From positions 1 to 64,000 of the forward strand of contig JAOUEV010000007.1 in the NCBI GenBank assembly GCA_029858565.1: a stretch of 64,000 nucleotides of DNA. Direction: 5' to 3'. A model generated the notes under the pieces. That model was not told the DNA's origin, did no database searches, and saw nothing but the letters and a program-made list of their open reading frames with translations. The first letter of the stretch is position 1. The number at the start of each line of letters is the position of its first letter. This stretch comes from Nitrospirota bacterium (GTDB taxonomy: Bacteria; Nitrospirota; UBA9217). The translations under genes and the position numbers were made by a program. Of this stretch, positions 1 to 64,000 are shown one piece after another.

Positions 1-133
1 GCATCGACGCGGAAACTGCCAAAAGCCGCGTAGATGCTATGTGAAAGATCAATAGGGCAATGCTGAAATCGTCGTAAAAATCGCGACGAGCGGGTCAGCT
101 CGCTCGAAACTCTAGATTAAAGAGTTTCTTTCG

Positions 134-577
134 TTGATCGGTGCACCAGTTCCCTATTTTATCCAAATACTGGTAAAAGAAAGTCTTTACGAGATGGAAA
201 GACGCGGGCTAAAGACACTTAGCGCTGACATGATCAAGAAAGCCTACCGCGAAGAAGTACTGGGTCCAGCAAGCAGGACGTACTTCGAGCATTATTTCAC
301 GCGGTTGAAGGATTATTACGATGATAATACCGAGCATGTGGCGAAGCGACTTATTCTCGAAGTTGCGCGGAATACGAGGGCCGGTAAAACTGAATTATTC
401 AGATTGTTCCGTTTGGTAAGTCAGGGCAAAATGGGCGACGAAATGTTCAGTTATCTGATGACAGATTTGGAGAATGATTTCTATGTGATCTATGATATCG
501 AGAAAGAACAATATTATTTCTCAACCAATATCTTGAGAGACTGGTGGCTCAGATATCACGATCTGGTGGAGGAATAA
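134..577 (+). pseudogene. 5'-truncated AAA/archaeal-type ATPase, C-terminal part only
   Basis: The 147 residues read like the C-terminal helical and winged-helix part of an archaeal-type AAA ATPase: a PVPYFIQIL segment, then a helical stretch ending in the aromatic-rich WWLRYHDLVEE. No Walker A or B motif is present. The only start is a TTG, and homologous-looking sequence (IKEFLS) continues upstream of it to an in-frame TAG at 113-115, so the ATPase core appears lost or out of frame. The stop lies 2 bases before the next ATG, so the two genes were probably one operon. Composition is AT-rich compared with most of the window, which suggests transfer. It could instead be a small intact protein. 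Confidence 0.5.
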
Positions 578-579
578 TC

Positions 580-3162
580 ATGCGATTCTATAAATATACA
601 CCAGGATTGCTTTCCCCGGAAATCATCGAGCAAACTCTTATCGGGCGAGATTTAGAACTAAACAATCTTGAACGCATTATAAAAAATACAGCGACGGGGC
701 AAAGCTGTTCTCATGCGATTCTTATCGGGCCGAAAGGCATCGGCAAAAGTCATCTTTTGCAGATTTTCTATCACAGTATCAACGGAACCATAAAAAGAGA
801 CGGATTTTCAACGTATCGCGAGAAGTTCGTTCCTGTTATTTTCCCTGAGGAAGAGTATCCGGGAAATATCGCGAAGTTTATTAAACTTATTCTTTACTAT
901 TTATCACGAAAGCAAGACTTGACATTACCCCCTATGCCTACAGCACTGACCAATGCTGGTGTACTCGGAGAGAAAGCAAAAGAAGAAGGTATCGAATATA
1001 TAAAAACATTCAGGATGAAAACAGGGAAAAGCTTGCTCCTCCTGGTTGACAATCTGAACGACATTATCGAGCGTTTTACAGAAGAAGATCAGGCAACTTT
1101 GCGAGAATTGTTGACCACCTGTGACAGTTTGCTTCTAGTGGGTGCTGCGCCCACACTCTTCGATTCTATCATTAACCATAATAAACCGCTTTATAACTTT
1201 TTCGAAGTCATATGGCTTAAAGATCTATCGTTTGAGGATAGTATCGCACTCCTGAGGAGATATGCGGATCTTGAAGGCAAGACGGATATCGCGCTGGAGC
1301 TAAGGGAAAAAGAAGCAAAATTGAGAGCCATATACGAGCTGGCCGGCGGTAATCCAAGACTACTTCTAAGTCTTTATCACATTATTGCGGAAAAAGATCT
1401 CTCTTCTGTGGAAGAAACTTTTCTAAAGGTTCTCGATGAACTATCCCCGTATTTTCGAGAACGAATGAAGGATTTGTCCGAGCAACAGCAGGAAATTATT
1501 GATGCGATGGCAAAAGCCGACCGCTTGCTCACACCGACTGAAATTGCAGCAAAATGTCACATGCAAGTTAATATAGTTAATGCTCAGCTTAAGCGGTTGG
1601 AAAAAGTTGGATGTGTAAAGATATCCAAAAAGCATGCAAAAAAAACTTTATACGATTTTAGTGAACGTCTCTTTAGCCTTTGGAGACAGATGAGAATTGA
1701 GGCCGGAAGAAAACGCTTAGGCTTTATCGTTAAATTACTGGAAATATGGTTCACTAGAGATGAATTGTTTGCGTACTTAGATAAAACTCTTGGCACTATA
1801 CGTGAGCGATTAACTAGTGATTTAAGTGGTGTTAAACCGTTTATTGATAGACTCTGGTACATAAAGGAGGCAATAAAAGAATTTAAAGGCCACTCAGAAG
1901 CACACACAGCTTTTCAGCGCAAGGAGCATGATGTAGCTCTTTCTTTGTTGAAAGAGGAAATTCATCGAGCGCCTAATAATCCTGTCTTATGGCATAATCT
2001 TGGGGTTGTCTTTTTTAATCTTAGGAAATTTAAGGATGCATTCACGTCATTCCAGAAGGTTACGCAGCTCAAACCAAATGATTCTGAAGGGTGGGCTAAT
2101 CTTGGTTCAGCTGCTTATGAGTTAGGTGACGCAAATACAGCTATTGACGTGTTGAAGAAAGCTGTTGAAGCGCGACCAGATGACGCGGACACGTGGAACA
2201 ATGTTGGTACTGTTTATTTGAACCTTAAGGAATATACAAACGCTCTCCAAGCCTTCAAGGAGGTAATTAGAATTAGGCCTGCTGATGTTCCAGCGTGGAC
2301 GAATTTAGGAAATACTTATAATAGCATGGGTAAATACGATGAGGCTCTGGATGCCTATAATAACGTATTAAAATACAAACCAGATGATAGTGACGCATGG
2401 AATAATATCGGGGTAACACTTGATAACCTCAAACAGTTCCCGCGTGCGATTGACGCATATAAAAAAGCTATAGAGATAAACACTGATAAACAGCGCACAT
2501 GGTATAACTTGGGCATTACATACGCCAATACGTCAAAATATGAAGAAGCAGCCAATGCATTTGAGCATGCGGTTAAGTTGAGACCGGATAGTCCAGAGTC
2601 GTGGAATAATTTAGGGAGCTCGTATGCAGCTCTTCAGCGGTTCGAGGATGCATTGGTGGCCTATCAGAAATCAATTTCACTTCGTGCTGAAGGTAGTGCT
2701 GCAATATACAATTTAGCTGTAACGTATGATCAACTACATCGCTATGATGAGGCTCTCGATAACTACGAGAAAGCGCTGAAAATTAATTCGAACGAAGCCG
2801 GAGCGTGGAATAATCTTGGCGTTATATATGGTCGACGCAAGAATCTTGAGAAGGCAATTGATTGCTTTCGGCGAAGTTTGTTTATTGATGTCAATGATGA
2901 AGATAGTATTGCTAACTTATTATTTGCTTTTAAACAGGCTATCGAACAGGGAAACATCACAGTGGTTAGTGATGCCTTGTTGTCTATGAAGCAATCAGGT
3001 CAAATTGAATTATTAGCGCAACTATCTCCTTTGTCTGCGTTCGTTAACTACGTGAATACTGGAGATGTTTCAGTGCTAGATAGATTACGTGTAGAGGAGC
3101 GATCTGTAGTTGAAGAAATGATAACAATGTTTAACAAGCATAATAAAATCCGCAATAAGTGA
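580..3162 (+). CDS. AAA ATPase with winged helix and about ten TPR repeats
   Basis: An 860-residue protein. It starts at ATG 580 behind GGAGGAAT; an earlier in-frame codon at 544 lies inside the previous gene. Residues about 20-290 are a P-loop ATPase with Walker A LIGPKGIGKSHL (about 48-59) and Walker B LLLLVDNLND (about 152-161). Residues about 315-385 look like a winged helix (LTPTEIAAKCHM then LKRLEKVGCVKI). Residues about 445-785 hold some ten 34-residue TPR units, most beginning WxNLG and ending near xxPDD. ATPase + wHTH + TPR is a STAND-like layout: a sensor repeat array on a nucleotide switch. The partner in front is an ATPase fragment, and Fic and toxin-antitoxin genes follow within 4 kb. 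The gene is AT-rich. A role in stress sensing or defence is inference; no effector domain is visible. Confidence 0.85.
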   Translation: MRFYKYTPGLLSPEIIEQTLIGRDLELNNLERIIKNTATGQSCSHAILIGPKGIGKSHLLQIFYHSINGTIKRDGFSTYREKFVPVIFPEEEYPGNIAKFIKLILYYLSRKQDLTLPPMPTALTNAGVLGEKAKEEGIEYIKTFRMKTGKSLLLLVDNLNDIIERFTEEDQATLRELLTTCDSLLLVGAAPTLFDSIINHNKPLYNFFEVIWLKDLSFEDSIALLRRYADLEGKTDIALELREKEAKLRAIYELAGGNPRLLLSLYHIIAEKDLSSVEETFLKVLDELSPYFRERMKDLSEQQQEIIDAMAKADRLLTPTEIAAKCHMQVNIVNAQLKRLEKVGCVKISKKHAKKTLYDFSERLFSLWRQMRIEAGRKRLGFIVKLLEIWFTRDELFAYLDKTLGTIRERLTSDLSGVKPFIDRLWYIKEAIKEFKGHSEAHTAFQRKEHDVALSLLKEEIHRAPNNPVLWHNLGVVFFNLRKFKDAFTSFQKVTQLKPNDSEGWANLGSAAYELGDANTAIDVLKKAVEARPDDADTWNNVGTVYLNLKEYTNALQAFKEVIRIRPADVPAWTNLGNTYNSMGKYDEALDAYNNVLKYKPDDSDAWNNIGVTLDNLKQFPRAIDAYKKAIEINTDKQRTWYNLGITYANTSKYEEAANAFEHAVKLRPDSPESWNNLGSSYAALQRFEDALVAYQKSISLRAEGSAAIYNLAVTYDQLHRYDEALDNYEKALKINSNEAGAWNNLGVIYGRRKNLEKAIDCFRRSLFIDVNDEDSIANLLFAFKQAIEQGNITVVSDALLSMKQSGQIELLAQLSPLSAFVNYVNTGDVSVLDRLRVEERSVVEEMITMFNKHNKIRNK

Positions 3163-3191
3163 CTGTGGACGAGAGAACCAATAGGGGGCCG

Positions 3192-3234
3192 TCCGGGGTC
3201 AGACATGAATCTGTAGTTATTAACAAGACTATCC
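3192..3234 (+). repeat. Dispersed repeat A, copy 1
   Basis: A 43-base element containing GGTCAGACATGAATCTGTAG. It recurs almost identically at 7210-7251 and partly at 4201-4226. Each full copy lies within 30 bases downstream of a stop codon and in the orientation of that gene. Confidence 0.8.
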
Positions 3235-3278
3235 GAACATTTAGCTTCCGGTCTGTACATATGACATCGAGCGCGATC

Positions 3279-3312
3279 AAGGCCGGGGAGTGAATTCTCT
3301 CCGGCCTTTCTT
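3279..3312 (+). terminator. Hairpin terminator of the GGCCGG family
   Basis: AAGGCCGGGGAG and CTCTCCGGCCTTT pair across a 6-base loop and are followed by TTCTTG. The 15 bases in front (GACATCGAGCGCGAT) recur with one change before the hairpin at 8332, so the repeated unit is larger than the stem. Confidence 0.8.
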
Positions 3313-3428
3313 GTCCCTCCTGCTGCCTGTAGCCAACGACATCCTGGCGTCAAGCTTCAGAACTGAGATACTATAAAATATGCCTTTTCGCGCAACTTAC
3401 CTTATACTCTAGATATAAGGGAGGACCT

Positions 3429-3599
3429 ATGAAAGACGAAAAAGCTTGTGGAAGTATTTACGGTTTGGCATTCATCGGCGCGGCGGTATATTTCATTCAG
3501 CATTCAACTTCCTTCTGGGGCGGTGTGCTGGGCTTGCTCAAGGCGGCTGTCTGGCCTGCGATCCTCATGTACAAGCTGCTCGGCTACCTCGGCGTGTGA
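3429..3599 (+). CDS. Small conserved membrane protein
   Basis: A 56-residue protein starting at ATG 3429 behind GGGAGGAC. It contains GSIYGLAFIGAAVYFIQHST and LLKAAVWPAILMYKLLGYL, which form two hydrophobic segments around a short polar turn. Small proteins with this YFIQ...FWxGVLG(F/L)LKAxVWP pattern are common in Gram-negative bacteria as unannotated inner-membrane proteins; that is from memory. No function can be given. It stands alone, 13 bases before an epimerase fragment. Confidence 0.75.
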   Translation: MKDEKACGSIYGLAFIGAAVYFIQHSTSFWGGVLGLLKAAVWPAILMYKLLGYLGV

Positions 3600-3611
3600 C
3601 GAAGGAATCCC

Positions 3612-3851
3612 ATGAAAGTCATCATCACCGGAACAACAGGCATGGTGGGCGAGGGCGTTCTGCATGAATGCCTTCTTCATCGAGACGTTGAGTCTGTTCT
3701 GTCCATCAGCAAGCGGCCCTGCGGCATGGAGCATGCCAAGCTGAAAGAGATCCTCCATCAGGACTTTTCCGACTTCAGCTCTATTGAACAGGACCTGGCC
3801 GGGTACAATGCCGCGTTCCTCTGCATGGGCGCTTCTTCCGGGACATCCTAG
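3612..3851 (+). pseudogene. Truncated NAD(P)-binding epimerase, partial copy of the gene at 7288
   Basis: The first about 75 residues closely match the intact protein at 7288-7953, with the dinucleotide-binding GTTGMVGEGV at the N-terminus. Identity stops after CMGASS, and four unrelated codons lead to a stop at 3849-3851. About two thirds of the protein is missing. A hairpin begins 4 bases later and a reverse-strand gene remnant follows, so the truncation point is a deletion junction. The product would lack most of the Rossmann fold. Confidence 0.8.
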
Positions 3852-3854
3852 AAA

Positions 3855-3878
3855 GGGCGGGACATTGCTGTCCCGCCC
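3855..3878 (-). terminator. Hairpin, probable terminator of the reverse-strand remnant
   Basis: GGGCGGGACA and TGTCCCGCCC form a perfect 10-bp stem with a 4-base loop. A short T run follows on the minus strand only. Confidence 0.6.
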
Positions 3879-3910
3879 CTGCCACTGAGAGCGCGTTGTC
3901 CGGCCGCCCT

Positions 3911-4036
3911 TTATGGTGTCGGCGGAAGGAATGTCACGAAATCGTAGTCGACAATACTGAGCCGGCCGTACAAATAGTAGCCATGGATCGTGGTCCAGAT
4001 CCCGCTCCACGTGCTCGTCCAATGAACAGGGACCAT
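3911..4036 (-). pseudogene. C-terminal remnant of an unknown protein
   Basis: On the minus strand 41 codons read WSGIWTTIHGYYLYGRLSIV and end FLPPTP, followed by TAA and the hairpin at 3855. The aromatic, protein-like composition and the terminator suggest the 3' end of a lost gene. The 5' side stops at a repeat that begins GGGGTCAGGTATTGAATG. I do not recognise the family. Confidence 0.4.
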
Positions 4037-4142
4037 GGGGTCAGGTATTGAATGTTTGACTTTGGAACGTTCAGGGCCGACCTCAATTTTATGAGCAACT
4101 TAGGGGACGTTGTTTCTGAGCAACTTAGGGGACGTTGTTTCT
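4037..4142 (+). repeat. Repeat cluster: GGGGTCAGGTATTGAA element and 25-base tandem repeat
   Basis: 4037-4063 begins GGGGTCAGGTATTGAATG. At 4093-4142 the 25-base unit GAGCAACTTAGGGGACGTTG... occurs twice head to tail. The unit runs on into TGAAATTGCGTTG, and diverged copies lie at 7960-7996 and about 19457-19482. Sequences of this kind often flank REP-associated transposase genes (recalled, not checked). Confidence 0.6.
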
Positions 4143-4167
4143 GAAATTGCGTTGTGATTAAGCGATC

Positions 4168-4226
4168 AAGGCCGGAAAGAAAATTCTCTCCGGCCTGTTC
4201 GGGTCAGACTTGAATCTGTGGTTATC
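4168..4226 (+). repeat. GGCCGG hairpin followed by a diverged copy of repeat A
   Basis: AAGGCCGG and CCGGCCT pair at 4168-4196 but no T run follows, so this copy is probably not an active terminator. At 4201-4226 GGGTCAGACTTGAATCTGTG resembles repeat A. Confidence 0.55.
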
Positions 4227-4326
4227 TATGGATACCCAGTGGTTCTGTATGGTATTCAAACATACCTTGGAGGAGTTGCTGAGTGCACTACGTGTTGAAA
4301 GGCTGGCAGGGAAAACTTGGCATCAC

Positions 4327-4606
4327 GGACGGTAGAGGGTCAGACCTGTAATCCTGTAATGTAGAGAACGTCAACGGCCGGAGAGAGAAATCTTTCCGGC
4401 CTTTTTGTCTTGAACGGATGCTTGATACGTGACGTACAATAATACATTATATGTACGTCACATGGGGAGGCACATATGACCACGAAACTGACCCTGCGAT
4501 TGAACGAGGCCGTTATCAATAAGGCGAAAAAGACTGCAAGCAAAAAGGGCGTTAGCCTGTCGCGCATGGTGGAGGACTATTTCAAGGCAGTTGGGGACCA
4601 GGGAGC
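4327..4606 (+). repeat. 280-base duplication, copy 1 of the block at 6384-6663
   Basis: The block is almost identical to 6384-6663. It carries a hairpin terminator (4374-4406), the promoter/operator and the first 43 codons of the antitoxin. Identity ends abruptly at 4606, where copy 1 runs into repeat B. Confidence 0.9.
4420..4461 (+). promoter_or_regulatory. Promoter/operator of the truncated antitoxin copy
   Basis: GTGACGTACA (4429-4438) and TGTACGTCAC (4452-4461) form a perfect inverted repeat. The upstream TTGATA and the central bases differ from the intact copy (TTGACA, TATAAT), so this promoter looks weaker but the operator is kept. Confidence 0.6.
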
Positions 4607-4634
4607 TAATACTATCCGGGTCGGACCAAGCTAA
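4476..4634 (+). pseudogene. Truncated antitoxin, partial copy of the gene at 6533
   Basis: The first 43 residues equal those of the intact antitoxin, including the ribbon-helix-helix part (KLTLRLNEAVINKAKKTASK). The next nine codons (ANTIRVGPS) and the stop come from dispersed repeat B. The toxin-binding C-terminus and the toxin gene are absent. Because the DNA-binding half and the operator are intact, the product could still bind DNA; that is inference. Confidence 0.8.
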
Positions 4635-4665
4635 GTGATTGTTGAACAATCGAAAGCCTGGAAAA
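4614..4665 (+). repeat. Dispersed repeat B, copy 1
   Basis: ATCCGGGTCGGACCAAGC, then the palindrome GATTGTTGAACAATC and GAAAGCC. Related copies are at 10823-10875 and 19293-19357 in the same orientation. Here it supplies the last codons and stop of the truncated antitoxin. Confidence 0.75.
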
Positions 4666-4885
4666 GTTCCCTTCAAAATTTCCTTAGAGGTGCCTTTTCA
4701 GGGGCAAAAAGGTACCTGTAAGTATCCGTAATCCAAATTTCACCTGTTCGATTATCTTCAAAACAACTCCCCCGACCTCTCCATGGCTAATGGCTCTGGA
4801 TGAGGATCATTTCTCGACGCAATAAACCATCCGGAAATGTTTATAACTCGTTGATTAATTTATCTTATATATTAAATTTGAGGAC

Positions 4886-4956
4886 AAATACTAATTTGTT
4901 ACTAATATCACTCGTATTAGTATTTACTTGACAATGCTTTAGTATAAATGTAAATT
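4886..4956 (+). promoter_or_regulatory. Putative fic promoter with inverted-repeat operator
   Basis: AAATACTAAT (4886-4895) and ATTAGTATTT (4916-4925) are a perfect 10-bp inverted repeat just upstream of TTGACA (4928-4933); 17 bases later TAAATT (4951-4956) may be the -10. Further ACTAAT/ATTAGT boxes follow up to the start codon. The stretch is strongly AT-rich. Confidence 0.45.
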
Positions 4957-5031
4957 GTATTAGTTTTAGTAGATAATGATAACTACTAATTTCCTACTAA
5001 TCTACTTGCTACTAGTAGTTGGAGCGCCAAA

Positions 5032-6354
5032 ATGAAAATTCCAGAGAAAACACCGGATAGTAGACCTATTGACGTGCCATTAACGCCTGAGATATCAATC
5101 CGGCTTAGCGAAATTATAAGAAAAGCAAACAATGAATATATGTATTGGGATGAATTTAAATACCTAACCATGCCGGTGGGGATTGCGCCTGAGCAGGCAT
5201 GGAGTTTGTTGAAAATGTATCGATTGGTACAAAAAAAATTCATTTCACTCGTCGATTCCCATAACAATCCTTTTTCCTATTGTCTCCCGGATTGTGTTCA
5301 CCGGGACATTCATTATATCGACCAGCAGGCGGGTGGATCGATAGTTGTTGATGATCCATCGGTCGCTTCCGAGGAAAGGCGCAGATACATGATGCGGTCC
5401 CTGGTCGAGGAGGCTATATCGTCAAGCCAGATCGAGGGCGCGGCAACTACGCGAGTTGTCGCAAAAGAAATGTTGAGAACCGGGAGAAAACCGAAAGATC
5501 ATTCAGAACAAATGATTTACAATAATTTTCAGTCGATGCAGATGCTAAAAAAGCATTTGAAGGAACCATTATCTATTGAACTGCTATTAGAGATTCACCG
5601 GCACATGACAAGGGACACACTGGAGGACGCTTCCTGGGCGGGGCGGTTCAGAACGCCTGCGGATGATAAAATCTATGTCTTTGACAACGATGAACAAACC
5701 GTTCTTCATGTACCGCCCGATGCTGCCAAGATTGCCGATTTAATGCAGAAGCTCTGCGATTTTGCCAATAGTGACGGACAGGATGAATTTGTTAATCCGA
5801 TCATCAAAGGGATTCTGCTCCATTTTTGGCTGGCCTACGTTCATCCGTTTATGGACGGAAATGGACGAACCGCGAGAGCGCTCTTCTATTGGTATGTACT
5901 TAAGCACGGATATTGGGGATTCGAATATCTCTCGGTATCCACTGCAATCCTGAGCGCACGGGCGCAATACTATCGATCATTTCTGTATTCTGAGATGGAT
6001 GGCAATGATGCAACTTACTTTATCGTCTATAATCTGAAGGCGCTTCACAAGGCGATTGAAATTCTGAACGAATATATTGCCAGAAAACAAAAAGAGAAAG
6101 ACAACGTAAGAAGACTTTCCGGCAAATATCCCATGCTGAATTATCGGCAAAGATCGCTGCTTGCGGCTGCGTTACAAAAAACAAATGCTGTATACACGAT
6201 TGAAACACACGCTAAAATTCACGGCGTAACGTATCAGACGGCAAGAACAGACCTTCTTGGACTCAAAGATTTAGGATTGCTGATTATGGCTAAATCGGGA
6301 AAGAAATTCATATTTTCAGTAACCGTTGAATCGCTAGCACGAATAGAAAAATAG
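5032..6354 (+). CDS. Fic family protein (AMPylator) with C-terminal winged helix
   Basis: A 440-residue protein. The Fic catalytic motif HPFMDGNGR lies at about 269-277; in this family its histidine helps transfer AMP from ATP to a hydroxyl on a target protein. Near residue 130, SSSQIEG fits the (S/T)xxxE(G/N) inhibitory helix, placed N-terminal to the core as in class II Fic enzymes, so it should be self-inhibited. The last about 70 residues (TIETHAKIHGVTYQTARTDL) look like a winged helix, common in Fic proteins that may regulate their own promoter. The ATG at 5032 has no strong Shine-Dalgarno sequence. The gene is AT-rich and lies between the two copies of the 280-base duplication, so the locus may have been inserted or reshuffled. 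The target is unknown. Confidence 0.9.
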   Translation: MKIPEKTPDSRPIDVPLTPEISIRLSEIIRKANNEYMYWDEFKYLTMPVGIAPEQAWSLLKMYRLVQKKFISLVDSHNNPFSYCLPDCVHRDIHYIDQQAGGSIVVDDPSVASEERRRYMMRSLVEEAISSSQIEGAATTRVVAKEMLRTGRKPKDHSEQMIYNNFQSMQMLKKHLKEPLSIELLLEIHRHMTRDTLEDASWAGRFRTPADDKIYVFDNDEQTVLHVPPDAAKIADLMQKLCDFANSDGQDEFVNPIIKGILLHFWLAYVHPFMDGNGRTARALFYWYVLKHGYWGFEYLSVSTAILSARAQYYRSFLYSEMDGNDATYFIVYNLKALHKAIEILNEYIARKQKEKDNVRRLSGKYPMLNYRQRSLLAAALQKTNAVYTIETHAKIHGVTYQTARTDLLGLKDLGLLIMAKSGKKFIFSVTVESLARIEK

Positions 6355-6429
6355 CAGCCAAGAATCAAGCGTCTTAGGGTATGGGACGATAGAGGGTCAG
6401 ACCTGTAATCCTGTAATGTAGAGAACGTC

Positions 6430-6466
6430 AAAGGCCGGAGAGAGATATCTTTCCGGCCTTTTTGTC
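6430..6466 (+). terminator. Hairpin terminator, GGCCGG family
   Basis: AAAGGCCGGAGAG pairs with CTTTCCGGCCTTT, followed by TTTGTCTT. It lies 3' of fic and directly in front of the toxin-antitoxin promoter; it is part of the duplicated block. Confidence 0.8.
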
Positions 6467-6478
6467 TTGAACGGGTGC

Positions 6479-6518
6479 TTGACACGTGACGTACAATAAT
6501 ATAATATATGTACGTCAC
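6479..6518 (+). promoter_or_regulatory. Toxin-antitoxin promoter and palindromic operator
   Basis: TTGACA (6479-6484) is followed by TATAAT (6500-6505). The promoter is overlapped by the inverted repeat GTGACGTACA (6486-6495) / TGTACGTCAC (6509-6518). A palindrome over the promoter is the usual arrangement for autorepression by a ribbon-helix-helix antitoxin. Confidence 0.75.
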
Positions 6519-6532
6519 ATGGGGAGGCACAT

Positions 6533-6781
6533 ATGACCACGAAACTGACCCTGCGATTGAACGAGGCCGTTATCAATAAGGCGAAAAAGACTGCGAGCAA
6601 AAAGGGCGTCAGTCTGTCGCGCATGGTGGAGGACTATTTCAAGGCAGTTGGGGACCAGGGAGCGCAGGAAGTGCGGGAATCGCCGGTCCTGTATGAAATA
6701 TCCGGTGTTCTCTCGGGCAAAAAGGATACGGAACAGCTGCGCGCCGGATACCGGAAGCATCTTGCGGAGAAGTACCGGTGA
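6533..6781 (+). CDS. Ribbon-helix-helix antitoxin (DUF6364-like)
   Basis: An 82-residue protein starting at ATG 6533 behind GGGGAGG. The N-terminal half (KLTLRLNEAVINKAKKTASK, then GVSLSRMVEDYF) has the strand-helix-helix pattern of RHH DNA-binding antitoxins. The C-terminal half, with GVLSGKK and RKHLAEKYR, would bind and neutralise the toxin. The stop overlaps the toxin start by 4 bases (GTGA), giving translational coupling. Regulation is probably autorepression through the palindrome at 6486-6518. A truncated copy lies at 4476. Members of this family are usually paired with PIN-domain toxins, as here. Confidence 0.85.
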   Translation: MTTKLTLRLNEAVINKAKKTASKKGVSLSRMVEDYFKAVGDQGAQEVRESPVLYEISGVLSGKKDTEQLRAGYRKHLAEKYR

Positions 6782-7200
6782 AGTCCGTTCTCTGCGACAT
6801 CAATGTCATCCTCGACATCTTCCTGAAGCGGGACCCGCATTACACTCCTGCCGCCCGGCTGTTCTCCCTTATCGAAGAAAAGAAGATCAACGGATTTCTG
6901 TCAGCGCAAAGCTTTCCGACGATGTTTTATATCCTGTCGAAAGAGCTGAAACGGGACAAGGCCATGCGGGTGCTCGAAAAGCTCAGGATCGTCTTTCGGG
7001 TGGCGGCTGTCGACGAGAAGGTGATCGATCTTTCGCTCGCCTCGACCTTCAAGGATTTTGAGGACGCTGTGCAGTATTATTCAGCGTTGCACGTGAAGGC
7101 TGACTGTCTGATCACCAGAAACAAGAGCGACTACCGCACGGACCGCCTCCCGATCATGACGCCCGAGGAGTTTCTGGCGATCATGAGAGGAAACACCTAG
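6778..7200 (+). CDS. PIN-domain ribonuclease toxin (VapC-like)
   Basis: A 140-residue protein starting at a GTG that overlaps the antitoxin stop. The PIN fold shows in the N-terminal LCDINVILDIFL (first catalytic Asp), a central acidic patch around the conserved glutamate, FKDFEDAVQYYSA (acidic residues of the metal site) and the closing DCLITRNKSDY. PIN toxins cut tRNA or rRNA with Mg2+ or Mn2+ when the antitoxin is degraded. The length is normal and all expected acidic residues are present, so the toxin should be active. Repeat A begins 10 bases after the stop. Confidence 0.9.
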   Translation: MKSVLCDINVILDIFLKRDPHYTPAARLFSLIEEKKINGFLSAQSFPTMFYILSKELKRDKAMRVLEKLRIVFRVAAVDEKVIDLSLASTFKDFEDAVQYYSALHVKADCLITRNKSDYRTDRLPIMTPEEFLAIMRGNT

Positions 7201-7209
7201 GGGGAGCTG

Positions 7210-7251
7210 TCCAGGTCAGACATGAATCTGTAGTTATTAACGAGACTATCC
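7210..7251 (+). repeat. Dispersed repeat A, copy 2
   Basis: Nearly identical to 3192-3234 (GGTCAGACATGAATCTGTAG core, ending GAGACTATCC) and placed just after the toxin stop codon. Confidence 0.8.
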
Positions 7252-7287
7252 AGGAAGACTCGCAATTAACATGAGGCAAACTTTTCC

Positions 7288-7953
7288 ATGAAGATCCGCG
7301 CGATCATAACAGGGGCAACAGGCATGGTGGGGGAGGGTGTTCTGCAGGAATGCCTTCTCCATCCAGACGTTGAGTCCGTCCTGTCCATCAGCAGGCGGCC
7401 TTGCGGCATGCAGCATGCCAAGCTGAAAGAAATCCTCCATCAGGACTTTTCGAACTTCAGCGCTATCGAACAGGAGCTGTCCGGGTACAATGCGGCTTTC
7501 CTCTGCATGGGCGTGTCCTCCGTGGGCATGAGCGAGGAGAAGTACCGCCACCTCACCTATGACCTCACCATGGCCTTGGCCCGCACGCTTTCCAAACTGA
7601 ACCCTGACATGACGATCTGCTATGTCTCCGGCATGGGCACGGACAGCAGCGAAAAAGGGCGGGTCATGTGGGCGCGGGTGAAAGGAAAGACCGAGAACGA
7701 CCTGCTGGGGCTGCCCTTCCGGTCGGCCTATATGTTCCGTCCTGGCTTCATGAAGCCGACCAAGGGACTCAGGAACACCCATGCAATCTACCGAGTGCTC
7801 GACCCGCTCTTTCCGCTCGCAAATCTGCTCTTCCCCCGCGCACTCCTGACCCTGAAGGAGGTCGGCCTTGCCATGATCAACAGCGTGGGAAGCGGCCCTG
7901 AGAAGCGGGTGCTCGAGATACGCGACATCGCGGCGATGGCCCGGAAGTCCTGA
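7288..7953 (+). CDS. NAD(P)-binding epimerase-like protein (atypical SDR)
   Basis: A 221-residue protein. It opens with IITGATGMVGEGV, the glycine-rich dinucleotide-binding loop of Rossmann-fold short-chain dehydrogenases and epimerases. TICYVSGMGTDSS marks the middle strand, and a later lysine in WARVKGKTE lies where atypical SDRs keep YxxxK-like residues. The C-terminal half (MFRPGFMKPTKGLR, then a hydrophobic stretch) is typical of small cytoplasmic NAD(P)-binding proteins often labelled epimerase or nucleoside-diphosphate sugar epimerase. The substrate cannot be predicted. A copy cut after about 75 residues lies at 3612. No operon partner is seen; repeat C follows the stop. Confidence 0.8.
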   Translation: MKIRAIITGATGMVGEGVLQECLLHPDVESVLSISRRPCGMQHAKLKEILHQDFSNFSAIEQELSGYNAAFLCMGVSSVGMSEEKYRHLTYDLTMALARTLSKLNPDMTICYVSGMGTDSSEKGRVMWARVKGKTENDLLGLPFRSAYMFRPGFMKPTKGLRNTHAIYRVLDPLFPLANLLFPRALLTLKEVGLAMINSVGSGPEKRVLEIRDIAAMARKS

Positions 7954-7959
7954 AGGGCA

Positions 7960-7996
7960 GCTTAGGGTACGTTGTTCCTGAAATTGCGTTGGAGAC
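7960..7996 (+). repeat. Dispersed repeat C, copy near the epimerase
   Basis: CAGCTTAGGGTACGTTGTTC followed by CTGAAATTGCGTTG matches the tandem unit at 4093-4142 and its continuation. It begins within 10 bases of the epimerase stop. Confidence 0.6.
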
Positions 7997-8103
7997 ATCC
8001 GGGGGATGCACACGTTGTGCAGTGCATGAACATTAGCATTGCTATCAAATCGATGAGCCGCTAGAATACCAATGCATTCAATTATATTATTCCGGGGGGG
8101 AAC

Positions 8104-8262
8104 ATGAAAAGGATTACAGCGGCGGTTGCAGCAGGGATGATGGTTTGCGGATTGCTGGTGAGCGGGTGTGAACAAAAGAAGGAAGAGCCGAAGCCGACTC
8201 CTGCGGAGCAGAAGCCCGCGGGTGAGCAGGCGCCGGCAAAGAAATCACCAGTAGGCTGCTGA
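8104..8262 (+). CDS. Small lipoprotein
   Basis: A 52-residue protein. A signal peptide (MKRITAAVAAGMMVCGLL) ends in the lipobox LVSGC, with the lipidated cysteine at residue 22. The mature part is a short Lys/Glu/Pro/Ala-rich tail ending in VGC. No globular domain can fit, so a surface tether or filler role is possible but unproven. The start is ATG 8104 with GGGGGGGAA in front. A hairpin terminator follows about 70 bases after the stop. Confidence 0.7.
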   Translation: MKRITAAVAAGMMVCGLLVSGCEQKKEEPKPTPAEQKPAGEQAPAKKSPVGC

Positions 8263-8331
8263 TGGCCCGAAACCCGAACGTCTTAGGAACATCTTAGGAT
8301 CAAGTCGTTACAATTGACATCGAGCGCGACC

Positions 8332-8366
8332 AAGGCCGGGGAGTGAACTCTCTCCGGCCTTGTTGT
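8332..8366 (+). terminator. Hairpin terminator, GGCCGG family
   Basis: AAGGCCGGGGAG pairs with CTCTCCGGCCTT, then GTTGTT. The 15 upstream bases match those before the hairpin at 3279. Confidence 0.75.
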
Positions 8367-8513
8367 TCGAATATATCGCACTGCACGTCAGAATACCCGG
8401 AAAAAACCCTGCTGACGGCTTTACATATCCTCACGGTGTTGCTACAATAAAATGACCTTGAGGCTGCTGCACGAAGGGCAGTGTCGGGAAATCATCTATG
8501 AGGAGGAGTGGGG

Positions 8514-9236
8514 ATGGTATCAAAGCATGTTGCGGGAAAAGTAGTGGTACTTGTGGGGTGCATGGCGCTTGTCGCCGGATTGGCGTTCTCGAGCGGCGGC
8601 GGCGGGGTGTCGTCTGATGAGGCGTTGCAGATGCTGATGGAGGGCAACAAGCGGTATGTGGAGAGCAAGATGACCAGTTCCGAGCGGTGTACGGCAAGCT
8701 CTCGCGCGGCGATCGCGGCGAGTCAGAAGCCCTACGCGGTCGTTCTTACCTGCTCCGACTCCCGCGTTCCTCCCGAGATCGTCTTTGACAAGGGCCTGGG
8801 CGAGATCTTCGTCGTCCGCGTCGCGGGCAACATTCCCGATCCGGTCGTCGTCGGCAGCATCGAATATTCCGTGGAACATCTGGGCTCGTCGCTCGTGATG
8901 GTGCTCGGGCACGAACGATGCGGCGCTGTCAAGGCAACGGTGGAGTCCAAGGGGAAGAGTAGCGGCAGCGAGAACATCGATGCCATCGTGAGGACCGTCG
9001 AGCCCAGCGTCAAGGCGGCTGCCTCGGCCTGCGCCGCGTGCAAAGGCGAGAAGAACTGCGCGGAGACGAAAACGAGCGAGTTTGTAGAGTGCGTGATCGA
9101 AACGAACGCAGCGGCCGTTGCCGGACAGCTCACGAAGAAATCCAAGATCCTCAAACACCTGGTCGAGGAGAAAAAGATAAAGATTATTGCGGCCAAATAC
9201 GATCTCGATGATGGCGTCGTGACCCTGCTCAAGTAG
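8514..9236 (+). CDS. Exported beta-class carbonic anhydrase
   Basis: A 240-residue protein. The start chosen is ATG 8514, 5 bases after AGGAGGAG, rather than the GTG at 8508. Residues 1-28 form a signal peptide (VVVLVGCMALVAGLAFSS). The zinc site is visible: CSDSRVPPE near residue 80 and GHERCGA near 131-137, giving Cys, His and Cys ligands plus the Asp-Arg dyad. It interconverts CO2 and bicarbonate in the periplasm, where it could supply bicarbonate or buffer pH. An insert near residue 165-185 (SACAACKGEKNCAETK) carries three extra cysteines, unusual for the family and possibly a disulfide or metal site. It stands alone between two terminators. Confidence 0.92.
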   Translation: MVSKHVAGKVVVLVGCMALVAGLAFSSGGGGVSSDEALQMLMEGNKRYVESKMTSSERCTASSRAAIAASQKPYAVVLTCSDSRVPPEIVFDKGLGEIFVVRVAGNIPDPVVVGSIEYSVEHLGSSLVMVLGHERCGAVKATVESKGKSSGSENIDAIVRTVEPSVKAAASACAACKGEKNCAETKTSEFVECVIETNAAAVAGQLTKKSKILKHLVEEKKIKIIAAKYDLDDGVVTLLK

Positions 9237-9331
9237 GATGCAGGCATGTTCCGTTCAGTCTGCTGGCCCGGACCGGCAGCGGGCCAGGCTTAATTATTAA
9301 GATTCCGATTCACATGGATATACGCGCAATC

Positions 9332-9369
9332 AAAAGGCCGGAGGGCGAAAGCTTTCCGGCCTTTTCCGT
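9332..9369 (+). terminator. Hairpin terminator, GGCCGG family
   Basis: AAAAGGCCGGAGGGC pairs with GCTTTCCGGCCTTTT, then CCGTTT. It is about 95 bases after the carbonic anhydrase. Confidence 0.8.
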
Positions 9370-9487
9370 TTAATCCTCCATCCCCGGCCCCCAGGCCGAT
9401 AACCTGATATACTTGAACCCTGTGATGGACATCCGAGAACCTGATGCAGCAAGTTGCAACGGAACGTGCTGCAGGAAGGAGGTTCCT

Positions 9488-9898
9488 TTGAGAATCTTCG
9501 GGAAGATCATTCTGGTGGTCGTGGTCACCCTGGGGCTGCTGGTGACCGGATTCGCCCTGGGCTTTCCGATCGGCATGCACCGCGGTTTTTCATCAGGAAG
9601 TGAATGGGCCATGTTGGAGGCAAAGCTCGCGGCCCGGGAGGCAGGGGTGGTCATGCCGGTCTATATCGACGAGGACGGATGGTTTCACGTAGTGCTCCGG
9701 AAGCAGGCCGATGACGAAGGGACGACCAGGAAACAGCCGGTCTCCGGGGACGTGCAGGCCAGTACGCTGCTCTTTCTGTCCGCGACAGAGAGCGGCTCCG
9801 AGGGATCCGCTCTGCCGGCGGTGACGATTCCCCTGCTGGCCCGTGACGACCGGGACGCGGACGCCCGGTGTGTCCGGCTGTCCGATGTGATACAGTGA
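9488..9898 (+). CDS. Hypothetical membrane-anchored protein
   Basis: A 136-residue protein. The best start is TTG 9488, because AGGAGGT lies 5 bases in front; the reading frame also extends further upstream. Residues about 5-32 form one transmembrane helix or uncleaved signal (IILVVVVTLGLLVTGFALGF). The rest is soluble with VYIDEDGWFHVVLRK and a C-terminal half rich in Ser, Asp and Arg. I do not recognise a family. It is a single gene with its own short promoter region. Confidence 0.55.
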   Translation: MRIFGKIILVVVVTLGLLVTGFALGFPIGMHRGFSSGSEWAMLEAKLAAREAGVVMPVYIDEDGWFHVVLRKQADDEGTTRKQPVSGDVQASTLLFLSATESGSEGSALPAVTIPLLARDDRDADARCVRLSDVIQ

Positions 9899-10042
9899 TT
9901 TTTTCTTAATAGTGATTTCGTCTGAAATCGGGTGGCGGAGCGGGATGCTGCCGACGATTGCAATCTTTTCTCCCGGGATTTATAGTGCTTCTCAGCACGG
10001 TGCGGGCAGGATCAGCCGGAACCGGCGTTCTGAGGAGGAGAA

Positions 10043-10798
10043 GTGAAAAAATTCAGCTGCAGTCTTTGCGGTTCCGTGTGGCAGAAGCAGGGCAAGACCA
10101 ATTGCTGGAGCGCGGACCCTGCTGACGCGCCGGCGAAGCCGGGATATTGTCCCTCCCGGGACCATCTGGCGCTCATCAAGAAGAGCTTCGGCAGATACAA
10201 GGGAGCGGGGCAGGACGCCAGGATCGCGCAGGTGGCCACGCAGGTCGAAGGCCTCTGTTATGCGCGGGCGGAAGGCGGGGTCCTGCGGGCACAGTGGACC
10301 CGCGTGGAGGACACGATCGCTTTCGCCAGGCTGATGGGCTGCCGACGCATCGGCATCGCCACATGCATCGGGCTGCTGGACGAGACGAACCGGCTGTCGC
10401 TCATCCTGCAGGCGCAGGGTTTCGAGGCGCTCTCCGTCTGCTGCAAGAGCGGGAGCATTGACAAGCTCGAGCTCGGGCTCACTGAAGCGGACAAGGTCCG
10501 GCCCGGCACGTTCGAACCTGCCTGCAACCCCGTTGCGCAGGCCCGGCTGCTGAACGGCGCGAAAACGGACATGAACATCATCATGGGGCTCTGCGTGGGC
10601 CATGACATGCTGTTCAGCAAACACTCCAAAGCACCGGTCACGACCCTGGTCGTCAAGGACCGGGTGACCGGCCACAATCCCGCAGCCGTGCTCTACGGCC
10701 AGAACTTCTATTACAAGCGTCTCCTGACGCAGCAGCTCCCGGTCGAACTCCGAAGCGGCGCCAGCAGGCGTCGCGGGCCAGCGAAGAAGCGGAAGTAG
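10043..10798 (+). CDS. DUF1847 family protein
   Basis: A 251-residue protein starting at GTG 10043 behind GAGGAGGAG. The N-terminus has a cysteine pair in CSLCGSVW and further Cys in TNCWSAD and GYCPSRD, which suggests a bound metal. The core follows the DUF1847 pattern: RVEDTIAFARLMGCRRIGIA, a central CCKSGSIDK, then FEPACNPVAQA, LNGAKTDMNIIMGLCVGHD and LVVKDRVTGHNP. Such proteins occur in anaerobes and are thought to bind metal, but no activity is established. The C-terminus adds a basic tail (SRRRGPAKKRK). Repeat B follows 25 bases after the stop. Confidence 0.85.
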   Translation: MKKFSCSLCGSVWQKQGKTNCWSADPADAPAKPGYCPSRDHLALIKKSFGRYKGAGQDARIAQVATQVEGLCYARAEGGVLRAQWTRVEDTIAFARLMGCRRIGIATCIGLLDETNRLSLILQAQGFEALSVCCKSGSIDKLELGLTEADKVRPGTFEPACNPVAQARLLNGAKTDMNIIMGLCVGHDMLFSKHSKAPVTTLVVKDRVTGHNPAAVLYGQNFYYKRLLTQQLPVELRSGASRRRGPAKKRK

Positions 10799-10822
10799 GG
10801 AAGTGCTGCGGGAAGGGAACAC

Positions 10823-10875
10823 ATCCGGGTCGGACCAAACCAAGTGATTGCTGGACAATCGGAATCCGGAAAAAA
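10823..10875 (+). repeat. Dispersed repeat B, copy 2
   Basis: ATCCGGGTCGGACCAAACCA, then GATTGCTGGACAATC and GGAATCCGG. It is closely related to 4614-4665 and 19293-19357. Confidence 0.75.
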
Positions 10876-11036
10876 CGGCCCTCGATCCCATAGGTCCGGT
10901 TGCCTTTATTGCATGAGACGTGACGAGCGGCAGGGAATCAGACGTAACTCTTCTGAATGCCATTGTATTCCCGATAGCGGGCAACAACCCGTAAAGAGCT
11001 GACCCCCGGTGACGTTGGTAGTTTGCGCCCGGACCG

Positions 11037-12083
11037 TCATGCATGCCGGGTGAAGATCCCGTCCATCTCGGGCGCGATCTCACAGAAGGCCTTGAGCACC
11101 GCCGGATCGAAGTGCTCCGGCATCGTCCGGCCGTCGCCCTCGGTGATGATCCGGAACGCCGCGGGGTGGCTCAGCGGCGGCTTGTAGGGCCGCCGGCACC
11201 GCAGCGCATCATAGTGGTCCACGAGCATAACGATCCTGGCCGCGAGGGGGATCGCCTCGCCCGCGAGGCCGCGCGGATACCCGCCTCCGTCCCACCGCTC
11301 ATGGTGGCTCAGGGCGATCTCCGCTGTCATCTGGATCCGGGGGAACGCCGACCCGGTGAGGATCCGCTCGCCGATGACCGTATGGGTCTTCATGATATCG
11401 AACTCCTCCGGCGTCAGCGGACCGGTCTTCAGGAGGATGCTGTCGGGGATCCCGATCTTCCCGATGTCATGCAGCTGGGCTGCGAAGGTGATCGTCTCGA
11501 CGAAATCCGGCGGCAGGTCCATGACCCGGGCGACCCTGCCCGAGTACGTTCCGATCCGTGCGATGTGGGTGCCGGTGTCCGTGTCCCGGTATTCGGCTGC
11601 GGCGGTGAGCCTGCGGATCATTTCGTCGCTCATGGTCCGAACCTGCTGCGTCCGCTCGCGCACCTCCTGTTCGAGGAGCTGGTTGTGCCGGAGCATGAAG
11701 TCGCCGTACGCCTTGATCACCAGCAGGTTCCTGAGCCGGATGGTCAGTTCCGTCCGGTCGATGGGCTTGGACAGGAACTCGTTGGCGCCGGCATCGAGAC
11801 CGCGGAGCCGGGATGCCCGGTCGTGCAGCGCCGTCACCATGATGACCGGGATGGTCCGGGTGGCGGGGTCGTCCTTGATGCGCCGGCACGCCTCGTAGCC
11901 GTCCAGGACCGGCATCATGATGTCGAGGATGATCAGGTCGGGCGCGCCGTCACGGGCCCGCTGCACCGCTTCCTCGCCGTTGGCCGCGGTGTCCACGGCA
12001 TATCCCAGGGGGACGATCCAGTTGATGAGCAGACGGACGTTGCTTTCCTCGTCGTCCACGATCAGGATCTTTTCGCCGGGCAT
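11037..12083 (-). CDS. Response regulator with HD-GYP c-di-GMP phosphodiesterase domain
   Basis: A 348-residue protein. Residues 1-125 are a receiver domain: acidic pair in IVDDEESN, phospho-acceptor Asp in LIILDIMMP near 53, and the conserved lysine in FLSKPIDR. A short coiled linker follows. Residues about 150-340 are an HD-GYP domain with [10 protein letters not shown] near 201 and [14 protein letters not shown], the signature that hydrolyses cyclic di-GMP. The gene begins 47 bases after the hybrid kinase in front of it on the same strand, so the two are probably one operon and the kinase may phosphorylate this receiver. It would link the haem-sensing kinase to c-di-GMP breakdown. Confidence 0.92.
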
Positions 12084-12130
12084 GTCGAGCTCCTTTCACA
12101 GGGTACGGCCGGCCTGGCCGGGACCGCGGG

Positions 12131-14815
12131 TCACCGATCCAGGATCTCCCGCACTTTGTGCAGGAGGTCCCGCGGGGCAATGGGCTTCTGGACGAAGTCG
12201 GCGCCTGTTTCGGCAAGCCCTTTGGACGTGAGGGTGTCCATTGTATAACCGCTCACGAAGAGGGCTTTGATGCCGGGACGCGCCTTCCGGATCTCCTCGT
12301 AGGCTTCTTTCCCGCTCTTCTTCGGCATGATCACGTCCAGGATGACCAGTTGGATCGCGTCCCGCTGCTCGCTGAACCGGGCGATGGCCTCGGCTCCGTC
12401 CTGTGCGGGTACGACCTGATAGCCGAAGGACTCGAGGATCGTCCGGGTCATGCTGCGCAGCGCGGCGTCGTCCTCGGCCAGGAGAATGGTCTCGGTCCCG
12501 ACGAGGACGGCGGCCGGGGCCTCCGCCCGGTTCGCCCGGACGGCTTCCTCCTCGAGGAGCGGCAGGTAGACGTTGAAGACCGAGCCGTGGCCCGGCTCGC
12601 TGTAGACGGTGAGGTAGCCGTTGTGCTGCTTGATGATCCCGTAGGAGATCGCGAGGCCGAGCCCGGTGCCTTCCCCGACGGGCTTCGTCGTGAAGAAGGG
12701 CTCGAAGATCTTCTTTTGCGTCTCCGCGTCGATTCCGTGGCCCGTGTCGGCGACCGTGAGGAGCGCATACCTGCCAGGCTTGCCGTAGCCGTAGGCGGCG
12801 ACCTGCTTCGCCTCCATCTCGGTGAGCCGCGTGGCAATCGTCAGGGACCCGCCGTTCGGCATCGCGTCCTTCGCGTTCGTGGCGAGGTTCATCAGCACCT
12901 GCTCGATCTGCCCGGCATCGACCATTACCGGCAGCGGCCGGTCCGCCAGCTCCAGGCGGAGGTCGATGTTCTCCTTGATCAGGCGGCCGATCAATTTCCT
13001 GAGGCCCCGGACGATCTCGTTGAGGTTCACGGTCCGCACGTCGACGACCTGTTTCCGGCTGAATGTCAGCAGCCGCCGGGTGATGGACTCGGCCCGCTCG
13101 GCGGCGGCGAGCACCTCGTGCAGCTGCTCCTTTTCCGGCCGCCCGGCGTCCAGTTTTTCCAGCATCAGCGAGCTGTACCCCATGATGACGTTCAGGATAT
13201 TGTTGAAGTCGTGCGCGATGCCGCCCGCCAGCGTGCCGACCGCCTCCATCTTCTGCGCGTGCCGGAGCTGCTCTTCCAGCTGTGCCCGCTCGTCGGCCAT
13301 GCGCAGGTGTTCGGTAATGTCCCGCTTGACCGCCACGTAGTTGACGATCCGGCCCGCGGCGTCGTGGACCGGCGAGATCGTCGCGTTCTCGGTATAGAGC
13401 GTCCCATCCTTTTTCCGGTTGACGATCCGGCCTTCCCAGGTCCGGCCCGACGTGATGGTGTCCCAGAGGACGCGATAGAACGCATCGTCCTGCCTGCCGC
13501 TCTTGAGGAGGCGCGGGTTCCGGCCGATCGCCTCGGCGCGCGTGTAGCCCGTCACGGTCTCGAACATGGGGTTGACGTACTGGATCGTGCCCTGCGCGTC
13601 GGTGACCACCACGGTTTCGCCCGCCTGCTCGATTGCGACGGTGAGCCGCTCGCGCTCCTGCTCCGCGCGCTTGCGCTCGGTGATGTCCTGGTACAGCCCG
13701 ATGAAATGGTGCGGCGCGCCCGCGGCGTCCCGGATGATCGCGGGACTGATGATGAAGTGGACGATACCGCCGTCCTTTTTCACGAACCGCTTCTCGAAGG
13801 AGGCGAACTCCAGGTCGCCGGCGATCATCCGCTGCAGGTATCCGATCCCGATCGGGACGTCATCGGGATGGGTAATGTCGGAGAAGGTCCTGGTCAGGAG
13901 CTCAGCCTCCGTATATCCCAGCGTCTCGCACAGGAGCCGGTTGACCTTGATGAACCGGCCCGTCAGGTCGACGATGGCCCCGCAGACCGCGGCGTTCTCG
14001 AAGGCGCCGCGGAAGCGCTGCTCGCTCTCCAGCAGCGCCTGCTCCGCGGCGTCGCGGTCGCGCATGTTTTTCCGCAGGCGCCGGCCGATAAACCCGAGGC
14101 CGAGCAGTCCCAGCGCCCAGACCGTGCCGTAGCCGGCCGCCATGGAGCGGGTGTGGAAGCTGATCGCGGCCAGGTGGGATTCGAGCGGGATCGAGCCGCT
14201 GATGCCGCCGCGGATATCGCCGACCCTGTAGCCCTGCTTGGCATGGCACTTCAGGCAGTCCTGCTCTGTGAGCAGAGGCCGCATGAGGCGCAGATGGGGC
14301 TTGCCGTCGAGTTCGACCACGGAGCTGTACTCAGCCTCACCCTGGGCGATCTTCTGCAGGGCAAGGGTCTCCCACGCATCCGGCGCGTTCCCGGGCCGGA
14401 CCGGTTTGAGGCTGGTGACGTGGCCCCGCTGGCCGTAGAGGTCCTTTCCCCGCTCATGGACCTGCCGCATCATGTACGACGGGTTTACCAGCGTCAGGCG
14501 GCGGCCCGAAGGCGTGGTGATGTCGCGCTCCGGCACATGGGCCAGGTAGGGATTTGGCGGCGTGGTGTCCGTGACCGGCACGTACGCCCCGCCGTGGGAG
14601 GCCAGCCATTCCCGGTAAGCGACGTCCTTGATCAGGGCCTCCCGCGCTTCGAACCGCGCCTGGTCGAACAGGTTCCGCGTCACTTCCCGGGTGTCCAGCG
14701 TCAGAAGCAGCACGATCAGGGCGGTCCAGAGCGCTGCAACGGTCCACTGGTAGCGGGTGAGGTTGATCGAACGAAATGCCTCGGGTACCCTGGTATGGTC
14801 GTCGCTTGTAAGCAT
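12131..14815 (-). CDS. DUF3365 (Tll0287-like haem-sensor) hybrid histidine kinase
   Basis: An 894-residue protein starting at ATG 14815 behind AAAGGA; the reading frame runs further upstream without a better site. One transmembrane helix (about 22-42) leads into a periplasmic DUF3365/Tll0287-like domain with a c-type haem motif CLKCH near 188-192 and the family hallmark [13 protein letters not shown] second transmembrane helix is near 228-248. Two PAS domains follow (about 270-510), then HisKA with the phospho-histidine in GGIAHDFNN near 533, a HATPase domain ([13 protein letters not shown]) and a C-terminal receiver with Asp in VILDVIMP near 825. The haem suggests redox or gas sensing. It shares its architecture with the kinase at 60126. 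Confidence 0.92.
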
Positions 14816-14934
14816 GGTCCTTTGTCTTCTGCTGATGGTGTTCTCTCGTAGAGGGCTTCGCCTGTGAGCGTACCGCGCATCAGCCTTCGCACTCATATAA
14901 GTATAGCAGGTTGTCCGACGGCATCGGAGGGTTG

Positions 14935-15312
14935 TCAGACGTTTCCATCGATTCGGATATCCCCGGTCTCCTTCGTTCTACTATATGATTCGGCCAAGAG
15001 ATCGGTCTGCAGCAGGCGGGCAAGGATCTTAGCGTCGAGCTTGTCGGTGTTGATCTTCGCTTCTGCAATTGCCCGGGTTTTGCGTGGATGGACGAGATGG
15101 ATCTCCGGGCTCTTGCCCTCCGGCAGTCCGTAGCAGGAGTAGCGGCCGCCGGTTGCCTCGATGGCGATCTTGCTGTCTACGGGAGGCCGGTCAGCGAAAC
15201 CGATGTGGTCATCCGGCTTATTCTTGAGCCGAACCGTCTCTATGACCTGGCCTTTGTCGTCCATGCCGGCTGCAACAGCGTAAGGCTCATGATAGTTTAC
15301 TCCTACGTGCAT
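14935..15312 (-). pseudogene. IS110-family transposase N-terminal remnant
   Basis: From an ATG at 15312 the minus strand reads MHVGVNYHEPYAVAAGMDD, then KIAIEATGGRY and AKINTDKLDAKILARLLQTD, the DEDD (RuvC-like) N-terminal half of IS110 transposases. Homology fades after SYSRTKETGDIRI and a stop follows, so the serine-containing C-terminal transposase domain is missing. In the middle the usual PVxxFK-like region also looks altered. No terminal repeats are visible, as is usual for IS110. Confidence 0.8.
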
Positions 15313-15769
15313 GGCTGCACCGCAGCTTGGGTTTGTGCCATTCCGCCAGGATGGGCGCCAAATATCCCGTGTATGCGGGATTGGTCCTGTAAGACCGATT
15401 ATAGTCAACGGCTGTTGCAGTCTTTTCCTGTTGTCAGGCTTTAGACGTGCAACTATCGACTGACATCCGGTTCGTTCTCTCCGACCGTTTGTCAGAAAAA
15501 AATGATCTTCCTTGTCTCCAGCCCTACCCTTGGGTAAAAAAACTTTCCTCCGCATGTATGCAAAATTCGACTTACCGCTACAAAGAATAATATCCTGCAA
15601 AAGAACGATTCTTTGTGAGCAAAATCACAGGTGCGTTTTATCACGTCAAGGAAGAGTCTGCTATGCTGATAGGAAGTCGCGGTGATATCCGGAGGGAATG
15701 CTCTCTCTGAGAGAGATGGACCGATTGCCGAACGTTCCCCGTGCCCAAGCAAAAGGAGGACCTGCATCC
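15313..15769. other. Intergenic stretch without a recognised gene
   Basis: It contains the 5' flank of the IS110 remnant and the leader of the HAMP/cytochrome operon. I see no coding pattern and no clear promoter. Confidence 0.4.
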
Positions 15770-16339
15770 ATGCAATTCATCGAAGCGTCATTCACGCGCC
15801 CCTACTATCGAAGAAAACTCTTCTTCTCCACTCTCGTGATCGTCGTGCTTGCATCCCTCTGCGCCGCCGCCGGGCTGCTCGCGGTCTTCCCGTCGGTGTC
15901 CGGGGCCTGCTACGGCGCCGTGATCACGACGCTCCATGCTTTCGAAAGGATGCTGGTCCCGACGATCGCGACGCTTTTCGCGGTCATGACGGGGCTGCTC
16001 GCGCTGGCGGTCTCTTTCCTGCACCTGTTCTATTCCCACCGCATTGCAGGACCGGCGTTCCGGCTCGGACAAGAGGCTGCGCGGATCGGCAGCGGTGACC
16101 TGCGTGCGGATTTTCGACTGCGCCGTAAGGACAACCTGACCGATCTTGAGGACAGCCTGAAGCAGGTGGCCTGCCGGTACCGGGAAACCGTCGATGCTCT
16201 CGAACAGCTGACGTCCGTCCTGGACAGGCAAGCGGCTTCGCTCGACGGATCGAACAGGCCTGCAGTTGAAAAAGCCGTCCGCGAAATGACCGTTGCGGCG
16301 GCCGCCATGGAAAAAATCGTTTCGGAGATACGGGCATGA
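15770..16339 (+). CDS. Membrane protein with two TM helices and a HAMP domain, no output domain
   Basis: A 189-residue protein starting at ATG 15770, 9 bases after AGGAGGA. Helices lie at about 17-40 and 60-83 with a short periplasmic loop of only about 20 residues. A HAMP domain follows (HRIAGPAFRLGQEAARIGSG, then DLRADFRLRRKDNLTDLE), then a helical tail (ALEQLTSVLDRQAASL). HAMP relays signals from a membrane sensor to a kinase or methyl-accepting domain, but here the protein stops after the coiled tail. The stop overlaps the start of the heptahaem cytochrome by 4 bases (ATGA). The second HAMP protein downstream has the same layout. The pair may transmit the redox state of the cytochrome; that is inference. 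Confidence 0.75.
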   Translation: MQFIEASFTRPYYRRKLFFSTLVIVVLASLCAAAGLLAVFPSVSGACYGAVITTLHAFERMLVPTIATLFAVMTGLLALAVSFLHLFYSHRIAGPAFRLGQEAARIGSGDLRADFRLRRKDNLTDLEDSLKQVACRYRETVDALEQLTSVLDRQAASLDGSNRPAVEKAVREMTVAAAAMEKIVSEIRA

Positions 16340-17142
16340 AAAGAGCAATCGTCGGGACGCTGCTGTTCCTTGCAATCGCCGGTTCCCTGTGGTCATCGCT
16401 CCGAACCGGCGTCCATGATTTTACCGGAGACCGCTGCGGCGACTGCCATGCCGTTGCGCCGGTGAAGGGCGACCCGCGGGCGGCAATCATGAAGGCTCCG
16501 ATCAGCGAGCTCTGCGGCAGATGCCATCGAAGGGAGGACACTATTCTCTCCCATCCCGTGGAGATGATTCCTCTTGACGCGGTTGTGCCCCGGGATCTGC
16601 CGCTGTCCTGGGACGGGAAAATGACCTGCAGCACCTGCCACGATATGCACGCGACAGCCCCCCTTGCCGGGGAAGGGCTCCGGCGCTTGCTGCGGCGGCC
16701 CGTCGACGGCCGCGCATTCTGCGAGGTCTGTCATAACCACGGCGTACTCGCTTCACAGGACGGGGCCAGGCACTCGCAGCGGTTGGCTGCGGCTCACCTG
16801 AGGACCAGCGGGAGGCAGAACGTGAGAACCGATAGAGTTTCGAGTTTCTGCATGGAATGCCATGATGGGACTACCGGCCAACTGGTTGCGGTAAAAAACG
16901 GTTCCTGCCGCCGCGTGAGCGGGGCTGATTCGCCCCAGGACCGTTCGCATCCCGTCGGCATCAACTACCGCGCCGCGATGGCAAAACGCGGAGGCCTGCA
17001 TGCGCCGGAAGAAATCGTCGCCAAGATCAAACTTGTCAATGGCCGGGTGAGCTGCATTTCCTGCCACGACCTGTATTCCCGAAATTCGAAATTGCTCGCA
17101 GCGACGCCGACGAACCTGTGCACGACCTGCCATGATAAATGA
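16336..17142 (+). CDS. Heptahaem c-type cytochrome
   Basis: A 268-residue protein with an N-terminal signal/anchor (GTLLFLAIAGSLWSSL). Seven CxxCH motifs attach haem c: CGDCH, CGRCH, CSTCH, CEVCH, CMECH, CISCH and CTTCH, spread along the chain as in NrfH/c3-like multihaem proteins. Extra histidines can act as distal ligands. It should be periplasmic and pass electrons between the quinone pool and outer acceptors, or act as a redox sensor. The start overlaps the upstream HAMP gene by 4 bases, and the second HAMP gene starts 20 bases after the stop, so all three form one operon. CxxCH density is high for its length. Confidence 0.88.
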   Translation: MKRAIVGTLLFLAIAGSLWSSLRTGVHDFTGDRCGDCHAVAPVKGDPRAAIMKAPISELCGRCHRREDTILSHPVEMIPLDAVVPRDLPLSWDGKMTCSTCHDMHATAPLAGEGLRRLLRRPVDGRAFCEVCHNHGVLASQDGARHSQRLAAAHLRTSGRQNVRTDRVSSFCMECHDGTTGQLVAVKNGSCRRVSGADSPQDRSHPVGINYRAAMAKRGGLHAPEEIVAKIKLVNGRVSCISCHDLYSRNSKLLAATPTNLCTTCHDK

Positions 17143-17161
17143 TGCGGAGAGGGAGGAAATC

Positions 17162-17743
17162 ATGAGAACAAACCGCAGGAAGCAGTATTTCATCGACAAA
17201 AGCTATCAGACGAGGTTCATCCTGAGATTCGTCATCGTCACCGCCCTGTGGTCGGCGGCGGCGCTTTTGCTGTTCGCCTGGATCGCACGTCAACGGATCG
17301 AGACGGAGATGTATTCCAGCCATCTCACTATCGCATCGTCCCAAGAACTGCTCCTCCCGTCGGCGCTCTATTCCGAAGGAATCGCGCTGCTGCTCTACTC
17401 AGTCCTGCTTGCCTACGCCATCTTCGACCTCGGAAAAAGGATTTCGGCGCCCCTCTTCATGCTTAAAAAGGACCTTGCGAGGATCGGAGCCGGGGACCTG
17501 GCAATTCCCGTTCGTCTGCGGCCTGGCGACGAGTTTCAGGACCTTGCCGGGGAGGTGGACCGCATGCGCGCAGGATTGGGCTCGCGTTTCGCGGAAATCA
17601 AGGGCGCACAGCAACGGCTATCCCGGGCCGTTTCCGAACTGGATCTGTCCATGCGCCAGGGCCTGCCCCTGTCGGAGCCGATCGGTGAAATCAGGAAGGC
17701 TGCGTCCGCTGCGCAGGAATCGCTGCGCCCATTTACGCTGTAG
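17162..17743 (+). CDS. Second HAMP membrane protein of the cytochrome operon
   Basis: A 193-residue protein. The start chosen is ATG 17162, 5 bases after GGGAGGAA; an earlier in-frame ATG at 17132 overlaps the cytochrome gene. Two transmembrane helices (about 18-42 and 70-90) enclose a short periplasmic segment. A HAMP domain (KRISAPLFMLKKDLARIGAG, then DLAIPVRLRPGDEFQDLAGE) and a helical tail follow. As in the first gene there is no kinase, GGDEF or methyl-accepting domain. The two HAMP proteins share the layout but little sequence, so a heterodimeric four-helix HAMP bundle is possible. Confidence 0.75.
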   Translation: MRTNRRKQYFIDKSYQTRFILRFVIVTALWSAAALLLFAWIARQRIETEMYSSHLTIASSQELLLPSALYSEGIALLLYSVLLAYAIFDLGKRISAPLFMLKKDLARIGAGDLAIPVRLRPGDEFQDLAGEVDRMRAGLGSRFAEIKGAQQRLSRAVSELDLSMRQGLPLSEPIGEIRKAASAAQESLRPFTL

Positions 17744-17844
17744 AAGCGCGGGTTGGGATCGTCTTCTACGCTTGCGCCGAAACCAGGAAGCGTCTTCGGG
17801 TCTCTTTTGAGGCACTCCTGCCGGTTCTCTGCTACCCTTGCCTC

Positions 17845-17993
17845 ATGTCCCGCTCCCTTCGCATAGAGTATGCAGGTGCCGTCTATCACATGACTCCCGA
17901 CGAAACGAGAAGAAGCCTTTCTTCTAGGCTGACCAGGATCGCGATAGATTTCTCAATACGCTTCAGCGCGTCAACAGACGGAACCGGTCGTGA
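17845..17993 (+). mobile_element. REP-associated tyrosine transposase (RAYT) remnant
   Basis: An ATG opens MSRSLRIEYAGAVYHM, the hallmark N-terminus of TnpA-REP proteins. The frame then drifts; in another frame 17931-17993 reads DQDRDRFLNTLQRVNRRNRS, matching the next part of the family, before a stop. The catalytic HxH and Tyr regions are gone. It is frameshifted and truncated. Its interest is that several dispersed hairpin repeats lie in this window. Confidence 0.75.
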
Positions 17994-18424
17994 AATGCGG
18001 CTATCATCAAAGCCGGCCTGCACGGCATCTGCCGGTCCACCGTTCGACGATCAGCCGTTGACTGCGAGCATGCGAAATTGCAACAAACGAGACGTAATAA
18101 TCATATGAAGGCACCTCGAACCGTACTGGCGTATGCATCGCGGCAGGCGGGCGGATAGTGTCGTCCGAAGATCTGGCTGATTACCGCGAAGAGCAGCCCC
18201 GCGCCGTGGACGTACCTGACCAGCCGGAGCTTCCCGTCCCCACCATGCGTCTGCGATCAAGAAAACGGGTCCAGAAGAAATGATCAAAAAGCAACGGGGC
18301 CCGCAAGCGAGCGGGCGAGCATGCACGGTCCGTTCTTTTGCTATACTGAGACATTCATATCAGACGATCGCGGCATGCCCTGTCAGAGACCGAAAATACC
18401 AAGCAAGCACATTGGGCCGAATCC
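17994..18424. other. Stretch without a recognised gene
   Basis: I see no coding pattern, hairpin terminator or clear promoter. The part next to 17993 may be more of the decayed transposase. Confidence 0.4.
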
Positions 18425-19318
18425 ATGAAGACGCATATTCTGCAAATAGTCCTTATCCTCTGTCTGCCGCTGAACGCTATTGCAGCCGCTGCGGAGGAGG
18501 TCATGACGGGTGGAGAAGAGGTCTATCGCGTGCTGGAGGGCGACAGCCTCCTCCTGATCAGCGCGAAGTTCGGCGTGAATCTGGAAAGAATCAGGAATGA
18601 GAACAGTCTCGATCCCGAGCAGCCGCTCCGGCCGGGGACGGAACTTTTGATCACGACGCGGAAGATCGCGCCCGCGAAGGTCGATCAGGGGCTCGTGATC
18701 GATATCCCCGGCAGGATGCTCTACTATTTCAAGGCAGGCAGACTGGAGCTGTCCTGTAGCGTGGGCCTCGGCAGGCCGGGGTGGAGGACGCCTGCGGGCG
18801 GCTTTGTCATTACCGGCAAGGAAGAGAATCCCGTCTGGCACGTGCCCGCGTCGATCCAGGCAATCATGCAGGAGAAGGGCATGCCTGTTCTGACCGCGGT
18901 CCCGCCGGGGCCGGACAATCCACTCGGCAAGTATGCTCTCTACACCTCCCGGAAGGGGATCTGTATTCACGAGACCATCTGGCCCACGACGGTGTACCGG
19001 TTCCGGAGCCATGGATGCATCCGATTGCTGCCGCAGGACATCGAGCGGCTGTACCGGGACGTCGATGATGGAACTCCGGGAGAGTTGATCTACGAACCGG
19101 TGAAGGTCGCCGTGTCCGGCGACGGGAAGGTGTTTCTGCAGGTAGACCCGGATATATACAAAAAAGCGCGAGACCCGATGGATGTGGTCCGGCGGCGGCT
19201 CGATGAGCTCGGTGCAGCAGGCAAGGTGGATTGGGGCAAGGTCGCAGCCGTCGTTGCCGAAGAGGCGGGCGTTGCCGAAGAGGTCACGGATATATCCGGG
19301 TCGAACCAAACCAACTGA
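18425..19318 (+). CDS. LysM L,D-transpeptidase (YkuD family)
   Basis: A 297-residue protein. Residues 1-22 are a signal peptide. A LysM domain (VYRVLEGDSLLLISAKFGVN, then RPGTELLI) spans about 35-80 and binds peptidoglycan. The YkuD catalytic domain (about 90-225) ends in SHGCIRL near 193-199 with the active-site cysteine; such enzymes form 3-3 cross-links or attach lipoproteins to the wall. The C-terminal about 70 residues are helical and Ala/Val-rich. The last codons (DISGSNQTN) and the stop are encoded by repeat B, so the original C-terminus was probably replaced when the repeat arrived. The gene is single. Confidence 0.88.
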   Translation: MKTHILQIVLILCLPLNAIAAAAEEVMTGGEEVYRVLEGDSLLLISAKFGVNLERIRNENSLDPEQPLRPGTELLITTRKIAPAKVDQGLVIDIPGRMLYYFKAGRLELSCSVGLGRPGWRTPAGGFVITGKEENPVWHVPASIQAIMQEKGMPVLTAVPPGPDNPLGKYALYTSRKGICIHETIWPTTVYRFRSHGCIRLLPQDIERLYRDVDDGTPGELIYEPVKVAVSGDGKVFLQVDPDIYKKARDPMDVVRRRLDELGAAGKVDWGKVAAVVAEEAGVAEEVTDISGSNQTN

Positions 19319-19357
19319 TTGTTGAACGATCGAAATCCGAAAAAAATGGTCCTCGGA
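19293..19357 (+). repeat. Dispersed repeat B, copy 3
   Basis: ATCCGGGTCGAACCAAACCA, then GATTGTTGAACGATC and GAAATCCG. It overlaps the 3' end of the L,D-transpeptidase gene and supplies its stop codon. Confidence 0.75.
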
Positions 19358-19496
19358 ATTGCCTTAGCGCTGCTTTTCCCGGGGTAGAATAGGCCTTGAA
19401 GAATCAGCGGCTTTAATTCCCTCCTTCTCGATCGTTTTCAAGTCAGCGACGCTAGCTGGAGATGTTGTTCCTGGAATTGCGCAGTGACTGAACATT

Positions 19497-19812
19497 GTGC
19501 ATAACAGACCGGGAAGAAGGGAGTCTGGCGGCGACTGCCAGATCGACGAGGGAGTGCATTTTGGGAACGCCGGCCGGACATGCTGCTCCGATACGTCAGG
19601 CGCCACGATAAGTTCGAGCCAGGTGAACGCGGACTTCGATGCGCTGAAGACAGCGGTCGACGCCAAACAGGACAAGCCGGGGCTCGGGTCCTGCCCGACG
19701 ACGAGCGCAGGCCAGGTGGCCTGGGCCCACATCAGCTGCCCCAATGCGGGGGGAGGCTGCTTTGTCGTGAACAGCTACAACCCGACAGGCGGGGCTTTCG
19801 TGGTCCACGGTG
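19497..19812 (+). pseudogene. Unidentified gene fragment
   Basis: An open frame contains SSSQVNADFDALKTAVDAKQ followed by SCPTTSAGQVAWAHISCP. This is protein-like and resembles modules of exported repeat proteins, but it has no signal peptide and no ribosome binding site. It runs out of frame into the glycosylase remnant at 19813. Repeat C-like sequence lies just upstream (19457-19482). It is probably an internal piece of a lost gene. Confidence 0.4.
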
Positions 19813-19938
19813 CCGAAGAAGCGGGGCTTTACGTTAGTGGGCTCGATTATCTGCTACGCCTGTATGCAGGCCGCGGGCATGGTCAATGACCACCTGGTGG
19901 ACTGCTTTCGCTACCACAAGGCCGGGAGAGGGTCATGA
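19813..19938 (+). pseudogene. tag: C-terminal remnant of DNA-3-methyladenine glycosylase I
   Basis: In the frame starting at 19813 the sequence reads PKKRGFTLVGSIICYACMQA then AGMVNDHLVDCFRYHK, the highly conserved end of Tag (typically KRGFxFVGSTICYAFMQAxG, then MVNDHxxxCFR). Only about 41 codons are left; the catalytic and zinc residues further upstream are lost. The stop TGA at 19936-19938 overlaps the rsgA start ATG (ATGA), so an ancestral tag-rsgA operon with translational coupling is implied. The left boundary is a deletion junction. Confidence 0.8.
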
Positions 19939-21020
19939 TGGAACATTCGCTCGCACAACTTGGCTGGAACAGAACCTTTGAGGCGGCCATGGCCCCCTTT
20001 GTTGGCCAGGGGTTCGAGCCTGCACGCGTGATCGCCGAGCACCGGGGTGCCTACCGTGTCGCGACCGCAACGGGCGAGATGGCCGCGGAAGTGACCGGTC
20101 GTCTGATGCACCTTGCCGAGGACCGGCTGGACTATCCTGTGGTGGGCGACTGGGTGGCTGCCGCGGTGCTCGACCAGGGAGAGCTGGCGGTGATCCACGC
20201 GGTCCTGCCGAGGACCAGCGTGCTGGCGAGGAAGTCTGCGGGAAGGAAGTTCGAGGGGCAGGCCATTGCCGCGAACGTGGATATTGTCTTTGTGGTGATC
20301 GGCATGGACCACAATTTCAACCTGAACCGGATGGAGCGCTACCTCGCTGCCGCGGCAGGGACCGCCGCCCGTCCGGTGGCGCTGCTGTCCAAGAGCGACC
20401 TGGCGCCGGATGCCGATGCAGCACTACGGTCCGCTGCAGGCCGCTCGCAGGGAGCGGAGGTGCTCGCGGTCAGCAGCAGGACCGGCGCGGGCATGGAGCG
20501 GCTGCAAGCGCTCCTGACCGAAGGCGTGACAGCCTGCTTCATCGGGTCCTCGGGTGTGGGCAAGTCGTCGATCATCAACCATCTGGCTGGCAGGGAGCTG
20601 CTCAGGACCGCTGAGGTGCGGGAGGGCGATTCCCGGGGGCGCCACACCACGACCCACCGCGAGCTGTTCCTGCTGCCGTCGGGCGGCATCGTGATCGACA
20701 CGCCGGGCATGCGCGAACTGGGGCTCTGGGACGCAGGGGCAGGCATCGAACGGGCCTTCGGCGACATCGAGGCGCTCGTCCCGGCCTGCGCGTTCAGGGA
20801 CTGCACGCACCGTGTGGAGCCCGGGTGCGCGGTCCGGGATGCAGTGGAACGCGGGGACCTGGACCGCGACCGGTACGAAAGCTTCCTCAAGCTGGGGCGG
20901 GAGCAGGAGCATCTGGAGGCAAAGACGGACTGGTTCAAGCTGCAGGTGCGCAAGGCCCATGGCAAGTCGATAGCGAAGGCGGTGAAGGAATTGTACAATA
21001 TGCGGTATAATAAGACCTGA
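19935..21020 (+). CDS. rsgA: Ribosome small-subunit-dependent GTPase A
   Basis: A 361-residue protein. An N-terminal OB-fold (about 30-110) precedes a circularly permuted GTPase core: KSD (G4) comes first, then the P-loop IGSSGVGKSSI near 203-213, a GRHTTTH switch region and DTPGM (G3). A C-terminal zinc site follows with Cys/His in CAFRDCTHRVEPGC. RsgA binds the 30S subunit, checks late maturation and is inhibited by (p)ppGpp in other bacteria. The start ATG 19935 lies inside the stop of the tag remnant. The next gene starts 2 bases after the stop, so they are co-transcribed. Confidence 0.94.
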   Translation: MMEHSLAQLGWNRTFEAAMAPFVGQGFEPARVIAEHRGAYRVATATGEMAAEVTGRLMHLAEDRLDYPVVGDWVAAAVLDQGELAVIHAVLPRTSVLARKSAGRKFEGQAIAANVDIVFVVIGMDHNFNLNRMERYLAAAAGTAARPVALLSKSDLAPDADAALRSAAGRSQGAEVLAVSSRTGAGMERLQALLTEGVTACFIGSSGVGKSSIINHLAGRELLRTAEVREGDSRGRHTTTHRELFLLPSGGIVIDTPGMRELGLWDAGAGIERAFGDIEALVPACAFRDCTHRVEPGCAVRDAVERGDLDRDRYESFLKLGREQEHLEAKTDWFKLQVRKAHGKSIAKAVKELYNMRYNKT

Positions 21021-21022
21021 TC

Positions 21023-22513
21023 ATGGCAACCCGACCCGACCAGGAACTGCACCACGCGATATTCGGCTCCATCCTCGACCAGGCGGAGATGACGCCCTTT
21101 CTGCTGCAGCCGGCGACGGACTATTTCACGTCGCTCAAGCAGGCCACGCGGATGATGGCCAACCGGGGCTTCGACACCCTGGGAAGCGACATGCTCCGGA
21201 CCAGCGAGCGCGAGCGGGCGGCCCAGTATATCCGCCGCTCTTTTGACTACTGCTTCAAGGCGCTCTTTCCCTTTGTCAGCAGCCAGCTCGAAGGGCTCGT
21301 GTCGCTCCGCTCTCCCAACCAGGGTCTCTACCGCTCCTGCCTGGCATCGATCAGCGCGGTGTCGCAGATCCTGAACGACCGCTCCTTCCAGGCCCTCCTG
21401 GCCGATGACCCCCGCCATCTTCTTCTGCTTGCGTCGTCGCGCAAGTACTCCTTTGTCTTTTCCGGGTACCAGGGGCGGGAATTCGCGATCCCGGCCTACT
21501 GGCAGGAGGCGGCCTGCTGTCTGCTCAAGACGATCTACCTGATCAAGTCGGTGGAGGAGGACAGCCAGGACATCAACGACGTGGCGCAGCTCGGGTTCTT
21601 CTTCGAGGACCGCGGCATCGGGCTGAACGACCTGTATTGGTTCGACTGGGAGCATCCGGCTGTTGTCCCGGACACCGAAGCGGCTCAGCGGGCCTACGTG
21701 AAGATCGCCACGTTCTTCCACCGCCTGAACGAGTCCCTGGGTTTCGACCGGGAGAAAGGCTGCCTGGTGTTCAACAGCGGCGACGGCGTGGAGATCAAGA
21801 TCGCGGAGGTGAAGGCGCGTCTCAAGAGCCCCGAGAGCATGGTCACCAAGCTGGGCAAGACCGTCGAGGGCGAAGCCTTCGATATCCGGGACATCCTGGC
21901 GATCACCTTCATCCTGCAGGACATGCACGACACGCTCAAACTCTTCCATGCGCTCCAGAAGCAGGGCGTGATCCTGCAGGACAACACCGTCTCCCCGTCG
22001 ATAACCCAGACGCTCTTCGACGACCCCGCGGCCATGCAGGAAGCGGTGCGCCGGCTGATGGTGAGCCTCGCCAAAGGCAGGGGGCGGGACGAGCTGCCGG
22101 ACGAAGAGCAGGTGGCCCTCTCGTCGTCGGCCTTCTACGACGCCTTGAGCAAGAACGCTGACAGCAACGCCCATACTTCCAAGGGCCACCGGAAGTTCCA
22201 GTGCAAGATCGGGTTCTCCGTGCCGATCCACCGGGCAGTTGACACGAACGAGATCCTGATCCCCGGCACGGCGCAGTATGCCCGCCGCGACAGCGTGAGC
22301 AAGAAGACGGAGCAGCATACGCTGGGCGTGGAGCTGCGCATTTCCGACGTGAAGAGCTGGCGGAAATCGGAGCAGACCGGCGAGTCCCATCACGATGCCT
22401 ACAAGTTCCGGCAGCTCATCTCGGTCATGAACCGGCTGTTCAAGGGCATGTTTCATTTCCCCAGGGACAACCATGACCAGTTGCGCAAGGACCAGGCAGC
22501 GTTGTTTTCCTGA
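21023..22513 (+). CDS. TIGR04552/TIGR04562-like protein with a RelA/SpoT-like core
   Basis: A 496-residue cytoplasmic protein. I associate it with the unnamed TIGR04552/TIGR04562 group. Residues about 265-300 read ARLKSPESMVTKLGKT and FDIRDILAITFIL, which follow the (p)ppGpp-synthetase pattern RxKxxxSxxxKL, then DxxDxxAxRxx. The next helix (DTLKLFHALQKQG) also fits. The N-terminal about 200 residues are helical with no HD hydrolase motif, and the C-terminus (KGHRKFQCKIGFSVPIHRAV) may form the sheet that holds the partner nucleotide. The gene starts 2 bases after rsgA, whose product is a (p)ppGpp target. A nucleotidyltransferase role is inference. Confidence 0.75.
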   Translation: MATRPDQELHHAIFGSILDQAEMTPFLLQPATDYFTSLKQATRMMANRGFDTLGSDMLRTSERERAAQYIRRSFDYCFKALFPFVSSQLEGLVSLRSPNQGLYRSCLASISAVSQILNDRSFQALLADDPRHLLLLASSRKYSFVFSGYQGREFAIPAYWQEAACCLLKTIYLIKSVEEDSQDINDVAQLGFFFEDRGIGLNDLYWFDWEHPAVVPDTEAAQRAYVKIATFFHRLNESLGFDREKGCLVFNSGDGVEIKIAEVKARLKSPESMVTKLGKTVEGEAFDIRDILAITFILQDMHDTLKLFHALQKQGVILQDNTVSPSITQTLFDDPAAMQEAVRRLMVSLAKGRGRDELPDEEQVALSSSAFYDALSKNADSNAHTSKGHRKFQCKIGFSVPIHRAVDTNEILIPGTAQYARRDSVSKKTEQHTLGVELRISDVKSWRKSEQTGESHHDAYKFRQLISVMNRLFKGMFHFPRDNHDQLRKDQAALFS

Positions 22514-22586
22514 AAAAGTGCCGGAGCAGAGGAAGCATGATGTTCCTGTGACTGCATTGCATATACTTCACTACGTTGGCAACAAC

Positions 22587-22619
22587 AAAGGCCGGAGAGA
22601 ATGAACTCTCCGGCCTTTT
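22587..22619. terminator. Bidirectional hairpin terminator between convergent genes
   Basis: AAAGGCCGGAGAG pairs with CTCTCCGGCCTTTT around a short loop. T runs are present on both strands, so it can serve the gene ending at 22513 and the cytochrome gene ending at 22670. Confidence 0.8.
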
Positions 22620-22669
22620 GCCTGTACGGCTATCTTTACTGCGCTTCTTTATCGTCCGCTATGTGCTGC

Positions 22670-23671
22670 CTACCGGCTCAAAAATGCCTTCGGCGCTCTG
22701 TATTCATGGCACTCAACGCAGGTCTTCTTTGCCTGCGCATCCGTCACGGTCCAGACATGAGGTTTGTGGCACTGCTTGCATTCCATGCCCGTGTCCTGAA
22801 TGTGGAGCTTGTGCTTGCCGATTGCCATGATGTTCTTATGGCACGAGAGGCAGTTGCCCCAGTCGGGCCGCGAGGCCTTGTGCGGCTTATGGCACTCATA
22901 GCAGTTGAACTGCATGGGCCCGTTCTCCGGCCGGTCGATCTTGATCGCCCGTTTGATCGTCTTTTCATCAGGCTGGAAGTGGGTGGTATCCATCGTTCCG
23001 TCAGCCAGCAGTTCCTTCCGGTATTTTTCAGCTCCGTGGCAGTACAAACACTTCTTGATGCCCGGCTTCAGGTCTTTGGTCCTGTCGGTGTGGCAGTTGA
23101 GGCACGGAAGCTTCTCCATCCCCGTCCCGTGCACTTGCCGGTCCTCGTGGCACGTCAGGCAGTATCGTTCTTCAAGGCTGAACTGATGGGTCCGGTAGCC
23201 GTGGCATTTGGTGCATTCGATCTTTTCCATGAACACATGTTTTGCGTGGTACCGCGAACCGGCGATGCTCGGCGCGTTCGGCTCTTTCTCGTTCGTTTCC
23301 CAATGGCAGCCAAAGCAGGTCTTCCAGGGCACGATTACCTCTCCGTGCCTCGGCGAGACCTTATTATGGCCGAGCACGACAAAAGCAAAGAGCTGTTTCA
23401 TCTGGTCGAGCTTGGTTGAATGGTGGCACTCATGGCAGTTCACCCCATGATGCACACTGGTCGACCAGGCTATGTTCGCTTCATCGTGGACATGACAGGC
23501 GGAACATGCCTTGGGATCGTTCTCGAAATAATCGTTGATCAGGTAGGCGGCTACGAGGGCCGCGATCGAGAACAGGACCAGGATCGTTATGATGATGATC
23601 TTCGCCCTGCTGGAAAGCTCCGTGCTGAACCATTCGCTGATTTTGTTGATAAGCTGCTTCGGACTGAACAT
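22670..23671 (-). CDS. Membrane-anchored 11-haem cytochrome c (NapC/NirT-like N-terminus)
   Basis: A 333-residue protein starting at ATG 23671 behind GGAGAGGAG. A transmembrane anchor (AKIIIITILVLFSIAALVAA) lies at about 23-46. Eleven CxxCH motifs follow: CSACH, CHECH, CFGCH, CTKCH, CLTCH, CLNCH, CLYCH, CYECH, CLSCH, CKQCH and CVECH. The layout (one N-terminal anchor, first haem soon after) is that of NapC/NirT-type quinol dehydrogenases, but those carry 4-5 haems, so this one is extended. It should take electrons from menaquinol to periplasmic acceptors. It is a single gene with its own terminator. Confidence 0.88.
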   Translation of the reverse strand: MFSPKQLINKISEWFSTELSSRAKIIIITILVLFSIAALVAAYLINDYFENDPKACSACHVHDEANIAWSTSVHHGVNCHECHHSTKLDQMKQLFAFVVLGHNKVSPRHGEVIVPWKTCFGCHWETNEKEPNAPSIAGSRYHAKHVFMEKIECTKCHGYRTHQFSLEERYCLTCHEDRQVHGTGMEKLPCLNCHTDRTKDLKPGIKKCLYCHGAEKYRKELLADGTMDTTHFQPDEKTIKRAIKIDRPENGPMQFNCYECHKPHKASRPDWGNCLSCHKNIMAIGKHKLHIQDTGMECKQCHKPHVWTVTDAQAKKTCVECHEYRAPKAFLSR

Positions 23672-24079
23672 GAAAAACTCCTCTCCTTAAAGGGCTACTG
23701 CGTTTTACCGGCTGCGCAAGCCGGCGCCGTCGGATCAAAGCGTATCTGGAATTGACGCAAAGGGCGAATATTTTGCGCCCTCAATGCATAAACTACTGTG
23801 CAATAAAATGCAAGAAGAATCATGCCAGAAGGAGCTATTGCCCGCCGGCAAAAAGGGGAAAGCACAGGAGATGCTTTTTGCAGCACTTGTGCGGAAAAGG
23901 GGGCCAAGGGATGATTGGGGGCACCCTTATCTATGCATATTTTCCGCCATGGAGCTCAGATAATGCGGTCTGACAACAACGGGGGGGCTGATCGTCGGGA
24001 AGAATTGCGCTCACTGCGCCATTGAGATCGAGGGGCCATCAGGCAAGAGTGTCGGCAGCGCGTCCTTCCAGAAACAGAT
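23672..24079. other. Stretch without a recognised gene
   Basis: Leader region of the cytochrome gene (minus strand) plus about 300 bases in which no frame gives a convincing protein. Scattered repeat-like fragments (GAAGAATTGCGCTCACTGCG) resemble the end of repeat C. Confidence 0.4.
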
Positions 24080-24108
24080 AAGGCCGGAGAGAGCGATCTC
24101 TCCGGCCT
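24080..24108 (-). terminator. Hairpin terminator of the DsrE-like gene
   Basis: AAGGCCGGAGAGA pairs with TCTCTCCGGCCT. The T run (TTATCTGTTTC) is on the minus strand, downstream of the gene that ends at 24153. Confidence 0.7.
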
Positions 24109-24152
24109 CGTGCATTTCAAACCGCATATCCGGCCTCGTGGCCGCGTTGCCG

Positions 24153-24539
24153 CTACATTGCCATGTTGAAGGGAACATAGCCGGCCAGGAGCAGCTCGCC
24201 GAGGTAGGAGCTACCCTTCATCTCCGCGCCTTCGATCAGGTCCTCCTTGAGAACGTTATGCAGCGGCATGAAGGCATGGCAGGCGTAGAACTTCACGTTG
24301 AACTCGGGCATCAGGTCCAGCAGGTCGCCCACATTGACCTGGTTGCCTTCCAGTTCCATGGTCATGGACTTGCCCACTCCCTTCTTCGCGAGCTCGACAC
24401 CCTCTCCGACGAGGAACACCGCGATTTCAACGGTGTCGTCGAAAGCTTTCATATTCGAAATGATCTTCAGCATAACGATCACTTCCTTGAGATTTGACTT
24501 CGCATGGGACAGGACGAACAGGAACTTCTTTGCTTCCAT
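24153..24539 (-). CDS. DsrE/DsrF-like family protein
   Basis: A 128-residue cytoplasmic protein starting at ATG 24539, 8 bases after AAGGAGG. FLFVLSHAKSNLKEVIVMLK and VEIAVFLVGEGVELAKKGVG give the alternating beta-alpha pattern of the DsrE fold, and FYACHAFMPLHNV has a cysteine where DsrE-like proteins carry a sulfur-relay cysteine. Such proteins handle sulfane sulfur or act as peroxiredoxin-like partners. The C-terminus ends in GYVPFNMAM. It is a single gene closed by the hairpin at 24080. The exact substrate is unknown. Confidence 0.8.
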   Translation of the reverse strand: MEAKKFLFVLSHAKSNLKEVIVMLKIISNMKAFDDTVEIAVFLVGEGVELAKKGVGKSMTMELEGNQVNVGDLLDLMPEFNVKFYACHAFMPLHNVLKEDLIEGAEMKGSSYLGELLLAGYVPFNMAM

Positions 24540-24745
24540 GGTAAACCTCCTTGTCGGCAACGGGCCGTAGATGTTGGTCATTATTATAACAAAATGAGTG
24601 CCCTCCATGCCAGCACATTGCGCGATCACTGATCGGAAATAGAACGCCGTTCTTAAGCAAGCGTCCGCGAAGTCACCTCATCAGGACGTGCTGTCTGATA
24701 TTGACAGTTAGCGTGAAACGGCCGCCCGCGGTAGCCGGATCATTC

Positions 24746-24772
24746 TTGACAAAACACGCCTCCCTCTATAAT
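24746..24772 (+). promoter_or_regulatory. Near-consensus sigma-70 promoter
   Basis: TTGACA (24746-24751) and TATAAT (24767-24772) are both perfect hexamers, separated by 15 bases, which is shorter than the optimal 17. Transcription would start near 24780, at the ATG of a small open frame. Confidence 0.5.
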
Positions 24773-24781
24773 CAAACATCT

Positions 24782-24913
24782 ATGCCATCGGAATCTCACG
24801 AAATGACCCCGCCTTCGTCGCGGGAGGTCCGCATCGTCTTTGCGTTCATTCTTGTTCTCTTTCTTCCGGAACATCCGCTCAGATCGGCGCGTGGAGCGGC
24901 GGACAGGGGCTGA
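24782..24913 (+). CDS. Possible leaderless small membrane protein
   Basis: A 43-codon open frame whose ATG lies about 10 bases after the -10 hexamer, so the message would have no leader. It encodes a short polar start and one hydrophobic helix (VRIVFAFILVLFLP), then a basic tail. There is no ribosome binding site. It may not be translated; the promoter might drive a small RNA or the gene at 25129. Confidence 0.25.
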   Translation: MPSESHEMTPPSSREVRIVFAFILVLFLPEHPLRSARGAADRG

Positions 24914-25128
24914 TCCGTGACAGGGGTATCTTGGGGACTGTCTGTTCACGCTGCGCAAGTGTCCGGTCCCGGGATACTGCGCTGTCCACGAATGCACCAT
25001 CAGGGCCGGCATCGGGATCAGCCTGTTTCCCGCGGGCATCCGGGTAGTTTAGTAGTTGCTAATCTTGTTGACCTGATCTTCTTTTCCGTGCTATGCTTTG
25101 CCATCCAAACTTCGGAAGGAGGAACACC

Positions 25129-26016
25129 ATGGCGTATCCGTCTCTTCTTGCGTTCTGTCTTTTCGTACTTTCGATCGTCACCGCTTTTCCCGCGCCCGCA
25201 GCTGACCAACCGTTGAAGCCTTATCTGCTGGGCTACCGGGGCGCAGGGGCCATTGAGGCAAAAGCTCCCGAACTCAAGGCTGCTCTCGAACAAAATGGGT
25301 TCCAGATCGTCGGGAGCTATACGCCCTACCCGGGCGCGCAGGTGATCGTTGCGACGAGCGACGCGCTCAAGGCGGCGGCAGCGAAGTCCGACTTCGGCGC
25401 CTACGGGTCGGTTGTTCGCGTCTCGATCACGAACACGGGCAAGGAACTGCAGGTCGCGGCAACGAACCCGCGGTACTTTGCCGCTGCATACCGGATGAAG
25501 GAGGGACTTGAAGATGTTGCAGCGTCGCTCGAGCAGGCCATCGGCAGGACCGCGGATTTCGGGTCCAGGGACGGCATCACGGCGGCGAAGCTCCGGAAGT
25601 ACCACTATATGGTGATGATGCCCTATTTCACCGATCCCGTGAAGCTCGCGACCTTCCCTTCCCAGGACGAGGCGCTTGCCGCAGTGGAGGCGAACCTTTC
25701 CGCGAAGAAGGGCGGCGCGGCCAAGGTCTATCGTGTTGACCTGCCTGGCAAGAAGGAATCGATCTTCGGCGCGGCCCTGGCAGAGGGCGAGGGCGCGGAC
25801 GCGGCGATCATGAAGGTCATCGACATCGGAGACCTGAAGCATACAGCACACCTGCCCTATGAGCTGGTGGTGTCCGAGGGATCGGTGTACATGCTGCACG
25901 GCAAGTTCCGCATCGCCCTGGACTTCCCTGATCTCACCATGGGCACGTTCATGAAGATCTCCGGCGCGCCGTCGGCGATCGAGGAAAAACTGAAAGCAGC
26001 GGCAGGGGGAAAGTAG
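25129..26016 (+). CDS. Exported hypothetical protein, weakly DUF302-like
   Basis: A 295-residue protein starting at ATG 25129 behind AAGGAGGA. Residues 1-24 are a signal peptide. The N-terminal half (ELKAALEQNGFQIVGSYTPY, then VVRVSITNTGKELQVAATNP) has the GF.V and strand pattern of DUF302-like domains. The C-terminal half (YHYMVMMPYFTDPVKLATFP, KVYRVDLPGKKESIFGAALA) looks like a second copy of a related fold. It has no cysteines and should be a soluble periplasmic protein. A hairpin terminator lies 42 bases after the stop. Function unknown. Confidence 0.75.
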   Translation: MAYPSLLAFCLFVLSIVTAFPAPAADQPLKPYLLGYRGAGAIEAKAPELKAALEQNGFQIVGSYTPYPGAQVIVATSDALKAAAAKSDFGAYGSVVRVSITNTGKELQVAATNPRYFAAAYRMKEGLEDVAASLEQAIGRTADFGSRDGITAAKLRKYHYMVMMPYFTDPVKLATFPSQDEALAAVEANLSAKKGGAAKVYRVDLPGKKESIFGAALAEGEGADAAIMKVIDIGDLKHTAHLPYELVVSEGSVYMLHGKFRIALDFPDLTMGTFMKISGAPSAIEEKLKAAAGGK

Positions 26017-26057
26017 CGGACTCATTTTCGGACGACGGTTCCAGCAGGCATGAACAG

Positions 26058-26093
26058 CACGGGTTCGGGTGATCCCGGGCCCGTGTTTTTTAT
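26058..26093 (+). terminator. Hairpin terminator
   Basis: CACGGGTTCGGG pairs with CCCGGGCCCGTG (two mismatches) followed by TTTTTTATT. Confidence 0.8.
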
Positions 26094-26805
26094 TCCGCCA
26101 TACATTCCTTTCCGTGACACAATATCACCGGGGAAGGCGGCTTCTTTCTCGGACCGCTCCCGCTGCAGCCGCGCTTGACTGCTCCTTACAACGGTTCGAT
26201 TCTCATGTAATCGGCAATACGGGAAAATAATCCTGAAGCATGATGTCCTGCGTCGAACTCAGGTGACCCTCTGATCTATAAAACTGCACTGGCATGTGTT
26301 TCTGATACATTTTCCTATCTCGCTCTTCGGGCCAGCTTTTCTCTTTCAGGTCTTGCACCTCCTCCGGCATCCAGCGTGTCTTGAGCTTTCCACGAACGTC
26401 ACGCTGGTCGACGGAGGGTACTGGTCTCCATCAGAACGGCACGGTCGACGTGATCCTTGATCCGGCCTATGCCGCACGGTCCGGCAGCGCAACGTACAGC
26501 ATGGCGGCGCAGACCAGCTCCAATATCGGCTGACATGGCGGTCCTCTTCACGATGGTCATTCGGAACCGTCATCGTCTGCCTGCGTGAGCCCGTTAACCG
26601 ACGTGTTTTTGTGATTGCCTTTTTCGTCCGGTTGCAGTACTTTCCTCGCAACGGCTGCTTGTAGCAGCCGGAGATGCTTCCCCCTCCTTGCTCTCCACGA
26701 TATTCCCGGATCGCACCATGCAGGCAGTGCATGGCTGCCGCGCCCCGCGCGCTGGCCGGTCCGGCTGATAGCTCACGCTGGTGGCGTGAACCCCGAGGTA
26801 GGTTA
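26094..26805. other. Stretch without an intact gene
   Basis: At about 26424-26533 one frame reads LHQNGTVDVILDPAYAARSG and ends in TGA; just upstream another frame reads NVTLVDGGYW. Together they look like a frameshifted remnant of an exported protein. The rest up to the sigma-factor gene shows no coding pattern. Confidence 0.4.
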
Positions 26806-27579
26806 ATGGATGCCGTCGCATTCTATATCGAGCACTTGAAACAGATCAACGAAGCGATCCGGATCATCTGCCGCAGGAGCGGGATGGGTCACGACGAAGA
26901 AATGGACTTTGCGCAGCATGTCCATCTTCAACTGATCGAGAACGATTACCGGCGGCTGCGGGCTTTTAAAGGGTCCAGCAGCATCAAGACCTATCTGCAT
27001 ACCGTGGTGAGCAGGATATTCATCGATTCGGTGCGCTCAAAATGGCATCCGTCCACCGAGGCTCAGCGGATGGGCGCCGCGGCTGTTGAGCTCGAACGGC
27101 TGGTGCACCGGCAACGGTATGCGGTCCATGAAGCCTGTCAGATAATGGCGGCCAACCCGGTGACCGTGCTGGAAGAGAGCGCAGCATACGCCATCCTCGA
27201 TAAACTGCAGGTCAGATGGACGCGTCCCCGGCCGGTGGACGATCCCGAGGCATACCTGCCGAACGTCCCCGATCAGGCCCCCGATCCGGAGAAGCGCGCC
27301 TCCCAACAGCAGGTCCGGAAGGAACGGCAACGGATCATCGCGCTGATCGGGACCATCTCCTCTTCCCTGTCAGGCGAGGATAAGCTGCTGATCAAGCTCC
27401 TGTTCATCGGGGACCGCAAAGTATCGGAGATCGCCCGCCTGCTCGGGAAGAGCGATCGTCAACTGTATAAAAGGATACAGACGATCCTCCGCCGCCTGAG
27501 GGATGCCATGGCCGATGCGGGGATCAGGGAGGACGATGTCCGGAACATCCTGGACGGCATGGGTGAACACGATGATTGA
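26806..27579 (+). CDS. ECF-like RNA polymerase sigma factor
   Basis: A 257-residue protein. The start chosen is ATG 26806 behind GAGGTAGG. Region 2 lies at about 10-85 (FKGSSSIKTYLHTVVSRIFI, then DSVRSKWHPS), and region 4 at about 185-250 (LIKLLFIGDRKVSEIARLLG, then KSDRQLYKRIQTILRRL) carries the helix-turn-helix for the -35 element. The linker between them is long (about 100 residues) for an ECF factor. It overlaps the anti-sigma gene by 8 bases, so their synthesis is coupled. It probably drives its own operon and perhaps the surface-protein genes that follow. Confidence 0.85.
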   Translation: MDAVAFYIEHLKQINEAIRIICRRSGMGHDEEMDFAQHVHLQLIENDYRRLRAFKGSSSIKTYLHTVVSRIFIDSVRSKWHPSTEAQRMGAAAVELERLVHRQRYAVHEACQIMAANPVTVLEESAAYAILDKLQVRWTRPRPVDDPEAYLPNVPDQAPDPEKRASQQQVRKERQRIIALIGTISSSLSGEDKLLIKLLFIGDRKVSEIARLLGKSDRQLYKRIQTILRRLRDAMADAGIREDDVRNILDGMGEHDD

Positions 27580-28633
27580 GAAAAACGATCGAACTGTCCG
27601 TCTAAGCGGTCAGGACGTTGCTCTGGGCAGGCTGCTGGCCCGGAAGACCGCCGGAGGGCCGAATATGACCGATTGTCCCGACCCCGAATCACTGTCGCAG
27701 TTCATCGAGGGAAAGCTCGCCCCGGATGCCCGGGACTGCCTGGCGACCCATCTGGGCGATTGTGAGGGCTGCTATGCCACGCTGTATCACTGTCTGGTGA
27801 TCCGCGAGGAGCTTGAGAGCGAACTGCGCAAGCGAAGAAGGAAGCACCTGCTCTATGCCATCCCTGCATCGATCGCCGCCGCAGCCGTTCTGGTCCTTGC
27901 CGTGAGGGTTTTGCGTCCGGAATCGGGAGGCACGCTGTCGGCGGAGCGCGCACCGGCCTCCCGGGTCGCTCCTGTCAGCGTCACGCCGCCGCGGAAGCCC
28001 GAGCCTGCAGCAGCGGTCCGTTCATATGCAGCCGAACTGTCAAAAGGCCTCGCCGGGAAGGTCGATGCGGCGCAGCAGGCCAGGACCGTCGGGAACGACC
28101 GCGGACCGGAACCTGCCTACGGATTCAGTTCTATCGTGCCGCTGGACAAGACGGTCTTCCGGATCGGCGTCGGCCTGGTCGATCTTGAGCTAGCTTTGCA
28201 GGCGAAGGACCGGGCCAGTGGCGAACTGATCGCGCGGAAGGTGGTCGAACTCCTGAAGTCTCTGGGATCATCGCACGGTCCGCTTCCGGCCCTTGCATCG
28301 CAAGGACCGGGGAGGCAGGGCGGCGCTACAGACGGTCTTGCGGAGTTCAGCGGTGCGGTGGAGGCGATGTTCAGGGACCGGCCGGAATCGGTCTATCTGG
28401 ACTTTGGCGCATGGGTAGAAGCTGCCGCATTTGCTGCTGACACACGGGATGCCTCATTCTTCCGGCGCGCGGACATCAGGCGTTTCAGGCAACGGCTGGA
28501 GCTGAGCGGTGTGCCTATCGGCACTCTGAAGAACCTGTCCTCGCTGGAGGAGTCCTTTACTTCCGACGGCATCCGGCGGGACCGGTTGAAGAGCTGCGGC
28601 CGCCTGCTCGCCGACATCAAGGAGATGTTTTGA
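27572..28633 (+). CDS. Anti-sigma factor with zinc-finger and large periplasmic domain
   Basis: A 353-residue protein starting at ATG 27572 inside the end of the sigma gene. The cytoplasmic part has an anti-sigma zinc finger: a first Cys in MTDCPDPESL, then HLGDCEGC (HxxxCxxC) at about 59-66. One transmembrane helix (LLYAIPASIAAAAVLVLAVR) is near 94-113. The remaining about 235 residues lie in the periplasm: a Pro/Ala-rich stretch, then a helical domain with RIGVGLVDLELALQAKD. It should hold the sigma factor at the membrane until a periplasmic signal releases it. The next gene starts at 28630, overlapping its stop. Confidence 0.8.
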   Translation: MIEKNDRTVRLSGQDVALGRLLARKTAGGPNMTDCPDPESLSQFIEGKLAPDARDCLATHLGDCEGCYATLYHCLVIREELESELRKRRRKHLLYAIPASIAAAAVLVLAVRVLRPESGGTLSAERAPASRVAPVSVTPPRKPEPAAAVRSYAAELSKGLAGKVDAAQQARTVGNDRGPEPAYGFSSIVPLDKTVFRIGVGLVDLELALQAKDRASGELIARKVVELLKSLGSSHGPLPALASQGPGRQGGATDGLAEFSGAVEAMFRDRPESVYLDFGAWVEAAAFAADTRDASFFRRADIRRFRQRLELSGVPIGTLKNLSSLEESFTSDGIRRDRLKSCGRLLADIKEMF

Positions 28634-30537
28634 CCGCATCCGGGGCGATGGCCTGTGTCCGCAACAGCATAACGGCAATGACGACAGGCATGGTCCGGCT
28701 CCGCCTGGCTGCCCGGGCAGCCGGACGCTTGCTGCTGCCGGGGATCTGGCTGATCGCCCTGTGCGGGACGTCCGCACATGCGGCCGACCTGTCCAAGGAT
28801 CAGCGGCAGTGGTGGATCGACAGCTATGGCGCCGTTGACGCCTCGACCGATCCGCTTGCAGCCCGGGCGGAGCAGATATTCGGCCGGGTCGCGGCTGCAG
28901 CGGACCGGAAGGGGAATTGGCCGCCCAAGCTCGTGGTGATCGGAGGGACCGGCGACCCGTATGCCTTGGCGATCAGGGACGGAAGTATCCTCCTGACGCT
29001 TGAGGGGTTGAAGATATGCTACCGCAATGCCCCCCCGGACGTCGGCGACTCGCGGCTCGCTTTTCTCATCGGTCACGAACTGGCGCACCTCGCAAAGGAC
29101 GATTTCTGGCACAAGAATGCCTTCGCAACGTTCAACAGATACAAGAACGACGCGCAGGTGCGTCGTTCGCTGGCAAGCCAGCTGGAAAAGACCGGAGGAT
29201 CTCCCGATTTCGTCAAGATCCAGGAGCTCCAGGCGGATTCCTACGGCATCATGTACATGACCATGGCCGGATTCGATCCCCGGGTGATCATCGGTCAGGA
29301 TAAGGACGATTTCTTTCAGTTCTGGGTCGCTCAGATCGCCGGCAAGCGTACCCATGGTGATGCGGTCCACGTGTCGGCCGAGGCGCGGGCCGAATTCGTC
29401 CGCACCGAACTGCAGCAGTTCATCGGTTCCCTTGCCCGTTTCCGCCAGGGGATCCGGGACTACCGGTCCGGCGACTATCAGGCATCCATCCATTCTTTCG
29501 AGAACTTCATCGAAAAGTACCCGGGGCGGGAGGTCTATAATGACCTCGGACTGAGCCATTACCAGCTTGCCGTGCAGGCGCTCTCCGCATGCAGCGCGCG
29601 GCAGCTGCCGTTCAAGCTGCCAATAACACTTGATCCGAGAACCACGGCCCAACGACTGGATCCGTCGACAGCCGCGGAAGGGGACGCGCCGGTTCGGGAT
29701 GAGCCGGTCCGAGCCGATCCGCAAGGGACCATCGGGCTCGTTGACGAATATCTGAAGAGCGGAGGCGTCGCATGCTGGGCGAATGAATCCTCCCGGGCAG
29801 GACTGCAGGAGGCGATACGCTTCCTGGAGGAGGCGGAGAAGAAGGACGCAGCCTATTTGCCGGCAAGGATCAATCTCTCCTCGGCGCTGATCCTATCGGG
29901 AAATTACGCAAAGGCGATCAGCGTGACCGAGGAGGCGCTCAAGATAGATCCGACGAGCCGGGAACTCCTGCACAATAAGGCGGTGGCGGAGCATCTCTTC
30001 GCCAGAAAGAACACGCCGGAAAATCCCGACGCCCTCGGTCTGGTGCGATCACGGCCGGCCCCTGATGCGGCTGAACAGGAGAATGGTCCTGCTGCCCTGC
30101 CCGCCGGTTCTCTCGGGATCGGCGTTTCGGCCGATATGGGGAATTTCACCATCGGTCCGTCGATCCAGTGGTGGCCGGTCGCCTCCGCAGGATTTCAAGC
30201 GTCCTATGGCCGCGGTACGTTCACCACCTATTCCTTCCGCGGCCTTGTGCGATTTGGCGCGGTCGCCGGAGTGACGCCCTACGCGGGCCTCGGTTACTTG
30301 AGCGTCCAACGGGAGGCGAACGTCCTTGGCGCGGACACGACCTTCATCGGGCGGGGCGGGGAGATCTCGGCCGGCGCCATCCTGCCGCTGTCCGGCCGGA
30401 TATCGCTGCTCGCTGCCGTTACCGCCAACAATCTGCGGATCGCGGAAACGGTCTCCGCAGGCGGGCGGGGCCTGCCGGTCACCATGACCTGGAACGCATT
30501 GTCCGTTACGACAACTTTTGTCTATACGATATTTTGA
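28630..30537 (+). CDS. M48-like metalloprotease with TPR and C-terminal barrel-like region
   Basis: A 635-residue exported protein. The TTG at 28630 overlaps the previous stop (TTGA) and has AAGGAG in front; ATG 28648 is an alternative. The signal peptide ends near ALCGTSAHA (about 50). The zinc motif HELAH is near 149-153 and the third ligand in ELQADSYG near 197, as in M48/BepA-like proteases. TPR-like helices follow (about 280-475: YQASIHSFENFIEKYPG, YAKAISVTEEALKIDPTS). The last about 130 residues (LGIGVSADMGNFTIGPSIQW to VTTTFVYTIF) alternate like outer-membrane beta strands and end in phenylalanine, as barrels do. Protease, TPR and barrel in one chain is unusual. It may be the effector of the sigma system in front. 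Confidence 0.8.
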   Translation: MTASGAMACVRNSITAMTTGMVRLRLAARAAGRLLLPGIWLIALCGTSAHAADLSKDQRQWWIDSYGAVDASTDPLAARAEQIFGRVAAAADRKGNWPPKLVVIGGTGDPYALAIRDGSILLTLEGLKICYRNAPPDVGDSRLAFLIGHELAHLAKDDFWHKNAFATFNRYKNDAQVRRSLASQLEKTGGSPDFVKIQELQADSYGIMYMTMAGFDPRVIIGQDKDDFFQFWVAQIAGKRTHGDAVHVSAEARAEFVRTELQQFIGSLARFRQGIRDYRSGDYQASIHSFENFIEKYPGREVYNDLGLSHYQLAVQALSACSARQLPFKLPITLDPRTTAQRLDPSTAAEGDAPVRDEPVRADPQGTIGLVDEYLKSGGVACWANESSRAGLQEAIRFLEEAEKKDAAYLPARINLSSALILSGNYAKAISVTEEALKIDPTSRELLHNKAVAEHLFARKNTPENPDALGLVRSRPAPDAAEQENGPAALPAGSLGIGVSADMGNFTIGPSIQWWPVASAGFQASYGRGTFTTYSFRGLVRFGAVAGVTPYAGLGYLSVQREANVLGADTTFIGRGGEISAGAILPLSGRISLLAAVTANNLRIAETVSAGGRGLPVTMTWNALSVTTTFVYTIF

Positions 30538-30700
30538 GCTGTTCGGCGATGTTTCCTCGGCGCGTTTTATTCCCGGTGATTTTTTTTATCCGGACCGGGG
30601 AAAAAGGAAGTTTTGTCCGTCTATAGGGTAGGACCCGACCGGGGGATGCGGCCGGGAGCGGTTTGGACCAATGCATGGCCATTCTGTTGAGGAGGGGACC

Positions 30701-32119
30701 ATGAAGCGGCAAAGGGGATCATGGGCCGTGATCACAGGCCTGCTGTCACTGATGCTCGTTGCAGGATGTACGCAATCCGGAATTCCGGAGATCAAAGAGA
30801 AGAGCAATACCGCGCCCGTTGCCCTGGCAGGCCCCGGCCAGCAGGTGATCACCGGGGCCGTCGTGACGCTGGACGGCAGCGGGAGCAGCGATGCTGACGG
30901 CGATACGCTCACGTATCGCTGGTCGTTCTCGTCGATGCCTGCCGGCAGCACGGCAGCGCTGTCGAGCGAGATCGCCGGCATGCCGACGTTCACCACGGAT
31001 AAGGACGGGGACTACCTGCTCACGCTGGTGGTCAATGACGGCACCGTGGACAGTTCCGCAGCCGCGGTCGTCGTGACCGCGACAGCGAACACCGCGCCGG
31101 TCGCCGATGCAGGTTTGGACCGGGCAGTGTCCACCGGGACCGTGGTGACGCTCGACGGCAGTGCGAGCAGCGACGCAGAAGGCGGCACGCTGACCTATGT
31201 TTGGTCGTTCATCACCAAGCCCGCCGGCAGCACGGCCGTGTTCTCGAACGCAACCGGCACGAATCCTACGTTCACCGCGGACAAGGATGGGAACTATGTG
31301 GTCAGCCTGGTGGTCAATGACGGGATGACGGACAGTGCGCCGGCCGTCGTCACCCTGAGCGCTACCACGGCGAACGTGCCTCCTGTTGCGAATGCCGGTT
31401 CCGATCGCAATGTGACGACCGGGAGCGTGGCGACGCTCGACGGCAGCAAGAGCAGCGATGCCGAGGGCAGCGCTCTGACCTACCAGTGGACGTTCACGTC
31501 GATGCCGGTCGGGAGTTCGGCGGTCCTGTCGAGCGAGACGTCCGGCCAACCTACGTTCACCGCCGACAAGGATGGCGCCTATGTATTCGGTCTGGTGGTC
31601 AACGACGGGATCGCGGACAGTGCACCGGCCACGGTCACGCTCACGGCCGTCATGCATGGCGTGAAGTTCAAAATGCCGGATACCCGGCAGCTCGCGAGCT
31701 ATACGACCACGACCGGCGAGGATTCGGACTATACCATCAACCAGCCGTCCTATACGGATAATGGCGACGGCACGGTCACGGACAACGTGACCACCCTGAT
31801 CTGGCAGCAGGGCGGGGACGGTGTGAGGAAGACCTGGAATGAAGCGGACACGTATTGCAGGGACCTTGCCCTGGCCGGACAATCGGACTGGCGGCTTCCG
31901 AACCGCCTGGAACTTGCCAGTCTGGTCGTGGACAACGGCATCGGCAATACAATGATCGATGCGGTCTTCCCTACCTGGTCCTCCTACTACTGGGCGTCCA
32001 CAACGAGTGTGAGCCATACCGTCCCTTATGCGTGGAGCGTGGACTTTTACGACGGGGTCTCGCTCTATAATCTGAAATCGAGACCGTACTATGCGCGGTG
32101 TGTGCGTGGCGGGCCCTGA
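30701..32119 (+). CDS. Lipoprotein with three PKD domains and a C-terminal DUF1566 domain
   Basis: A 472-residue protein starting at ATG 30701 behind GAGGAGGGG. The lipobox is LVAGC near residue 24. Three PKD-type Ig repeats of about 90 residues follow (APVALAGPGQQVITGAVVTL; LDGSGSSDADGDTLTYRWSF; similar blocks twice more). The C-terminal about 150 residues form a DUF1566/Lcl domain (DWRLPNRLELASLV, YWASTTS, ARCVRGG). PKD plus DUF1566 is a surface-adhesion layout. It lies 163 bases after the protease gene; the next gene carries the same DUF1566 domain alone, so the pair looks like a functional unit. Confidence 0.85.
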   Translation: MKRQRGSWAVITGLLSLMLVAGCTQSGIPEIKEKSNTAPVALAGPGQQVITGAVVTLDGSGSSDADGDTLTYRWSFSSMPAGSTAALSSEIAGMPTFTTDKDGDYLLTLVVNDGTVDSSAAAVVVTATANTAPVADAGLDRAVSTGTVVTLDGSASSDAEGGTLTYVWSFITKPAGSTAVFSNATGTNPTFTADKDGNYVVSLVVNDGMTDSAPAVVTLSATTANVPPVANAGSDRNVTTGSVATLDGSKSSDAEGSALTYQWTFTSMPVGSSAVLSSETSGQPTFTADKDGAYVFGLVVNDGIADSAPATVTLTAVMHGVKFKMPDTRQLASYTTTTGEDSDYTINQPSYTDNGDGTVTDNVTTLIWQQGGDGVRKTWNEADTYCRDLALAGQSDWRLPNRLELASLVVDNGIGNTMIDAVFPTWSSYYWASTTSVSHTVPYAWSVDFYDGVSLYNLKSRPYYARCVRGGP

Positions 32120-32197
32120 TCGCGGGGGACGAAGCTCAGCGACGGGCAGTGAGATGGCAGCGGCGGCGAGCGAAGAATGGAACGGAGGCGTATCTCT

Positions 32198-32656
32198 ATG
32201 ATAAGATCGATCATGATCGGCTTGATCATCCTATGCGGCATGGCAGGACCGGCAAAGGCCGGCACGCTGGTTGATAACGGTGACGGAACGGTAACGGACA
32301 CAGGAACAAATTTGATGTGGGAGCAGGCGCAGACCGTTCCGCCGGCCACATATACCTGGGAAGAGGTGATAACCCGCTGCGAGGACCTTGTCCTTCCTGC
32401 AGCCGGATATGCGGACTGGCGGCTTCCCAATGTGAAAGAGCTGCTGACGATCGTGGATGACACGAGATACGATCCCGCGATCGATCCCGTGTGCTTTCCT
32501 AATACGCAAAGTTACGCATTCTGGTCATCGTCAACAAACTTCCTCAGCAGCACCGGCGCGATCGCCTGGGGAGTGGAGTTCTATCACGGGAGCGCGTCAC
32601 GCAATCTGAATAAGACCATGAAATTTCCCGCGCGGTGCGTCCGCGGCGGAGGGTGA
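32198..32656 (+). CDS. Exported DUF1566 domain protein
   Basis: A 152-residue protein. The start chosen is ATG 32198; an earlier in-frame ATG at 32177 has no better site. A signal peptide (SIMIGLIILCGMAGPAKA) is followed by one DUF1566/Lcl domain: DNGDGTVTDTGTNLMWEQA, DWRLPNVKELLTIV, FWSSSTN and ARCVRGG at the end. The domain is found in C-type-lectin-like bacterial surface proteins. It parallels the C-terminus of the lipoprotein just upstream. A strong terminator follows. Confidence 0.82.
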   Translation: MIRSIMIGLIILCGMAGPAKAGTLVDNGDGTVTDTGTNLMWEQAQTVPPATYTWEEVITRCEDLVLPAAGYADWRLPNVKELLTIVDDTRYDPAIDPVCFPNTQSYAFWSSSTNFLSSTGAIAWGVEFYHGSASRNLNKTMKFPARCVRGGG

Positions 32657-32706
32657 CAAGCACCAAAGGCTCTTCACATGAAGAAGAGCTCAGTGAGCAT
32701 ACTGGC

Positions 32707-32740
32707 AGAGGGCCCGGAAGATTCCCGGGCCCTCTTTTTT
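32707..32740 (+). terminator. Hairpin terminator
   Basis: AGAGGGCCCGG pairs with CCGGGCCCTCT across a short loop and runs into TTTTTTATTT. It closes the DUF1566 gene pair. Confidence 0.88.
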
Positions 32741-32897
32741 ATTTGAACGATCCTGTCCGGGCCGGCAGCCGTTTGCGGAGCCCCTGGCCGTACGGCGGCC
32801 GTCCGACAAAGAACGCTCCGGGTATTTTTTTTCCTTTCCCGGTCCTGCAGGTGCGCAAAGTAGGCTACAATAGGGTAAGTTCAGAAAGGAAGGCAAT

Positions 32898-34256
32898 ATG
32901 GGGTTTAACGCATTCAAGCTCGATCCCAGGATCATGACCGGTGTCAGGGCGCTCGGGTACACAACACCCACGCCCATCCAGCTCCAGGCGATCCCGCCGG
33001 TTCTCGAAGGCAAGGATGTCATGGGTCTTGCCCAGACCGGCACCGGCAAGACCGCGGCGTTCGTACTGCCGATCCTGCAGCGCCTGCTCCCCGGTCCGCG
33101 CAGCAGGGTCCGCACACTCATTATCGCGCCCACGCGGGAGCTGGCGGAGCAGATCCACGTGGCGATCGTGGCGCTCGGCCGCGACACGCGCTTCAGGAGC
33201 TGCACCATCTACGGCGGGGTGAGCCTGAACCCGCAGATCCAGAACCTGCGGCACGGCGTCGAGATCGTTGTGGCGTGCCCGGGCAGGCTGCTCGACCACA
33301 TCAACCAGAAAACGATCGACCTGTCGCATCTCGAGGTCCTGGTCCTGGACGAGGCGGACCGCATGTTCGATATGGGCTTCCTGCCGGATATCCGGAAGAT
33401 CATCAAACACCTGCCGCACAAGCGTCAGAACCTCATGTTCTCGGCAACCATGGCCGACGACATACGAAAGCTCGCGCATGAAGTGCTCCACAACCCGGTC
33501 ACGGTCCAGGTGGGCCATACGGCTCCGGCGAGCACGGTGTCCCACGCGCTCTATCCCGTGGAGCAGCACCTGAAGACCGGGCTGTTGATGGAGCTCCTGA
33601 AGCACACGGACACGGAATCGATCCTGATCTTCACGCGCACCAAGCACCGGGCCAAACGCATCGGTCAGCAGCTCGAGAAGGCGGGATATAAGGCCGCGTC
33701 GCTCCAGGGGAACCTGTCGCAGAACAAGCGGCAGGAGGCGCTTGATGGATTCCGGAGGGGCAGGTACCAGATCCTCGTGGCAACTGACATCGCGGCGCGG
33801 GGCATCGATGTGTCGAGCATATCCCACGTGATCAACTATGACATCCCGGATACCACCGATGCCTATACGCACCGGATCGGCAGGACCGGCCGTGCGGCAA
33901 AGACCGGTGACGCCTTCACCTTTGTGAGCCGCGAGGACGAGCCGCTGGTCAGGAGCATCGAGCGGGTGCTGGGCCAGAAGATCGAACGTCGGACGCTCAA
34001 GGATTTCGATTACAAAAAGTCCGTGCCAAGCCGGGACGCTGAGTTCGCCCGCCCTCCCCGCGAACCGCGGCACCACAAGCCGAGGCCGAAACCGGGCGGG
34101 GGCAGCACCCCTGGATCAACTGCCAGCCGTCCGCAGGCTCACCATGGAAAGCCGCAGGGAGGAGACGCGCCCCGCGGCACGGCGACCGGTATGCCGCGGC
34201 CCTCAAGCACGCGGAGCTTCAAGCCCCGCACGCGCAGGTCCGGGCCCGGACGCTGA
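32898..34256 (+). CDS. rhlE: DEAD-box RNA helicase, RhlE type
   Basis: A 452-residue protein with all motifs in order: Q motif (TTPTPIQLQAIP), Walker A AQTGTGKT near 45-52, PTRELAEQI, DEAD (DEADRMF near 151), SAT near 182, the helicase C domain with ARGID, and HRIGRTGR near 324. RhlE-type helicases unwind short rRNA or mRNA duplexes and help ribosome assembly and RNA decay. The C-terminal about 90 residues are a basic Pro/Gly/Arg tail (PREPRHHKPRPKPGGG), typical of RNA-binding extensions. The start at ATG 32898 has AAGGAAGG in front. It is a single gene between two terminators. Confidence 0.93.
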   Translation: MGFNAFKLDPRIMTGVRALGYTTPTPIQLQAIPPVLEGKDVMGLAQTGTGKTAAFVLPILQRLLPGPRSRVRTLIIAPTRELAEQIHVAIVALGRDTRFRSCTIYGGVSLNPQIQNLRHGVEIVVACPGRLLDHINQKTIDLSHLEVLVLDEADRMFDMGFLPDIRKIIKHLPHKRQNLMFSATMADDIRKLAHEVLHNPVTVQVGHTAPASTVSHALYPVEQHLKTGLLMELLKHTDTESILIFTRTKHRAKRIGQQLEKAGYKAASLQGNLSQNKRQEALDGFRRGRYQILVATDIAARGIDVSSISHVINYDIPDTTDAYTHRIGRTGRAAKTGDAFTFVSREDEPLVRSIERVLGQKIERRTLKDFDYKKSVPSRDAEFARPPREPRHHKPRPKPGGGSTPGSTASRPQAHHGKPQGGDAPRGTATGMPRPSSTRSFKPRTRRSGPGR

Positions 34257-34350
34257 CCCGGGTGCAGTGAAGGGCAGATCGGAGCAAGGACCTGACAAAA
34301 AGATGGCTGTCGCGCTGTTGACGTATCGATGGATCACCTCATAAAAACGC

Positions 34351-34381
34351 AAAGGCCCGGGAACATCCCGGGCCTTATGTC
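34351..34381 (+). terminator. Hairpin terminator of the helicase gene
   Basis: AAAGGCCCGGG pairs with CCCGGGCCTTA across a 5-base loop; ATGTCATT follows. Confidence 0.7.
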
Positions 34382-34468
34382 ATTGGCCATGCCTTGACCT
34401 AACCTGATCCTGATCTTCAACTTGAATAGGAATGGAGATCACTGTGCTGTGATCATATACAGGTCCTG

Positions 34469-34663
34469 CTAAATTCTGCTGTGTTTCGTTTCGTCATATG
34501 AACAGAATTCGACCATCTTTACAATTTGTTCCTTATTGTAAAAATAAAGGTCCTCGCGGCCGCTCAGGATCTCGGGGCAGTTGAAAAACGTCCTGTCCTT
34601 AAAGTCCACAGATGAGGTAAAAGAATAAAAACCGAAAACAAATGCCAGTGCATAAGCGATCAT
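34469..34663 (-). CDS. Small membrane-associated protein
   Basis: A 64-residue protein. The ATG at 34663 is 7 bases after AAGGAG, better than the longer frame from 34714. An N-terminal hydrophobic segment (MIAYALAFVFGFYSFTSS) could be a signal anchor. The rest is polar with two cysteines (FFNCPEIL and VEFCSYDE) and many acidic and aromatic residues. I do not recognise it. It stands apart from its neighbours and is AT-rich. Confidence 0.45.
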   Translation of the reverse strand: MIAYALAFVFGFYSFTSSVDFKDRTFFNCPEILSGREDLYFYNKEQIVKMVEFCSYDETKHSRI

Positions 34664-34939
34664 GAACAACTCCTTGTCTGCGTGGTCCCCGGGTAAAGTC
34701 ATGCAAAGGCGCATGCTGGTAATTTATCCGGCACCGGAATTCACCCTGTTCAAATCATTGGGCCCGCTTTATATCTCGAATACCCTGATAACAGCCTGAA
34801 AACGCATGATCTTCCTGTGGTCACTCACTGCGCGGCGTCTTTATCAGACGGCCTGAAGAGCCGCGATAAGCTGCAGAAACCTGTCCAGCGATCGATAACG
34901 CACAGGAGCGCGCCTGCTTCGCCCGAGAAGCAGCACCCG

Positions 34940-35386
34940 CTATTTTGCGAGCAGTTTCCCCATGGCGCGGCCATAGTCCTGGCAGGCCCGCATTCCCTCC
35001 GAGGTGTCCACCTGGGCCTCCCGGAGCCCGAACGGGCCGAGGTTCGTCATTTCCATCTTGAACACATGTTCCATGGTATCGAAGATGAATCCCGGCGCCT
35101 CACCGCTGTGCGTACTGGACCCGAAAGCACCGCCGAGCTTTCCCGCAAGGGTGCCTTTCTGAGCCAGGAACAGGAAGGTCTTGAAATTCTCGGTCATGTC
35201 CTTGTGGTAGGTAGGGCACCCGAAAATGAACCCGTCATAACCCTCCAGATCCTTTTCGGTCTTGATGTCGGATATTTTTTTCACGTCGGCGACGGTGCCG
35301 GTGAACCGGACCCCTTCGGCAATATCCTCGGCCATCTTTTCCGTTTTCCCGGTCCTGCTGTAATAGACGATTACGATCTTCTTCAA
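34940..35386 (-). CDS. Flavodoxin / NAD(P)H:quinone-reductase-like flavoprotein
   Basis: A 148-residue protein. The start chosen is TTG 35386, 7 bases after AGGAGGGAG; the frame extends upstream without a site. The FMN phosphate loop is YYSRTGKTEKMA near 9-20; FIFGCPTYHKDM and GGAFGSSTHSGEAPG are the second and third flavin loops of the WrbA/flavodoxin family. It transfers electrons between redox enzymes. The superoxide reductase gene ends 34 bases before this start on the same strand, so they are probably one operon for oxidative stress defence. Confidence 0.88.
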   Translation of the reverse strand: MKKIVIVYYSRTGKTEKMAEDIAEGVRFTGTVADVKKISDIKTEKDLEGYDGFIFGCPTYHKDMTENFKTFLFLAQKGTLAGKLGGAFGSSTHSGEAPGFIFDTMEHVFKMEMTNLGPFGLREAQVDTSEGMRACQDYGRAMGKLLAK

Positions 35387-35420
35387 AGTTCGACTCCCTC
35401 CTGCGACATATCCGGGCCGC

Positions 35421-35798
35421 TCACGCCTGCTGGATAGTGATCTCCTTGGTCGCTTCCCAGGCGCCGTGGAGATTGCACCGTTCAATAACTCGAAGCGTTC
35501 CCTTTGGATGTTTCGCCTGCTTTACCAGGGTGACCACGACCGCAGGTTTTGATACTTTCGGCGAGAGCTCGATCCGGGAGTAGAGACTTTCCCCGAACTT
35601 CACCTCGATCCACTGTACAAAGTGACCCTCTTCCATGACATGAGGAATGCTCCCGACGTTGATCCTGACCTCAAAAGGTTCTCCCGATCTCACCGAGTCA
35701 GGACAGTCAATGACCGGCAGATGCTTCTTTTCAAGGTCCGTCATGGCAGTCAGGTCCTTGGGTCTATTGTTGCCGCAGAACAATCCTTTTTCAGGCAT
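35421..35798 (-). CDS. Superoxide reductase (class II, neelaredoxin type)
   Basis: A 125-residue protein starting at ATG 35798 behind AAGGGAG. It lacks the N-terminal desulforedoxin domain, so it is of the one-iron class. The iron site is formed by His in EKKHLPVIDC, the pair of His in IPHVMEEGHF and the Cys and His in CNLHG. It reduces superoxide to hydrogen peroxide with electrons from rubredoxin or flavodoxin-like donors; the flavodoxin gene follows directly. Superoxide reductases are typical of anaerobes and microaerophiles. Confidence 0.88.
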   Translation of the reverse strand: MPEKGLFCGNNRPKDLTAMTDLEKKHLPVIDCPDSVRSGEPFEVRINVGSIPHVMEEGHFVQWIEVKFGESLYSRIELSPKVSKPAVVVTLVKQAKHPKGTLRVIERCNLHGAWEATKEITIQQA

Positions 35799-35882
35799 TC
35801 CCTTGCTCCCTTTTCCCGGCTGGCCGTAAAGCTCAACTTGCCTTCGTCGACCAGGGACATAAAAATTGCAGTGGTCAATAAA

Positions 35883-35910
35883 TGAGAGAAAGCCCGGCAA
35901 ATATCCGGGC
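35883..35910 (-). terminator. Hairpin terminator, minus strand
   Basis: GCCCGG and CCGGGC pair across 7 bases (35892-35910); on the minus strand TTTCTCTCATTT follows. It closes the gene ending at 35967. Confidence 0.65.
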
Positions 35911-35966
35911 CATCTCTGCGGTTCGATCTCAACGTCATCTCTCCTGGAAAGAGAGGCAATTCGCTC

Positions 35967-36476
35967 TCAGGCCGCCTTTTGCTTCGCGATCGGCGGCGGG
36001 GCCATTTCCTTGTAATTCGGTATGCTCACGGACTCGAGCAGGCGCTGAGTAGCCGCGGGGTCCAGGCCGTCCTGGACCTTGACATTCGAATCACAGGCTG
36101 TCAGGATCGTCTGGACAAGGTCTCTCGCGCTGAAGGCGAGGATCTCCTTGATCACCTCTGGAGAGGCGTCCTCGATCAGGAGGGAGCTTTCCTGGTACCA
36201 TCCGTCGCCATGGCCGGATGCCGCGGGTATGCCTGCGTCACTGGTCGCGATCCCCCGCTGGAGAGCGAAGAAGGAAACATCGGCGCGCAGCTGCTGCAGC
36301 CCCTTGAACGCGGCATTGGAGCAGATGCCGGTCCTGCCCCAGATGATAGGATTGAACTTGGGCAGGCTGACCCCGCTTGAAAAGATATAACTTCCCGGAC
36401 GGTTCTCGGATTCCTGGATATCGATCGAAAAGAAATCATTCCTGTATTCCAATGAACTGACGGCTGCTGTCTGCAT
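35967..36476 (-). CDS. Hypothetical cytoplasmic protein
   Basis: A 169-residue protein starting at ATG 36476 behind AAGGAGGT, a strong site. It has no signal peptide or membrane helix. The middle has FNPIIWGRTGICSNAAFKGL and RADVSFFALQRGIAT, then a helical acidic stretch (SPEVIKEILAFSARDLVQTI) and a Pro/Lys-rich end. I do not recognise a family. Two cysteines (ICSNAA, ILTACDS) are present. It is a single gene with its own terminator. Confidence 0.65.
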   Translation of the reverse strand: MQTAAVSSLEYRNDFFSIDIQESENRPGSYIFSSGVSLPKFNPIIWGRTGICSNAAFKGLQQLRADVSFFALQRGIATSDAGIPAASGHGDGWYQESSLLIEDASPEVIKEILAFSARDLVQTILTACDSNVKVQDGLDPAATQRLLESVSIPNYKEMAPPPIAKQKAA

Positions 36477-37163
36477 GGCAATTACCTCCTTGGGTGCGGT
36501 TATGTGTATCCCTTTGCTGAAGCCTGCGGGGAACCGCAGGACTGGTCCATGGTCGCTATCCTATCCAAAACAAAACCAATCCTATCCTGTTTAAAAGGAG
36601 TATACAGCAACTTCCTGCCGGGCGCAAGTAAAAAAGAGTGATTCTAACCTGTATTTCTGACTTTATATCTCCTGATAATGGCGGCAGGACGCAAAAGCCG
36701 GAACCGCGGGGGAGCTGTTGTATCTCCGGCTGCCGACCTCGAAGGCGATCAGCGCCGGTCGATCGTGACGGCGGGAATGTATGGGGTGGAAAAGATCGTC
36801 TTCTCCCGCACGTTGCGCACGCATGTTGGAACAACACACGGCTGGGGGAGGACGATGTTCAAATGCCTGCAGAACAGGCTTGCATCAAGGCTCATGGAGA
36901 CCCGACGATTCGGCATGGGGACATACTGCTGAAGTATCTGCCGGCGCGGTGAGGGAGACCGGAATCCCTCATGAGGCCACGACCGCTGAAAGTACCGTAT
37001 CAATACGATCACGTCAGATACTATGATCTTGCTCCGGGTCTTCTATTCTTCTGGCGCGGAACAGTGATATCTGCTATTCTGTATGCGAAAAGACCTGCAG
37101 CCGGAGCCGTGAGCCCCGAGGGGAAGCCGCAGTATCCAGATACCGTGACCAGAAGGGAGTGTT
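36477..37163. other. Stretch without a recognised gene
   Basis: Divergent leader regions of the genes at 36476 and 37164. The longest frame on the plus strand (36678-36932) has no ribosome binding site and an improbable composition. I see no hairpin or promoter of note. Confidence 0.4.
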
Positions 37164-37997
37164 TTGGAAAACAGCATGAACGACGCTCTTACGAGGATAA
37201 TTACTGATCTGCTCGCAATAACCATGGACGGCAAAGATGCGTCCCTCCAGGCACAGCATCTCGGCGATGCGGTACGCAGGATCATTCAACGGGATGATAC
37301 CCTGTACGGAAAGTTCCGCGGCATCCTTGACTCCTTTCGGGCGATCATTCCTGATGAGCAGCAGCGCTATCTTGCGGCTATCCAGGCGTTATCAACGACC
37401 GCGAAGCTCAACCGGGATGAGATTACCGCGGCGATCAACCGCCAGGTTGATGAGCTGAAACTGATCGAGCAGGGATTGACGCCCTTTCTCGTCAGCTGGC
37501 GCGACACGCTCAAGGCCATGGAGGCGAGGCAGCAGGCCATCAAGGCCGAGCTTGCGCAGCTCCGTGACCGGATAACGCAGCTTGAGAATGAGGACCGGTC
37601 CCTTGTGGTCATGAAGTTGGCGAGGGAACAGAACCTGGCGCTGGCGGAGAAAAAGATCAGCGGCATTTTTGCAAGCATCGGCGCGGAGCTACAGGGGGTT
37701 AGCAGGAAAATGGCGGAATTGCCCGGCGATGTACCGGCGCCGCCGGCAGCTGTTCAGCCGGTCCCGCCAACCGCACCGCCTGTCGTCCAGACAGCTCCGG
37801 CGAAGAGCGCTGCTCCCGCCGAACCGGTGGGCGGCGTGCAGGAAAAATCAGGGATCACGTTGCCTCCTGCGCCGGTGGATTCGAAATTCCAGAAAAAATG
37901 CCCCATGTGCGGGGGGCAGTTCAATCTGCTTGAACTGCAGAACCTGTGGCAGTGCTTTACCTGCGGCCATGAGGAGTCGGCGGCAGGTACTGTCTGA
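37164..37997 (+). CDS. Coiled-coil protein with C-terminal zinc ribbon
   Basis: A 277-residue protein. Residues about 20-110 are helical; 110-170 form a coiled coil (VSWRDTLKAMEARQQAIKAE, LRDRITQLENEDRSL). A Pro/Ala linker follows (about 190-230). The end is a zinc ribbon with CPMCGG and CFTCGH at about 248-270. The next frame, shifted by one base, opens directly at the stop and runs to 38199 with a second ribbon (CPGC, CPDC). The two could be one protein split by a frameshift, or two genes. The start TTG at 37164 is weakly supported; ATG 37176 (MNDALTR) is an alternative. Function unknown. Confidence 0.65.
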   Translation: MENSMNDALTRIITDLLAITMDGKDASLQAQHLGDAVRRIIQRDDTLYGKFRGILDSFRAIIPDEQQRYLAAIQALSTTAKLNRDEITAAINRQVDELKLIEQGLTPFLVSWRDTLKAMEARQQAIKAELAQLRDRITQLENEDRSLVVMKLAREQNLALAEKKISGIFASIGAELQGVSRKMAELPGDVPAPPAAVQPVPPTAPPVVQTAPAKSAAPAEPVGGVQEKSGITLPPAPVDSKFQKKCPMCGGQFNLLELQNLWQCFTCGHEESAAGTV

Positions 37998-38031
37998 CCT
38001 GCCGTCGCCCTCTATTGAACCGCTGGCGTCG

Positions 38032-38199
38032 ATGGTAGGCACCTCGGGGCAGACCGCAGGGGACAGATCGCACGACGAACACCAGCCTGCCGTTAAGAAA
38101 AAGACCTGCCCCGGATGCCGCAAGAAGATGTACTGGTATCCTGACGAGAAGGCTTGGCGGTGTCCGGACTGCCACTATGAGCGAAGAGATCTGAAATAG
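38032..38199 (+). CDS. Zinc-ribbon segment, possibly the frameshifted end of the previous gene
   Basis: 55 codons from ATG 38032, but the same frame is open back past the previous stop (DLPSPSIEPLASMV). It reads KKKTCPGCRKKMYWYPDEKA then WRCPDCHYERRDLK, a four-cysteine zinc ribbon like that ending the previous gene. No ribosome binding site is seen in front of the ATG. A +1 shift at GTCTGAC (37992-37998) would fuse the two into about 344 residues. Confidence 0.5.
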   Translation: MVGTSGQTAGDRSHDEHQPAVKKKTCPGCRKKMYWYPDEKAWRCPDCHYERRDLK

Positions 38200-38368
38200 T
38201 CGTCACCTGAGCCCTGGAATATGTCCGTAGTGTTCCGCCGGGCCGTCCGGATCAGCAGATGCTGCAGCCCGTCAGGGATCGCCGGAGGGCGGCCGAGTGA
38301 GATCCGCCAGCGTCTCCTTTGGTTGCCTGCAGCTGCTGCGTGGCAGCGTTCAGTGCGTTCACGTAAAA

Positions 38369-38402
38369 AATGCCGGAGCTGATGACCTCTCCGGCATTTC
38401 CT
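38369..38402 (-). terminator. Hairpin terminator of the REC-PilZ gene
   Basis: AATGCCGGAG pairs with CTCCGGCATT; on the minus strand the run TTTTTT follows directly. Confidence 0.8.
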
Positions 38403-38442
38403 GTCTTCGGGAGCTTCTTTGCTGATACGCAATGGCGTCGTA

Positions 38443-39198
38443 TCAATCCTGCGCTAGCCCGTGCATCATTTCCCTGTTAATGAAGTCTTTTATGAACTCC
38501 CGCTCCGCATCGCCGATATTCTGGAATTTCACGCCCATGCCCGGCCGTTTGCTGCGGCCTGATCCCAGATGCATATGAAGGACCTGTCCCCGGATGCGCA
38601 CAACCCAACCCGGCGCGTTGGGCAGGTGGAACGCGAAAGTGTGGATGCTCCCGTAGGGAAGGGGGGCGGTGGTGCTCACGAACATGCCGTCCTCGGAGAG
38701 GTCGGAGATGAAGTCGAGCCGCTCCTCGTCCGTGTCCTCGATGACCACTTCAAGCCGTGTGGAGAGGCGGACGAACTTTCGGGGTCGGTTTCCTGCCGCG
38801 TTCTGGACCGCGGCATAGAGTTCGTCAAGGCTGCAGGGATTTCGCAGGAAACCGGCGCATCCGAATTCCTTGCAGGATTGTTCTACCCCGGGATCCCTGT
38901 TGGACGTATAGATGATGACCGGAACGCTGTTGGTGCGCTCCTCCTGCTTGATATATTGAAGCAGCACCAGTCCGTTCATACCGGGCAGGTCGTAATTGGT
39001 GATCACCGCCAGCGGAACGGTCAGCTCAAGGAAGAGCATGGCGTCCTCGGCCGTCCGCGCCATGATCACGTCGTAGTCCATCCGCTGCAGGTGAATGCTG
39101 GTGTAGAACTGACGCTTGACCTTGTTGTCTATGACCAGCAGGACCTTCCTCGGACCCTGGCCGTCCTTCTGCTCCCCGTTTGCTTCCGATCCGTTCAT
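38443..39198 (-). CDS. Degenerate receiver domain fused to PilZ
   Basis: A 251-residue protein starting at ATG 39198 behind GGGAGCGG. Residues about 18-135 have the receiver fold, but the acidic pair is replaced (LLVIDNKVKR) and the phospho-acceptor position reads ITNYDLPGMNG with Asn where Asp is expected. Phosphorylation by the usual route is therefore unlikely. Residues about 140-240 are a PilZ domain with RKFVRLSTRLE (RxxxR) and SDLSEDGMFV (DxSxxG), which bind cyclic di-GMP. It would be a c-di-GMP effector with a protein-interaction receiver. Related domains occur elsewhere in the window, with no operon link. Confidence 0.85.
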   Translation of the reverse strand: MNGSEANGEQKDGQGPRKVLLVIDNKVKRQFYTSIHLQRMDYDVIMARTAEDAMLFLELTVPLAVITNYDLPGMNGLVLLQYIKQEERTNSVPVIIYTSNRDPGVEQSCKEFGCAGFLRNPCSLDELYAAVQNAAGNRPRKFVRLSTRLEVVIEDTDEERLDFISDLSEDGMFVSTTAPLPYGSIHTFAFHLPNAPGWVVRIRGQVLHMHLGSGRSKRPGMGVKFQNIGDAEREFIKDFINREMMHGLAQD

Positions 39199-39531
39199 GA
39201 CCGCTCCCTGTCTCCTGCTTAACCGTTTTCAGCCTGCTCGCAGCTGCCCAGCAGACTACAACGCTTTGCCTGGATTTGCAAGGATTGCGACGGGGTAAAT
39301 TAGGGTAGTGAAAGAGTCCTGCGCCGGTAGTCTTGGTATTCAGAAGCAGCCTGCTCACCAAGTCTGGAGTGGTGGTCACGGAAGGAAGTCTGTTGGATAC
39401 TGGTGATCACTTAAGATGGTCAGTCTGTCGATGGTGGGAGTTCAATATGAGCCGGGATATCTGCGCGATTCCTGCGTTGTTTATGCCCTTTACATTTTGA
39501 ATAATAGGCAGAACTGTCGTGAAAGATCCAC
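39199..39531. other. Intergenic stretch without a recognised gene
   Basis: The leader of the REC-PilZ gene and the 3' flank of the next gene. I see nothing else. Confidence 0.4.
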
Positions 39532-39957
39532 CTAGTTCCTTGTCGCCATTGGCCTGATAGTGTTGCAAATCGCGATGGCGTCGTTGAAGGTCTTGAGCAT
39601 AGGACCTACCATGTCCTTTTGGAACCGAAGGGTAAGCTGCTCAAAGGACTCCGGTGCATTGCCATTGATCGAACGTGTCATGTTCGTGTTCTTCACTACG
39701 ACGGCGTCCTCAGCGTCCGAAGGTGAGACTATAGTGCCTTGCAGGGGCAGATCAAAGGCTGCGTTCATTTTTTCAAAATGTATATGCAGGCGGCATGCAT
39801 CGGCCCGTGCCTCGACATTTGATTTGCGACAGATGATCTTTGATGATACCTCTTTCGCCAGGATGTCTGCAGCCGATGCCGGATTCTTTTTTTCTCCATA
39901 GGCAGTTGAGGCGGTGACGAGGACAATCAGTAATCCGATGAACGTCGCATGTCGCAT
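39532..39957 (-). CDS. Exported hypothetical protein
   Basis: A 141-residue protein. The start chosen is ATG 39957, 7 bases after AGGAG. Residues 1-22 are a signal peptide (FIGLLIVLVTASTAYG). The mature protein is Lys/Asn-rich with three cysteines (IICRKSN, DACRLH and IAICNTI) and no recognised domain. It should be periplasmic. It is a single gene. I cannot assign a function. Confidence 0.6.
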   Translation of the reverse strand: MRHATFIGLLIVLVTASTAYGEKKNPASAADILAKEVSSKIICRKSNVEARADACRLHIHFEKMNAAFDLPLQGTIVSPSDAEDAVVVKNTNMTRSINGNAPESFEQLTLRFQKDMVGPMLKTFNDAIAICNTIRPMATRN

Positions 39958-40187
39958 AGCAAGCTCCTGCATAAATAACTTTCTCCCTGCTTCAAAAGTA
40001 CACGTGCTTATGAACAGCAAGCGCTGATGGGTATGTTGAGAGTTTATCCAATAATCAAAATAAATGCATAGCCTGTCCGGGGTATTTTAAGGGTATTGCA
40101 AAAAAAAGCAGAAATCACGGGGCCGAACGAATATGGCCTCGATATTAACAGGTAATATGCCGGGATAGTATCGTTATCCATAATATG

Positions 40188-40221
40188 AAATTGAGTGGTC
40201 AACTTGAGGATATCTCAATTT
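40188..40221 (+). promoter_or_regulatory. Inverted repeat upstream of the hemerythrin remnant
   Basis: AAATTGAG (40188-40195) and CTCAATTT (40214-40221) are perfect complements separated by 18 bases. The repeat lies about 35 bases in front of the hemerythrin start and could be a transcription-factor site left from the intact gene. Confidence 0.35.
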
Positions 40222-40256
40222 GTCCAAAGTGACGATACTTCCCTGGTGAGGTACCC

Positions 40257-40520
40257 ATGAAGCTGCTGAAAGGGCTTCTCGATGATCATATGGCGATTGC
40301 CGGCATGCTGGAAAAGGTCGTAGAGCCGGGCACCGTCACCGACGAAGCGCTTGCTGCTTTTCGGTTGGTCAGGGCGCTGATGCTCTCTCACCTGAAGAAG
40401 GAGAATGAAGAGTTTTACCCCGTCCTCAGGAAGGCGGCCGGGACCTTGAGGCCATCTACGCCATGGCATTCCGGTTCTTTGACACATATTCTACGGGAGG
40501 GAACAGAAAGGAATTCGGTC
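40257..40520 (+). pseudogene. Hemerythrin-like (HHE) gene remnant
   Basis: From ATG 40257 the frame encodes LLDDHMAIAGMLEKVV and LMLSHLKKENEEFYPVLRKA, two helices with the iron-binding His and Glu of HHE domains. After KAAG the homology continues in another frame as DLEAIYAMAFRFFDTYSTGG, and stops at 40520 where the DUF3570 remnant begins. The second half of the four-helix bundle and its His ligands are missing. A deletion and a frameshift therefore inactivate it. Confidence 0.75.
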
Positions 40521-41312
40521 AGAAGTCGTAATCCAGGGCGATCGTGGTGAACATGCCGGTCAGGCGGTCCTGATGGTACTGGTACGGGATGTTCTCGTGG
40601 CGAGAGGTTGCGAAAAAGTCCGCACTCAGTTTCACTTTGATCTTGTCGCTGTCAAAGCGGCCCAGAAAGCTCCTTCTCGGTCTGATAATGGCCATTGCCC
40701 CGATAGTATTGGAATGGAACGCGTACATGCGGTAGTCCACGGCGACCAGGGGATCGGTCTGCGCATCGGCCGCGAGTTCCTTTGAGAAATAGGCCTTTCC
40801 CTGTTGGTAGTAGCGGTAGCGGCATCCCAGGACCAGGGATTGCGAAATGTCGCGGTAGAGCTCGATGTTCGTCGTATCAGACTGGATGTGCCAATCGTCA
40901 CGGTAATAGCGGTAATGGATATGGAGACTCGTGGGCTCGCTCAGGAGCGTGATGAAACGGACCGCGTACGCGTTCCCATGGACCGTTCACTGCGGCGGTC
41001 CGTGGGCAGCCGGCGGCCGGCACTGGGTGTCCACCGGTCAAAGGATTTGCTGAATCCGATCCCCAGGGCGGTATTGTTCAAGTTCAGGCGCCGTGTATAG
41101 TTCTCGAACAGGGACCTGCCGGTATAGGTGTCCTCGTAGGAATAATAGCCTCCCGCGGTGAGGGTATCATCGTTTTTGTCATAGGTGAGCGACAGGGACA
41201 GGGGGACGCGGATGCTTATGTTGCCGCCTTCTGATTCATCCTCCTTTCCTGAGGGGGGCGGAGCTGGCACCGGCTGCTGGGCCGTCTTGGTGGCTGAGGT
41301 GATCGCGTCCAC
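40519..41312 (-). pseudogene. DUF3570 outer-membrane protein remnant
   Basis: The minus strand holds two pieces of one DUF3570 gene. At 40941-41312 it reads SLSLTYDKNDDTLTAGGYYS, then NTALGIGFSKSFDRWTPSAG; at 40519-40930 another frame reads HIHYRYYRDDWHIQSDTTNI and the end GMFTTIALDYDF. The strands alternate like a beta-barrel. A frame change near 40940 and the absence of the N-terminus show decay. DUF3570 genes usually sit with a TlpA-like thioredoxin gene, and one lies next to it here. Confidence 0.75.
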
Positions 41313-41540
41313 TCAATGAGGTAGGACGTAGGCATACTGCGCTGGCGGTAGTCCCGTGGCACGGTCTTGTCCTTGTCATAGAGCATGATGAAGCCCGGCC
41401 GTTTCTTTGTCCTCAACTCGAACCGTTTCACGAAATCAATTGCCGCAGCAGGGGAGTTGTCGATATTCACGGCCGCAAGCGCGAACCCCCGGGACCCGAA
41501 TTGTTCCTGGACCGAGACCAGGTCCTCCATCTCAACTTCC
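41313..41540 (-). pseudogene. TlpA-like thioredoxin remnant
   Basis: The minus strand reads LVSVQEQFGSRGFALAAVNI, then RPGFIMLYDKDKTVPRDYRQ and the end MPTSYLIE, the middle and end of a TlpA/ResA-type thioredoxin fold. The CxxC part is gone on one side, and the end runs directly into the DUF3570 fragment in another frame. Both edges are junctions. Confidence 0.7.
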
Positions 41541-41644
41541 TCGTGCAGGGACCCGGGTCCGGTCATGGGGTCATCCTGTATTGCGTTCGCGGGAATCGGC
41601 AGCACGCCTTTGATCCGGTTCGGCAAGCGGGTAACCTTTGAAGA

Positions 41645-42121
41645 GTGGATCAAGCACGAGCAAAAGGCCCTGGTCAAGAAGATCACCCGTTCATCCGCGA
41701 ATCCACATGGCCGGTCATCCTGACCGCGCCGGTCGTCTGGTCAGTGCTGCCGGCCGCCTTCCTGTTCGACCTGATGATGACCCTGTTCCAGTCGCTTTGC
41801 TTCCCGATCTACGGTATCCCCCATGTTCAACGGGGCGATTATATCATCCTTGACCGGCACGCGCTGCCGTACCTGAACCTTGTCGAGAAGCTCAACTGCG
41901 AATATTGCGCTTATGTCAACGGGCTGCTCGCGTACACGTGGGAGATCGCCGGCCGCACGGAGCAGTACTGGTGTCCCATCAAGCATGCCCGCAAGATGAC
42001 GACCATTCATCTGCGCTATGTCAAATTCCTGGAATACGGGGATGGCGCGGGATACCGGGAGCATATTGAAAAGACCAGAATGGATTTTGAGGACCTGCCG
42101 GAAGGCCGGGAAGGCGGATAG
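41645..42121 (+). CDS. Conserved hypothetical protein, 5' end damaged
   Basis: 158 codons from ATG 41645. RESTWPVILTAPVVWSVLPA opens a hydrophobic segment (VLPAAFLFDLMMTLFQSLCF), then comes a Cys-rich core KLNCEYCAYVNGLLAYTWEI and TEQYWCPIKHARK, which I recall as a conserved pattern in unnamed proteins of cytochrome-rich bacteria. The cysteines suggest metal or haem binding at the membrane face. Just upstream another frame reads VTFEEWIKHEQKALVKKI, which looks like the real N-terminus, so a 1-base change may have split the gene. Confidence 0.6.
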   Translation: MDQARAKGPGQEDHPFIRESTWPVILTAPVVWSVLPAAFLFDLMMTLFQSLCFPIYGIPHVQRGDYIILDRHALPYLNLVEKLNCEYCAYVNGLLAYTWEIAGRTEQYWCPIKHARKMTTIHLRYVKFLEYGDGAGYREHIEKTRMDFEDLPEGREGG

Positions 42122-42132
42122 CCGCCGATCCC

Positions 42133-43791
42133 TCAGCGGGGACGGTGGCTCGACGGCGCCGCTGCCAGTGTTTTGACGGACCTGCACTGTGCAAAGATAT
42201 CCCGGTTCTGTCTGTAGACATCGGTCCGGACATCAAAGGCGCCGAGGAGCGTGTGAAAAATATTGGAATGGGAGAACTGCTCGTGGCGCTTCGCCTGCAG
42301 GCACTCCTGGTCGAGGTTCTGGTTTGCCGCGTAGCCCTTGGACATCCAGAGAATGAGCGGGACGCGGGTCTGCTCTTCAGGAGCGAGAAAATAGGGCAGA
42401 CCATGCAGGTAGACCCCGTTCTCCCCGAGCGATTCCCCGTGATCGGAGAAATACACCAGGAGGGTGTCGTAGGCCCCCGAGTTCCGTCTCAGGAGATCGA
42501 TGGTCCGGTGCAGGAAATAGTCTGTGTAGAGGATCGTGTTGTCATAGGCATTGATGATATCGTTGTTCGCGCAGGTTTCCGGCGAGCTGTTGCTGCATTC
42601 CGGTTCAAAGACGCTGAAGTTTTCGGGATGCCGCTTGAAGTAGGCGGGGCCGTGGCTTCCCTTCTGATGGAGCACGATGAGCGCGTCGGAATCTGAGCTC
42701 TGCAGCCGTTCCGGCAGTCCGGAGAGCAGAATCTCGTCATAGCACTCCCCGCTGGTGCAGACGCCGTCCGTTGAGCCATGCGAGAGGTCCTCCATGGTCA
42801 CCCGCGCGCAGACGCCCTTGCAGCCGGCATTGTTGTCGCGCCAGAGCACGCTGATCCCCGCCCGCGACAGCACATCCAGCACATTCTCGAACTGCGCCGC
42901 CTTGCTCACCGAGTATTCGGTCCGGTCAAGATGGGAGAACATGCAGGGAAGGGATTCGGCGGTCGCGGTGCCGCAGGCATAGGCCCTGGTGAAACTGATC
43001 ACCCCGTCCTCTTCCAGGAAGGGGTTCGTGTTACGCTCATAGCCATTGAGCGAGAATTCCTTGCTGCGGGCTGTTTCGCCCACCACGAGGATCACCACAG
43101 TCTTCTTTTTGCCCGGGCGGGCCGGTTTCCGGCTGGCATCCGTGCCGATCGCCGCTACGGCCGCAGGCGTTCGCTCTCGGTGCCGGCCGTAGGTGAGTGC
43201 GGAATAGACAGCGTAGAGGGGATTGACCGCCATGCGAAGCTCCTTGTGCTCTCTCCCCATCAAGGTCAGATCCTTGTAGCTCAGCAGCGCGGCACCTGCA
43301 GCCACGGTGAGCGCCATGCCGATCGAGGCCAATCGAAAGGTGATCTCCTTGAGCAACGGGCGGGACCGGACGCGGACCAGCGCGGCCGCCAGCGCCGGCA
43401 GGATACCGAACAGCAGGACATGAACCGCGAAGGCTGCCGACAGCAGTTCGGCCGCCTCCCGGTTGTCCGTTTCCAGGACGCTCTGCAGCATGACGCGATC
43501 TATGATCACGCCGTAGCCCGAGGAGAAGTACCTGATGACCGACGAGAGAATGAGGACCGCCATCAACAGGGGCTGGAACAGGTAGGAGACACTCAAGAGG
43601 AGGAAGATCGCCGTCAATGCGCCGGTCAGGATGGCGAATGCGGCGACGGCAAATAAAACGCCATGCGCCGTGCGCGGATCAACGACCTTGAACAGGGAGC
43701 TCCAGAAGAGGCTGTTGTCGACCAGGATGATGAACGCCGCGCAAACTGCCGCCAGGGCAGGTGCATTTATGGCAGGTCTTGTCAATTTCAT
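42133..43791 (-). CDS. eptA: Phosphoethanolamine transferase for lipid A
   Basis: A 552-residue protein; the start chosen is ATG 43791, and E. coli EptA has 547 residues. Five transmembrane helices occupy about 15-175. The periplasmic catalytic domain has the nucleophile threonine in GTATAESLPCMFS near 277-283, metal ligands in VVGETARSKEF and FSDHGESLGENG, and several disulfide cysteines (GCKGVCARV, CTSGECYD). It moves phosphoethanolamine from phosphatidylethanolamine to lipid A, which lowers surface charge and gives resistance to cationic peptides. It is a single gene, convergent with the gene ending at 42121. Confidence 0.92.
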   Translation of the reverse strand: MKLTRPAINAPALAAVCAAFIILVDNSLFWSSLFKVVDPRTAHGVLFAVAAFAILTGALTAIFLLLSVSYLFQPLLMAVLILSSVIRYFSSGYGVIIDRVMLQSVLETDNREAAELLSAAFAVHVLLFGILPALAAALVRVRSRPLLKEITFRLASIGMALTVAAGAALLSYKDLTLMGREHKELRMAVNPLYAVYSALTYGRHRERTPAAVAAIGTDASRKPARPGKKKTVVILVVGETARSKEFSLNGYERNTNPFLEEDGVISFTRAYACGTATAESLPCMFSHLDRTEYSVSKAAQFENVLDVLSRAGISVLWRDNNAGCKGVCARVTMEDLSHGSTDGVCTSGECYDEILLSGLPERLQSSDSDALIVLHQKGSHGPAYFKRHPENFSVFEPECSNSSPETCANNDIINAYDNTILYTDYFLHRTIDLLRRNSGAYDTLLVYFSDHGESLGENGVYLHGLPYFLAPEEQTRVPLILWMSKGYAANQNLDQECLQAKRHEQFSHSNIFHTLLGAFDVRTDVYRQNRDIFAQCRSVKTLAAAPSSHRPR

Positions 43792-44099
43792 GTGAAAAAA
43801 TATGGAAATATCTTCGGATTGCGCGTACGAACGAGGTCGTGTCGTGTTCTGCAATTGAAAGGGGACTCGAAACTGTCGGTGCCCGCGCCCGGAGAGAACC
43901 TGTCAGAACGGAGACAAGTTAGCTCTTTTATTGGTCATTGTAAAGAACAAAGCGCTGTCCCGCCGCGCAGCCCGGCAATGTTCTCCATCAATGGCTCCTG
44001 TGTCCGCCGGTCCCATCGCCCGATTTGACTCGTTGTGCCTTGTCTGCTATCCTGCAGATCAGAGGATCTTTTCGCGCGGCGGTCGACAGAAAACAACTT
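43792..44099. other. Divergent intergenic region
   Basis: Leader of eptA on one side and of the membrane protein at 44100 on the other. I see no clear promoter or hairpin. Confidence 0.4.
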
Positions 44100-44681
44100 A
44101 TGTTACCTCTCTGGATCAAGATTTCCTATACGTTCTTCGCGGTGGTCACGGTCGCTGTCTATGCGGTCAAATACCCGCCGGCGAACTTCCTCTGGTTCTC
44201 GGACATAGCCCTGGTGCTGACCGTGCCCGCGCTCTGGCTCGAGAGCAGCCTTCTCGCCAGCACGCTGATCGTCGGCGTGCTGCTGCCCGAGGTGTTCTGG
44301 AACGCAGGATACTTCGGGCGCCTCCTGACCGGGAAGCGGCTCGCGGGGCTCACAGACTACATGTTCGATCCGGGAAAACCGCTTTACCTCCGGGCGCTGT
44401 CGCTGTTTCATGTGTTCCTGCCCCTTTTGCTGCTCTGGATGGTCCGGCGTCTCGGATATGCGCCGCAGGCATGGCTTGTGCAGACCCTCCTTGCCTGGAT
44501 CGTTCTTCCGCTGACCTATGGCTTGGCGGACCCGAAGCTGAACGTGAACTGGGTCCGCGGCTTTGGAAGTGCCGGGCGATTGAGGTTGCCTCCGCTCGTG
44601 CATCTGTGCCTGCTGATGATCGGCTTTCCCGCGCTGGTGTACCTACCCGCGCATTTCCTGCTCGCGGCGCTGTTCAATTGA
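44100..44681 (+). CDS. Conserved integral membrane protein
   Basis: A 193-residue protein; the start chosen is ATG 44100, the frame being open further upstream. Five or six transmembrane helices are visible, opening with WIKISYTFFAVVTVAVYAV and NFLWFSDIALVLTVPALWLE. A charged loop (RLAGLTDYMFDPGKPLYLRA) and ADPKLNVNWVRGFG separate the helices. I recall similar unnamed membrane proteins in several phyla. No function is known. It faces eptA divergently. Confidence 0.7.
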   Translation: MLPLWIKISYTFFAVVTVAVYAVKYPPANFLWFSDIALVLTVPALWLESSLLASTLIVGVLLPEVFWNAGYFGRLLTGKRLAGLTDYMFDPGKPLYLRALSLFHVFLPLLLLWMVRRLGYAPQAWLVQTLLAWIVLPLTYGLADPKLNVNWVRGFGSAGRLRLPPLVHLCLLMIGFPALVYLPAHFLLAALFN

Positions 44682-45005
44682 TCTCCCTGCGGCTCCGGCA
44701 AATATTGACATCCTCAGCTGCGAGTGGTATTAACTGTACTGGCAAATGCAGTTGGTCCGCTGTTTGAACCGTTGTATTGATCGTTGCGGAATCAGTTATT
44801 TGCCAGCTCATTCCTTCCGGGTGCTCATTTCCGGGTTTTGCACAGGACGAATTCGTCTGTTCTTCATCTTTTCCGCCGAGATCTGGAATCAGCGGAACGA
44901 GCTTGTCGCGGAATACGATCGGATCGTGGGCGCGGTTCCGGGCAAGGGCCGGTCAGCATAAACATCCCGGGCCGCGCAACCGCGGTCCCGTCCTCCTCCA
45001 TCCCT
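44682..45005. other. Intergenic stretch without a recognised gene
   Basis: One frame (44746-44961) is open, but it lacks a ribosome binding site and a protein-like pattern. I see no promoter or hairpin of note. Confidence 0.4.
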
Positions 45006-45554
45006 ATGGCCCTCAAATCAACCATCTTCAAGGCCGACCTGTCGATCTCCGACATGACGCGCAACTATTACCACGACCACAGCGTAACCATTGCCCGCCA
45101 TCCGTCGGAGAACGACGAACGCATGATGGTGCGACTCCTGGCGTTCGGCCTGCACGCCGATGAGGCGCTGATCTTCGGCAATAAGATCGGCAATGATGAT
45201 GAGCCGGATCTTTGGCAGCGCGACCTTACCGGAGCGATCGATCTCTGGATCGACGTGGGCCAGCCCGATGAGAAACTGGTGCGCAGGGCCTGCGGACGGT
45301 CCCGAATGGTCTGTATTTATCCTTACAGCGGACACAGTGCCGCGGTCTGGTGGGATCAGGCGAAACACAGTCTCGAAAAGATCAGGAACCTGCAGGTGGT
45401 CTCTGTGCCGGAGGAAGCGTCCCGGTCTCTCGCGAAACTTGCACAGCGCACCATGAAACTGCAGTTCACCATTCAGGACAACCAGATCTGGGTCTCCAAC
45501 GGGAACGAGACCGTGCATGTTGAGCTGCGGCCATTCCTGTTGCGCACGAGGTAG
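45006..45554 (+). CDS. yaeQ: YaeQ family protein
   Basis: A 182-residue cytoplasmic protein (E. coli YaeQ has 181). The start at ATG 45006 gives the family's usual N-terminus (MALKSTIFKADLSISDMTRN). The rest follows the family: HSVTIARHPSENDERMMVRL, LTGAIDLWIDVGQPDEKLVR and CIYPYSGHSAAVWW, a PD-(D/E)xK nuclease-like fold with the acidic residue and lysine (IDLWIDVGQPDEK) in place. The cellular role of YaeQ is not established. It is a single gene. Confidence 0.9.
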   Translation: MALKSTIFKADLSISDMTRNYYHDHSVTIARHPSENDERMMVRLLAFGLHADEALIFGNKIGNDDEPDLWQRDLTGAIDLWIDVGQPDEKLVRRACGRSRMVCIYPYSGHSAAVWWDQAKHSLEKIRNLQVVSVPEEASRSLAKLAQRTMKLQFTIQDNQIWVSNGNETVHVELRPFLLRTR

Positions 45555-45720
45555 GGGATGATAGGCGGCTTCCGCAGGCAATTCGGTCTGATACCCCGGT
45601 CAGCACGGATCTTCGCGGGTTCCCCGATTGACTTGATCGGGCAATGCTCCTATACTGGAGGCGGTCACAGGTTCCGGTGTAGAAAGCACAGTGCATTTCT
45701 TTCCTGGAGGACGACCGGCT

Positions 45721-46692
45721 GTGGAATTCCTGAACATGACCTTTTCCGTTTCCGGTGTCAGCACCAACGTGCTGCTCCCGCCGCTGATCTCCCTTGTCAT
45801 TTCCTACTTCACGTCCATGGGCGGCATCTCGGGCGCTTTTCTTCTTCTTCCGTTCCAGATGAGCATTCTGAATTATACGGCGCCGTCGGTCAGCGGGACG
45901 AACCACGTTTTCAACATCATTGCCATTCCGAGCGGCGTGTACCGGTATATTAAGGAACGCCGCATGGCCTGGCCTTTGACCTGGGTGGTCATTGCCGGTA
46001 CGCTGCCGGGAGTGTTCATCGGATATTATCTTCGTGTGCTCTATCTCCCTGATCCGAAGACATTCAAGCTGTTTGCTGGATGCGTACTGCTGTACATAGG
46101 GCTCAGGCTTATGAAGGACCTGCTCAGCGGAAACACGGCGCAGTCCTCGGGAGCGCAGGCGCTTGAGGAAAAATTCAAGACCCGTGTCGCGGAGCGCAGG
46201 AGAGCGCAGGGTTCAAAGATGGCCGCGGGCATTCCAACTGACGCGGTTGTGAGGACTATCAGCGTGTCGCTCAAAAAGGTGGAGTACGAATTCTGGGGCG
46301 AACGGTTCTCGTTCAACACCCTGGGCATGTTCGGCCTTGCATGTATCGTCGGCATCATCGGCGGAGCCTATGGCATCGGAGGCGGCGCCATCATCGCGCC
46401 CTTCTGCGTGGCCTTCTTCCAACTCCCTGTTTACACGATCGCCGGAGCGACCCTGATGGGCACCTTTATCACTTCGATCGCCGGCGCGCTGTTCTTCACC
46501 CTCTTGCCCCCGGCGCAGGGGGTCTCTCCACTGCCCGACTGGCCCCTGGGCATTCTTTTCGGCATCGGCGGATTCGCGGGCATGTACCTCGGAGCGAAGT
46601 CCCAGAAATACCTGCCTCAGAATCTCATCAAGATCATAGTCGGCAGCGCGATTCTGTTCCTGGCGATAAAATATATTGTTCAGTACTTCTAG
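45721..46692 (+). CDS. TSUP family (TauE/SafE) transporter
   Basis: A 323-residue membrane protein. The start chosen is GTG 45721 behind GGAGG; ATG 45736 is an alternative. About eight transmembrane helices are seen in two halves separated by a cytoplasmic loop of some 60 residues (about 130-195) rich in Lys/Arg. The TSUP signature appears in SYFTSMGGISGAFLLLPFQM and again in GGAYGIGGGAIIAPF. Members export or import sulfite, sulfolactate, taurine or other organosulfur anions; the substrate cannot be predicted. The methyltransferase gene follows 36 bases after the stop. Confidence 0.88.
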   Translation: MEFLNMTFSVSGVSTNVLLPPLISLVISYFTSMGGISGAFLLLPFQMSILNYTAPSVSGTNHVFNIIAIPSGVYRYIKERRMAWPLTWVVIAGTLPGVFIGYYLRVLYLPDPKTFKLFAGCVLLYIGLRLMKDLLSGNTAQSSGAQALEEKFKTRVAERRRAQGSKMAAGIPTDAVVRTISVSLKKVEYEFWGERFSFNTLGMFGLACIVGIIGGAYGIGGGAIIAPFCVAFFQLPVYTIAGATLMGTFITSIAGALFFTLLPPAQGVSPLPDWPLGILFGIGGFAGMYLGAKSQKYLPQNLIKIIVGSAILFLAIKYIVQYF

Positions 46693-46728
46693 GGACCAGG
46701 AGCAGCCGCACGGATCCCGGAGCATGTC

Positions 46729-47367
46729 ATGACCTGTCCCCTATGCAGCGCGAAGACGGTAGCTGATTACTGCCGCGACACTGTCCGGGAGTATCTTCGC
46801 TGTGACCGGTGCGGTCTGGTCTTTGTCCCTGGCCGGTTCCATCTTTCTCCGGAGGACGAAAAAAAAAGATATGACCTGCACCGGAACGCGCCGGATGATC
46901 CCGGGTATCGGGGATTTCTGAATCGCTTGTTCATTCCTGTGAACGAACGTCTGGCGCCGGCAAGTACGGGCCTCGATTTCGGCTCAGGTCCTGAACCGCT
47001 GCTCTCCCGGATGTTCGGGGAAGCGGGCCACACCATGCGGTCTTATGATCCTTTTTACGGTCCTTTTTCCATTCCCGGAGAACAGCGCTTCGATTTTATC
47101 ACAGCGAGCGAGGTGGTCGAGCATCTGCGTCAGCCGCGGAAGGAACTGGACCAGCTCTGGGCCCTTCTGCGGCCGGGAGGATTTCTCGGCATCATGACGC
47201 AGCCGCTTGTGGAGCAGAGCGCATTCCCTGCCTGGCATTACAAGAACGACCGCACCCATATTCTCTTCTTCTCGCCGCCGACCTTTCTCTGGCTGGCGGA
47301 GCATTGGGGCGCAGACCTGACATTCCCGGAGAAGGACCTTGTTATCTTCCGGAAGCGCAGAGCGTAA
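46729..47367 (+). CDS. Class I SAM-dependent methyltransferase with N-terminal zinc ribbon
   Basis: A 212-residue protein. The N-terminus has paired cysteines CPLC and CDRCG (about 3-28), a small zinc ribbon. Residues about 80-205 form the Rossmann methyltransferase: LDFGSGPEPLLSRMF binds SAM, FDFITASEVVEHLRQPRKEL is the post-II motif, and LRPGGFLGIMTQPL follows. Such proteins methylate small molecules or methoxylated lipids or sugars; no substrate can be named. It is closely packed between the transporter and truC, so the three may be co-transcribed. Confidence 0.85.
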   Translation: MTCPLCSAKTVADYCRDTVREYLRCDRCGLVFVPGRFHLSPEDEKKRYDLHRNAPDDPGYRGFLNRLFIPVNERLAPASTGLDFGSGPEPLLSRMFGEAGHTMRSYDPFYGPFSIPGEQRFDFITASEVVEHLRQPRKELDQLWALLRPGGFLGIMTQPLVEQSAFPAWHYKNDRTHILFFSPPTFLWLAEHWGADLTFPEKDLVIFRKRRA

Positions 47368-47383
47368 GGGTGTATAATCCGCC

Positions 47384-48136
47384 ATGCGCTCCCTCCCCAT
47401 CATTTATCTGGACGAACGCCTGGTCGCGGTGAACAAGCCCGCGGGTCTTCTTGTGCACAGGAGCGCTATCGACCGCAGCGAGACCGAGTATGCCATGCAG
47501 ATACTGCGTGACCAGCTTGGCCGCTGGGTCTATCCGCTGCACCGGCTGGACAAGGCAACCTCCGGAGCATTGCTCTTCGCACTGGACAGGGATTACGCCG
47601 GCATCATGACGGGGATCTTTTCCCGAGGGAGGGTCTCCAAAACCTATCTGGCCGTGGTGCGCGGGTTCACCGCCGAGCAGGGCAGTATTGACCATCCTCT
47701 GAAAGTACTGCAGGACAGAACGACCGATCATCTTGCTGCGCCGGACAAACCGGCACAGGAAGCGGTAACCGATTATGAACGCCTTGCAACTGTCGAATTT
47801 CCTTATCCCGTGGGGCGCTATGCCACGGCACGGTTCTCTCTCATCAAAGCACATCCCCGGACCGGCCGCATGCATCAATTGCGGCGTCATATGAAGCACA
47901 TCTTCCATCCGATCATCGGCGATACGACCTACGGGGACGGCAAACAGAACGAGTTCTTCCGCCGGGAACTCGGGTGCCGGCGCCTGCTGCTGCACAGCAG
48001 CGAGATCTCCTTCCCGCACCCCGCCACCGGACATCCGGTCCGCATTCTCGCGCACCCGGAACCTGATCTCAGGGCGTTCCTGCTGAGACTGAACTGGGAC
48101 AGAAACATCACCGACCTGCTGATGACTTCACCATGA
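47384..48136 (+). CDS. truC: tRNA pseudouridine synthase C
   Basis: A 250-residue protein. The family's catalytic loop HRLDKATSG is near 51-59 with the nucleophile Asp55. VNKPAGLLVHRSAIDRSE opens the fold; RTGRMHQLRRHMKHI and GDTTYGDGKQNEFF follow the RluA/TruC pattern. TruC makes pseudouridine at position 65 of some tRNAs. It starts 17 bases after the methyltransferase stop. RluA paralogues are the alternative, but the length and the short N-terminus favour TruC. Confidence 0.88.
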   Translation: MRSLPIIYLDERLVAVNKPAGLLVHRSAIDRSETEYAMQILRDQLGRWVYPLHRLDKATSGALLFALDRDYAGIMTGIFSRGRVSKTYLAVVRGFTAEQGSIDHPLKVLQDRTTDHLAAPDKPAQEAVTDYERLATVEFPYPVGRYATARFSLIKAHPRTGRMHQLRRHMKHIFHPIIGDTTYGDGKQNEFFRRELGCRRLLLHSSEISFPHPATGHPVRILAHPEPDLRAFLLRLNWDRNITDLLMTSP

Positions 48137-48283
48137 ACGGGAAAAAACAGGAGCCGACCACGGTCCTTTTCGACTTTCAACAGGATGAGTACCATCCTGC
48201 AGGAAGAGTTATATCATATCGAAACAAAGCAATTTGTGCCTAAGGTTGTACGGTTTTTTTTTGTGATGGAATTTGTTTCTTTG

Positions 48284-48312
48284 TTGACAGGACAACATGC
48301 GGTCATTATATT
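48284..48312 (+). promoter_or_regulatory. Consensus-like sigma-70 promoter for a leaderless gene
   Basis: TTGACA (48284-48289), a 17-base spacer and TATATT (48307-48312). The ATG at 48319 lies where transcription should begin, and no Shine-Dalgarno sequence is present. Confidence 0.6.
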
Positions 48313-48318
48313 GACGTA

Positions 48319-48609
48319 ATGCGTCTTGGAATCACAATATTGCTTCTCGCTCTCGTTGCTGCGTCAATTATGCCCGCGTTATCCACGCTTGCATATTCAG
48401 GTAATCACACAAGCGAGCATGTGTACTGCACACTGGATGTTTGCCATGGTGCAGTTCATGTCATCTCGTCGAGCGGCATGATGCCCTGTCTTCTTGAGGG
48501 AACCTGCTGTACGCTCCCGGTCCTGACCGCGGGGTCTGTTGATACCTCAACCGCTCAGTTTTCTGATTTCCTCCTCGTCTTTTCGAACGAACGTCCTCCC
48601 CAGTCCTGA
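48319..48609 (+). CDS. Small exported protein, probably leaderless
   Basis: A 96-residue protein. The N-terminus is a signal peptide (GITILLLALVAASIMPALS). The mature part carries four cysteines (YCTLDVCHG and PCLLEGTCCT region), which suggests disulfides or a bound metal, and no recognised domain. The ATG coincides with the predicted transcription start of the promoter at 48284. It precedes the giant cytochrome by about 350 bases in the same direction. I do not recognise it. Confidence 0.6.
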   Translation: MRLGITILLLALVAASIMPALSTLAYSGNHTSEHVYCTLDVCHGAVHVISSSGMMPCLLEGTCCTLPVLTAGSVDTSTAQFSDFLLVFSNERPPQS

Positions 48610-48960
48610 TCAATATTACATAACCTAACGGTGTACTGCCGGATGCGAGATCATAATTCTCGAAGGGATCAGCGCAGCCGGATTCTGCACGCGATGATCA
48701 CCACCCTGTTCGCGTCGGCGCATATCCTTACGCAGGACTGCTCATGCGTTTTCGTGAAGAAACCGCTCTAGCAGGCAGGGGTTATCCGTGCATATGCCGT
48801 ATTGGTTCTAAGGTATTAATCATGCGCGTGCTTTTGGCATAAAAAAAGACGGTATAACAACAAGTTCCAGTGAATGTTTATGTGCTACAATAAATTCAGG
48901 ACGGAACTTCGGCCGCTCGCCAAGCACGAGAGGTGTTTTCCCCTTTGCAAGGAGCAGGCC
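48610..48960. other. Leader region of the giant cytochrome gene
   Basis: No coding pattern is convincing. The frame of the cytochrome is open from 48874, but the ribosome binding site supports 48961. Confidence 0.4.
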
Positions 48961-51900
48961 ATGGAAGTAGCAAAACATCGTTACCTGAAGTTTGCAGCAA
49001 TCTTATGCATTTTGTCAGCTCTCTATTTCGGACCGGGCAGGGGGGCAATCCTCGCACTCGATTCACCGCACAGCCCGCAATCGAGCAGCCGGCCGATGAC
49101 ATGTTCATCGTGCCATATCTCTCCTTCCGGACCAACGCCTCTCTGGAAAACGCTGCCGACATCAACGGACAATACCTATAAGAACAACCTTTGCACAAGC
49201 TGCCACTCAGCGGGAAAACTGACCACCAGCAAGTACGAGGACATCAAGACGCATACCGCCGGCATCACCGGCAGTTCTTATTGGGGTGGCGCCTGGGCGG
49301 TGGAGTGCGTTACCTGTCATTCGCCGCACTTTCAAATGCAGTCCATAACCTACGGTTCCGATCCCGCGATCAAGCTTGCCAGTGGCACTATATCTGCTCT
49401 TGTATCGTCTCCCAACGCCACGATGTCGACTTTGACGGACAGCACGAAGAATTTCATTCCTGACGAGTATATCGGTCATCTCCTCATTCCGAATACAGCC
49501 TATCCGACCGGGATCTACCGCATCAAGTCAAACACCAGCGCCACCGTCACGGTGGAAGGCGCCATCAACCTGAGCCGTACAGGCGTAGGAAAATCCTATG
49601 CGATCCACTACGGGAAGATGATAAACAGCCAGGTGCGCACGCCCGCTAGCGGGAATCTGCCGGTCAGATTCTTTCACAACACAGGCGCGAACTCCTATGC
49701 AACGAGCACGTCACCGACCGGCATGACATCGATATGTCAGATCTGTCATACCCAGACGGCTTCGTTCAACAACAGCGGCGAGCTGGAGGGGCCGCGTCAT
49801 CCTGCGAACAAGGCGGGGACGAACTGCATGGTCTGTCATCCTCACTCGAAAGGATTCAAGGCAGATTGCGCTCTATGCCATGGAGAGCCGCCGGTGAGTG
49901 CGGACCAGTTGGCCGTACCTCCAACGGGTTCAGATAATCCCGGGAAGCACGAGGGGCATGTGTCGAATGCGGGCATTGCATGCGCGGCCTGCCACCGGGA
50001 CTATCAAATGCCCGATGACACGACCCACAGTATTGACATCGGATTCGACAATTTCGGTTCCGGCGGCGGACAGTACCGGGGCCAGTCTGCGGTTAATTAC
50101 CAGGGACGGAACGGTACGGACGTTAGCGTCCGGGACGATTCGCGGATCTGTACGAACATTACCTGCCACAGCACGGGCAACCTGTCCGTGACCGGCGGCC
50201 AGCTTCCGGCCGTCTACGGCGGGAACAAGTACGCATCGCCCCTCTGGATGACCACGGCTCCCGCCGCGGCATGCGGTTCCTGCCATGGACGGAGCACCTC
50301 GACCGGCATGCCGGACTACACGAACGGAGGCGCGGGTTCGACCACGGCAAACAGCCATCCCAGGCACGTGGTGAGCGGCAATATCGAATGCTCCTGGTGT
50401 CATGTCCGAACCGTACCCGCAGGCATGAGTCCGGTGGACTACAGCCAGGGTAAGCACGTGAATGGGAGCAGCCAGGATGTTTACTTCGCGGCGCCGAACG
50501 AGAGCGCCGCGTATGCCGGCGGAACAAAGACCTGCTCGGCGACCTACTGCCACGGAAGCGCCGCACCGCAATGGGGCGGCACCGCGCCCTGCGGGAGCTG
50601 TCATGCCGCCACGGCGGAGACCATTACGAGCGGGAGCCACCAGGTCCATCTTTCCACAACAGGCGGCCGCGGGCCCAATGGGGTGAGCGTCATCGTGACC
50701 TGCGACACCTGTCATGGCACGGGAGCCGTTTCAGGTGCGCACAGCGGTCACGTGGACGGCTCCGTGACCTTTACCGACGTCAATGCGATCGCCGCTACCA
50801 GTGCATGCAATTCCTGTCATAGTCCGGGAGGCGACTATGACGGCGTGAGTGATGCATCCATCGGCGCGAAAACGAACTGGGCCGGCGGGGTCTATTCCGG
50901 AGGCACATTGGCCGCGGGAAAGGAAAAATGGTGCGCTGGCTGCCACGACAAGTCCCCGTCGGTGATAAACACCGTAAACGCGCCTAACATCGCGGGCGAT
51001 GAGTCCGGCTCCTTCATCTACGGCACCGGTTGGGGATTCTATAAGACCGGCCACGGCCTTCCGAGTGCGGGCACCATGCCTGCAAGCGGCGGCGCAACGA
51101 ATGGTCCCGGCAGCAGCTGCACCGATTGCCATGATATATCCAAAGGGCATATCGACGGGGATGCGCGGACCTTTGCTTGCGCCTCCGGCACCGGCGGCGC
51201 CTGCACTACCGCTTACAAGACCGCATATCGTCTGAAGGACGTGGCCGGCGGTTCGCCGCTTGAGATGCCGCCGACAGGTACGAATGCGGAAAGTTTCCGT
51301 CTCTGTTTCAGCTGTCATACCAGCACCGAGGCCTGGCTGACGAACAACCGGGCAGGCACCAACTTCTACCAGGAAGGAACGTCTAGGAACGATCATTACT
51401 ATCACCTTACCGCTGTCGCAAAAACAGCCGAGATCGACTGGGACGGCGCATTCGAAGGGAAAATGTCCTGCATAACCTGCCACAATGTGCATGGCTCCAA
51501 AAATCCGGCCATGATCCGCGCGGATGAACTGACAGGGTTCCCGTCGCTCAGTGTCCGCTACGGCAATGCCGGCAGCACCCACACGGCCGGGCAGATCGAG
51601 CCGGTGCCGAACAATATCACGCTCGTGGAGAGCACCAAGCTGACTATGCTGGGAACCCTGGCAAACACCTATTGTCAGCACTGCCACGGGTCCGGAACCG
51701 CCATTATGACCGTTTCCCGCACTCCGACGGGCATTGAACCGCGTCCGCCTGTGCTTACCTGGGTCGGCTATCCGGGATTCGAGACCGACGGTGCAACGCC
51801 CGATAGCAGCGAGAGCAATAGCGCATTTACCTTCCGTGTCACCTATACGGATATCAATCAGGACGCGCCGACCAAGGTCCAGCTATGGATCGACCTGAAC

Positions 51901-54186
51901 AATGATGGTGATTACAGCGACGCAGGCGAGAAGATCGATATGCAGTCGGCCTTTGTTGTTCTCGACCCCTATGCCCCTTATTCGCGCGGCGTTGACTATG
52001 TCACCACGGTCGCGATCAGCAAGACCGCTCCTGCGGGGAACACCGTTAAATACCGGTTCTACGCGGAGTCGGGCGCAGATGTCGCGACCGGCGCGCCGAC
52101 CAGCGACAGCACTTTGACGCTCCTGAACAAAGCGCCGGTGCTCGCCTGGACGGGGGAGGCTAGCTTCACCGAAGACGGCGTCAATCCGGATTACGGACCG
52201 AAGGACGGGAGCTACGCGTTCCGGATCAGGTATGTCGATGATGACGGCGATTCCTGCCCGGCGAGCGGTTCGGCCGCTATTCAGGTCTGGCTCGATCTGA
52301 ACGGCGACCTGCAGTACGGCGCTGACGAGAAGTTCAACCTGAACGAGGCCGACCCGGGCGATACGAACTGCACGACCTCGGGCGGCGGCAAGCTCTATGC
52401 GCTGGGCGCCATCCTGCCGAACACGAGCGGCGGCAACAAGGTCGCTGCCTACCGGTTCTTCGCAACTGACGGCACGAGCGCGGCAGCCGGTCCTCCCGTA
52501 TCCGGCGGCACGGTCACGGTTGCGGCAACAACGAACAGGCCGCCCTCACTTGCCTGGGACGGCGGCGTCTGTCGGCCGCAGGGCGCCATGCCGCCGAAGA
52601 GCGCGACGAGCTCCTCGATCAACTTCAGCATTCGCTATTACGACGATGACAACCAGTGTCCGGCGAGCGGGACACCGGCGATCCAGGTCTGGGTGGACTT
52701 GGACAAATCCGGATCGTACTCAAGCGGTGAAAAGTTCAATCTTGCCGAGGAATCACCGGCGGACACCGATTGCACGACCGCAGGCGGCGGCAAGGTGTAC
52801 GGCGTGACCGTGGTTCCGACCATGGCTGCTGATGATATTCCCTACGAATTCCACGCGTCTGACGGCATCGACACCGCGCTCGGCGCTCCTGCGACCGTCG
52901 GCGCCACGGTGGATGTCATCGCGGCCACCTATGTTGTAAGACAGGACGGGACCGAGGATTACACGACGATCACTGCCGCCATTGCCGCGGTCGGGGCGAA
53001 CAACAGCAGGACCATCCTTGTGTACAACGGGACCTATGCGGAAAACCTGACCATCACGCAGGACCCACTGACCTTGGTGTCGGCTTGCGGCGCAAGCGAG
53101 ACGATTATCACGTCCGCGGTCGATCCGGTCGTGCATTTCAACCTGAGCGTCGGCAGCGTGTTCGATGGCTTTACGGTCACCGGCGGCGCCGGATCAGGCA
53201 TCAAGGCAACAGGGAACAACTTCAACGGCCTCACCAGCACGCCGTCGATCAAGAACAGCATCATTTTCGGCAACGGAGGCCGGGGCATTTACGGCTACCG
53301 TGCCACGGTCACGATAACAGGTTCGGAGATCTACGACAATCTCGGCGGAGGGGTGTCCCTCTACGCTGGATCGATCTCCGATTCAACGATAAGGAACAAC
53401 TCGGTGACCGGTAACGGCGGCGGGGTCTCGACCGACGCAAGCGACAAAGGAGCGTTCACGCTCACCAATGTCACGATCAAGGACAACAGCGCCAGCGGGT
53501 ACGGCGGCGGGATCTACTGTCAGAACTCGGACGGCGGTTACGCGCCTTCCTTCTCGAAGCTTATCGTGTCGCGCAACACGGGCAGCGTCGGCGGCGGCGG
53601 TTATTTCACTTCCTGCAACCCGACCTTTACAAACAGCCTGGTCGTCGACAACAACGCGGTGAACGGCGGCGGTATGGGCGCCGGGACCTCTGCCTCTACC
53701 TGGTTCCTGAACAGCACAGTCGTGAACAATAGCGCGTCCGCTGACGGCGGCGGATTCTACACCTCCGGTTTGAGCGACACGGTCAACTTCGCCAACAGCA
53801 TCCTCTGGGGGAACCGCGCGAACGGGTCCGGTCATCTCGGCCGTTTCGCCCAATCGAGCGGCAGCGTGGTCAGCGCCTATCTTTATGATTCGATTATCGA
53901 AAACAACGGTGATACCAATATCACCGATGATAATTACTTCAGCACAACGATCTATGTCGCCATTGTCGACGGTGGGGGAAATCATGACGCAGACCCGAAC
54001 TTCATCGACCGGATCAACGGAGACAAGACTATGCGGAATTACCGCGTCCAGTCGCCTTCGATCGCCATCGATCGTGCGGGAAATACCTCGGGCAAGGGCA
54101 TTCCGACCGACGACCTTGACGGGAACAGCCGTCCCGCGGGGAGCGAGGATATCGGCGCGTATGAATATGTTGGCGCCGCGCCTTAG
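48961..54186 (+). CDS. Giant secreted 19-haem cytochrome with Ig-like repeats and C-terminal beta-helix
   Basis: A 1741-residue protein starting at ATG 48961 behind AAGGAGCAGG. A signal peptide ends near residue 33. Residues about 45-910 hold 17 CxxCH motifs and two CxxxxCH motifs (CTNITCH, CSATYCH), the mixed pattern of the CxxxxCH/CxxCH family seen in metal-reducing Geobacter-like bacteria. Three Ig-like repeats (about 925-1320) have the core VQLWIDLNNDGDYS (two similar copies follow). From about 1325 a right-handed parallel beta-helix (YVVRQDGTEDYTTITAAIAA, many GNGG and NNS turns) ends in LDGNSRPAGSEDIGAYEY. It is probably cell-surface or extracellular and could move electrons out of the cell. 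The kinase and diguanylate cyclase genes follow directly. Confidence 0.88.
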   Translation: MEVAKHRYLKFAAILCILSALYFGPGRGAILALDSPHSPQSSSRPMTCSSCHISPSGPTPLWKTLPTSTDNTYKNNLCTSCHSAGKLTTSKYEDIKTHTAGITGSSYWGGAWAVECVTCHSPHFQMQSITYGSDPAIKLASGTISALVSSPNATMSTLTDSTKNFIPDEYIGHLLIPNTAYPTGIYRIKSNTSATVTVEGAINLSRTGVGKSYAIHYGKMINSQVRTPASGNLPVRFFHNTGANSYATSTSPTGMTSICQICHTQTASFNNSGELEGPRHPANKAGTNCMVCHPHSKGFKADCALCHGEPPVSADQLAVPPTGSDNPGKHEGHVSNAGIACAACHRDYQMPDDTTHSIDIGFDNFGSGGGQYRGQSAVNYQGRNGTDVSVRDDSRICTNITCHSTGNLSVTGGQLPAVYGGNKYASPLWMTTAPAAACGSCHGRSTSTGMPDYTNGGAGSTTANSHPRHVVSGNIECSWCHVRTVPAGMSPVDYSQGKHVNGSSQDVYFAAPNESAAYAGGTKTCSATYCHGSAAPQWGGTAPCGSCHAATAETITSGSHQVHLSTTGGRGPNGVSVIVTCDTCHGTGAVSGAHSGHVDGSVTFTDVNAIAATSACNSCHSPGGDYDGVSDASIGAKTNWAGGVYSGGTLAAGKEKWCAGCHDKSPSVINTVNAPNIAGDESGSFIYGTGWGFYKTGHGLPSAGTMPASGGATNGPGSSCTDCHDISKGHIDGDARTFACASGTGGACTTAYKTAYRLKDVAGGSPLEMPPTGTNAESFRLCFSCHTSTEAWLTNNRAGTNFYQEGTSRNDHYYHLTAVAKTAEIDWDGAFEGKMSCITCHNVHGSKNPAMIRADELTGFPSLSVRYGNAGSTHTAGQIEPVPNNITLVESTKLTMLGTLANTYCQHCHGSGTAIMTVSRTPTGIEPRPPVLTWVGYPGFETDGATPDSSESNSAFTFRVTYTDINQDAPTKVQLWIDLNNDGDYSDAGEKIDMQSAFVVLDPYAPYSRGVDYVTTVAISKTAPAGNTVKYRFYAESGADVATGAPTSDSTLTLLNKAPVLAWTGEASFTEDGVNPDYGPKDGSYAFRIRYVDDDGDSCPASGSAAIQVWLDLNGDLQYGADEKFNLNEADPGDTNCTTSGGGKLYALGAILPNTSGGNKVAAYRFFATDGTSAAAGPPVSGGTVTVAATTNRPPSLAWDGGVCRPQGAMPPKSATSSSINFSIRYYDDDNQCPASGTPAIQVWVDLDKSGSYSSGEKFNLAEESPADTDCTTAGGGKVYGVTVVPTMAADDIPYEFHASDGIDTALGAPATVGATVDVIAATYVVRQDGTEDYTTITAAIAAVGANNSRTILVYNGTYAENLTITQDPLTLVSACGASETIITSAVDPVVHFNLSVGSVFDGFTVTGGAGSGIKATGNNFNGLTSTPSIKNSIIFGNGGRGIYGYRATVTITGSEIYDNLGGGVSLYAGSISDSTIRNNSVTGNGGGVSTDASDKGAFTLTNVTIKDNSASGYGGGIYCQNSDGGYAPSFSKLIVSRNTGSVGGGGYFTSCNPTFTNSLVVDNNAVNGGGMGAGTSASTWFLNSTVVNNSASADGGGFYTSGLSDTVNFANSILWGNRANGSGHLGRFAQSSGSVVSAYLYDSIIENNGDTNITDDNYFSTTIYVAIVDGGGNHDADPNFIDRINGDKTMRNYRVQSPSIAIDRAGNTSGKGIPTDDLDGNSRPAGSEDIGAYEYVGAAP

Positions 54187-54224
54187 CAGCTCGGCTGAGC
54201 GTGACGAGCCGGAAGGAGGAAGAC

Positions 54225-56882
54225 GTGAACGTCAAGACAAAAGCGCTGGTCATGGTAAGCCTGCTCATGCTGATCCTGGCGGGATTCTTCCTGGTCCAGG
54301 GGATCCTCGAACACAATCAGGACCTGGCAAGAGCGGTCAGCGATGAGGAAAAGACCATCGACGATACCTTCGCTGATATACAGCGTTACGCCTTCTCTCC
54401 CTATCGCGTCAGGATCAGGCAGATGATGCGAAATCGGCCGGAGATCGTCTCGGCTTTTGCCGACCGCGACCGCGAGCGGCTCTATCGGCTAACGCTGCCA
54501 CTGTATAAGGACCTGCGGGAAGCGAATGGGTATGTGCATGCCGTCGACTTCACCCTTCCCGACGGAACGGTTTTTCTCCGCATGCAGAAGCCTCATGACC
54601 ACGGCGACAAGATCAATCTGTCCCGCTCCATCATCCGGACGGTCCACGAAAAGAAGGAGCAGCAGGCGGGCTACGATGTGGGCAGGCACGGGCTCATGTA
54701 CTGGGTGGCGCAGCCCCTGTTCGACGGGGCTCGCTATGTCGGTGCGGTCGAGATCGGTATTCACGTAAGCCAGCTTACCTTTGCCCTGGCGGACCGGTTC
54801 AGGACGGAAGTGACGACGGTCATCGAGCAGGAAGAGTGGCGGAAGGCAACGGGTGTCAAGGAGGGCTTCCGCCGGTTCGGCCGGTACGTCGTTATGATGA
54901 ATAGCGGATCAATCTACACCCAGCTTCCCGATACCTTTGATTTCTCTCGCACCCAGGATTCCCGGATCCTGCTGAACGGCAAGCCACACGTGCTCCATAT
55001 CTGTGCTGGTCTCCTGGATCACGAAGGGAAGCAGATCGGAAGCATTCTGGTGGCCCAGGACATCTCCGAGAAGATCGCAAACCGGCAGGAGTTTGTCCGG
55101 AACGCGGCCGCCGTCACGGTGACGTCGCTCGGTATTTCCTTTCTTTTTCTCTATTTCACTTTCGGCGGTCTGATCGGGAAATTCGAAGAGTATGCCAACG
55201 AGAACCGGCGCGCCAAGGAAGAGGTCGAGCAGGCGAACAGCGCGCTCGAGGCCCGCGTTCAGGAGCGGACCGAGGACCTGGCTCGAGTGAACAACTCTCT
55301 GCAGGAACAGCACCGGTTCCTGCAAACGATCATCGAATCGATGACCCAGCCGTTCTACGTCATTGACGCTGAAACCTACCGGATCGTGCTGGCCAACAGC
55401 GCGGCATACGGGAACCTGGACCGTGCGGACGCGACCCTCACCTGCTACCGCATGACCCATCACCGGGACAAACCCTGTTCCGGCGACGACCACCCCTGCG
55501 CGATCAAGGAAGTGAAACGGACGGGACGCCCGGCGGTGCTTGAGCATGTCCACATGGACCAGAACGGGGCAGAGCATATCAACGAGATCTATGCGTATCC
55601 GATCCAGGGCGCCGACGGCGCGATCCGGAACGTTATCGAATACTGCATCGATGTCACCGACCGCAGGAAGGCCGATGAGGAAAAGAAGAAGATGCTCGTG
55701 CAGCTCAACCAGATGCAGAAGATGGAGGCGATCGGCGCGCTTGCCGGCGGCATCGCGCACGATTTCAATAATATCCTCGCTGCCATGCTGGGCTATGCGG
55801 ATCTTGCGCGGCGAAGGACGTCGGAGGGGAGCGATACGCGGGACATGCTGTGCAAGGTCATCGAGGCAGGCGACCGCGCCAAGCTTCTGGTGCGCCAGAT
55901 ACTCTCGTTCAGCCGGCAGACCGATCAGCAGCTGACGCCGATCAAGGTCCAGGATGTCCTATACGAAGCATTGCGTCTCCTCCGCGCATCGATACCCTCG
56001 ACCATCGAGTTGCGCCAGAACATCGACGATGGGTGCGATCACGTCCTTGCGGACCCGACCCAGATCCATCAGATCATCATGAACCTTGGCACCAATGCCT
56101 ACCAAGCCATGCGGGAAAAGGGCGGCGTGCTTGCGGTCAGTCTCCGGCCGGTGACTGTAGGCGGTGACACGCACCGCACCGCCAGCCTAGTGCTGCCGCC
56201 GGGCGAATATGTCAAGCTCGAGGTGAGCGACACCGGCCACGGTATGAAGCCGGAGATCATGAAGCGGATCTTCGATCCCTACTTCACGACGAAGAAACCG
56301 GGCGAAGGCACCGGCATGGGCCTGGCAGTGGTCCACGGTATCGTCAAGAGCCATGGAGGCCAGGTCACGGTTTATAGCGAGCCCGAGGTGGGAACGACCT
56401 TCAATGTATACCTGCCGCAGCTCAAGGCCGCCGAGCGGGCCGGGCATGCGCAGGAGACCGGACCGGCGGTCGAGCTGCTGCCCGGGGGTCATGAGCGCAT
56501 CCTTTTCGTCGATGACGAGGTACAGATCGCAGCGATGGGTCGGCAGATGCTGGAAAATATGGGTTACCGGGTCGTCTCGTGCAACGACAGCCTTGAAGCG
56601 CTTCGCGTGTTCCAGGAGCGGCCCGATGCATTCGATCTGGTGATCACGGACATGACGATGCCGAACCTGACCGGCGCGGACCTGGCCAGGCAACTACTCG
56701 TCATCCGTCGTGACATTCCGATCATCCTCTGCACGGGTTTCAGCGAACTGATCAATGCTGATAAGGCTCGGGAGATCGGCATTCGGGAATACCTCATGAA
56801 GCCACTACTGGCCGGCGAGATTGCCAAAGCCGTACGGAAGGTCCTGTCGTCCGCGACCCAGCCGGGGGCCCCGATAGGGTAG
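54225..56882 (+). CDS. Hybrid histidine kinase with periplasmic Cache-like sensor and Cys-rich PAS
   Basis: An 885-residue protein. The start chosen is GTG 54225, 4 bases after GGAGGAAG. A transmembrane helix (about 8-28) opens a periplasmic sensor of about 260 residues (double-Cache-like: FTLPDGTVFLRMQKPHDHGD, MYWVAQPLFDGARYVGAVEI). A second helix is near 295-315, then a coiled coil. A PAS domain follows with CYRMTHHRDKPCSGDDHPC, a cysteine/histidine cluster I recall from PAS domains of sulfate and metal reducers. HisKA has the histidine in GGIAHDFNN near 510, then HATPase (GEGTGMGLAVVHG) and a receiver with Asp in LVITDMTMP near 807. It begins 38 bases after the giant cytochrome. Confidence 0.9.
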   Translation: MNVKTKALVMVSLLMLILAGFFLVQGILEHNQDLARAVSDEEKTIDDTFADIQRYAFSPYRVRIRQMMRNRPEIVSAFADRDRERLYRLTLPLYKDLREANGYVHAVDFTLPDGTVFLRMQKPHDHGDKINLSRSIIRTVHEKKEQQAGYDVGRHGLMYWVAQPLFDGARYVGAVEIGIHVSQLTFALADRFRTEVTTVIEQEEWRKATGVKEGFRRFGRYVVMMNSGSIYTQLPDTFDFSRTQDSRILLNGKPHVLHICAGLLDHEGKQIGSILVAQDISEKIANRQEFVRNAAAVTVTSLGISFLFLYFTFGGLIGKFEEYANENRRAKEEVEQANSALEARVQERTEDLARVNNSLQEQHRFLQTIIESMTQPFYVIDAETYRIVLANSAAYGNLDRADATLTCYRMTHHRDKPCSGDDHPCAIKEVKRTGRPAVLEHVHMDQNGAEHINEIYAYPIQGADGAIRNVIEYCIDVTDRRKADEEKKKMLVQLNQMQKMEAIGALAGGIAHDFNNILAAMLGYADLARRRTSEGSDTRDMLCKVIEAGDRAKLLVRQILSFSRQTDQQLTPIKVQDVLYEALRLLRASIPSTIELRQNIDDGCDHVLADPTQIHQIIMNLGTNAYQAMREKGGVLAVSLRPVTVGGDTHRTASLVLPPGEYVKLEVSDTGHGMKPEIMKRIFDPYFTTKKPGEGTGMGLAVVHGIVKSHGGQVTVYSEPEVGTTFNVYLPQLKAAERAGHAQETGPAVELLPGGHERILFVDDEVQIAAMGRQMLENMGYRVVSCNDSLEALRVFQERPDAFDLVITDMTMPNLTGADLARQLLVIRRDIPIILCTGFSELINADKAREIGIREYLMKPLLAGEIAKAVRKVLSSATQPGAPIG

Positions 56883-56916
56883 CCGTGCTAAGACCGGGCG
56901 TGCCGGGGAGGATGCT

Positions 56917-58563
56917 ATGGAAGAACTGAAAAATAATCAGGACAGAGACCGAGCCGGCTGGCTGCAGCGGTACAAGAAAACGATCATCCTGTCCACGGTT
57001 CTCGTTCTCGCGGCCGTCATCGCCGTTGTCATGGTGTTCATCGGCGCAACGCTGCGGAGCCGGCTGATCCAGGACAGCAGGATGAAAACAGAAGAGCTGG
57101 CCGGGGTGATCGAGCTGAGTCTTCGGCACCTGATGACCGCGCGGAATCCCGGGAAGATCCAGCAGTCGCTGGAAGTGATCAGCGCGGGCGGCTCTTCGAT
57201 CGTGAATGCATTTATTCTCGACAACCAGGGGAGGATCGCCTATTCGTCAAGAACGAGCGATATCGGGGCGCGCATCGACCGGTTTTGCGAGCCTTCCTGC
57301 ACCGGATGTCATGCCGGCGCCGCTACCCTTTCACAGGAGACCGCGACGTTATTGACAACGGACGGCGGGTCCTACCTGCGATGCGTCAAGGTCATTCGAA
57401 ATAATGGCGCCTGTTTTGCGTGCCATCCCCCCTCGTCCCGCACGGTCGGAAAGCTGATCATCGACCGATCCATGCTGCCGACCTCCCAGCTGATCACGGC
57501 GGTCATGCTTATTCTGGCAATCTCGGGGGTGCTCTCGCTTGCCGTCCTCGTTCCCTTCATTGTCAAGTTCCTCTCCCGGGGCGTGGATAAATACATATCC
57601 GAGATCCTGTTCAAGTCGTCCGAGCTCTCCATGCTTTATGCGATCGTCAAGCGCTTGAGCAAGACGATCGAGCTGGAAGAGCTGAAGCAGGTGGTGATCG
57701 ACATAGTCCGCGACCTGTACCGCGCCGACGAGGTCCATATCCTGCTGCCCAAGGGCGGCAAGGAGTACGGCGGCGTTTTCTGGAGCAATAAGGATAACAA
57801 GATCGATCGCCGGGTCGTGCCCGACCAGGACCCCTATCGCGACCTTATCCTCGACTGGCTTGACGGCGGCCTGCTGCAGGAACGGCTTGTCGACGGAGGG
57901 CGGACGGTCGTCATCCCTCTTGAGAAGGGCGGCACACGACTTGGGATGATCATCGCAACACGGTCCGACAGGTTGTTCAACGACCACGATCTTGAACTGG
58001 TCCGGGCCATGGGGAGCCATATATCCGTCGCCCTGGAAAACGCTTCGCTCTATCGTATCGCCATCACGGACGAGCTGACGGGCCTTTATTCCAAGCGGCA
58101 CTTCCGCACCATGATCGAGAAGAAATTCGAGCTGTACGAGAAATACGGAGAAAAGCTGACGCTCCTCATTCTGGACATCGATGATTTCAAGAAAGTGAAT
58201 GACACCTACGGACATCCGGCGGGAGATAGCATCCTGCGCGAAGTGGCTTCCCGCGTTATGAACACCACCCGCGAGGGGGACCTTGATTTTCGCTACGGTG
58301 GCGAGGAGTTCATCGTACTTCTGCCCGCGACAGCCGATGCGGGAGGGGTCTATGTGGCAGAGCGGATATGCGAGCAGATCAACAGCGCCGGCTTTGATAT
58401 CGGGGAAACGAGACTTCGTATCACCGTCAGCATCGGCGTGGCATGCGTTCCGGAACATGCGGTGACCATCCGCGATCTGGTGAGCGAGGCGGACAAGGCG
58501 CTGTACGAAGCGAAAAAAACGGGAAAAAACCGGGTCGTGTTGAGCCGGAATCGGCCGGTGTAG
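56917..58563 (+). CDS. Diguanylate cyclase with periplasmic dihaem sensor and GAF
   Basis: A 548-residue protein. One transmembrane helix (about 22-45) leads to a periplasmic domain with two haem c motifs, CTGCH near 127-131 and CFACH near 165-169. A second helix (about 190-212) follows, then a GAF domain (about 240-385) and a GGDEF domain (about 390-540) with the active site GGEEF near 461. RxxD (REGD) five residues before it is the inhibitory site for c-di-GMP. It turns two GTP into c-di-GMP under redox control by the haems. The start is 34 bases after the hybrid kinase stop, so they share an operon. Confidence 0.92.
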   Translation: MEELKNNQDRDRAGWLQRYKKTIILSTVLVLAAVIAVVMVFIGATLRSRLIQDSRMKTEELAGVIELSLRHLMTARNPGKIQQSLEVISAGGSSIVNAFILDNQGRIAYSSRTSDIGARIDRFCEPSCTGCHAGAATLSQETATLLTTDGGSYLRCVKVIRNNGACFACHPPSSRTVGKLIIDRSMLPTSQLITAVMLILAISGVLSLAVLVPFIVKFLSRGVDKYISEILFKSSELSMLYAIVKRLSKTIELEELKQVVIDIVRDLYRADEVHILLPKGGKEYGGVFWSNKDNKIDRRVVPDQDPYRDLILDWLDGGLLQERLVDGGRTVVIPLEKGGTRLGMIIATRSDRLFNDHDLELVRAMGSHISVALENASLYRIAITDELTGLYSKRHFRTMIEKKFELYEKYGEKLTLLILDIDDFKKVNDTYGHPAGDSILREVASRVMNTTREGDLDFRYGGEEFIVLLPATADAGGVYVAERICEQINSAGFDIGETRLRITVSIGVACVPEHAVTIRDLVSEADKALYEAKKTGKNRVVLSRNRPV

Positions 58564-58773
58564 TCCCCTCGGCCTTGACATGCACAGTATCGCAGCAGAA
58601 CCAGCTTGCCCGTCGCCGGGAGGGGGTCCCGTCGATGCCGTCATTCGGATCGTTAACACAGCATTTTATCAGCATCATCGTGGCCAACTCTTGCGCAGTA
58701 TCTTTGATGACCTCATGTCGGGGAGGAAATTACGCAGGGGAATTCCGTGATCTGATGGGGAGAGGGAGAATGC

Positions 58774-59375
58774 ATGTTGGAAGAAACGGGAATAAATGCA
58801 GTGTTGGACAGGATCTTTTTTATCACCGAACGCGTTGTTGCTCTTGACAGTATCGACGATATCTTCGATCACGTTGTCAGGACCGCCGTCCAGATCACCA
58901 ACTCGGAGGCGGGTACGATACGGATGTTCGATCATGGTACAGGCCTGCTCAAGATCGTCAAGGGATACGGCGTGTCGACCGGTTTCCTATCGCAGCCGGC
59001 CGTCAGGATCGGAGAGGGGATCGCCGGACGGGTGGTGCTCCAGGGACGTCCCTATGCAACGGTCAATATCACAAAGACCCCCTATAGCGTGAACAAGGAA
59101 TTCGCGAGACCGGAGGGGATCAAGAGCTTGATGAGCGTGCCGCTCAAATCGAGGGGTGTGACGCTGGGATGCATCACGGTCTGCCGCAAGAAGGCTGACG
59201 GCTTTTCCGAGCAAGAGCTGATCATGCTCAGCATCTTTTCAGCGCAAGCTGCTGAAGCCATGGAGAAGATGCAGCTGATAGTTTCGGTCTGCTCAGAAAA
59301 GCGGATAACGCCATGTATGCTGCCAAGCGAGCGGGAAAGAACCGTGTCCTGCCCTGCAGCGCCGGTGAGGGATAA
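58774..59375 (+). pseudogene. GAF-GGDEF gene collapsed to GAF plus the last residues of GGDEF
   Basis: From ATG 58774 a GAF domain is intact (AGTIRMFDHGTGLLKIVKGY, then VRIGEGIAGRVVLQGRPYAT to ELIMLSIFSAQAAEAMEKMQ). It is followed, one frame over, by LRKADNAMYAAKRAGKNRVL and a stop at 59373-59375, which is the very end of a GGDEF domain. The about 150 residues with the active site are missing. In the first frame the sequence reads on past the hairpin at 59412 into the next gene's antisense. This is a deletion within a diguanylate cyclase gene. Confidence 0.8.
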
Positions 59376-59411
59376 TAGGCCATTGCAGCGGTCGTTGCAT
59401 GTCGCGTGGCG

Positions 59412-59450
59412 CGAACCGCCGGCAGAAACTACTGCCGGCGGTTCTGTTTC
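59412..59450. terminator. Bidirectional hairpin terminator
   Basis: GAACCGCCGGCAG pairs perfectly with CTGCCGGCGGTTC across 7 bases, with CTGTTTC after it on the plus strand. It separates the convergent genes at 58774 and 59461. Confidence 0.8.
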
Positions 59451-59460
59451 AGATGACGGA

Positions 59461-59820
59461 TCAGGGCCTTGTGTCCATTCCGGGCTGTCCCGGCTGCTGA
59501 CCGCGCGGACCGCTGCGGAACTGTCCACCTTGTCCGCCCATCGGACCCATGGGGGGCTCGGGCCGGCACTTTCGGAGCTCGTCGGCGGTCTTGGATGCCT
59601 CGACACATGCCTTTTCCTGCGCCAATCGGGTGCTGCGCTCCTCGAGCATGGAGAGTACCCGTGCCTTCATCTCTGCGAACTGCTCGGGTGTGATCTCCCT
59701 AGCGCCCTTGTCGTGCATCATGGGCGCGCTTCCTCCTCCGGCCCGCTGCTGTGCAGGAGCGGGTCCCGCAAGCATGACCACCAACAGCGCACTACAGACA
59801 ACCATAACAAGATATCTCAT
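59461..59820 (-). CDS. Small exported protein, Met/Gln/Gly-rich
   Basis: A 119-residue protein starting at ATG 59820 behind GGAGGAAAG. A signal peptide ends near 24 (LVVMLAGPAPAQQ). The middle is a helical segment (ITPEQFAEMKARVLSMLEER) with two cysteines (KACVEA and RKCRPE). The end is rich in Met, Gly, Gln and Pro. Small helical periplasmic proteins of the Spy/CpxP kind have similar look and size, but the match is weak. It might bind metal or act as a chaperone. It is a single gene facing the GAF remnant. Confidence 0.6.
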   Translation of the reverse strand: MRYLVMVVCSALLVVMLAGPAPAQQRAGGGSAPMMHDKGAREITPEQFAEMKARVLSMLEERSTRLAQEKACVEASKTADELRKCRPEPPMGPMGGQGGQFRSGPRGQQPGQPGMDTRP

Positions 59821-60125
59821 GATTCTTTCCTCCTTGCGTACCGGAAATGTTCAGATCCTCTGAAATATATGACACGGTGAACAAGTAAAAGTTAAAGTTG
59901 CCGTGTTGAAGTAACAGATCATCCCGTTCCAGCAAGTATACCCCAAAAATACCCTTTCGGCTTTCTTGTAATCCCCTGACGCCGCCGCTAATATGTGTTG
60001 CGACCATGGTCTTTTCCCGGTCGCGCGCTGGCAATCGTTGCGATATCTTGTAATGATCGTCCGGTCCTGTTCACGGCGAGCGATCATAGACGGGAAAAGC
60101 GGTTCTGAAAGCGAGCGAAGGCGAC
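59821..60125. other. Divergent intergenic region
   Basis: Leaders of the small exported protein and of the hybrid kinase at 60126. I see no clear promoter hexamers. Confidence 0.4.
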
Positions 60126-62807
60126 ATGCGGAGCAAGCTGTCTGACGCGGTTCTTGATCCGATCTACCGAAAGTACACACTCCTGGCGCTCCTGGGATGG
60201 ACCCTTCTTGTTGCGCTCCTCCTGGCCTACGTTATCATCGAGCATCGTCAGCAGGATATCTCTATTCTGGCCAATCAGGCCCGGGCGTCGTTCTCCAAGG
60301 ACCTGCTCTACCGGCGCTGGAATGCGAGGCTCGGCGGCGTGTACGCGCCGGTTTCCGACGAGCTTCGTCCCAATCCCTATCTCGCACACGTTCCCGAACG
60401 GGACATCACAACGTCTTCGGGCAGGAAGCTTACGCTTGTCAATCCCTCCTACATGACCAGGCAGGTCCATGAACTGCAGCTGCGGGACGACGGGACCGTC
60501 AGCCATATCACGAGCCTTCGCCCGCTTCGTCCGGAGAACGCGCCTGATCCCTGGGAAAGAAAAGCTCTGGAACAATTCAACCGCGGCGACAGGGAGGTTG
60601 TCTCAGTGGAGCAGGTGGGAGGGGAAGAACATCTTCGACTGATGCGGCCGCTCCGGACCGAGGCGCCCTGTCTTGCCTGCCATGCCCTCCAGGGCTACCG
60701 CGTGGGTGATGTCCTAGGCGGGATCAGCGTTACTCTGCCCGTCAAGGCCGGCTGGCTCCAGCATGACAAAGACCTCATCGAGCCGCTGATCGTCTTCGGC
60801 ACCATGTGGCTGGCAGGCATCGCGGTCATCGCGGCCGGCTCGGCGAAATTGTCCCTCAGGTCCCGGGCGCTCCGTGACAGCGAGGTGCGGTATCGAACGT
60901 TGTTCGATACGATCCAGGACGGCATCTTCCAGGTCGATGAACAGCGGAACATCCGGTTCATCAATCCCGCGGGAGCCCGCATGCTCGGATACGGGCGTCC
61001 GGATGAAGCTGTCGGCGCTCCCCTGTCGCGTCACTGGCAGGATTATCAGGACTACGTATCCTATGAGAATGACCTGGCAAAGCAGAAGCGGCTTGCGTTG
61101 CTCCTGGTCAATGCCGTCCGACTGGACGGAAGCAGGGCCATCTTCGAGCTAACCGCTCGGGCCCTGGAATCGGCCGACGGTGCCGTGAGCGGCCAGGAGG
61201 GTATCTTCCGCGATATCACGGCCCGGATCGAAGCGGGGATCAAGGCGCAGGAGTTATCGAAGACCATGCGGGAGATCCTTGATCACGCGCCATTCGGGAT
61301 CTACCTGGTCGGTGAAGGTGGCGTCATAGAGTATGTCAATCCTGCAATGCTCGCCATCGCCGGTGACAATTATGAGCAGTTCACCGAGATGAACGTTCTG
61401 GAGTTCCCCAACTACCGGGCCATCGGTCTCTCCGACCGCATAGAGAAGGCATTTTCCGGAGAATACTTCCGGATGGAGCACATCGAGTATGTCTCCTATT
61501 TCGGGAACCGGCGCTCGATACGCAACTTTATCGGGATTCCGATCACTGAACGGGGCGGGCGGAAGGTGTTGATGATCGTCGAAGACATTACGCACCGGGT
61601 GACCGCCGAAGAACGGCATGAGAAGCTGCGCGAGCAGCTTGTCCAGGCCCAGAAGATAGAATCCCTTGGACGGCTTGCGGGGGGAGTTGCTCACGACTTC
61701 AACAACATCCTGTCCGCGATCATAGGCTACAGCGACCTTGCCCTTCGCAAGCTGCCTGAGGACGCCCCGGTCGCAAAGGATATCAGGATCATCCGCTCAT
61801 CAGGCGAACGTGCGGCCCAGGTGGCCCATCAGCTCCTGGCATTCAGCCGGAAACAGGTGCTGGAGATGCGCATTGTGGATGTTAACGCGCTGGTTGCCAA
61901 TCTGGCAAAGATGCTGTCCCGACTGATCGGAGAGGATATCACATTCCGGATCCTGAATGGGACCGCGGCCCTGAACGTTCACGCCGATCCCACTCAGGTG
62001 GAGCAGGTTATTATCAATCTGATGGTCAACGCCCGTGATGCCATGCCCAAGGGGGGAGAGTTGATCCTGGAGACCGGGTTAACAGAACTGACGGAAGCCG
62101 ACGCACAGGAGCACCGGGAGATCGTTCCCGGCCGCTACGTACGAATAGCAGTCACGGATACAGGCGTGGGCATGCCGAAAGCGGTGCAGGATCGGATCTT
62201 CGAACCCTTCTTCACGACCAAGGAGATCGGCAAAGGGACCGGATTGGGTTTGGCAACGGTTTACGGCATCGTGAAGCAGCATAAGGGATATATATATGTT
62301 GCCAGCGAACCGCATAAGGGATCGACATTCACGGTCTATCTGCCGACAGAGATGACTGCCGGTGTTTCCGGAGTACGCGAGGAACGGTCCGTAGAACTGC
62401 CCTGCGGCTCCGGCGCAGTGCTGGTGGTAGAGGACGATGAATCGGTACGCAGCCTGGTCGGAGAGATGATCGGGACGCTCGGCTATACGCCGATCATCGC
62501 ACGGGACAGTCTGGAGGCGCTTGAGATCGTGGAGAAGGACCTGCGCCCGATCGAACTGCTGCTGACCGATGTGGTGATGCCGATCATGAACGGGAAGGAC
62601 CTGTCCGACCTTATCCGGTCAAAGCGGCCGGACATCCGAACGGTCTTCATGTCAGGATACACCGAGGAAGTGATCAGCAGGCATGGAATGCTCGATCCCG
62701 GAATCCTGTTCATCCAGAAGCCGGTCACCCCGGCCAAGCTCGCGGCCAAGCTTTCCGAGGCTCTGCAGCCGGTGCCGAGGGACCAGCCTTCCCATGGATC
62801 TTCCTGA
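60126..62807 (+). CDS. Second DUF3365 (Tll0287-like haem-sensor) hybrid histidine kinase
   Basis: An 893-residue protein with the same layout as the kinase at 12131. A transmembrane helix (about 18-40) leads into a periplasmic DUF3365 domain with CLACH near 181-185 and GYRVGDVLGGIS. A second helix is near 218-240. Two PAS domains follow (about 255-490), then HisKA with GGVAHDFNN near 521, HATPase (GKGTGLGLATVYG) and a receiver with Asp in LLTDVVMP near 813. In the periplasmic part [14 protein letters not shown] is shared word for word with the other kinase, so they are paralogues. No HD-GYP gene follows here, so the output must be elsewhere. Confidence 0.92.
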   Translation: MRSKLSDAVLDPIYRKYTLLALLGWTLLVALLLAYVIIEHRQQDISILANQARASFSKDLLYRRWNARLGGVYAPVSDELRPNPYLAHVPERDITTSSGRKLTLVNPSYMTRQVHELQLRDDGTVSHITSLRPLRPENAPDPWERKALEQFNRGDREVVSVEQVGGEEHLRLMRPLRTEAPCLACHALQGYRVGDVLGGISVTLPVKAGWLQHDKDLIEPLIVFGTMWLAGIAVIAAGSAKLSLRSRALRDSEVRYRTLFDTIQDGIFQVDEQRNIRFINPAGARMLGYGRPDEAVGAPLSRHWQDYQDYVSYENDLAKQKRLALLLVNAVRLDGSRAIFELTARALESADGAVSGQEGIFRDITARIEAGIKAQELSKTMREILDHAPFGIYLVGEGGVIEYVNPAMLAIAGDNYEQFTEMNVLEFPNYRAIGLSDRIEKAFSGEYFRMEHIEYVSYFGNRRSIRNFIGIPITERGGRKVLMIVEDITHRVTAEERHEKLREQLVQAQKIESLGRLAGGVAHDFNNILSAIIGYSDLALRKLPEDAPVAKDIRIIRSSGERAAQVAHQLLAFSRKQVLEMRIVDVNALVANLAKMLSRLIGEDITFRILNGTAALNVHADPTQVEQVIINLMVNARDAMPKGGELILETGLTELTEADAQEHREIVPGRYVRIAVTDTGVGMPKAVQDRIFEPFFTTKEIGKGTGLGLATVYGIVKQHKGYIYVASEPHKGSTFTVYLPTEMTAGVSGVREERSVELPCGSGAVLVVEDDESVRSLVGEMIGTLGYTPIIARDSLEALEIVEKDLRPIELLLTDVVMPIMNGKDLSDLIRSKRPDIRTVFMSGYTEEVISRHGMLDPGILFIQKPVTPAKLAAKLSEALQPVPRDQPSHGSS

Positions 62808-62971
62808 TCCCGCCGGATTCTTCATCCTGTTCGTTGCAGGTCATTTGTGTCGCTCCCATGGTTTGTCAGGTCGGGGAGAATACTTTGCCAGCCATGTCAT
62901 GCTATGGCGGTGGGTGACAATAGAGATTAATAATTCGCGTATGAATTTTTTTTATGCTATTTTATCTTGAT

Positions 62972-63072
62972 TTTTGAATAGCATGTTGCTAGTATTCAAA
63001 ACTTGTCACATCCGCTTTTCAAGTTGCTAAATGTGAATTGAAGTAACATAAAATTCTATTTGGTAACATAAA
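62972..63072 (+). promoter_or_regulatory. AT-rich control region before the NuoE-like gene: inverted and direct repeats
   Basis: TTTTGAATA (62972-62980) and TATTCAAAA (62993-63001) are a perfect inverted repeat with a 12-base spacer. GTAACATAAA occurs at 63043-63052 and 63063-63072, exactly 20 bases apart, or two helical turns. The region 62910-63130 is strongly AT-rich compared with its neighbours. These look like regulator sites for the operon that starts at 63237. Confidence 0.45.
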
Positions 63073-63236
63073 TAAATTGCTCTTTAAATACAGCTAGTTA
63101 TCATCGGTACGCGAATCTTCATTTTGTATTCATGTAGTCCGCACTTCATTCACCAGATCAAGGTTACCAGTTCCCCCTGATATTCCGAATGACGGGAAAG
63201 GTGTCTTTTCAGGGCAGAACGAGGGAGGTCTTAGCC

Positions 63237-63725
63237 GTGCTCGAACAAGCGGAAGTCAAATCCATCGACGCTATTTTGAACGATGCCCAGGGCCAGCGGG
63301 GCATGCTGATCGCTGTTCTGCAGAAGGTGCAGGAAAAGGTCGGCTATCTTCCCGAGGACGCCATGCAGATGATCTCGGACCGGCTCGAGCTGTCCTTTTC
63401 CCAGGTCTACGGTGTGGCGTCGTTCTATAAACATTTCCATTTCAAACCCCGAGGGAAGAAGATCGTCAAGGTCTGCATGGGCACGGCCTGCCACGTGCGC
63501 GGCGCCAAGGCCGTGCTGAACGAGCTCGAGTCCAAGCTCGGGGTCAAGGAAGGCGAGACCACCGCGGACCGGTCCGTGACGCTCGAGACCGTGGGCTGCG
63601 TGGGCTGCTGCGCCCTGGCCCCGGTGCTCACGGTGAACGACCAGGACCTCTATGGCGAGCTGACGCCCAAAATGGTGGACGATATCATCGGAACGGTGAG
63701 GAGCGAACATGGAACTCACGTTTAA
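63237..63725 (+). CDS. NuoE-like NADH dehydrogenase / hydrogenase 24-kDa subunit
   Basis: A 162-residue protein; the start chosen is GTG 63237, 8 bases after GAGGGAGG, although ATG 63189 is in frame. The thioredoxin-like [2Fe-2S] domain has cysteines in CMGTAC near 80 and 85 and in VGCVGCC near 121-125. LIAVLQKVQEKVGYLPE and VYGVASFYKHF are the family's opening helices. It accepts electrons from an FMN partner or gives them to it, in complex I, NAD-dependent formate dehydrogenase or electron-bifurcating hydrogenase. The partner gene overlaps its end. Confidence 0.9.
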   Translation: MLEQAEVKSIDAILNDAQGQRGMLIAVLQKVQEKVGYLPEDAMQMISDRLELSFSQVYGVASFYKHFHFKPRGKKIVKVCMGTACHVRGAKAVLNELESKLGVKEGETTADRSVTLETVGCVGCCALAPVLTVNDQDLYGELTPKMVDDIIGTVRSEHGTHV

Positions 63726-64000
63726 GCGGCTCGAGAATATTGCCGAACTCGCTGCCCTGCGCGAGCGGCTCAAAAAGGAACGCAAGGAGAGCGACGCCCA
63801 CCGCGTGCGCGTCTGCTGCGGAACCGCCTGCCAGGCAACGGGAGCGAACAAGCTGGTCAGCAAGTTCGAGGACGAGGCGGCGAAAAAGGGCGTGAAGCTC
63901 GAGATCGTGAAGACCGGGTGCCAGGGGTTCTGCCAGCGCGGCCCGGTCATGATCCAGGAGCCCCAGGAGATCTTCTACCAGAAGGTGAAGGTCGACGACA
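63709..64000 (+). CDS. NuoF-like flavoprotein subunit, N-terminal part (cut by the window edge)
   Basis: The start ATG 63709 lies inside the end of the NuoE gene (17-base overlap). The visible 97 residues are a second thioredoxin-like [2Fe-2S] domain (VRVCCGTACQATGANKL, then KTGCQGFCQRGPVM), the N-terminal extension found in NuoF-like subunits of NAD(P)-dependent hydrogenases and formate dehydrogenases rather than of plain complex I. The FMN/NAD domain would follow beyond the window. Four-cysteine spacing is intact. Confidence 0.85.
   Translation, partial: MELTFKRLENIAELAALRERLKKERKESDAHRVRVCCGTACQATGANKLVSKFEDEAAKKGVKLEIVKTGCQGFCQRGPVMIQEPQEIFYQKVKVDD

Follow-up and report, generated by a model that had tools for sequence, protein, structure and literature searches.

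What do two membrane-bound HAMP proteins that carry no output domain do on either side of a multihaem cytochrome? We addressed this question at a locus of a Nitrospirota bacterium (assembly GCA_029858565.1, contig JAOUEV010000007.1), in which the genes HAMP1 and HAMP2 flank the gene for a c-type cytochrome, C7. The window analysed is the stretch of 64,000 nucleotides from positions 1 to 64,000 of this contig, and its features are collected in Table 1.

Table 1. Features of the window, in window coordinates.
Feature	Position	Strand	Description
HAMP1	15770..16339	+	189 aa; ATG at 15770, stop at 16339; HAMP-only
C7	16336..17142	+	268 aa; seven-haem c-type cytochrome
HAMP2	17162..17743	+	193 aa; HAMP-only
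IS110-type transposase fragment	14935..15600	-	Sub-threshold Pfam match; between the kinase and the HAMP1-C7-HAMP2 operon
Hybrid histidine kinase	12131..14896	-	Periplasmic c-haem Tll0287-like sensor; context, membership in the module not implied
Response regulator	11037..12083	-	HD-GYP-type output (PF13487); context, membership in the module not implied
Short frame	17845..18108	+	Starts MSRSLRIEYAGAVYHMTPDETRR; no Pfam match
Eleven-CxxCH cytochrome	22670..23671	-	333 aa; membrane anchor at the N-terminus; about 5 kb away from the trio
Large multihaem protein	48874..54186	+	1770 aa; MtrC/MtrF-like and other multihaem cytochrome domains; GEVED and pectinesterase-like stretches
Second hybrid kinase of the window	60126..62807	+	Tll0287-like c-haem sensor

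The sequence-only reading of this DNA had placed the three genes and the 4-base overlap of HAMP1 and C7 exactly; the gap between C7 and HAMP2, for which it gave 20 bases, is 19 bases (17143-17161). An AAGGAGG ribosome site lies about 10 nt upstream of HAMP1. The description of two HAMP proteins, each with two transmembrane (TM) helices and no output, around a seven-haem cytochrome agreed with the Pfam results, the TM predictions and the seven CxxCH motifs. The short frame downstream of HAMP2 begins in a way that we take to resemble the start of a REP-associated transposase. Farther along the window, the 333-aa cytochrome is a possible quinol-side electron donor, and the 1770-aa protein is probably a large surface cytochrome.

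HAMP1 comprises two TM helices (about residues 18-40 and 64-86), a HAMP domain (87-137), and a helical tail of about 50 residues. HAMP2 has the same plan, with its HAMP domain at 91-141 and a tail of similar length, preceded by a conserved cytoplasmic N-terminal motif, RRxYFIKKxFQxRF. Against a Pfam cut-off of 25 bits, the HAMP match of HAMP2 scored 28.8 bits, while HAMP1 by itself scored 17.5 bits (E 0.005). The HAMP signature is nevertheless evident across the HAMP1 family, in which G94, P95, G109, R118, and D121 are each present in 62-67 of the 68 members (P95 in 67, G109 in 62, D121 in 67), and the canonical HAMP switch residues are retained. Pfam gave nothing besides HAMP in either protein, and thus no output domain C-terminal to HAMP. 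The predicted structure of HAMP2 (mean pLDDT 79) consists of four helices: TM1; TM2, which continues into the HAMP domain; the second HAMP helix, which extends into the tail; and a last helix at the end of the chain. A Foldseek search with this model returned no significant match; the best E value was 0.37, and the weak matches included the Af1503 HAMP and methyl-accepting chemotaxis proteins. The TM helices contain no conserved His, and we therefore dismissed the binding of haem b within them. The conserved His residues are located elsewhere, at the cytoplasmic end of TM2 in HAMP1 (H90, 64/68) and in the periplasmic loop of HAMP2 (H54, 54/68).

The CxxCH motifs of C7 begin at C34, C60, C98, C129, C172, C240, and C262. 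The protein matched Paired_CXXCH_1 with 57.5 bits and starts with a hydrophobic segment, representing a signal peptide or an anchor. Additional His residues at positions 27, 73, 105, 146, 154, and 205 are near-invariant and are candidate distal ligands; a seventh, H193, is found in 70% of the family and is replaced by Arg in the window copy. Their number would be enough for the bis-His ligation of most of the haems. The C-terminal half of C7 is similar to OmcE-type nanowire subunits, with partial-length matches to 7tfs and to 9yuq, a 16-chain OmcE-like entry. An OmcE-type subunit has about 220 residues and four haems and should match over its full length. We rejected this assignment for C7, with its seven haems and only partial matches, and C7 constitutes a separate seven-haem family. 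A structure model of C7, computed without haems, was discarded (mean pLDDT 48.6).

We scanned about 85,000 species genomes with the C7 alignment alone and obtained 80 loci, 75 of which encode all seven haem motifs. In 70 of the 80, a 2-TM HAMP-only gene is present on each side of C7 on the same strand, and three further loci (L105, L109, and L132) are interrupted by a contig end. The genome itself contains a second trio on another contig, each protein of which is 54-60% identical to its counterpart in the window. Since these loci were selected by the cytochrome only and the host has two copies, the arrangement is far above chance. The proposals that the three genes form one operon-like unit and that their neighbourhood is conserved were thus borne out. 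The two observations that could have undone them, an absence of the trio elsewhere and HAMP genes that are fragments of longer proteins, did not materialise: the trio is widespread, and the HAMP genes are full-length, with family medians of 194 aa for HAMP1 and 200 aa for HAMP2 (271 aa for C7) in the 80-locus set. The longest HAMP1 family member has 234 residues. The few longer HAMP2 frames (275 and 339 aa) overlap the upstream C7 gene and are thus best read as start-codon extensions.

The C7 loci came from records labelled Nitrospirota and Deltaproteobacteria/Desulfobulbaceae, plus a single Chlorobiaceae and a single Omnitrophota record. A HAMP2 homologue was detected at E 1e-12 in 21 of 60 relatives, and several families of the phylum contain a seven-haem cytochrome whose gene adjoins a HAMP gene. 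Malonomonas rubra has a C7 without flanking HAMP genes.

The two host copies differ in their surroundings. On contig C109, a tetrahaem cytochrome gene follows HAMP2, as in relatives; it is missing from the window copy on C89. The window copy also has the IS110 fragment upstream, and we regard it as a secondary, perhaps diverging, paralogue. Both copies adjoin a histidine kinase with a c-haem (Tll0287-type) sensor and a receiver-HD-GYP regulator, and on C109 both of these genes precede the operon. We considered a segmental duplication of kinase and module together and rejected it, as the two kinase sensors are 52-57% identical and two others of the ten Tll0287 domains in the genome are about as close.

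The gene neighbourhoods point to electron transfer. Within 5 kb of C7, 60 of the 80 loci encode a further cytochrome of three or more haems. The same interval contains NHL proteins in 28 loci, PQQ propellers in 21, cytochromes with at least ten haems in 21, outer-membrane barrels in 11, and SurA/PpiC-type isomerases in eight. A recurrent layout is HAMP1-C7-HAMP2-PQQ-tetrahaem-NHL-large multihaem cytochrome (e.g., L087). In L110, L111, and L115, the order is OmcE-like, isomerase, barrel, HAMP1, C7, HAMP2, NHL, and 10-haem cytochrome, and the tetrahaem protein of L110 matched the OmcE nanowire structure 7tfs over its full length (E 4.5e-31). Family members of other genomes are likewise encoded in OmcE/OmcS/Oet-type electron-transfer clusters. 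Taken together, an association of the module with cytochrome-based extracellular electron transfer is very probable. In 12 loci (L087, L094, L106, L122-L124, L127, and others), hemE, hemH, and hemG diverge from the trio, and ccsA-like genes are located nearby in three. Small PilZ proteins are encoded beside the trio in L078 (146-436) and L129 (4711-5004), a possible link to c-di-GMP.

The host genome encodes three OmcE homologues, on contigs C131, C41, and C106, and neither HAMP module (C89, C109) is linked to these clusters. The C131 cluster (genome G000; L234, 7824-13213) comprises an OmcE homologue, an NHL protein, a SurA-type isomerase, and a protein of 635 aa that is probably a barrel. 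It is probably a nanowire cluster of the host and has no HAMP module.

In a tree of 68 HAMP1 and 68 HAMP2 sequences, two clades were separated with a support of 0.99 and no misplacement among the 136 sequences. HAMP1 and HAMP2 are thus cleanly split sister families, an ancient paralogue pair of which both halves have been retained. The pairwise identities of HAMP1, C7, and HAMP2 correlate with one another (Spearman 0.53-0.59, uncorrected for the species tree), and in L152 and L222 the two HAMP genes remain adjacent although C7 no longer lies between them. From these patterns, we infer a HAMP1/HAMP2 heterodimer. The mean column information was 2.01 in the HAMP domain, 1.50 in the loop, and 1.02 in the tail of HAMP1; 2.17 in the N-terminus, 1.76 in the loop, 1.44 in the HAMP domain, and 0.91 in the tail of HAMP2; and 3.06 in the loop and 1.63 in the tail of the single-HAMP type. 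In each of the three groups, conservation is lowest in the cytoplasmic tail, and the well-constrained periplasmic loop would suit a periplasmic partner.

We also searched in the reverse direction, from HAMP-only genes in Desulfuromonadales, the order of M. rubra, and read 28 loci, including two of M. rubra. A 5- or 7-haem cytochrome adjoins the HAMP-only gene in 21 of them, and the other seven have a haem-free neighbourhood. The cytochrome-linked HAMP-only loci fall into three groups: OmcS-type clusters, in which a 5-haem cytochrome is followed by the HAMP-only gene; Oet-type clusters, with the order isomerase, 26-haem, 16-haem, propeller, 5-haem, and HAMP; and the HAMP1-C7-HAMP2 trio. The M. 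rubra cytochrome beside a HAMP-only gene matched OmcS (6ef8) with an E value of 2.4e-11, and in L151, L201-L203, and L205 the Oet-type cluster ends with a 5-haem cytochrome gene and, immediately after it, the HAMP-only gene. HAMP-only genes are missing from the clusters of genomes close to Geobacter, which often include a kinase/regulator pair; the best OmcS match among these genomes has 75% identity, and Geobacter sulfurreducens itself was not recovered. The HAMP component of such clusters is thus frequent, yet neither universal nor obligatory. In L222, the adjacent HAMP1 and HAMP2 genes (1255-2502) are followed downstream by a kinase/regulator set and an OmcS-type cluster.

Haem-free relatives (L058-L060, L186, L188, L190, L191, L193, L197, and L207) have the HAMP-only gene beside single-TM proteins. 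A SurA-like protein adjoins it in L058-L060, with an OmpH-like protein as well in L058 and L059, and in L060 a decahaem cytochrome and an MtrB/PioB porin are encoded at a distance of about 1 kb.

We propose that HAMP1-C7-HAMP2 is an inner-membrane dock or gate for a small periplasmic cytochrome in multihaem extracellular electron transfer, whether outward or inward, and assign this reading a probability of about 0.5. HAMP1 and HAMP2 would associate through a HAMP four-helix bundle, and their short conserved periplasmic loops would hold the exported C7 at the surface of the inner membrane. C7 could then exchange electrons with a quinol-level dehydrogenase on one side and the following carriers on the other, in many loci presumably the tetrahaem cytochrome whose gene directly follows HAMP2, with an outer-membrane conduit or filament as the likely destination. 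The HAMP domains would serve as a clamp or a conformational gate and would not pass a signal on to an output fused to them. In the OmcS-type and Oet-type clusters, in which the 5-haem cytochrome has only one HAMP gene beside it, a homodimer might do the same job. We favour the dock or gate because of the conservation of the trio, the HAMP1/HAMP2 split and the adjacency of the two genes in L152 and L222, the electron-transfer neighbours, the HAMP-only genes in OmcS-type and Oet-type clusters of Desulfuromonadales, the weak constraint on the tail, and the similarity of C7 to OmcE. The presence of three OmcE homologues in the host, one of them in an OmcE-NHL-isomerase-barrel cluster, also counts in its favour. 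Counting against it are the lack of linkage between the host modules and the OmcE clusters, the unflanked C7 of M. rubra, the HAMP-free clusters close to Geobacter, the haem-free HAMP-only relatives, and the preserved switch residues. A more far-reaching version, speculative and in our view unlikely, is that the heterodimer has two states, coupled to the redox load of docked C7, by which it gates the passage of electrons between the inner membrane and cytochrome nanowires. HAMP, hitherto known for relaying signals, would in that case have become a functional component of an electron-transport apparatus.

A redox sensor with its output in trans is a serious rival, though on the unlikely side. 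C7 would be the sensor and its redox state would twist HAMP1 and HAMP2; a partner in the cytoplasm encoded separately, such as a kinase, an HD-GYP regulator, or a PilZ protein, would read the coil and tune electron-transfer genes or c-di-GMP, much as a sensory rhodopsin works with its transducer. The well-conserved HAMP signature would be expected for such a device, and candidate partners exist: the c-haem kinase and receiver-HD-GYP regulator beside both host copies, the PilZ neighbours in L078 and L129, and the kinase/regulator pair after the HAMP1-HAMP2 pair in L222. The broader survey argues otherwise. A response regulator, a kinase, or a loosely related gene was found within 5 kb of C7 in just nine of the 80 loci, even by this generous count and in signalling-rich genomes (124 receiver domains above the cut-off in the host), and no cytoplasmic partner gene recurs. 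The tail that a partner would read is the least conserved part of all three HAMP groups, and the sensors of the neighbouring kinases are not uniquely alike, two other Tll0287 domains being about as close. A fixed kinase partner found no support in the neighbour count and the sensor comparison. The sequence-only reading had offered a structural scaffold or a redox relay with a separate partner. Its scaffold half gained from the poorly conserved tail and from neighbours that are mostly exported electron-transfer parts; its relay half was left with sparse signalling neighbours, which nonetheless stand beside both host copies.

Alternatively, the HAMP proteins might act in biogenesis, as helpers in the inner membrane that hold nascent multihaem cytochromes while these receive their haems, fold, or are passed on to the outer membrane. 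The SurA/PpiC-type isomerases, the divergent hemE/hemH/hemG genes, and the ccsA-like genes near the trio would fit this role, as would the OmpH- and SurA-like neighbours of the haem-free solo HAMP relatives (f8 genomes). The small multihaem cytochrome is, however, a far more constant partner than any isomerase or haem gene, and HAMP is not known as a chaperone module, so we consider a role in biogenesis quite improbable. Finally, an accidental or degenerate trio of unrelated neighbours or decaying genes in the window, to which the missing tetrahaem gene, the Arg at C7 position 193, and the upstream transposase fragment might point, is very improbable and is already contradicted at the family level by the gene order that 70 of the 80 independent loci share, the intact frames, and the complete second copy in the genome.

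The dock or gate reading bears on a poorly understood matter, namely the connection of cytochrome nanowires and outer-membrane conduits to the inner membrane and the sensing of their state by the cell. Small membrane proteins that recur as a conserved pair beside small cytochromes in OmcE/OmcS/Oet clusters are a concrete candidate for that junction. Many HAMP-only members fall below annotation cut-offs, which could account for their having been overlooked. M. rubra DSM 5091 has two HAMP-only genes, for neither of which Pfam shows a HAMP domain at E 0.001, and these genes open the idea to study in a cultured organism.

Several known systems share features with the trio. A HAMP domain without an output is also present in Af1503 of Archaeoglobus and in some other proteins, and the HAMP2 profile matched the Af1503 HAMP structures. 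Unlike the trio, with its periplasmic loop of about 25 residues and two distinct HAMP proteins around a cytochrome, Af1503 is one receptor whose extracellular domain is large. In the sensory rhodopsin II-transducer complex, the sensor and the HAMP protein are on separate chains, and the HAMP2 profile also matched the transducer, NpHtrII. The transducer carries a chemotaxis output, whereas HAMP1 and HAMP2 are devoid of any.

The OmcE/OmcS/Oet clusters of Geobacter and the syntrophic sulfate reducers have NHL/beta-propeller proteins, isomerases, beta-barrels, and multihaem cytochromes in common with the trio loci, and several loci place a HAMP-only gene next to a true OmcE or OmcS homologue. They differ in that the clusters close to Geobacter lack a HAMP gene and that C7 belongs to its own seven-haem family. 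The Oet-type HAMP loci fit both the four-gene core (PMC5539420) and the OetABI cluster (PMC10553843) described for the partners of methane-oxidising archaea; the word HAMP is absent from the text of either paper. The Uet pathway of Ca. Tenderia and Gallionella (summarised in PMC10734462) combines tetrahaem, isomerase, porin, NHL, and 11-haem components in a single cluster, as do many trio loci, but its subunits as named in that paper comprise neither a HAMP-only pair nor a seven-haem cytochrome. Our literature search, which took in few subscription journals and left the OmcE structure and ubiquity-of-nanowires papers outside, found no description of the trio or of HAMP-only proteins in such clusters, in line with the sequence-only reading, whose author knew of no such system. 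The trio is probably an unrecognised component of known cytochrome-nanowire and conduit systems.
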